A stretch of DNA of 26,397 nt from a virus: positions 1-26,397 of the IMG/VR virus record IMGVR_UViG_3300025697_000126. One strand, written 5' to 3'. The notes beneath the pieces were generated by a model. The model saw nothing but the letters and a program-made list of their open reading frames with translations, had not been told where the DNA came from and did not search any database. Positions within the stretch are counted from its first letter, which is position 1, and every line of letters starts with the position of its first letter. The position numbers were made by a program, and so were the translations under genes. Of this stretch, positions 1 to 26,397 are shown piece by piece.

Positions 1-1463
1 CTATGCGTAGTAAAGTCGGTTTGCAGATTGGTAATTGACGCCTCAAAATATGTATTTGTGTTTGCTTGGTTCGTCCAGTCCATGCCTCGCAGGTACATTA
101 GATTGGTGAGTCCCGCCTCGAAGTAGGTGTTGGAACCGGCCTGTAATACGGTACACCCATACGCCGCGTTCCAGTCGGATATAGCCGCGCTGTTGACCTC
201 CTGCGTGTCGCTGAAATACAACCCGTTCGTGCGCCCGATGTAGATGGCTCGCCCGACATTAAGGTATTCGGCTATGCTGGCCGTGCCGTTAGTGATCTCC
301 TTGACGTACACGTTCGTGGCCTTGCAAAGCGATGTGGCGGTGCCGTCCAGCGTGAGGATTAGGTTGGTATCGCTACCGGCCATGACGAAGTAATTACTGA
401 CTAAGCCAGCGGCGGTCTTGGATATGCTCTGGCTGGCTATGGCGAGCGTGGCGGTTCCCTGGCTCCCCACCTTGTCAAACCCAAATGAGTACATGCGCCC
501 GATGGCCATAACGGTTACGCCAGTATATGCTACCGTTGCCCCGACTGTTCCTGTATATGCCCCTGCGGTCAGGCCGGACAGGTTGGTCCCCAGCTTCCCT
601 CGGTTGCCGACATAGAGCGTGGAAAATATATTGGTCTGTGACGATAAGTACCCCGCGCCGGCATGCCTGCCCCATGCGTAGGCGTCCGCACCTTGTGCCG
701 CTTTGGTGATTACGTCATTGCTCGACGCACTCCATAGGATTTCCGGCACATTTGTCACATCCCCGGCGTCCCCCCATGAGAGCTTGTTGTTCGTCCAGTC
801 GGAAGCGTCTGCTGTGGCCTGTATGAACCCGTTGGTCTGTTCCTGCAGGTTGGTTACATGCCCATAGATGATGTCCGTCCAGCCCGACAGGGCATTGTGT
901 TTAGTGAGGGTGGCGTAGGTGCTTCCCAGTCCTTCGTTCGTCCCCAGCCACGGCGGGTCAACCCAATTTGGATGAACATACACCTGCCCCACGCTGGCAT
1001 TCGTGGTGGAGCGAGCGAAGTAATTGCTTTCGTTCAGGTACAAACTCCACGTTACGGGCAACATGCCCTGCGCTATGGAGCGATAGAAGTTGGTCGTCGT
1101 TGCTTCATAGGACAGCAGTTCACCGTAGTAGCTGGCCGGCGGAGGGATGTTGCTATGCGCTATGGTGAATGTGACAGACGTGCCGCTAACGGTGATGTCC
1201 GATGACGGGACATCAAGGTATATCGTGCCCTCAATAGGCTTGGTAATACGGAATGTGCAAGCGATTCCGGTCAGCACTTTGTCATAATTGAACGAGAAGT
1301 ATTGGTCGTCATAACCGGCCATCGAAAACTTGAAGTCTTTGAACGTCCCGTCGCACACATCCGCCAGCACCAGATTGACCGAGTTGCTGTGCTGGGTGAC
1401 GAGCGCGGCGGACGGCAGAACCCCCACCAGTATAACCGCCAATCCCAATAATATCTTTTTCAT
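1..1463 (-). CDS. Fibre-like surface protein with signal peptide, 3' end beyond the left edge
   Basis: The reading frame opens at an ATG (1463-1461) preceded by AAGGGG five to nine bases upstream, and stays open for about 487 codons to the window edge, so the C-terminus is missing. Residues 1-20 (MKKILLGLAVILVGVLPSAA) look like a Sec signal peptide, with SAA as a possible cleavage site. The rest is rich in Thr, Asn, Ser, Gly and aromatic residues, without long helices, as in beta-rich phage fibres. The last visible part contains two copies of a 25-residue unit that begins TYFEA and contains TNL. It is the last gene in the visible virion operon, where fibre genes often sit. Function as a receptor-binding fibre or surface adhesin is inferred from composition, repeats and position. 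No family was recognised. A signal peptide on a virion protein is unusual. Confidence 0.8.
   Translation of the reverse strand, partial: MKKILLGLAVILVGVLPSAALVTQHSNSVNLVLADVCDGTFKDFKFSMAGYDDQYFSFNYDKVLTGIACTFRITKPIEGTIYLDVPSSDITVSGTSVTFTIAHSNIPPPASYYGELLSYEATTTNFYRSIAQGMLPVTWSLYLNESNYFARSTTNASVGQVYVHPNWVDPPWLGTNEGLGSTYATLTKHNALSGWTDIIYGHVTNLQEQTNGFIQATADASDWTNNKLSWGDAGDVTNVPEILWSASSNDVITKAAQGADAYAWGRHAGAGYLSSQTNIFSTLYVGNRGKLGTNLSGLTAGAYTGTVGATVAYTGVTVMAIGRMYSFGFDKVGSQGTATLAIASQSISKTAAGLVSNYFVMAGSDTNLILTLDGTATSLCKATNVYVKEITNGTASIAEYLNVGRAIYIGRTNGLYFSDTQEVNSAAISDWNAAYGCTVLQAGSNTYFEAGLTNLMYLRGMDWTNQANTNTYFEASITNLQTDFTTH
26..130 (-). repeat. Two copies of a 75-nt (25-aa) coding repeat in the fibre-like gene
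   Basis: The plus-strand word gattggt starts at 26 and again at 101, followed in both cases by a gcctc-centred stretch. The period of 75 nt keeps the frame and encodes TYFEAGLTNL and TYFEASITNL, 25 residues apart. The copies are diverged at DNA level, so this is an old protein repeat. It may continue beyond the left edge. Confidence 0.6.
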
Positions 1464-1474
1464 AGTTTCCCCTT

Positions 1475-1502
1475 ATTTAATCATCGCATGGCAAGTTGTC
1501 AA
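1475..1502 (-). promoter_or_regulatory. Possible sigma70-type promoter before the left-end fibre gene
   Basis: On the minus strand TTGACA (1502-1497) is followed after 16 nt by TTAAAT (1480-1475) preceded by TGA, an extended -10 arrangement. The nine bases ACTTGACAA are shared with the promoter candidate at the right end. Against it: a start about seven bases downstream would fall after most of the ribosome binding site and leave only a five- or six-base leader. It is either a nearly leaderless start or chance. Confidence 0.3.
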
Positions 1503-1510
1503 GTGTGAAA

Positions 1511-4500
1511 TCATTTGCTTTTCTGGTAGCGCATCTTGCGGTGCTTGGCGCTAACGGCAGATTCGATCAGGCTGTCAATCCGCTCGTCGTTAATGTCCCT
1601 TTCGGCGCTTGTCCCCAACAAATCTGCGAAGGTATTGCGGATGTCATCCACAGATAAAACGCCCTTGAAGGCAACCATAGCCCGTTTGCGTTTTTCGATT
1701 ATTTCGGCGTATTTTAGTTTAAGAACCTTTCGCGCTTCTAGCCCTGCTTCCTTTTCTGTATCGGTAGCTGTTTCGGCATTGCCTTTTCGGGCTACGGTTC
1801 TATACTCGTTTATAACATCCACCGTCGGGCGCGCGGAATTGTAAATCATGCTGTGCGCCCTATCGCGGGTTATGGTTCGCATCTTGAGCGGGATAACTTC
1901 AGACATAAGAATATCGGATATTTGCTCGTTAGCATCGGCTCTGTCTATTTTTCCAGACGCAACCTTTTCTTCTAGCGAACGCCACCTGCGAAACGCCTGT
2001 TGTACCCTGCGCGGAATAGGCAAGCCCAGCTCTAGCGCGGTTCTTAATAGGATGCCAATAAACTTACGGGAAGCCTGCGGGTCTTCCCTGCTCAAGTCCA
2101 GCATACCCTTGGTCTTGTAATATGATGCGCCCAGCCCGGTTTCCTGACCACGCAGCGCTTTGGATATGGTATTCGGTGTCATGCCGGTCTTGAGGAACAA
2201 TCCGGCGGTTTCCTCTATGAAGTCGCCGAACTTCCGGTTTTGGACGGCCCCCATTATGGCGTCATCCAGCGGGAACGCAAACACGTTGCCCGTAATTACA
2301 TAATCTATTACCGGCTTCCCAGCATCATCCTTGCCCATGCGTGCCAGCATCGGCTTGTTCTGCCAGTAGTCGGGTTGAAATTCCTTCATGGCGCGGAGTT
2401 GGTCGCCGGGGAGTGCGTTGAGCTTTGCCTTGAGTTTATCGCTCAACATCCCCCTGACCCATTCCTCGCCACCAGCCATCATTGCATATATCCCGTTGGA
2501 AATGACGAATCCTATTAGCGGGCGAAGGTCGCCTTTCTTTGCGCTCTCGACAACATTTTTAATCTGGTTCTTTTTAATGCGGATGGAATCAAAGGTGTAT
2601 GTCGGATAATCCGCCAGCGGCAGTTTCGAGAACGACCGCAACAGGCTCGGCAATGAAGACGGGTGCTGGTAGAATGTCTGAACATGCTTGGCGGCTTCAG
2701 CGTCAGTTTTGCCAATCTGCTTTTGCGTGAGATACGATGCGTACTTAGTGATGAAGTCACCATAGGCGTATGCCTTGCCAGCCGTTTTTTGCACCTTCTT
2801 CATGGGAGAAAATAGCCTGTCCAGTAAGTCACCCGAAGTCCCGTGGCTGGTCTTGCGCCCCATAATATCTTCCGCGATACTGGACTCGCGCACATGGAAT
2901 ACCCCTTTTTTGGCAAGGTCTTCCAGGGTTTCAAGCATTTGCGTGTATTCGGGTGTACCCTTTTTTACCGTGGCCAGTTTAGCAACGAACTTCGTGGCGG
3001 TTGCCATGTTGCCGTGGAAGCCGCGCCGTAAGAAATCGCCGGAGCCAATCGCAAAGCTCAAATAGCCCGACAGTAAGTTGCGCTCCGTGGTCGGGAATGA
3101 TGTCGCCACCTGAATTGTGCGCTGGTAGCGAACCAAGTCGTCGATATGGCGCATCACCGCCGACGCCTGCTTTGGTGCGTTATCAAGCAAGTCTGACGTC
3201 GCCTTGCTTACGAAAGCGCCGTCCAGCTTCCCGAAGCGTGTACCGGACAGCCTCGTGGTCAGCCCTTTTGCTTTGTCGGGGGCGGCCTTAGTCCACCATA
3301 CTCCCGCACCTTGCTCTGTAATGTTATTCACCAGCTCCAACCCGGCAAGCATGTTGCCCTGAACCTCTGCTGTGCGTTGCATCCGCTCGATAGGCGTATC
3401 AACCTCTTGGAATAGCTTGCGGAATATCGGGGTAAGCGTTCTGCGGGTCAGGTGGTTCATGTCAATCGGGGACGAACCCTTGCTCGGCCCATCCGTGTCT
3501 TTGCCTAGAATATAATCCACCGTGTCACGGGCGGCGTTCTGTAATGACTCGGTTTTCTGTTGGAACTGAATGAGCTTGCCGCGGGTCATTGCCGCTTGGT
3601 CAACCATAATTCCGTCAATCAGGTTTTGCATCCCCTGGTAGCGGTCACGTAACAGTCTGGCGAAGTCCTGTTGCGTTTCTGTTAATTTGGAAATAGCGGC
3701 GTCCTCTTTCCCTTCCAGATACCGTTGCGTAGCTTTTGCGGCATCGGGCTTCCCTGTCTTAAATAAAATGCGCCCCAGCTTTGTAGCCCGTTTACCAAGG
3801 CGTTCCACTTGAGCGGTTAAATCAGCCTTAATGGAGTCGGCGGCATCAGCGAAGTCGGCTGGCTTTGGAGCGAAACTCTCGCCAAGAATATGACGCATAT
3901 AGAATCTAGTAAGGTAGCTACCCTTGTTTGACCGGACTTGTTTCGCCAAATCACCCTTGCCCTGCTTGACCAGATTATCGGCAATCGCCTCGCTCAATCT
4001 ACCGCGATCATTCAGCACCCATCGCACTTCCTGAATTACGGGGTGGCCGTCTGCTAAGCCGAACTCGGCTTTGAGCTTGTCCACCGACTTACTGCCTTCC
4101 ATCACCATATTGATTGCTTCACGGGCTTTGACGGGATCGGGTAACGCCTTGATCGCCGTCATCACTCGGTTGGCAACCTGTTTGGCGTGGATGTCCACCA
4201 TGTTGAACCTGTTGCGGGAAAGCTCCTCTATCTTACCCCATTCGGCTGTTTCGCCTTTAGCGGTGGTAAGTTCTCGTTTTGTCCAGCGGACAACTTCACG
4301 GCCCATATCGGAAATGCGCTCGGCTCCCGGTAGCGTGGTGACGAACCCGCCAGCGGCGATGTCAATATCGCCCTCGGCGGCAAGCGGCTTTTCTCGTTTC
4401 GCTTCCGGCACAACCCCCTTGCCCTCCACCGGAACGTAGCCCTTCTTACCACGTATCATCCATTTGACTGACTTGTACGGGCCAGCTTCCTTGAGGCTGG

Positions 4501-7500
4501 ATATGTCGTTGATGCTCACTACCGCGCTTTTGCCGTCTGCTGTAGTCGCCGCCACGAACGTCGCTCCCTTGGGCGGCTTGACGCGGACGCCCTGATTGAG
4601 CGCGTCTTCGACGGATAGCGGGGCGGCAGGCGGTAGTGGGGGCTTTATCGGGGGTTTGGGCGGTGGCTTCACCGCTTCTTTCATCTTACCCGCCACTTCC
4701 GGTGTAGTAACTTCAGGCTTAACGCCTGGTTTTGGTTGGATTGGAGCGGGCGGGGGCAAAGGGGGCAAATGTTCGGCATAATCAAGGGCCGCTTTGGATA
4801 AATCGGATTCGTAAAGAAAACTACCATCGGGCTTTTGAAACGCTCTGCGTCCATTTTTGAGAGTTACAACTTTAGCACCTTTCGGGACTTCACGTTCAAC
4901 ATAATCCTTTTGCGTATCTGGTTTCCCATTGATGGAACGGTCTTTATTCAAAACAGATAAGATTTTCCCGCGTTGCATTGCGGACATGTCTTTTACATAT
5001 TGAGCCAGTGGCAAAGCGTCCGTTTCAGCCCGTGCAATTACGGCATCTGCTTTTTCTTTGGCTTCGACTTGAGACCGCATATATTTACTGGCCCATTCCA
5101 CTTCCACGGGGTCTCTTTCTAACACAGGAGTGGCTTTTATCTTGGCTATGCGTTCCTCCGGCGTCATCAACTCCGGCTTGGTCTCAGCCACCTTCTCCGC
5201 CACCGGCTTAATCTTCTCCCTCACCGCCTGCTTCTTATCTGCCATCTTGGCCTTGACCTGCTCGAGGGGGGTGGGCTTGAAAACGTAGCGGTCGCCTTCT
5301 TTGACATAGCCATCTAGCAATTTCATCTTGTAAAAATCAATTGTCTCCGAAGATACTGGCTTGCTTTCGTTTAACGCCGAACGAGTATCTTTAATATGTG
5401 AAACAGCACGGTGATCGGGATCAAACTTCATGCCTTCTGATAAGGCATATTCCTCCGGCGTCATCAACTCCGGCTTGTCCTCGATGGCCTTGGCTACCGC
5501 AGGAACCTCGGCGGCGGGCTTGGCGGGTTGTTTCTTCTTGAAATACCCGAAAGTTTCCGTAATACCTCTTGCCGCTAATGTGGCATCTTTAAGTGTATTT
5601 TTGGAAATATCACCAACATCATCAATATTTTCTCCTCGTAGTATTGCTAGTCGTATTGCAATCTTTTCGATTTGATATTTCAATGGTTGCTTAGCAAGTT
5701 CTTGCGTATACTCGGAAGCCATATATTGATCAACCGCATCAGTGGATTTTTCATTAAGAGCGTAATAGTCTAATATTGCACCAATTTCCTTCTCGTCTGT
5801 GATGCCGCGCTTGTTTAAGTTCCCTTTTATTTCCTTAATACTTTGAGACAATTCGGATGACCCAAGAGAATCTCTTGCCCTATATGCCTCTATCAATTCG
5901 GGGGGCATAGGTTTCCACTCTGGAGATTTTCCTAATTCTTTAGTTAATGGATCGGTTGGATTATAGAGTTTGAATATATCCACGCCATCTTTCTGTAATC
6001 TGCTTTCTATGGAGTCAACTTTTTCTTGAGCCTTTTCACTTGTCATCAACTCCGCACCCTCCCCCCCGGCAGGCTTGGCGGCGGGCTTGGCTACCGCAGG
6101 AGCCTCTCTCGCCTTCGGGGCGGCTTCCGGTGCCTTCGGGGTGGGTATCGTCGGTTTTTGGGCAGGTTCTACCCCCGCCACGGGCTTTGTGGGGGGCGCT
6201 TCCCGAGCTACCGGCTCTACCGCTGGCGCTTTTTTAGGTGGCTCAACTGGTTTTGGCTGTTCGGCGGCGACCGCTTCCTCTTTAGGCTTCAGGGTGATAG
6301 GCTCCCGCGCAACCTGCCTCTGCGACTTCTTGATCAAATCGCTATATTCCTTCGACAGCACAACGGAGTTAGCCATCTCTCGCGCCCGTACTGCATCCAC
6401 CCCGTACTGCTGTTGAAGTAGTGCTTGCGCCCGTGCTTCGGCATCGCCCTTCGGGACGCCAGCCATTACCCCATGCAACACCAACAGCGTGAAGCCGCTT
6501 ATCAGCTTGTCGGTTTCGGTCGCACCTTCACCGGCGGTTTTGTAGCCAATAGCGAACATAGCGGGGTAGGCGAGCGATTGAACGCCCTTGGAGCTGGCGT
6601 GCGCCAACGCCCCTGCCGCCGAAAACAGGACGGCTTGCTTCTCGGCCTCGCCAAGAATCTTGACACGTTCCGTAATAGATGATGTCAGCGGTGCCTGCAA
6701 CTGGCTGTGGAGGCCGAACGTGCTGGCGTTGGCAAGTGCGGTGTTGATGACCCTTGCTGTTATCTTTCCGTATTTCGGGACTTTGGCAACACGATAAAGG
6801 GCATTGGTAATGGCGGGTACTTTGCTCGCAATCTTCGCCGTTGCCATCCCCGGTGCAGCAAACGACGCTACTGTGCCTACTGTTCCCGCGCCCACGTCAA
6901 TAATCTTCTCGCCAACTGTTTCGCCGGGGGGCGGTTGCCATCCCTCGCCTGCCCCAAACGGCAATAGCCCAGCCGTCAGAGCACCAGCGGCTCGCTCGAC
7001 CTTGGTCGGGTCGTAGGCGGTTTGCTTGTATCCGGCAAGTTCCTGCTCCAAGTCGGCGATTTCATCGTAGTCCTTCTTGGTCGGCTGGCCTTCCAGATAC
7101 TTCGGCATCTTGAATATATCGTGCCACTTGGCGTTTGTCTGCAAGGTCTTGCCTGAATCTACCCGCGCTTTCTTGTCTGCCAGCTTGGTTTCGGTCTGGC
7201 GTATCAGAATGTCCATCGGGGTTTCTGGGCCGGTAGGCGGTAATTCCTCCTGCGGGAACGGGTCTAGGGGGTCGGGGTAGTCGGCCAGGTTCTCCGGCGT
7301 GAACTGGATTTCCTCTGGTATCCCCTGCGTGATTGCCGAATACTGATCCGGCGTCCACTTCTGTTGCGTCAACTGTTGGAGCGGGGTCAGTACTGGTTGC
7401 TCAACGGGTTCCGGTATAGCTTCTGCCGGCGGCTCCGGGATCTGCTCTGCAACTCGCGCCTCTGAAGACGGTATTGGCATAGACGGGAATGTCAACTGGT

Positions 7501-7822
7501 CTTGATATTCTGCCAGCAAGTCGCTTGGTGGAGTTTCCCCGTCATCCAGCATCCGCTGAAGCTCGGCTACAATGCCCTGCTTCAATCTGGTATTGCCAAT
7601 CTGATTATCATTCTGCTCCATACGCCCCCGCATATCACCCTTCGGGGGTAGCATGGTTTTATAGCCGAAATCGCGCTCCATCTGGGTTTTTGGTGGGGCG
7701 GCGGCTGGCGAACCCCAATCTATCTCCCACGGCATCGCGTCTTGCTGGACAGGCTCCGGCTGTGAAGCGGCCTGCGCTCCCGCATCACTTTCGCCCCAGT
7801 CAATTTCCCACGGCATAGGCAT
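1511..7822 (-). CDS. Giant internal virion / ejection protein, 2103 aa
   Basis: At 2103 residues this is by far the largest gene. I place its start at the ATG 7822-7820, which overlaps the TAA of the preceding gene as TAATG, with GGAG nine bases upstream. A GTG five codons earlier is an alternative. The N-terminus carries MPWEIDWG twice, 28 residues apart. Residues about 275-460 are Gly/Ala-rich and hydrophobic, which could insert in or line a membrane channel. Residues about 510-590 are a Pro/Ala/Lys/Glu linker. The middle carries the motif ELMTPEE and relatives. The C-terminal half (about 1150-2103) is long, mostly helical and basic. Very large helical proteins at this position in podoviruses, such as T7 gp16 or the long proteins with polyvalent-protein domains, are packed in the head and ejected with the DNA. 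That role is inferred. I see no transglycosylase or polymerase motif. Confidence 0.8.
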   Translation of the reverse strand: MPMPWEIDWGESDAGAQAASQPEPVQQDAMPWEIDWGSPAAAPPKTQMERDFGYKTMLPPKGDMRGRMEQNDNQIGNTRLKQGIVAELQRMLDDGETPPSDLLAEYQDQLTFPSMPIPSSEARVAEQIPEPPAEAIPEPVEQPVLTPLQQLTQQKWTPDQYSAITQGIPEEIQFTPENLADYPDPLDPFPQEELPPTGPETPMDILIRQTETKLADKKARVDSGKTLQTNAKWHDIFKMPKYLEGQPTKKDYDEIADLEQELAGYKQTAYDPTKVERAAGALTAGLLPFGAGEGWQPPPGETVGEKIIDVGAGTVGTVASFAAPGMATAKIASKVPAITNALYRVAKVPKYGKITARVINTALANASTFGLHSQLQAPLTSSITERVKILGEAEKQAVLFSAAGALAHASSKGVQSLAYPAMFAIGYKTAGEGATETDKLISGFTLLVLHGVMAGVPKGDAEARAQALLQQQYGVDAVRAREMANSVVLSKEYSDLIKKSQRQVAREPITLKPKEEAVAAEQPKPVEPPKKAPAVEPVAREAPPTKPVAGVEPAQKPTIPTPKAPEAAPKAREAPAVAKPAAKPAGGEGAELMTSEKAQEKVDSIESRLQKDGVDIFKLYNPTDPLTKELGKSPEWKPMPPELIEAYRARDSLGSSELSQSIKEIKGNLNKRGITDEKEIGAILDYYALNEKSTDAVDQYMASEYTQELAKQPLKYQIEKIAIRLAILRGENIDDVGDISKNTLKDATLAARGITETFGYFKKKQPAKPAAEVPAVAKAIEDKPELMTPEEYALSEGMKFDPDHRAVSHIKDTRSALNESKPVSSETIDFYKMKLLDGYVKEGDRYVFKPTPLEQVKAKMADKKQAVREKIKPVAEKVAETKPELMTPEERIAKIKATPVLERDPVEVEWASKYMRSQVEAKEKADAVIARAETDALPLAQYVKDMSAMQRGKILSVLNKDRSINGKPDTQKDYVEREVPKGAKVVTLKNGRRAFQKPDGSFLYESDLSKAALDYAEHLPPLPPPAPIQPKPGVKPEVTTPEVAGKMKEAVKPPPKPPIKPPLPPAAPLSVEDALNQGVRVKPPKGATFVAATTADGKSAVVSINDISSLKEAGPYKSVKWMIRGKKGYVPVEGKGVVPEAKREKPLAAEGDIDIAAGGFVTTLPGAERISDMGREVVRWTKRELTTAKGETAEWGKIEELSRNRFNMVDIHAKQVANRVMTAIKALPDPVKAREAINMVMEGSKSVDKLKAEFGLADGHPVIQEVRWVLNDRGRLSEAIADNLVKQGKGDLAKQVRSNKGSYLTRFYMRHILGESFAPKPADFADAADSIKADLTAQVERLGKRATKLGRILFKTGKPDAAKATQRYLEGKEDAAISKLTETQQDFARLLRDRYQGMQNLIDGIMVDQAAMTRGKLIQFQQKTESLQNAARDTVDYILGKDTDGPSKGSSPIDMNHLTRRTLTPIFRKLFQEVDTPIERMQRTAEVQGNMLAGLELVNNITEQGAGVWWTKAAPDKAKGLTTRLSGTRFGKLDGAFVSKATSDLLDNAPKQASAVMRHIDDLVRYQRTIQVATSFPTTERNLLSGYLSFAIGSGDFLRRGFHGNMATATKFVAKLATVKKGTPEYTQMLETLEDLAKKGVFHVRESSIAEDIMGRKTSHGTSGDLLDRLFSPMKKVQKTAGKAYAYGDFITKYASYLTQKQIGKTDAEAAKHVQTFYQHPSSLPSLLRSFSKLPLADYPTYTFDSIRIKKNQIKNVVESAKKGDLRPLIGFVISNGIYAMMAGGEEWVRGMLSDKLKAKLNALPGDQLRAMKEFQPDYWQNKPMLARMGKDDAGKPVIDYVITGNVFAFPLDDAIMGAVQNRKFGDFIEETAGLFLKTGMTPNTISKALRGQETGLGASYYKTKGMLDLSREDPQASRKFIGILLRTALELGLPIPRRVQQAFRRWRSLEEKVASGKIDRADANEQISDILMSEVIPLKMRTITRDRAHSMIYNSARPTVDVINEYRTVARKGNAETATDTEKEAGLEARKVLKLKYAEIIEKRKRAMVAFKGVLSVDDIRNTFADLLGTSAERDINDERIDSLIESAVSAKHRKMRYQKSK
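5153..5477 (-). repeat. 28-nt exact direct repeat encoding the ELMTPEE motif
   Basis: The 28 bases at 5153-5180 and 5450-5477 are identical and lie in the same frame, 297 nt (99 codons) apart. Both encode the conserved core PELMTPEE. A third, partial copy (13 identical bases, gtcatcaactccg) lies at 6042-6054 and encodes ELMTSEK, about 194 codons from the nearest full copy. All lie in linker-like parts of the giant virion protein. The DNA identity points to a fairly recent duplication or selection on a short linear motif. Confidence 0.8.
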
Positions 7823-9042
7823 TAGAGTTTTCTCCACGAATCAGGATCGTTTGTAGGCCCGCCAAGATATTCGTGGTCCTGATAGATTCCGCCAACCTGC
7901 GGCCCGCCGGACTGCTGTGGAGCGGGAGGTTGGAGGGTAGGCTGAACAGGGGCAACCGGAGCCTGCGGTATTCCGACCCGCCCCTGCTCGGATTCCCCGG
8001 TTTCTTTGTCATAGCCCCTAGCCATTATGCCCAGTTGAATCTTCTGTTGATATGCCCGCCATGCCCTGATCTCGGAATTATACGCCGACTGTTCTTGGCG
8101 ATCACCGGCCTTCTCGCTGGCAAGGTTCAATATCTGTATTTGGCGTTGTGCGATTGCCTTCTGCTTAACCAAATCGTTAGTGGCTTTCAGTTTAAGAAGG
8201 TTCCCCCTATACTCAAACTCCTGTTCCTTATTTTTCATCTTCAGGTTAGATTTGATCTTGGCTAACTCTACGCGTCCCTCTTGACGCGCCTTCTCCATCG
8301 CTTCTTGCTGACCATACTTGGTGACAAGATTATCTGCCCTCTGTTGCAATGCCTCCTGCGCTATCTGCGTGCGCGCCTGCGTTTCACCAAGCCGCCCTTT
8401 CGCCAACACTTGCTTCGACATGCCGTACCGTTCCTCGACGGGGCGTGTGCCACGAAATTCCGCAAGCTCCCTAGCCGACTTCGCCGCCGACAGTTTGCCT
8501 TGAGCGGTTTCAGCTTTAGTCGCCAACTCGGTCGGGGCAAGGGCGTATTTCTGCGCTTCGATGGCTCCCAGCCGTTCCTGTTCTGGAATCGCGAATTGCG
8601 AACGCCGCTTCAACGTGCCAACGGCCTCGATCTGTTCGGGGGTCTGGTATTGCAATTCCCCGCCAAGCCCGCGCCGTGTGCCGCCGCCTGATAGCTCAAT
8701 ACTGGTCGTATCGCCCAATCCGCGATGGATGCGGGTGGGTATCTTCGACCCAGTAGCCGACTTCTTCGCGCTCCCGTATTTAACGCCCGGAATGGCACGT
8801 GTAGCCCGTGGCGCGGACGGCTGGTAGGTCGTGCCTTGGTTCTTCTGGAACGCCCGCGCATAGCTCATGTAGTTGCCGAACAAGCTCTTGATGCCAGCGG
8901 GTAGATTATCAAACTCGTCTGGCGTGTAAAGGTTGGAGTACATCTTCTTGAATAATTCGTTCTGCTTCGAGCGGTACATTCCGGTGGACGACTCCCATGT
9001 GTCCCCGCCGGACCGCTCATCCCATACGTTAAAAGGTGGCAT
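7822..9042 (-). CDS. Helical, coiled-coil virion protein, probable internal/ejection protein
   Basis: 406 residues, with AGGAG six bases before the ATG. The N-terminal 130 residues are Gly/Ser/Arg-rich. Residues about 135-345 are Ala/Gln/Glu/Lys/Arg-rich with heptad-like spacing, suggesting one long coiled coil. The last 50 residues are Pro/Gln/Gly-rich. Its stop overlaps the start of the 2103-aa gene (TAATG), so the two are probably translated together. Size, helical character and position just upstream of the giant protein resemble the internal core or ejection proteins of podoviruses. That is inference from context, as no family was recognised. Confidence 0.75.
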   Translation of the reverse strand: MPPFNVWDERSGGDTWESSTGMYRSKQNELFKKMYSNLYTPDEFDNLPAGIKSLFGNYMSYARAFQKNQGTTYQPSAPRATRAIPGVKYGSAKKSATGSKIPTRIHRGLGDTTSIELSGGGTRRGLGGELQYQTPEQIEAVGTLKRRSQFAIPEQERLGAIEAQKYALAPTELATKAETAQGKLSAAKSARELAEFRGTRPVEERYGMSKQVLAKGRLGETQARTQIAQEALQQRADNLVTKYGQQEAMEKARQEGRVELAKIKSNLKMKNKEQEFEYRGNLLKLKATNDLVKQKAIAQRQIQILNLASEKAGDRQEQSAYNSEIRAWRAYQQKIQLGIMARGYDKETGESEQGRVGIPQAPVAPVQPTLQPPAPQQSGGPQVGGIYQDHEYLGGPTNDPDSWRKL

Positions 9043-9054
9043 TATATTCTCCTG

Positions 9055-9756
9055 TTATGCGTTAGTGAAGTTCCATTTTGCTAATCCTTCCGGGCTATCA
9101 AAAGAGCCTGAGTCTGGCTGTTGGGTATCATAACTTCCAGCCCACGATGTTGTTCCCCCTTTAGAAAACTCTTGGAACAAAACATGAGTATGCGGAATCG
9201 CCCCGATTGCTGCATAAACAGACACATCCAATGGTAGGTCTAATATGTTCAAAAAGAATTCCAGTACGGCAGTTGATGTTAATATCCAACTCGCTCCATT
9301 CAACATTACCGCTGACGATGTCATTCCTGCTTGCAACCAACGCAACGCACCAAAACCACCCTGTAAATCCTCGAATATCCAAGGCCCAATCACATCGCCT
9401 TCCTGCATAAACCCATACGTGAATGTTGCCCCGTCGGACGACCTTCTAAAGCTTTCCCCTGCTACTGCGCTTGTATTTAATCCAGCCGCAGATTGCCATG
9501 ACGAAAGAGTGAAATACAGAAATTCATAATCGCCAACATTAAGTGGGCCGTTTATGTGATCTATAAAATGTAAATATTCTGTTTCAAGCCATAATTGCAG
9601 AGTTGACCAATACGTTGCCAGTTGAACATCTTTTCCTGCGCTGGCAGTGTAACTCGTCTGTAATATAGACTGCCTCCGCTCGCTATACGCCAGAGTTATC
9701 TCGTTAAGCAGTGTCTGCCAAGTCGCGTCTCCATGAGGTGTAAACGAATCACTCAT
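9055..9756 (-). CDS. Hypothetical virion-block protein, 233 aa
   Basis: I choose the ATG at 9756-9754, which overlaps the stop of the 105-aa gene as ATGA and has AAGGG upstream. The frame is open eight codons further but that part lies inside the preceding gene. The protein is rich in aromatic residues, Ser, Thr and Gly and contains no obvious transmembrane helix or catalytic motif. It could be a structural tail or head-completion protein. I do not recognise a family. The overlap with the 105-aa gene suggests equal expression or a shared complex. Confidence 0.75.
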   Translation of the reverse strand: MSDSFTPHGDATWQTLLNEITLAYSERRQSILQTSYTASAGKDVQLATYWSTLQLWLETEYLHFIDHINGPLNVGDYEFLYFTLSSWQSAAGLNTSAVAGESFRRSSDGATFTYGFMQEGDVIGPWIFEDLQGGFGALRWLQAGMTSSAVMLNGASWILTSTAVLEFFLNILDLPLDVSVYAAIGAIPHTHVLFQEFSKGGTTSWAGSYDTQQPDSGSFDSPEGLAKWNFTNA

Positions 9757-10070
9757 GCGTGTGCCCTTACCCAATCCCACCCCGCCGTCGGAGGCGTGGT
9801 AGTGTCGTCCGTGATTTGATATACCATATATTGAGTTGCTCCGGTAGTATCAATACTGCTAATTGACTCCGATTGCCAGTTTTGTTTAGTCATCCCATTA
9901 TTCAACGACAACTTAGTCTTGCGATGATAGACGGAACCATTCTCGACTTTCGCCTCATTCAGTTCCTTGCGATCCAATAACCGCTCAAGCTGATTGACGC
10001 GCAAGGCCATCTGTTTGATAGCTTCGCGCTGATCGTCGGCAGATCGCGGATTGTCATTTATCCTGGTCAT
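9753..10070 (-). CDS. Small hypothetical virion-block protein, 105 aa, coiled-coil N-terminus
   Basis: The ATG at 10070 overlaps the stop of the preceding 405-aa gene (ATGA), and its own stop overlaps the next start in the same way. Residues about 8-40 (ending VNQLERLLDRKELNE) have leucine spacing suited to a short coiled coil. The rest is polar. A phage trimerisation or connector segment is possible. No family was recognised. Confidence 0.75.
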   Translation of the reverse strand: MTRINDNPRSADDQREAIKQMALRVNQLERLLDRKELNEAKVENGSVYHRKTKLSLNNGMTKQNWQSESISSIDTTGATQYMVYQITDDTTTPPTAGWDWVRAHA

Positions 10071-11284
10071 AAGGCATCAAAAAATACTTGGGTTTGCTCT
10101 GGATATTCGTCGGCGGCATCTTCGGTCGCCTGTGTAATGTATGGCGTGATGCTGACTGTCACCGCGCCGCCGGATACCTGCGCGTCGGACAGCACTCGGT
10201 AGGTATCGCTACCAATTCGGAATCGGGCGTTCTCATAAATCCATTCGTCGGTATCCAAAAACCCGATCAGCGTCATCGTGGTGTCGTCCAGTATCGGCAG
10301 GCCGCTCACGCGAATCAGTCCGGCGTACTGCAACGCCCGCGTTCTCTTGATGGCGGTGGTGGTCGTGGTTTCGAGGGTGCGGTACAGGTCGTAACTGCCG
10401 TCCTTGTTAATCTCAATCCAGCACTCGCGGATAACCGGAACCCCCAGATCAGTCCAAGATGACGCATAGGTTTGCCATCCGGTAGTGGTATATTCTACCG
10501 GACTAACCTTGTGAAAATAAACACCCCCATACCACCAATCCGCTTCTTGGTCATACCATTCTACGTAATTGGCCGTGTCTGGAATTAGATATGTCCCTGA
10601 AGTATAACCAAGCCAAGTCACAGGATTACCAACTATATTCAGGGGATCAAGGATTCCGCTGTAATCATCATTTGGGTCAATAAAAATAATATCATATAGG
10701 TGCCGTCGTTGATAATACATGGTCAAGAGAAAAGCCCCACCTAAACCTGGGTTAAATCTATATTGGAAAGAATCATTCTCCTCCACTATCGCTTTCCCAA
10801 AATCTGTGTACTTTCTTATCTGCCGCAAGTTATCGAATAAGCCAACCGCCAGCGACGGCATGATGTTGTGCCAGCGGGTCGTTTCCTCTTTCTTGAACCG
10901 CTCGTAGTACATCCACGAGTTTTCGTTCTGCTCAACCGGATATGCCCGCAACTTGACAACGGTCATATTGTCGGGAGTGCAATAGCTATACCCTGGCTTG
11001 ATCTCTTGAATGACGGATGTTGACCCAGACAGGTTGCCGCTATTCTGTGGCTGAAACGTGGTGTCGCCCATTACCCATGTCCCAGTAAATGTCACCCCGT
11101 CAACTAGGGGATCGGTGACGCTAGTCGCGGCTTTGATGGTAGTACGCGCCGATTCCAGCCACGTGCGGTCTATGCCGTCCCATCGACGTAACAGCATTTC
11201 ATTGCTGGGGTCGTCTGGGTCAACGCTATACCGTTCCAATACGGCGTTGGCTTCGGCTAATGATTTGCGCCACTTGTTTGCCAT
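10067..11284 (-). CDS. Hypothetical virion-block protein, 405 aa
   Basis: The ATG at 11284 lies four bases after the stop of the upstream gene, with only a weak GGG-type ribosome binding site, so reinitiation is likely. The first 60 residues are helical and charged. The rest is beta-rich, with many Tyr, Trp, Thr and Asp residues and TTTT runs, as in tail or fibre-associated proteins. No signal peptide or membrane segment is seen. Its place between the propeller-like tail gene and the ejection proteins suggests a tail or virion component. The exact role is unknown. Confidence 0.78.
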   Translation of the reverse strand: MANKWRKSLAEANAVLERYSVDPDDPSNEMLLRRWDGIDRTWLESARTTIKAATSVTDPLVDGVTFTGTWVMGDTTFQPQNSGNLSGSTSVIQEIKPGYSYCTPDNMTVVKLRAYPVEQNENSWMYYERFKKEETTRWHNIMPSLAVGLFDNLRQIRKYTDFGKAIVEENDSFQYRFNPGLGGAFLLTMYYQRRHLYDIIFIDPNDDYSGILDPLNIVGNPVTWLGYTSGTYLIPDTANYVEWYDQEADWWYGGVYFHKVSPVEYTTTGWQTYASSWTDLGVPVIRECWIEINKDGSYDLYRTLETTTTTAIKRTRALQYAGLIRVSGLPILDDTTMTLIGFLDTDEWIYENARFRIGSDTYRVLSDAQVSGGAVTVSITPYITQATEDAADEYPEQTQVFFDAL

Positions 11285-11287
11285 AAT

Positions 11288-11980
11288 TTAACCCGGAGTA
11301 AGTCTTCGTTGGCTTTTGCGCCAATTATTAAGCCAGTCTTGCTGGTATTTCTCTACATCGGAATACTCTGGAATATGCTGGCTCCTGTTTTCCGGGGGTG
11401 TGCGCTGGATTACCCCGCCAACTTGCTCCCACGGAGTCGTCTGGCCTGCCGTGGAATTATACACAGACTCAAAAAACTGCTCGTATTTTTGCGGGTCGTT
11501 GATGTAGTTCTGGATGTCGTTGTACGACTGTTTCATGCTGTTATACTGCTGTTGCTGTTCGGGCGTCAGCGGTAATCCCCGCGCCATGCGGAATTCATAG
11601 CGGTCAAGCCGTTCCTTGATTTTCATGGACTGGTTTTGTAGATAACCAGCACGCTGATCGGGGTCAATGTTCTGCATAGACCCATAAACGTTGGTCATAA
11701 ATTGAGTTACTTTTAATTGTTCCGGCTCTGCTTGACCGTATGCTTTATTTTGAGAAGCTGGAATGTAATCCTTTGGTATATTGCTAAACCCCAAAGGGGC
11801 TTGTGGGCGCGGACTACCAGATGCCCCCTGCCCAGGCAAGGGCGGCGGTTGGTTGCCGGTTATCCCCGGTCGCGGGGGCGGCACGCCCATCCCTATTCCC
11901 AACGAACTCGATTGCCCCGGCAAGACAGGGGATGGTGCCTGCAAGCTCGGAATGGGAAAACGATATGGTTTGATAGCCAT
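11288..11980 (-). CDS. Pro/Gln-rich hypothetical virion-block protein, 230 aa
   Basis: AGGAG lies about seven bases before the ATG. Residues 1-65 are a low-complexity Pro/Gly/Ser/Gln stretch with PPPRP and PPPLP runs. Residues about 85-230 are helical, charged and Gln/Tyr-rich. The layout, a flexible proline-rich arm followed by a helical part, suits a structural connector or an ejected protein, but no family was recognised. It sits in the continuous virion operon. Confidence 0.75.
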   Translation of the reverse strand: MAIKPYRFPIPSLQAPSPVLPGQSSSLGIGMGVPPPRPGITGNQPPPLPGQGASGSPRPQAPLGFSNIPKDYIPASQNKAYGQAEPEQLKVTQFMTNVYGSMQNIDPDQRAGYLQNQSMKIKERLDRYEFRMARGLPLTPEQQQQYNSMKQSYNDIQNYINDPQKYEQFFESVYNSTAGQTTPWEQVGGVIQRTPPENRSQHIPEYSDVEKYQQDWLNNWRKSQRRLTPG

Positions 11981-11989
11981 GTGAAACTC

Positions 11990-13075
11990 CTATTTGGTGC
12001 TGTACCCTAAAACTCCGCCCTGTTTGACGTGAACCAGAATCTTGGAAATATGCAACCCTGCGCTCATTCCGGTAATCCGTATGGCGAACTTCCGGCAGGC
12101 AAGCGCGTTGGACAGGGCAATCTCGCACCGCCCGTTGTCGCCGGTCGGTCTGATTTTCTTTTGATCTTCGTCTTTCCACGTGTCATTGATTTTAACCTGA
12201 ATGCCCAGCGTTGCCATCTCTGATGTGCTGTACTGGTATATGAACCCTATCTTGTCGATGAGTAGCGGTTCGCCTTCCTCGCCCACTAAGGTGCGGCTGG
12301 TGAACCGGAACCCGCTGGTGCTGTAATCGTACAGCCCCGCATCCTGCCCCAGCTCGACGATGAACTGCGTGGCTGACGTGTACCCGATGACGCGCCGTTT
12401 CTGGAAGTCGGCTCGAAGCGATGTAATACCTGAACTGACAAACGGGGCGAGCGTGTTCCGCACGGCGGCGGTAAGCTCGATTATCTGCGAGCCGTCAAGC
12501 GCCCATATCCCGTGGGTGTTGGCCCAGCAGAACAGTTTGTCAACGGCAATGGCATCTAGCGTAACCGGCAATCCGCTTGCTTGCTTGACATACTCGGCGA
12601 CAAAGCCGTTGCCCGGATTGTTGGCGTTACGGATGATGTATAAACAATCCGACTTGCATACGGCCACGTTGTCGCCGAAAGGGATGACGTTGACGGTGTT
12701 GCTGGACTCATAATCGCATGGTATATAGCCCAGCCCGTCCAGGATGTAATTGCTGTCGTATCCGTAAGCACCATAGCTAACGGAGTTCGTTGTCGTCTGG
12801 TAGCCCCACAATCTGTTATGTGCGAATCGCCAATAGGCCGTTCCGGTCAGCGGCGTGCTGGTGGGGCTGCTGGCGGTCGCTATGCCGTTCCACACGGCAC
12901 CGGATGACGGGGATGAGTCTGCGTAGAGCCATCCGGTTTTGTCAATCCCCATGCCGTAGGCGTCTGGGGTCTTGCCGTCAGGGATGGATTCCGGTGCAGT
13001 ATCCTTGAGTAAGCTGGCGGGGAACTTCTCCGCCAGAACCATCCATTGTGGACTCCATGAACCCCGTTCGGCCAT
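11990..13075 (-). CDS. Probable tail nozzle / propeller-like tail protein, 361 aa
   Basis: The ATG at 13075 follows the adaptor stop by two bases, with a weak CGGTG ribosome binding site. The protein is beta-rich and has repeated strand-turn elements typical of propeller-like tail hubs: DKTGWLYAD near residue 45, NRLWGY near 88, KSDCLYIIRN near 140 and NTHGIWALDG near 190. A separate beta domain may form the last 100 residues. In podoviruses the gene right after the adaptor often encodes the tail nozzle or hub (P22 gp10, T7 gp12). At 361 aa it is shorter than either. Role inferred from order and strand pattern. Confidence 0.6.
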   Translation of the reverse strand: MAERGSWSPQWMVLAEKFPASLLKDTAPESIPDGKTPDAYGMGIDKTGWLYADSSPSSGAVWNGIATASSPTSTPLTGTAYWRFAHNRLWGYQTTTNSVSYGAYGYDSNYILDGLGYIPCDYESSNTVNVIPFGDNVAVCKSDCLYIIRNANNPGNGFVAEYVKQASGLPVTLDAIAVDKLFCWANTHGIWALDGSQIIELTAAVRNTLAPFVSSGITSLRADFQKRRVIGYTSATQFIVELGQDAGLYDYSTSGFRFTSRTLVGEEGEPLLIDKIGFIYQYSTSEMATLGIQVKINDTWKDEDQKKIRPTGDNGRCEIALSNALACRKFAIRITGMSAGLHISKILVHVKQGGVLGYSTK

Positions 13076-13077
13076 AG

Positions 13078-13743
13078 TTACACCGTGCGTTGCTTATAGT
13101 CATTTGGTGGCAGGTTAAACGACATGGCCCCGTATTTACGGGAATCGTCACGCGCATAATTGCCAATAAGCCGGTCAATATCGGCATCTGAAATCTGCAA
13201 CTCCTGTACGCTGGAATACCCGGCGTCCTGCAACCGCCTAAACATCATCTTCTTTAACCCCTCCTGGTAATGCGTCGGGATGGTGATGCTGCCGCTGGAA
13301 TCAGCTATCGTTGCCGGAACCTTGTAGTAGATCAGGTTGGCTTTATAAGCGGCATCGGGGGTGGCGCTAAAGTAGATATTTGCGCCCTGTATCCACGCAT
13401 AGGCCGGCGTTCCGGTTGACGTGCCATCCTCATAGAAAGATGAAAGCCATTGTTCGTACGGCATTAAGTCAATATTATCGCCGGAATTAGCGGTAGGCGA
13501 TGTTATCTTGAGTGCGCCCTTGATGTCGTAGGCTTTACCGAAATCAGAAGGCAACGCGACATACTGCACGCTGTCGGTCATGGTCAGCGTAGCGGATGCA
13601 CGTAGAAAGCCCCAGCTTCGGGAGGTGCAGAAATCGTACTGGGCATCATTGATGGAGTTGTAGAAGTCGTCAGCAAACCGCTGATTAGTCGGCTCCTGCC
13701 CGAACCTTAACAACGCCGTCTGAAGGATGCTGGTAACGCTCAT
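13078..13743 (-). CDS. Head-tail adaptor (tail tubular protein A-like)
   Basis: 221 residues, ATG with AAGGGGG about eight bases upstream. The N-terminal half is helical, with a surface loop, matching the shape of podovirus gatekeeper/adaptor proteins (T7 gp11, P22 gp4) that form the ring below the portal. Visible features are the opening TSILQTALLRFGQ, the DFYNSINDAQ helix and a CTSRSWGF segment, then beta strands, and a helical C-terminus (residues about 160-205). It is followed at once by the propeller-like tail gene, the usual order. The assignment rests on pattern recognition rather than a computed alignment. Confidence 0.6.
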   Translation of the reverse strand: MSVTSILQTALLRFGQEPTNQRFADDFYNSINDAQYDFCTSRSWGFLRASATLTMTDSVQYVALPSDFGKAYDIKGALKITSPTANSGDNIDLMPYEQWLSSFYEDGTSTGTPAYAWIQGANIYFSATPDAAYKANLIYYKVPATIADSSGSITIPTHYQEGLKKMMFRRLQDAGYSSVQELQISDADIDRLIGNYARDDSRKYGAMSFNLPPNDYKQRTV

Positions 13744-13758
13744 TGCGGAACCCCCTTC

Positions 13759-14199
13759 TTATGGACGTTGATAAATTACGGTGCAGCGGATGTCCTGGCT
13801 TGGCGACGGAGAGTTGGTTGTTTCCAGATAAATAGTTTCCTCCAATAGCGGAATTAGCGCCATCTGATTTGTGGCAACCGTATCACCGGAAGTATTCTGC
13901 ATGGGGATTTTAGGATAATACGTTTTATTTGTTCCGAGTTGTCCGGGTTGCAGAATGGTCGTGGTCATCCCGGTAAAATCGTTTGACGCATAAACCTTCG
14001 GAAACATGCTATTAGTCTGCGAACTGAACGTAACATCAACCCGCAGAATAAACCCAGTTATCTTGCCGATAGTGGTTTGGCTGGCGGCAGTCGTCGTAGT
14101 CGAAACATTGGATATTGCCAACACAACCTTGTCCAGACCACCCGCCATCAGCACCGTCCCGCACAACGCAACTATGACCGATAAAAAAAATCGTTTCAT
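13759..14199 (-). CDS. Small secreted-type protein in the virion block, 146 aa
   Basis: AAAGGA sits about seven bases before the ATG. Residues 1-21 (MKRFFLSVIVALCGTVLMAGG begins with two basic residues and a hydrophobic core) look like a Sec signal peptide. No lipobox with a cysteine at the right place is certain, although one Cys lies inside the core. The mature part is Thr/Ser-rich and beta-like, and near its end holds one cysteine (IRCTVIYQRP). A strong hairpin lies just before its ribosome binding site. It may be exported from the infected cell, for example as a receptor-blocking or surface protein, or it may be a virion protein with an unusual N-terminus. Function unknown. Confidence 0.75.
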   Translation of the reverse strand: MKRFFLSVIVALCGTVLMAGGLDKVVLAISNVSTTTTAASQTTIGKITGFILRVDVTFSSQTNSMFPKVYASNDFTGMTTTILQPGQLGTNKTYYPKIPMQNTSGDTVATNQMALIPLLEETIYLETTNSPSPSQDIRCTVIYQRP

Positions 14200-14217
14200 A
14201 TTAAGTCCTTTCCATCA

Positions 14218-14246
14218 GGGGCGGATGGGATTAAACCACCCGCCCC
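14218..14246 (-). promoter_or_regulatory. GC-rich hairpin with T-loop-like loop before the 146-aa gene
   Basis: On the minus strand an 11-bp stem (GGGGCGGGTGG with CCATCCGCCCC, one G-T pair) encloses the seven-base loop TTTAATC. No U-run follows, so it is not a normal intrinsic terminator. It lies between the 533-aa and 146-aa genes, 19 bases before the next start codon. The loop and closing G-C pair resemble a tRNA T-arm. It could protect or process the mRNA or dampen downstream translation. Confidence 0.75.
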
Positions 14247-14264
14247 GTCAGTTGGTTGTCGTTG

Positions 14265-15866
14265 TTACGGGCCTGCGAATATCATCTCAATGTTCGTAAC
14301 GGAACTTCCGTCCGACCCGTAGAGATAGTGCGTGTCGGCACCCTGCACATCAATCGTGATCGTGTTGGTACCGGTTGATGCCGTGACGTATTTATAATCG
14401 GAGTTCGCCGTCACTTCTTCAACCAGCGTGCCGTTCGCCAGCGTGAACGCCTCGATGTTGTTGGTCGAAGCCGCTCCACCTAGCGTATCGGTAATCCAGA
14501 AGTGCATTAACCGATAGTCGGAGTTCGCGCTCCCGTCCAGATACAACGCCTGCACAGCAACAACCCCGTTGGTCGTAGCGATTACGCCAGAGACCATGCT
14601 CGGCTTGCCCCATACTTCTGTCTTTTGTGCGGAAGTATCACCGAGGGCCGCGCCGGCGGTCACGGTCGCAACCGCGATGCTGTTGATTTCATCGACGGTA
14701 AACGCTCCGAGGTTGCTCATCGTAAGATCACCGCTCACCGCAACCTCTGAACCTGTGCCGGTATTACCAACAATGAGGTAAGCATCGGTCAGCGCAATGT
14801 TGCTGTCTTCAACGGCTAAATCCTGAATAACCGCAATACCAGTTCGAGGAATCAGCACATCGCCACTGACCACAGCCGCCACGCCTGTTCCGCTAAAGCC
14901 AAACAGCATTTCGCCTTCTGCAAGTGCAATTTCCGTGGCTCCGATACTGGCGTTAGGAACAACAAACTCAGCAGTTCCCACTCCATCGGACGTGAATGTA
15001 TGCGCCGTCACCGCCGCCGAGCCATAGTCAATACTGGTAGCAACCGTGTTGCCAAGGTCCAATGCGCCAGCGGTTTTGGCGTCAATGCCAGAACCAGCGT
15101 CGGCGGTATAAGCCGTAGCGTCAACAGTACCATCAATAATAACGTCATCTCCGGCAGGGTCGAGCGTAATGTCGCCCGTACTGTCAATCTCGCCTTCGAT
15201 ATTGACGATACCATCAGCCACAGACAGGCCATAAGCACCGGCGGCGGTGATAAGCACTGTAGCTTCAGCAGCGGCGTCAGCCGACGTTCCGGTGCGAGCA
15301 TCAGTCACATCAATAAGCGGCTTGCTACCAGGACCAGCCGCAGCGGTTTGGTCTATGGTGATTAGATTGGCGTTAGTCACCAGATTAACGTCAATGGCAA
15401 CCCCGGCGGCACCGTTGATTTCAACTTCGTCGCCAAGCGTGGTTTTCCCGGTCACCCCTAAGGTTTCGCCTATCGTAAATGCGCCGCTAACGTCTGCATC
15501 GCCGGGGAGCGAAAGGTTGGTTGTGGAAATCTGCCCCGAAAAGATCGGGGCAATTATATTCCCGCTACCGTCAATATACGTTGCGCCAGTAACCCAGACC
15601 TCGATATTGGTGTTGGCGGGTAACGCCTGCACCGAAACTGCCAATCCAAGCCCGATGATGAACGCCAATATCTTCTTGTACGGCCCGCCGCCAATGCGAC
15701 CGTCGCCATCAATGTCGGCTCCGAGTTTTGACTCAAGCCAGTCCTTCATCTTTCGCAAGGTGAACGCTATGTTTGCCATTTGTTTCTCCAAATTTTTAAT
15801 GGCCTTCGTGTCCACGTCGGTTTTTGGCTGAACTTTTACTTCAACTTTTTCTTTCTTCTCGTCCAT
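14265..15866 (-). CDS. Fibre-like protein with EF-hand-like loop and membrane/signal segment, 533 aa
   Basis: Residues 1-50 are charged and helical. D51-D53-D55-G56-R57-I58 matches the first half of a calcium-binding EF-hand or dockerin loop, but the usual acidic residue at position 12 is replaced by Pro. Residues 64-81 (KKILAFIIGLGLAVSVQA) are a hydrophobic core ending in a signal-peptidase-like VQA. The remaining 450 residues are Gly/Ala/Thr/Val-rich with fibre-like repeats such as SGAFTIGETLGVTGKTTLGD. The start at 15866 has GGGAG nine bases upstream. A second ATG at 15779 (residue 30) also has a good GGAG, so a shorter form is possible. It follows the major capsid gene and could be a head fibre or an exported adhesin. 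Confidence 0.75.
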   Translation of the reverse strand: MDEKKEKVEVKVQPKTDVDTKAIKNLEKQMANIAFTLRKMKDWLESKLGADIDGDGRIGGGPYKKILAFIIGLGLAVSVQALPANTNIEVWVTGATYIDGSGNIIAPIFSGQISTTNLSLPGDADVSGAFTIGETLGVTGKTTLGDEVEINGAAGVAIDVNLVTNANLITIDQTAAAGPGSKPLIDVTDARTGTSADAAAEATVLITAAGAYGLSVADGIVNIEGEIDSTGDITLDPAGDDVIIDGTVDATAYTADAGSGIDAKTAGALDLGNTVATSIDYGSAAVTAHTFTSDGVGTAEFVVPNASIGATEIALAEGEMLFGFSGTGVAAVVSGDVLIPRTGIAVIQDLAVEDSNIALTDAYLIVGNTGTGSEVAVSGDLTMSNLGAFTVDEINSIAVATVTAGAALGDTSAQKTEVWGKPSMVSGVIATTNGVVAVQALYLDGSANSDYRLMHFWITDTLGGAASTNNIEAFTLANGTLVEEVTANSDYKYVTASTGTNTITIDVQGADTHYLYGSDGSSVTNIEMIFAGP

Positions 15867-15892
15867 GTCTTGTTTCTCCCTTATTCGGGGTA

Positions 15893-15921
15893 GGCCGATG
15901 CGGGATTGAACCGCACCGGCC
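15893..15921 (-). promoter_or_regulatory. GC-rich hairpin with T-loop-like loop between capsid and fibre-like genes
   Basis: On the minus strand an 11-bp stem with one G-T pair encloses the seven-base loop TTCAATC. The inner five pairs (TGCGG with CCGCA), the G-C closing pair and the loop match the tRNA T-arm consensus. No anticodon or D arm is present, so it is not a tRNA. It lies in the 79-base gap after the capsid stop, about 27 bases before the next start, and lacks a U-run. The same structure type occurs at 14218-14246. Confidence 0.78.
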
Positions 15922-15945
15922 CTAACCTTTGTCGTTTACCGCATC

Positions 15946-16860
15946 TTACGCCGCGCCGTTCGTACCGTAGATTTGATACCAGTCATACGGAGCATGGCTC
16001 AACCGGCAGGTAATGACCCAACTCCGGCTGTCGTTCGTGGTGTTCGTGTCCGGCTTGACAGTCGGTGAACGCCGCATATAGAACCGGATCGGCTTCTCGC
16101 CAGTAACCAGGTACCACGCCGTCGAGGACGACAGGTAGTGCCCGATCTCGTATGTCAGCCCGCGATTCTTAATCGCGTTCATTTCGTTCGTGCTCTTGTA
16201 CGGCACTTCGGTCGATTGCAGGATCTCGATGGCGGTCCGCTCGTAAGCGGCGGGGATGATGAGCTTTCTTGGAATCGCCATCACCGGGTTGCCTTCGTGG
16301 TCCTTGAGGCCGGAGAAGTTATCCACACCAGCCCACAGACTATCCGCGCCAAGCGTAACGTCCGTAGCCGGAGCGTTATGCTGTACCGCCCCGCCAGCAC
16401 CCGTAAAGGTCGCGTGACTGCGCTGAATCAGGTACTCGTCCGCCGTGTCGCTCGCGCCAACCGTGAGGGCGGTGAACGCGTTGTTCAGGTCGTAGGCACC
16501 CTGCGTTTCGATCCTGTGGTGCATGGCCTTGCCCATCGACTGCGCCGTCCTTTCGATGACGGGGAACAGCTCGTCTTCCAGAGCTTCCTCGGAAGCGATC
16601 AGCTTATAGCCATACTTCACGTGAGTCCACGTGCGTACCGGACCGGGTTTGAATGTCGTCTCAGACGCGTTCTCATACTCGCCCAATACCCCAGGCATCG
16701 GGAGTTCGCCGTACAGAGACACCTTCTCGTACTGCTTACTGGAGGTCAGCTTTTCGCACCACTTCGTAAATTCCTCCGAGTACAGGTTGAGATACTGATA
16801 GAACGACTTGCGGATACGCGCATCAAACAAGTTCTTCATATTTGCAGAGATAATAGCCAT
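15946..16860 (-). CDS. Major capsid protein, HK97-fold type
   Basis: 304 residues with AAGGAG nine bases before the ATG. The opening NMKNLFDARIRKSF followed by an aromatic helical N-arm, a beta-hinge (about 50-90), an acidic helix (SEEALEDELFP) and the C-terminal SHAPYDWYQIYGTNGAA are the pattern of capsid proteins related to Mu-type major head subunits. It lies after portal, scaffold and a decoration-like gene, the standard head order. HK97-fold subunits assemble the icosahedral shell on the scaffold and mature on DNA entry. No protease gene is present, so scaffold removal may be by exit. It shares an operon with the decoration-like gene 29 bases upstream. Confidence 0.85.
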   Translation of the reverse strand: MAIISANMKNLFDARIRKSFYQYLNLYSEEFTKWCEKLTSSKQYEKVSLYGELPMPGVLGEYENASETTFKPGPVRTWTHVKYGYKLIASEEALEDELFPVIERTAQSMGKAMHHRIETQGAYDLNNAFTALTVGASDTADEYLIQRSHATFTGAGGAVQHNAPATDVTLGADSLWAGVDNFSGLKDHEGNPVMAIPRKLIIPAAYERTAIEILQSTEVPYKSTNEMNAIKNRGLTYEIGHYLSSSTAWYLVTGEKPIRFYMRRSPTVKPDTNTTNDSRSWVITCRLSHAPYDWYQIYGTNGAA

Positions 16861-16889
16861 CTTCGATACTCCTTATTGAATTTGTTTGA

Positions 16890-17378
16890 TTATGATGCAA
16901 GGACGTTAGCTTGGTGGTCGCCAATGAACCGCACTATAACTCGCGGATTAGTGTCGCCAACAGCGTCAATGGCTCCAACAACTTCAACCAGCTTCGTGGT
17001 CGTGTCGGCCACATCCACGTACCAGTTGTTGCCGGAAGCGATCAGCGAATACGCTACTCCGATGTGCGTAGCCGCTAGAGCAACGGCCGCCGTCGCATTG
17101 ATTAACGACCCCGCAAACAGGTTGTAATCGTTAGCCTCGACATACGGAACGTCGGAGCCTGCGGTTCCAACGGCATCAGCCGCCGCGATACCAACCGGAA
17201 GGGTAGCGTCGGTCGACCCAGCCCAGATTTCGAGTTCGCCGGAAGTGCCGTCGCGGACCAGCGGAGCGCCAGCCTTAAAGGTCTGGCTGGCTTCCTCGCC
17301 AGGGTCGCGGTCCCAGGTCAGTCCGTCTTTCCCTTCTTGGCGATAAGGTGCCAGAGTTTTCAATACTTGCGTTGCCAT
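16890..17378 (-). CDS. Capsid decoration / head stabilising-like protein
   Basis: 162 residues with AAGGAG seven bases before the ATG. It is small, beta-rich and Ala/Gly/Thr/Val-rich with no long helix or membrane segment. Features include the start LKTLAPYRQEGKDGLTWDRD, an APLVRDGTSGELEIW strand pair and a VGIAAADAV segment. This composition and position, directly before the major capsid gene, match decoration proteins that coat capsid joints (lambda gpD type and similar). The family was not matched exactly. It is preceded by a long structured leader that is rare in this compact genome, so the decoration and capsid genes may be regulated together. Confidence 0.65.
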   Translation of the reverse strand: MATQVLKTLAPYRQEGKDGLTWDRDPGEEASQTFKAGAPLVRDGTSGELEIWAGSTDATLPVGIAAADAVGTAGSDVPYVEANDYNLFAGSLINATAAVALAATHIGVAYSLIASGNNWYVDVADTTTKLVEVVGAIDAVGDTNPRVIVRFIGDHQANVLAS

Positions 17379-17497
17379 AGTATTCTCCTTCGTTTTTGTA
17401 TTTTACAACTATTCTTCATGTCGCCTATTGCATGGGCTTGCATATCGGCGAATCTTGCTCTGGGCTAACAACAGCGTTTTGGGCAACGCCTCTCAAA
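17379..17497 (-). promoter_or_regulatory. Structured 119-nt untranslated leader before the decoration and capsid genes
   Basis: This is the largest untranslated gap between minus-strand genes. It holds two hairpins: GCGTT/AACGC at 17474-17489 (five pairs, loop of six) and a longer imperfect one at 17421-17451 (TCGCC with GGCGA, inner TGCA with TGCA). A -10-like TAAAAT lies at 17405-17400, but no good -35 sits 17 bases away. No small gene was found in it. It may be a promoter or translational control region for the most abundant virion proteins. Confidence 0.4.
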
Positions 17498-17959
17498 TTA
17501 TTCCGGGATACTTTCCCGCTTGGTTTCCGACGCGGACAGGGATTCCACTTTAACCCCCTCTTTTTGCATGGATTTAGCTTCACGTGCGCCGGACTTCGCG
17601 GCACTCTCGAATCGGCCAAGCCGGACTTTGCGGCGCGCCTCCATCTGGTTCTTCGGGCAGGCCATTAGAATACGATCTCCGCGTTCCTTGTTTTCTCCAT
17701 CCAGCCCCTTGTTGGACTCAAGCGGATTCTGCATGATGCGCTCTTTGCCACGGGCGGGAAGATACCCTTTTTGGACCATCCTATTAATTTCCTCGTCGTT
17801 AGATTTCCTGCCCCAAACGTAGTGCATCTTGGGGTCTTTGTGCAATACGTCCCATTGGTCCGAAACAACGCCTTCGCTGATTACTTCGGCTTTCTTAACC
17901 CACGCGGGGTTGCCACGCGGCTTCTTTTCGGCTGTTACCGGCGTATTGGTGTCGGTCAT
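17498..17959 (-). CDS. Basic hypothetical head-block protein, 153 aa
   Basis: AAGGA lies about seven bases before the ATG. The protein is highly charged and rich in Lys, Arg, Glu and Ser, with no hydrophobic core long enough for a membrane segment. Residues about 10-25 contain KKPRGNPAWVKK, and the last 50 residues are almost all polar. It lies between scaffold and decoration genes. It could be a minor head or internal protein. No family was recognised. Confidence 0.75.
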   Translation of the reverse strand: MTDTNTPVTAEKKPRGNPAWVKKAEVISEGVVSDQWDVLHKDPKMHYVWGRKSNDEEINRMVQKGYLPARGKERIMQNPLESNKGLDGENKERGDRILMACPKNQMEARRKVRLGRFESAAKSGAREAKSMQKEGVKVESLSASETKRESIPE

Positions 17960-17979
17960 CTTAAATTCCTTTCGTCAAG

Positions 17980-18768
17980 TTATTGCGGCCTCATTTTTGC
18001 GCCCATCTGCTTTGCCTTTTCGGGGTCAGCCCAGTCAATCATTTCCTGTTTGGACTTGAATATCCCCTTCGCGTCGTGCATTACTTCCGGGTCGTTTGCC
18101 CATGAAGGCATCTTTTCGTGCCTTCCGCTGATGCGTGACGCGCCGGCATCCGTCAATAAATCCTGCTCGCGCTCTGTTCGTTCTTTTGTGTTATTCTTCG
18201 GCGGAGCCTTTACCGTCTGTAACTTGACAAACTCCATCTTCTGGTCGAAGGACAGGTTGCTCAAGTCCGGTCGTTCTTGGTCTAACTCCTGTACCTGCTT
18301 GACCAACGCTCCCTTTTCGGGGTCTAGCGCTACGACTCGTTTGAACGCGTTATCCTCGGCTTCCGTGAGCCGTTTCTCGAACTCGCGCCGCTCCAAGTCG
18401 CGGTCGTAAGCAACATCTCGCAGGACACGCTTTAATCCGGCTTTCGGGTCGTTCTCGAACTCGGTGAGAACTTCCTCCTCATATTGCTCAAACGTCTTGG
18501 CCGGTTTTTCTGCGGGCGTATCACCCTTGCGGGTGCGCGATATATAGTCCTGATTGTCCTTTACCCGCTTTTCTAGTGCGGCCTTTTCTTCTTTGGTTTG
18601 ACGTAGCTGATCGGTCAGTTCCGTCTTTTCCTTGTCCGCTTCCTCCTTGAGTTTAGCCGGGTCTATTTTCTCCGGCTCCACATCGGGGAGTGTGTCCGCG
18701 TCTACTATGGGCTGCAGCGGCTCTTGATTCTGGACATCTTCGGGCTGTCCTTCATCTTCTGTCGGCAT
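17980..18768 (-). CDS. Probable capsid scaffolding protein
   Basis: 262 residues, GGAGG eight bases before the ATG. The sequence is acidic and helical. Residues 1-40 are Asp/Glu/Pro-rich, and residues about 40-72 form a Lys/Glu coiled coil (KLKEEADKEKTEL). A second helical part spans 92-165. The end is basic (KAKQMGAKMRPQ), as is common for scaffolds that bind the inner capsid surface. The gene lies after the portal and before the capsid gene, the normal place. Its low-hydrophobicity, coiled-coil, charged-end profile supports the call, although scaffolds are poorly conserved and the assignment is by profile and order. Confidence 0.75.
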   Translation of the reverse strand: MPTEDEGQPEDVQNQEPLQPIVDADTLPDVEPEKIDPAKLKEEADKEKTELTDQLRQTKEEKAALEKRVKDNQDYISRTRKGDTPAEKPAKTFEQYEEEVLTEFENDPKAGLKRVLRDVAYDRDLERREFEKRLTEAEDNAFKRVVALDPEKGALVKQVQELDQERPDLSNLSFDQKMEFVKLQTVKAPPKNNTKERTEREQDLLTDAGASRISGRHEKMPSWANDPEVMHDAKGIFKSKQEMIDWADPEKAKQMGAKMRPQ

Positions 18769-18797
18769 CTTGCGCCTCCTTGTTAGAGACTTTAGGG

Positions 18798-20960
18798 CTA
18801 AGCCTCCGGTTGAGCGGGTATTGGGCTTCCCGCCTGTTGATTACCCATCTGACCTGAAATCTGGTCGCCGGACTGCTGACCAAGCGTAGGGGGCGACGTC
18901 CCCGCCGGCTGCCCAATAGCCGGGAGTGGAGCCGCGCCCGCCTGCGCCTGTTCGCTACGCTTAAGCTGCTCTGTGCTTGAAATGTGCTGGACCATTAGTT
19001 GCGCGTTCGGGTTCTTGTCACGCTGGGCCTGCCATAACGCCTGCTTGTGAATTGGAGTGTGAACGTCGTGCATTTCGCCCATCTCCGGCTCGTCCCATTG
19101 CCCATAAATAAGCATTTCGTTGTTTTCCCACAATGCGGCTTTAATCGCCTGATCCTTGGCTGGAATGTTTACGAACTCGGCGGGGTTCTGGACGCCCATC
19201 GCCTCGGCAATACGGAGCCTGATTTTAGCCTTTGCGCCAGGGTCTTGGCTCATCTGGTAGAGCTGTAACAGGTTTTGGACGCGGGTGGCCTCGTCCTGCG
19301 CCTCCGATACGCCGTTCAGCTCGACGAGGTAGATGTCGTTCATGTCGAAGGTGAACTCTGCGCCGATCGCCCCGATCTGGCTTACAATGTCCTCGTGCAT
19401 CATAAACGTGTGGACATACTGGACAAACCGGCGCATATACTCGCCAATCAGCGCATCCTCGATGCTCGCCATATCGCTGAAAATCGGGGTAGTCGCGGCT
19501 ACTTTCGCGCCCATGTATTCACTTGCCGAAGTGCGTCCGCCCATCGCCTGACCGATTACGGCGTCCGTAGTGTTCATCATCTCGCGGATCTTCTGCTCGC
19601 AATACTGGATTGTCGGCATTATCGTGCCGGTCATGTCGGCTATCTGCGTTTCAATGAACGCCGACCGGACATCTCCGCGGCATTGGATGGCATTGGAATG
19701 GCCGAAGTCGCATTTGTCACCATCCACGCGCATGGGGTCGTACACAAACGGGCGGCGTGTGTTCTTGGAGCGGTTGTCGATTAGCTGGTTAATGCCGGTG
19801 CAGATTTGGTCAAAGTAGGTTGAAATCTTCTCGCCAGACGAGATGTGATACATTCCAATGTCGTCTTCGGTCTGGTGCGCCGCAAGCAGGGGCACTCCGC
19901 CGGGGAACATATTTTCGCGGATTTCGATTATCTCACAACTGGCCGGATTGCCCAATATCCGCACCCTGAACCGACGTTCGGCTCCATCCTCGTCCCACGT
20001 CTTTGATTCCTTATTGATTGGCAGATTAACCCATAGCACCCAATGTTCGTATTGCTCGCTCGTACCGTCCGACTGTTCACGCTCGGCGTTTTCAATACGG
20101 TCTTGACTAGATGTTCCAAACTGGTCGGATGACGTTTTAACCAAGTATTTCGCAAACTTCTGGCGTAACCCGTTTCCCTCGCTATCTTTAAATAACGCCA
20201 CCTTGTTCTTTTTGCTGTCGGAATACAGTTTACCCCATGAAATAGGGTCTTTGATGGCGATTAGCGACTGGCTTTCTATATCATCCAGCGTTTCATCCAC
20301 CCACACACAGTCTATCGGCACAAACTCGAAGCCGGGCAGGTTGTTCTTGACGGAGGTGTTGGTCTTAATATCGCCAGTTGTCTTATCGCGGTATGATAAA
20401 TCAACCAGCGTTTTCTCCCACGGAAGCGCCACAAACCCATTCCCGTACTTATAGATGTTGAGTAGCGCCCGCTTGAGGTTGCGCTTAAACCGGGTGTTGG
20501 TCTGCGCCTTACGAAACAGGGCGGTCATTATCTCGGCGTTCTTTCCGCGTATCTGGTTGGCGGCTACATCATCCACTATTCCGCGATACCCGAATTTGTA
20601 GTTATCGGGATTGTCCGTGAAGGTCTTGAACGCCATCGACACAAGCTGATTAACGGAAATGTGGTACACACCAGTGGATTCATTGGCGCGGTGCGTGGAG
20701 TCCAGAGAAGAATCCGGCTTGACCCGGTACATCTGGTCGTTCTTTTTCCAGATGTCTGTCAGGCTTTCTCGGTCGCGGATGGAGTTGAACAGCGTGGATA
20801 TGCGTTTCTTGGTTTCATCAACCAGCTCGGACTTCTCCGCGTAGTTCGGAAAGATGTCCAGGATGGTTTCCTGTTGGGCATCGCTGGCCGGGGCAGAAGC
20901 TTCCGGGTCTGGATCTGTAAAAAATTCTGTTGGGTCCATAAAGTCGAGGGGGGCGGACAA
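18798..20960 (-). CDS. Portal protein
   Basis: About 720 residues, close to the P22 portal (725). It forms the 12-fold ring where DNA enters and where terminase and adaptor dock. Recognisable parts are the helical opening (residues 32-75), STGVYHISVNQLVSMAFKTF near 95, the helix and strand ALLNIYKYGNGFVALPWE near 165, and helical C-terminal regions. A Pro/Gln/Gly-rich tail of about 50 residues ends the protein. The start is uncertain: a TTG at 20960 has GAGG only one base away, and the next ATG at 20939 has no ribosome binding site. It lies between the helix-turn-helix gene and the scaffold, as expected for portals. Confidence 0.88.
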   Translation of the reverse strand: MSAPLDFMDPTEFFTDPDPEASAPASDAQQETILDIFPNYAEKSELVDETKKRISTLFNSIRDRESLTDIWKKNDQMYRVKPDSSLDSTHRANESTGVYHISVNQLVSMAFKTFTDNPDNYKFGYRGIVDDVAANQIRGKNAEIMTALFRKAQTNTRFKRNLKRALLNIYKYGNGFVALPWEKTLVDLSYRDKTTGDIKTNTSVKNNLPGFEFVPIDCVWVDETLDDIESQSLIAIKDPISWGKLYSDSKKNKVALFKDSEGNGLRQKFAKYLVKTSSDQFGTSSQDRIENAEREQSDGTSEQYEHWVLWVNLPINKESKTWDEDGAERRFRVRILGNPASCEIIEIRENMFPGGVPLLAAHQTEDDIGMYHISSGEKISTYFDQICTGINQLIDNRSKNTRRPFVYDPMRVDGDKCDFGHSNAIQCRGDVRSAFIETQIADMTGTIMPTIQYCEQKIREMMNTTDAVIGQAMGGRTSASEYMGAKVAATTPIFSDMASIEDALIGEYMRRFVQYVHTFMMHEDIVSQIGAIGAEFTFDMNDIYLVELNGVSEAQDEATRVQNLLQLYQMSQDPGAKAKIRLRIAEAMGVQNPAEFVNIPAKDQAIKAALWENNEMLIYGQWDEPEMGEMHDVHTPIHKQALWQAQRDKNPNAQLMVQHISSTEQLKRSEQAQAGAAPLPAIGQPAGTSPPTLGQQSGDQISGQMGNQQAGSPIPAQPEA

Positions 20961-21021
20961 GCCTCGTTGAAATTGTTGCGTCCGCTTATTATCCCCTCAC
21001 TTATAGGACATAAATGCGACA

Positions 21022-21366
21022 TTATCGCTTCATTTTTTCTTTTAACTCTTTAGGCATTAGCGCTTTAATGTGCGACAGTTTCCGGCGTACCATTATCTCG
21101 GTTATTCCAAGCTGGCGGGCGGTTTCCCGCATCGACGGCATGGGCGAGCAGTTGCGGGATTCTATGATTTGTAAGTCGGTTTTATCCAATTCCCTTGTAA
21201 GCAGCAAGTCGAAAACTGAATCGCGCAGAGCGTCGGCTTGTTCCTTTTTCTCTAGCGAAACATCACTCTTGGGAAGAATGGCTTTAACATCATAGTCCTC
21301 ATTATCGTTGTATTGCACGGAGTTCTTGAAGATCAGGTCTTCGTTAAGTTTGATTTCTTTTCCCAC
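21022..21366 (-). CDS. Helix-turn-helix protein before the portal
   Basis: 114 residues from a GTG with GGAG five bases upstream. Residues about 78-103 (MRETARQLGITEIMVRRKLSHI) form a helix-turn-helix of the sigma-region-4/LuxR-like kind: a first helix RETARQLG, a turn ITE and a recognition helix MVRRKLSHI. Residues 38-70 are charged and helical. Its start lies within 20 bases of the end of a terminator, so it is either translated from read-through RNA or made from a start inside the terminator region. It may be a regulator of the late genes or a structural DNA-binding protein. Neither is shown. Confidence 0.75.
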   Translation of the reverse strand: MGKEIKLNEDLIFKNSVQYNDNEDYDVKAILPKSDVSLEKKEQADALRDSVFDLLLTRELDKTDLQIIESRNCSPMPSMRETARQLGITEIMVRRKLSHIKALMPKELKEKMKR

Positions 21367-21375
21367 CGCATCTCC

Positions 21376-21410
21376 AATAAAAAAGGGGACACCCCTTGCG
21401 AGGTGCCCCC
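21376..21410 (-). terminator. Intrinsic terminator after the packaging block
   Basis: Reading leftward, GGGGGCACC (21410-21402) pairs with GGTGTCCCC (21393-21385) across an eight-base loop, with one G-T pair, and is followed by TTTTTTATT (21384-21376). Stem, loop and U-run fit a Rho-independent terminator. The ribosome binding site of the next gene starts right after the U-run, so little room remains for a new promoter. Partial read-through or antitermination would then feed the portal and capsid genes. Confidence 0.8.
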
Positions 21411-21450
21411 GGTTGTTCCGTAGGACGGTTATTATTTTAGCCCACTCGGA

Positions 21451-21579
21451 TTACTTGCTTTTCCTCGGAGCTGGCTGGCGTGATGTATTCCTGTTTCCCG
21501 TACCGCCGCCGCTACCGTCCCGCCGTCTGCGTCCGCCACATGATCCACGGCCGCCTCTGCCTGCGTTGCCTCGTGCCAT
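21451..21579 (-). CDS. 42-aa Gly/Arg-rich basic peptide
   Basis: A short ATG-to-TAA frame (43 codons with stop) lies between the 61-aa gene and the terminator. The peptide begins MARGNAGRGGRG, contains a run of four Arg and a GGGTG segment, and ends APRKSK. It has about a dozen basic residues and one acidic residue. The start is preceded by AAAGGAGGTGAT, nearly a full match to the anti-Shine-Dalgarno sequence, nine bases away counting from GGAGG. That points to strong translation. Gly/Arg-rich peptides often bind nucleic acid, so binding to DNA or RNA is possible. No family was recognised. Confidence 0.75.
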   Translation of the reverse strand: MARGNAGRGGRGSCGGRRRRDGSGGGTGNRNTSRQPAPRKSK

Positions 21580-21581
21580 TC

Positions 21582-21767
21582 TTAATCACCTCCTTTATCA
21601 GTTTGTTCCGTGCGTTTCTTCATCGTCTCAACCCGCCCGTCCTGCACCACCAGCGCAATCCCGATCTCGCCCCACCAGCCGGGGCGCTCTGCTACATCCA
21701 GCAATCCCATAAGGGATTTTGCGATGTATTCTCGCGGAAGCCGTGATTTCGCTAATTCGTTATGCAC
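21582..21767 (-). CDS. Hypothetical protein, 61 aa
   Basis: A GTG start at 21767 overlaps the end of the tandem Cpn10 gene by 16 bases, with GAGGG about ten bases upstream. The protein ends in GEIGIALVVQDGRVETMKKR, a beta-hairpin pattern (strand, QDGR turn, strand) often seen in tiny phage proteins next to structural genes. The last six codons encode the strong ribosome binding site of the next gene. Function unknown. Confidence 0.65.
   Translation of the reverse strand: MHNELAKSRLPREYIAKSLMGLLDVAERPGWWGEIGIALVVQDGRVETMKKRTEQTDKGGD
21584..21596 (-). promoter_or_regulatory. Near-perfect extended Shine-Dalgarno site
   Basis: The minus strand reads AAAGGAGGTGATT, complementary over about 12 bases to the canonical 16S rRNA 3' tail. 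It lies over the last codons of the 61-aa gene and nine bases (from GGAGG) before the ATG of the 42-aa gene. It is stronger than other sites in the window, and supports the start of the short gene. Confidence 0.9.
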
Positions 21768-22279
21768 AGCACATCACCCTCATCCACGATTTTATAATGT
21801 TTGCCGTCTTCCACGCATGACGCCACGGACTTCTCGTACATCACCGCCAGCCCCGCCCTGAGGTCATAGCACTTGCCAGCCGCACGCAGGACGGTGCCGG
21901 ACTTTATCTGGTTGGTGACATTTGTGAGAACAACGCCTTCGTCTGGAACAACCGTCGGGTCTTCCTTGATGATGGCAAACCTATTTTCCGGCATAATTCG
22001 CTCGACGAAGTTCTCCGCTACGATCTTCGCCAGGATATGCTCGGCATGGGTGGTAGCCATCGTTCTGTCCCTAAACGGGAGAACGGTGTATTCCTTGAGG
22101 AACAGGATTTCATCACCGGCCCCAAACGGGAAGGCTTTATCCCCAACCGCCACTACGGTTGCTCGCCACCCGAACTGTTGCCACAGTTCCGGGATGATAA
22201 TGCCGCCATCATCGGCCTTCTTCGGGTAGCGTTTTACCAGCACTATTTCGCGTAATGGCTTAAACTTGCAATAGCCCAT
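21752..22279 (-). CDS. Tandem GroES-like co-chaperonin with two Cpn10 domains
   Basis: 175 residues, with GGAGG before the ATG, one base after the previous stop. Two Cpn10-like units follow each other. The first (about residues 7-88) has VLVKRYPKKADDGGIIIPE, a VVAVGDKAF strand and GAGDEILF. The second (about 94-174) has RFAIIKED, a DEGVVLTN mobile-loop end, SGTVLRAAG, and VDEGDVLCI. Each has the Gly plus hydrophobic tripeptide (III; VVL) that in GroES contacts GroEL. Phage co-chaperonins such as T4 gp31 help the host GroEL fold capsid protein. A double Cpn10 on one chain is known in chloroplasts (Cpn20), but I know of few phage examples. Its place before the head genes suits capsid folding. 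Inferred from motifs. Confidence 0.82.
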   Translation of the reverse strand: MGYCKFKPLREIVLVKRYPKKADDGGIIIPELWQQFGWRATVVAVGDKAFPFGAGDEILFLKEYTVLPFRDRTMATTHAEHILAKIVAENFVERIMPENRFAIIKEDPTVVPDEGVVLTNVTNQIKSGTVLRAAGKCYDLRAGLAVMYEKSVASCVEDGKHYKIVDEGDVLCITN

Positions 22280-22280
22280 G

Positions 22281-22514
22281 TCAGCCCTCCAAGACTTGTT
22301 GTTCCTTGCATTGCTTGCGCAGTCCCTGAATTATACCCAATGCCACATTAAGACCGTGCACCACGCCCTTGAGCTGGCCGTCTTCATGCGGGATGCCGGT
22401 TATGCGATCGACATTATTATTGCCCTTTACATGTTTCAGGATTTCGTCTTCAATTAACCCCACGCCGGGTTCGTTAATAACCATTTCCACTAATTGTAAA
22501 TCTTCTAGGTCCAT
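22281..22514 (-). CDS. Hypothetical protein, 77 aa
   Basis: GGAGG lies about eight bases before the ATG, inside the end of the terminase gene. The terminase stop ends directly before the start. The protein is acidic at its N-terminus and helical throughout, with IEDEILKHVKGNN and, near the end, ALGIIQGLRKQC. No membrane segment or catalytic motif is seen. It could be a terminase-associated or regulatory protein. No family was recognised. Confidence 0.7.
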   Translation of the reverse strand: MDLEDLQLVEMVINEPGVGLIEDEILKHVKGNNNVDRITGIPHEDGQLKGVVHGLNVALGIIQGLRKQCKEQQVLEG

Positions 22515-24239
22515 TTAATAACCTCCGTGTTTTGTTAATGGCTCGAACTCTTTTGGCCCCTTACTGGCGTAATCGCCCATATACCTCGCATCGGAACACG
22601 CAAGATACTCAACGGTATCAATTAAATGGTCGTCTTTGTTTCGCTTGGTCTCCTTGTTATTGTGGCTTTCGTTGCCAAACATCCGCGTTTCGGTCACGCA
22701 CCGCTCCCATTCCCACCTGAATTTAACGCACTTGTTACTGAAATACATTCTCGGAGCACCATCTTTGCCTGTGACCATGTGCTTTCTGTGCGGGTCAATC
22801 TTGAGGAACGCCCTTAGGTTGCTGGCGCGGTGTTCCTGCCCCATCTTGACGCTCTCGCACACCTTCAGCCCGCCGATCTGGAAGAAGAAACTCACCGGCC
22901 TGCCCATCCCGCCTGCCGTCTGGAAGCAATGCCAGTCCAGCCAGCTCCGCGCGAACTTCTGCCTGATTTCGACCTCATCGTACACGTCGTAATTTATGCC
23001 AGTGTCCTTATCAAGCATCTGCTTTGTCAACTTCCGCTCGTTACCGCACGCCTCGATAATTCCCGGTGCCTGATTTATGGCGTCCATGCCTGCCTTGTAA
23101 TACTCGTCGTACATAAACATATCGCCGGCCGGGTTGACCGCCCACATGCTACAAGCAGTCGGATTGGTGTATCCGTAGTCGATGCTCCTGAAATGCGTCC
23201 AGCCCTTGCCCTTGATGTCGTCGTAAGTCCAATCAACGAAATGGGTGTCAGCCTGAATTTCTGGGTAGAACAGCCCGCTTACATGCTGGAATAGCCCGTA
23301 ATACCGAGCCTTGCCTTCCCTGATGGCTTCCTGGTCGCCGCTCTTTTCGGGGATTTCAACCCATTGCAGGTGGGCTTTGCGCTTCTGGTCGCGGGAATAG
23401 ATATGATCCGGCACTTCATCCACGCTTATCCTGCATCGCTGGATTTCGTGACCGCGCGTATTGTGGCCTGTCCACATATCATGGAGCCATGAGTTCATGC
23501 CGGTATCGGCCCTGCCGTCAACCTTGTGGGGAGTGAAGCAAAAATCCCACCACATCCCGCCACGAGTCCGGCCGCGCTGATCCAGCTCGTTAAAAAACGA
23601 CAGCGGCATCTGCTCGTCCGGCAACACCTCCTCGGCCTTGATACCAGCGCAGACGCTTGCCTTCTGGTCATAGGTCAGAAGCACAATCCTGCTCCCGCAC
23701 TTCAGGTTTACGCTTGGATTTAGCTTCCATGACGGGTCTTTGGTTCCGCCAAGTATAGGCAACCTGAACTCGCCAAGTTCCTTAGCCGGAATCCACTTCT
23801 GCAACTCCGGCCACAGCACCTCCTTCAGCTGGCCCTTGTCGTATCCCAGCGCCACGAGCGTTCTCGGCCCACCCCATTCGCGCCATTTTACGCCATGCTT
23901 GAATATCTCCCAGTCCGGGTCGCACGGAATCATCTTGAGCACCTTCTTGACCACAGCCGCCGCCGTTTTACCGACCTGATTCGGTGAACAGTTGATACAG
24001 ACGGTATGCCGTGTGTCATTGATCCAGTTTGCCACGCTCGCCAACTGGAACCCGCAGTCGTACCCCATCTTGGCCTCGCCGTGCGGGTGGAAGAACTGCA
24101 ACTCATTCTCCATCTTCTCGCGCTCTATCTGCTTCAAGTCCTTTTCAAGCGAGGGGTCTGACTTGATTTCCTCGTATGAGTAGGAAATCTTCTCATGGCC
24201 CAGCCATAGCTCGTAGTATTTGGTTTCGCCGTTGGTCAT
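22515..24239 (-). CDS. terL: Terminase large subunit
   Basis: 574 residues from the ATG at 24239, which overlaps the stop of the upstream gene as ATGA. A longer open frame upstream lies inside that gene and lacks a ribosome binding site. This is the ATP-driven motor that packs DNA and cuts concatemers. Visible motifs are a Walker A variant S85-PNQVG-K91-T92, Walker B EEVLPDE with D208 and E209, a nuclease segment beginning SIDYGYTNP with D354, and a C-terminal KDDHLIDTVEYL with D536, D537 and D541 that completes an RNase H-type metal site. Order and spacing match large terminases. It lies downstream of a small terminase candidate. Confidence 0.93.
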   Translation of the reverse strand: MTNGETKYYELWLGHEKISYSYEEIKSDPSLEKDLKQIEREKMENELQFFHPHGEAKMGYDCGFQLASVANWINDTRHTVCINCSPNQVGKTAAAVVKKVLKMIPCDPDWEIFKHGVKWREWGGPRTLVALGYDKGQLKEVLWPELQKWIPAKELGEFRLPILGGTKDPSWKLNPSVNLKCGSRIVLLTYDQKASVCAGIKAEEVLPDEQMPLSFFNELDQRGRTRGGMWWDFCFTPHKVDGRADTGMNSWLHDMWTGHNTRGHEIQRCRISVDEVPDHIYSRDQKRKAHLQWVEIPEKSGDQEAIREGKARYYGLFQHVSGLFYPEIQADTHFVDWTYDDIKGKGWTHFRSIDYGYTNPTACSMWAVNPAGDMFMYDEYYKAGMDAINQAPGIIEACGNERKLTKQMLDKDTGINYDVYDEVEIRQKFARSWLDWHCFQTAGGMGRPVSFFFQIGGLKVCESVKMGQEHRASNLRAFLKIDPHRKHMVTGKDGAPRMYFSNKCVKFRWEWERCVTETRMFGNESHNNKETKRNKDDHLIDTVEYLACSDARYMGDYASKGPKEFEPLTKHGGY

Positions 24240-24880
24240 TTCTTCGGAATCCTCGATATTACCAGCGCGGTCCGAGTCCGGTGCATACCGCCGTGCGTTA
24301 TCCAGCCCTCGGATAGATGCACCACGGGGATGTCCCAGTCCACCCATATCCCCACCCCAGCCTTCTCACATTGCAAGCAGAAGTACGTGTCTTCGGTCAT
24401 CAGGGAGTCGCCATTGAACATATCAGGCCCGAAAAACCACGGGCGCTTGATTATATCGAACACTTTGCTCTTTATCAACTGCAATTCCCCATACATCTTG
24501 ACCTTTTCTAATCCATGCCGCAGTCTAGGGTTCTTGACCATCCTAAACTTTTTCGTATCTGCAAAAACGTGATCCGCGACATTTGTCGTAAATGGATAAA
24601 ACCGGCTAGAACCCCACCCGCTGACCATCGGCTTGTCGTGATCGATCAGCTTTTTTACATCACCAGGCTCCCAAGCGGAATCGGAGCTTGGAAAAAGCAA
24701 GTGGGTGCACCCCTCTTTTAACGCCAGATCCACAAGCGCCATCCGCGCCTTCGCCGTCGGCTGGCCGTACACCTCAAAAATTACCCTATCACAGTCCGGC
24801 CAGTCAGTCTTGCCCATGCTGACGGCAAAATACGTCTGGCACTCCATGTTGTAAAACGATAGGCAGACGGCCAGTTTCAT
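24236..24880 (-). CDS. Glycosyltransferase-like protein, degenerate DxD
   Basis: 214 residues from the ATG at 24880, which overlaps the 50-aa gene stop (ATGA) and has AAGGAAG upstream. The fold pattern is that of GT-A glycosyltransferases found in phage genomes: a start AVCLSFYN, a central LLFPSSDSAWEPGDVKKLI where the usual DxD becomes S65-S66-D67, a DKPMVSGW segment, and MTEDTYFCLQCEKAGVGIWVDW near residue 161. If active it could modify phage or host glycans. The missing first Asp makes metal-dependent catalysis uncertain. It sits between the two terminase genes and is translationally linked to both neighbours. Confidence 0.75.
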   Translation of the reverse strand: MKLAVCLSFYNMECQTYFAVSMGKTDWPDCDRVIFEVYGQPTAKARMALVDLALKEGCTHLLFPSSDSAWEPGDVKKLIDHDKPMVSGWGSSRFYPFTTNVADHVFADTKKFRMVKNPRLRHGLEKVKMYGELQLIKSKVFDIIKRPWFFGPDMFNGDSLMTEDTYFCLQCEKAGVGIWVDWDIPVVHLSEGWITHGGMHRTRTALVISRIPKK

Positions 24881-25029
24881 CGCTTTTCTTCCTTTATTTT
24901 TAAGTCGATATTGTTTGCCCAAATAAAGATAAAAAATAAAAGCAAAAGTTTCCAATCAAACCACGTTACACATAAAACACTTCCAGCCAAAGCCAACAAA
25001 TACATCCAAATACACAACCCTAGTTTCAT
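24877..25029 (-). CDS. 50-aa protein with two transmembrane segments, holin candidate
   Basis: A frame of 50 codons plus stop opens with ATG at 25029, overlapping the 85-aa gene stop (ATGA), with AAGGGG about ten bases upstream. It closes with an ATGA overlap onto the glycosyltransferase-like gene. Residues about 5-24 (LCIWMYLLALAGSVLCVTWF) and 27-41 are hydrophobic, separated by a short Asp-Trp turn, and the C-terminus is charged (KIKEEKR). This matches small class II-type holins. It is visibly richer in A and T than its neighbours. No lysin lies next to it, so the holin call is inference. A small membrane accessory protein is possible. Confidence 0.7.
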   Translation of the reverse strand: MKLGLCIWMYLLALAGSVLCVTWFDWKLLLLFFIFIWANNIDLKIKEEKR

Positions 25030-25283
25030 AATTTGCTACCCCTTTTCTTCTTGGCTGCAAGGTAATCCGCCACTTCTCCGGCCAGACTTGACCGTTCCAG
25101 CCACTTCGCCGCGGCTACACGGTCGCTAAAAAGCAGTGCGCCAACTGCCGCAACCCCCGCATCCACCTCTGTGCGCCTTAACCATTTTTTAAGGTCATAC
25201 CGCGCCGACAGGGGGGTTGTCAAGAAGTCTACCCCCTCTTTCACTCGATTCTGCTCCATCCACTTTTTCGCTATTGCCACCAT
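25026..25283 (-). CDS. Hypothetical protein, 85 aa, overlapping the small terminase candidate
   Basis: The start at 25283 has GGAGGT seven bases upstream, a strong site, although its first 89 bases overlap the end of the upstream gene in another frame. Its stop overlaps the next start (ATGA). The protein is small, basic at both ends and helical (DLKKWLRRTEV and SLAGEVADYLAAKKKR). A DNA-binding or terminase-partner role is possible. No family was recognised. Confidence 0.72.
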   Translation of the reverse strand: MVAIAKKWMEQNRVKEGVDFLTTPLSARYDLKKWLRRTEVDAGVAAVGALLFSDRVAAAKWLERSSLAGEVADYLAAKKKRGSKL

Positions 25284-25788
25284 CCCGCACCTCCGCTGTT
25301 ATGTCGATCGCCTGTTCTTCCTTCGGATTCATCCGCTGCCTGACCCGGTATATCAGCTCCGTCACCGTCTCCCCGGCCTTCTCCGTCACCGGGCGCTGGT
25401 GCTCCTTCGCTATCGCCACGCTGTCCATCAGGTATTTTACCGCCTGCGGCTTCCGGTGGTCGTCTATCTTGTCCACGTCCATCTTCTGCAACAGCTCTAT
25501 GACTCGGTGCTCGCTCATGTCGCCTATCATGTTGTTCCGGGCGATGCTGGCAGTTTCCCCTATATCCCTGTTTTTCCCGTTGGCATACCGGACGAACGAT
25601 TCCTTAATTCCAAGCATCTCCGCCAACTGTTTCGCGGAGAACTGCAAGTTCAGAGTCGCCACGGCGCGCTGCTTGTCTTTGCCACGACCCAGCCCGGCAA
25701 CGTATTCACGTATCTTGGTGAAGTCGGTCATCGCCTGCCCAACCTGCAATGGCATCCGCGCCATCATCATACTTCCGCCTCGTTTCAT
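25195..25788 (-). CDS. Probable terminase small subunit / DNA-binding protein
   Basis: 197 residues from the ATG at 25788, with GGGGG eight bases upstream; a second ATG at 25770 is an alternative. The open frame extends farther upstream but runs through the promoter candidate. Residues about 49-75 form a helix-turn-helix (FSAKQLAEMLGIKESFVRYA). Residues 80-125 are helical, with a possible oligomer core. The C-terminus is acidic and Gly-rich, like flexible tails. Small terminases recognise the packaging site and feed DNA to the large subunit. The call comes from the helix-turn-helix, size and first position in the packaging operon, with no alignment behind it. Confidence 0.6.
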   Translation of the reverse strand: MKRGGSMMMARMPLQVGQAMTDFTKIREYVAGLGRGKDKQRAVATLNLQFSAKQLAEMLGIKESFVRYANGKNRDIGETASIARNNMIGDMSEHRVIELLQKMDVDKIDDHRKPQAVKYLMDSVAIAKEHQRPVTEKAGETVTELIYRVRQRMNPKEEQAIDITAEVRDGGNSEKVDGAESSERGGRLLDNPPVGAV

Positions 25789-25810
25789 CAGTATTTCCCC
25801 CTTGCCCCAA

Positions 25811-25839
25811 ACGCTATCACGCCAACATAATCTTGTCAA
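25811..25839 (-). promoter_or_regulatory. Promoter of the packaging and virion operon
   Basis: TTGACA (25839-25834) is followed after 17 bases by TAGCGT (25816-25811), preceded by TGA in extended -10 position. A start near 25804 would give a leader of about 16 bases containing the GGGGG ribosome binding site of the small terminase candidate. The -35 is perfect but the -10 is only 3 of 6, which is eased by the extended motif. It is the best placed promoter for the leftward genes. Confidence 0.55.
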
Positions 25840-26171
25840 GTATAAAAACAAAAGAAAATTTAGCCGCTCATTTCCATAAAACAACGGGGTGGGGTCGTCC
25901 GGTTTTCTATACGAGCTGGCTTTGCCACATAGCGTCTAGGATGCCCAAAAACGGACGGCAACTCGCAAGGGTGGCATTGTCCAAGTGGAGATCGTAGCTC
26001 ACAGGCCGCTACGGTGCCTATGGCGGGGGCGTAGAGAGGGGGTCCGCAGGGAGTTCGGAATTGGGGGCCACGAGAACGTGCGGGGGATGCTATATATAGT
26101 AACGAACATGCCCGGACGGGCGAACGGGCGTGGCACACCCCCCCCTCGTGCGCTTGCAATGTCGCATAATA

Positions 26172-26232
26172 AACGATATGTCTACTGCGCGACTGCGCGC
26201 TTTTGTGCCCGTGCTTATTGAGCTATATCGTT
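26172..26232. repeat. Inverted repeat flanking a tandem 8-mer
   Basis: AACGATAT (26172-26179) and its reverse complement ATATCGTT (26225-26232) flank 45 bases. Inside, ACTGCGCG is repeated directly twice (26184-26191 and 26192-26199). The layout resembles a small protein-binding site or iteron-like element. The repeats are short enough that chance cannot be excluded. Confidence 0.45.
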
Positions 26233-26361
26233 GTTGCCCCTACAAAGCCGAGTTATTGCCTAGCAAGATCATCATAGTTTATGCCCGACCTGGGCCTGCT
26301 TGCCGGGCTGGTCGGCAGGCTGTACTGCGTGCAGCAGGGCGGGGGGCAAGGTCGGAAGCTA

Positions 26362-26391
26362 CCCATCCCCCCCCTTCTGCCCCCTACCCCC
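26362..26391 (-). other. G-quadruplex-forming motif
   Basis: On the minus strand the order is G5, TA, G5, CAGAA, G8, AT, G3, which fits four G-runs of at least three with loops of two to five bases. It lies within ten bases of the window end. Such motifs can stall polymerases or mark termini. Only sequence supports it here. Confidence 0.6.
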
Positions 26392-26397
26392 TTGCCT

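Follow-up and report, generated by a model that had tools for sequence, protein, structure and literature searches.

Tandem Cpn10 (GroES) domains in one chain encoded in the packaging and head-gene block of a phage clade

The locus and its gene order

The window, i.e. the whole stretch of DNA that was analysed, comprises the 26,397 bases of one virus record. At 21752..22279 (minus strand) it carries a gene for a 175-aa tandem-Cpn10 co-chaperonin, assigned on the basis of the open reading frame, Pfam, PHROG and profile searches, AlphaFold and Foldseek. The start codon is ATG, and a Shine-Dalgarno-like GGAGGG (22285..22290, minus strand) lies 5 nt upstream of it. Directly upstream is a small gene of 77 aa (22281..22514, minus strand) that has no family match and that, by ORF comparison, adjoins the co-chaperonin gene in nearly all relatives. 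It is preceded by the gene of the terminase large subunit (TerL; 22515..24347, minus strand), recognised by phrog_5653 (E 6.5e-5) and by synteny. TerL, the 77-aa gene and the co-chaperonin gene follow each other in this order with almost zero spacing. The portal gene (18798..20960, minus strand) was assigned from its size, its position and its synteny with annotated relatives, as it gave no significant family match. The major capsid protein (MCP, 304 aa; 15946..16860, minus strand), a probable client of the co-chaperonin, matches phrog_371 (8e-8), Phage_capsid_4 (9.6e-9) and Mu-like_gpT (3.1e-6). An earlier note, made from the letters of the window, had placed the co-chaperonin gene next to the head genes, and we indeed find it inside the packaging/head block, between terminase and portal.

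The gene order shared by the clade is p25195, (a glycosyltransferase-like gene), TerL, the small gene, the Cpn10 chain, portal, a scaffold-like gene, p17498, a decoration-like gene and MCP. In the window a phrog_1574 gene at 24236-24955, whose function is unassigned and which looks glycosyltransferase-like by eye, overlaps the start of TerL; its homologue in the relative L172 lies just after the Cpn10 chain. The region 1511-7837 is one ORF of 2108 aa with no Pfam match; its product is perhaps a giant virion-internal protein.

With terminase, portal, scaffold and capsid genes as neighbours, the gene might encode a virion component, in the head or connector, that is built of Cpn10-like barrels. 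We consider this very improbable, as the sequence matches are to co-chaperonins and not to head proteins, and the conserved mobile loops (see below) would serve no evident purpose in a static component.

Two Cpn10 domains in one chain

The whole 175-aa protein scored 42.2 bits with the Pfam Cpn10 model PF00166 (cut-off 21.1; E 8.5e-11) in two stretches, and PHROG 3188, 'co-chaperonin GroES', likewise matched it in two stretches. The N-terminal domain (residues ~5-86; 22022..22267, minus strand) spans positions 1-93 of the 93 of the PF00166 profile and, in the AlphaFold2 model, the strands E12-17 to E82-89; the N half by itself reaches 34.3 bits, above the curated Pfam cut-off. The C-terminal domain (residues ~96-174; 21758..21994, minus strand) was delimited by the phrog_3188 stretch (E 0.012 for the C half by itself), by the match to Thermus thermophilus GroES, by the AlphaFold2 model and by the C half of Cpn20. 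Taken by itself, the C half of the window protein falls below Pfam Cpn10 detection. The boundaries proposed earlier (7-88 and 94-174) agree with these limits to within a few residues.

Two tandem Cpn10 domains are the hallmark of Cpn20, e.g. Chlamydomonas CPN20/CPN23, Arabidopsis Cpn20/21 and Plasmodium cpn20. The chloroplast/apicoplast Cpn20 has its domains head to tail, as the phage protein does, and is its best full-length PDB match both by profile and by fold, so the likeness drawn in the earlier note holds. Already with the single sequence Chlamydomonas Cpn20 ranked first (residues 6-172), and the A3 profile, which comprises the window protein and 11 homologue rows (12 in total), matched the Cpn20 chain 7ekq_R across 6-178 of 181 positions (E 5.6e-18). 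When the halves of this profile were used separately, the C half matched Thermus GroES (6.5e-7) and the N half human Hsp10; bacterial GroES scored 39 bits (T. thermophilus) with the C-half profile and 29 bits with the N-half profile.

The two halves also resemble each other. Hhalign aligned the N-half and C-half profiles with a probability of 97.7% (E 2.1e-12), and HMM cross-matches between the halves reached 29.5 bits, as against ~10 bits for the best among thousands of shuffled sequences. In two relatives each half exceeds the curated Pfam cut-off by itself, i.e. 29.0 and 25.7 bits in L022, and 29.1 and 22.4 bits in L024. It is confirmed that the 175-aa ORF joins two Cpn10 (GroES) domains, one after the other, in a single chain; this was the central claim of the earlier note, and the double HMM match that it had proposed as a check was obtained.

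Since the second half of the window protein is by itself unseen by Pfam, one may suspect that it resembles Cpn10 by chance, or that two adjacent single-domain genes were joined by an error of assembly or annotation. The probability of this is negligible: the same architecture recurs in contigs that were assembled independently, at 26-59% identity, so that the homologues refute it, and the L022 and L024 scores together with the profile, fold and shuffle tests point the same way.

The AlphaFold2 model (12 rows; pLDDT 83.3, pTM 0.78) is an all-beta chain with two barrels. Its Foldseek matches in the PDB to GroES, Hsp10 and Cpn20 had a probability of 1.00, in other words both barrels belong to the Cpn10 beta-barrel fold. 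Cpn20-type chains came out on top, with query-normalised TM values of 0.69 for 7ekq_R (195 columns) and 0.67 for 7ekq_Q, whereas single-domain Cpn10 chains reached 0.28-0.39, which indicates that both domains superpose simultaneously. A structure prediction had been suggested earlier as a check, and its outcome agrees with the tandem architecture. A second half that folds as something else is ruled out by the Cpn20 profile match, Foldseek, hhalign and the Pfam scores of L022 and L024.

We note that the top structural match, 7ekq, is a Chlamydomonas ClpP complex containing Cpn11, Cpn20 and Cpn23. Instead of being a folding lid, the phage protein might accordingly cap a different machine of the host, such as a protease of the ClpP type, or act as a decoy for it, or it might inhibit the host chaperonin. 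We find this quite improbable, given that the gene sits in the packaging/head block, that the capsid-type group elsewhere keeps an ordinary GroES near the capsid gene, and that the loop tripeptides are conserved and of the GroEL type.

The roof segment, i.e. the stretch from the VG/AG strand end to the glycine turn of the next strand, has ~8 residues in each half as compared with ~17 in E. coli GroES, and the model shows no strand in the gap from E39-45 to E57-60, nor in that from E126-133 to E145-148. As both halves are without the long roof-hairpin segment of GroES, the dome is probably open, like that of T4 gp31. In Chlamydomonas Cpn20 the segment is, according to the profile alignment, missing from the N half only. 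T4 gp31 serves capsid folding, is without roof loops and has a wider opening (PMC6318259). Gp31 and RB49 CocO share with the window protein the phage-encoded Cpn10 fold, the missing roof loops being a gp31-type trait that the window protein has as well, and gp31 (1g31) was among the Foldseek matches. They differ from it in having one domain per chain and an experimentally shown binding to GroEL; moreover, the mobile loop of gp31 is longer.

Each domain has a segment that corresponds to the mobile loop. In the N domain it comprises residues 20-36 (22172..22222, minus strand) with the tripeptide I27-I28-I29 followed by the invariant P30, and the pattern I-x-(I/V/L)-P occurs in 12 of 12 rows. In the C domain it comprises residues 107-124 (21908..21961, minus strand) with the tripeptide V116-V117-L118, and the pattern (V/I/L)-x-L is found in 11 of 12 rows, being lost in L005. 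Judged from the sequences, hydrophobic tripeptides suited to GroEL binding are present in both domains, as had been noticed before. Even apart from the loss in L005, the C-half loop is the more variable one across the rows. The C halves are also less conserved over their length, the mean pairwise identity being 0.33 versus 0.40 for the N halves. Both halves are under purifying selection: in L008/L009, dN and dS, taken from the least saturated pairs, were 0.106 and 1.85 for the N half and 0.097 and 0.86 for the C half, i.e. dN is well below dS.

The lower conservation of the C half, its varying loop and the fact that it is too diverged in the window for Pfam to detect by itself would fit a half-active lid or adaptor, in which only the first domain engages GroEL, while the second, having diverged, keeps the ring together or contacts a phage client. 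We take this possibility seriously but regard it as unlikely, because the hydrophobic-x-L tripeptide is kept in nearly all C loops, the C halves are under purifying selection, and the C-half profile is nearer to bacterial GroES than the N-half profile.

Relatives, a three-domain chain and the age of the doubling

A scan with the co-chaperonin protein found one record, in which the same virus had been assembled a second time (IMGVR 3300025669_000867). The clade was collected by means of scans with TerL, with an MCP alignment and with wider TerL alignments. Relatives were counted without the second copy of the window virus, and contigs that are nearly identical (L006/L007; L024/L025/L026) were counted once. 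Each of the 11 distinct IMG/VR relatives that include the region encodes a chain of several Cpn10 domains between terminase and portal; the chain is double in ten of them (26-59% identity to the window protein) and triple in one. The source of several relatives is metagenomes 3300035698, 3300025642 and 3300025586, which are listed in a publication on Ace Lake in Antarctica (PMC8542988).

The triple chain is a 292-aa homologue at 8046-8924 of L172 (IMGVR_UViG_3300028920_000009; 49 kb, TerL 47% identical). Its domain 1 matches the clade N profile (59.5 bits) and its domain 2 the clade C profile (37.7 bits); domains 2 and 3 separately exceed the Pfam cut-off of 21.1 with 31.1 and 32.1 bits. AlphaFold modelled domains 1-2 well and gave no model of domain 3, because only one row covers it, and the third domain thus rests on its Pfam score. 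A second copy of the three-domain protein was found neither in IMG/VR nor in cultured phages. The third domain has a longer loop region ahead of a VVLPE motif.

In a domain tree of 38 rows, the deep branches of which are weakly supported, all N halves cluster together (100/99), as do all C halves (90/80), and domains 1 and 2 of L172 fall into the matching groups. The doubling is thus older than the clade, and neither half is a recent copy of the other. The Cpn20 halves are outside the phage N and C groups, at poorly supported deep branches. In contrast to Cpn20, the window protein is encoded by a phage, in a head-gene block, and the domain tree holds no evidence of plastid ancestry.

Capsid-related phages with a GroES near the capsid gene are CRP-901, HTVC023P, DSL-LC04, MinM2, MW202785 and MW202796, the capsid proteins of such cultured or complete phages being related at 24-31% identity. 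Their single-domain GroES gene comes after the portal gene, three genes ahead of the capsid gene, and GroES is a core gene of the HTVC023P-type phages (PMC9599517). The GroES of the marine podovirus-like phages (HTVC023P, CRP-901, DSL-LC04, Caulobacter phage RW, MinM2) thus resembles the window protein in its location in the head-gene region, with related capsid proteins in most of these phages. It differs in having one domain (107-150 aa), in its place after the portal gene and in forming a separate group in the tree, where the deep nodes are weak. A simple duplication of this single-domain GroES is not supported, since both halves are closer to bacterial-type GroES and the tree, with its weak deep nodes, sets it apart. 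In L033, L034, L036, L037, L038, L040, L041 and L042 three genes separate the single-domain GroES from the capsid gene (or a likely one), and throughout this set (marine, spring-water and Caulobacter phages) GroES directly follows a gene of ~55-75 aa.

Across 1,202 bacterial genomes of six phyla, the double-domain profile detected no two-domain protein and had no match at all at E <= 1e-11, a survey that may miss more diverged doubles; as a control of sensitivity, the profile finds Chlamydomonas Cpn20 at 5.6e-18 among 177,635 sequences. In the single phylum that was scanned at 1e-9, four matches appeared, each covering one half only, and the ORFs concerned have 102-124 aa. An initial set of 20 diverse bacterial genomes contained Cpn10 genes of ordinary single length, apart from one weak match (G019:C47:15058-15381; 42 bits) inside a 1278-aa open frame of the L114 genome, a member of the Gemmatimonadetes.

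Tblastn against cultured phages yielded just weak N-half matches in Bacteroides phages, where the matched gene has 87 aa. Foldseek against BFVD revealed more double-length viral Cpn10s, namely A0A516L046 (304 aa), A0A516LTQ1 (183 aa), A0A516LJK4 (186 aa) and S0A356 (200 aa). The last is gp096 of Cellulophaga phage phi18:3 (KC821620, 41458-42060), which matches the fold over 206 columns (TM 0.65/0.58), is annotated as chaperonin cpn10/co-chaperonin GroES, adjoins large structural genes downstream and is present at 99-100% identity in four cultured Cellulophaga phages. Unlike the window protein, it is Cpn10 by sequence in the C half only; sequence support for a second Cpn10 domain was not found in its N half, where the evidence is the predicted fold. 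The same phage has an 84-aa single-domain cpn10, gp080 (31108-31362).

The earlier statement that known phage co-chaperonins carry one domain thus has to be amended, in view of these double-length viral proteins (the 200-aa Cellulophaga protein among them) and of the three-domain L172 chain. Double-length phage Cpn10s are present in deposited data beyond the clade, where they are apparently not described as tandem, and a full-text search of the open literature found tandem Cpn10 described for plastid lineages only and none for phages. The window protein is a real, conserved phage version of the Cpn20 architecture, of which a tripled variant exists as well, and we found no earlier description of it in the open literature.

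A possible lid for host GroEL

We think it probable (roughly 0.8) that the two-domain Cpn10 chain is a phage co-chaperonin, acting as a lid on host GroEL in the folding of phage head proteins. We infer ring formation, GroEL binding and head-protein clients as follows: the chains would assemble into a multi-domain ring, the mobile loops of this ring would bind host GroEL, and the lid would then close the chamber in which phage head proteins fold, with the 304-aa MCP as the first candidate. A Cpn60 (GroEL) gene was not found in the five clade records that were searched, so the chain most likely caps the GroEL of the host; as the records are genome fragments, a GroEL gene or a further, single-domain cpn10 may lie elsewhere in the genome. 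An MCP profile scan of genome contigs for a host gave no matches. As to the capsid-folding role, GroES genes near capsid genes speak for it by their position only.

The two-domain Plasmodium cpn20 can substitute for GroES in E. coli (PMC3542282). For Cpn20, both a tetramer and a hetero-oligomer in which three Cpn20 chains join one Cpn10 have been reported, and lids of 6 to 8 linked domains function on GroEL (PMC3542282; PMC5780408). By analogy, the phage protein could be a homotetramer, with 8 domains of which one would be idle, or could combine as three double chains with one host GroES subunit, which would give exactly 7 domains. The ring with fewer chains that was suggested earlier is thus plausible. 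A three-domain chain such as that of L172 would fit 2 x 3 + 1, which is arithmetic and not evidence. Most tentatively, and with more doubt than belief, we suggest that a phage lineage, apart from plastids, evolved multi-domain chains which, together with one GroES subunit of the host, make up a hybrid lid of seven positions (3 x 2 + 1 or 2 x 3 + 1), so that few phage chains suffice to turn host GroEL towards capsid folding.

How an even or odd number of domains works on a seven-fold chaperonin has been stated as a puzzle in the case of Cpn20 (PMC5780408). Phages of one clade, in which the chain is doubled or tripled, provide an independent natural test of even- versus odd-domain lids; they also let one ask whether phages form hybrid lids with host GroES, and they supply compact natural multi-domain lids for chaperonin studies. 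Multi-unit lids have thus arisen in viruses, most likely for the protein-folding machine of their hosts.

The earlier note had sought the reason for the double unit in a large or unusual capsid protein. As the MCP has only 304 aa, while the capsid protein in the T4 case is a 56-kDa protein (PMC6318259), this idea is not supported, and the MCP matches are of the Phage_capsid_4 and Mu gpT type. Ahead of MCP the window has one copy of the decoration-like gene (16890-17378), and L004, L008-L010, L022 and L024 have two. After MCP, at 14265-15866, it encodes a 533-aa repetitive protein, which ranges among the relatives from ~170 to >500 aa and varies greatly in sequence, with short highly similar patches.
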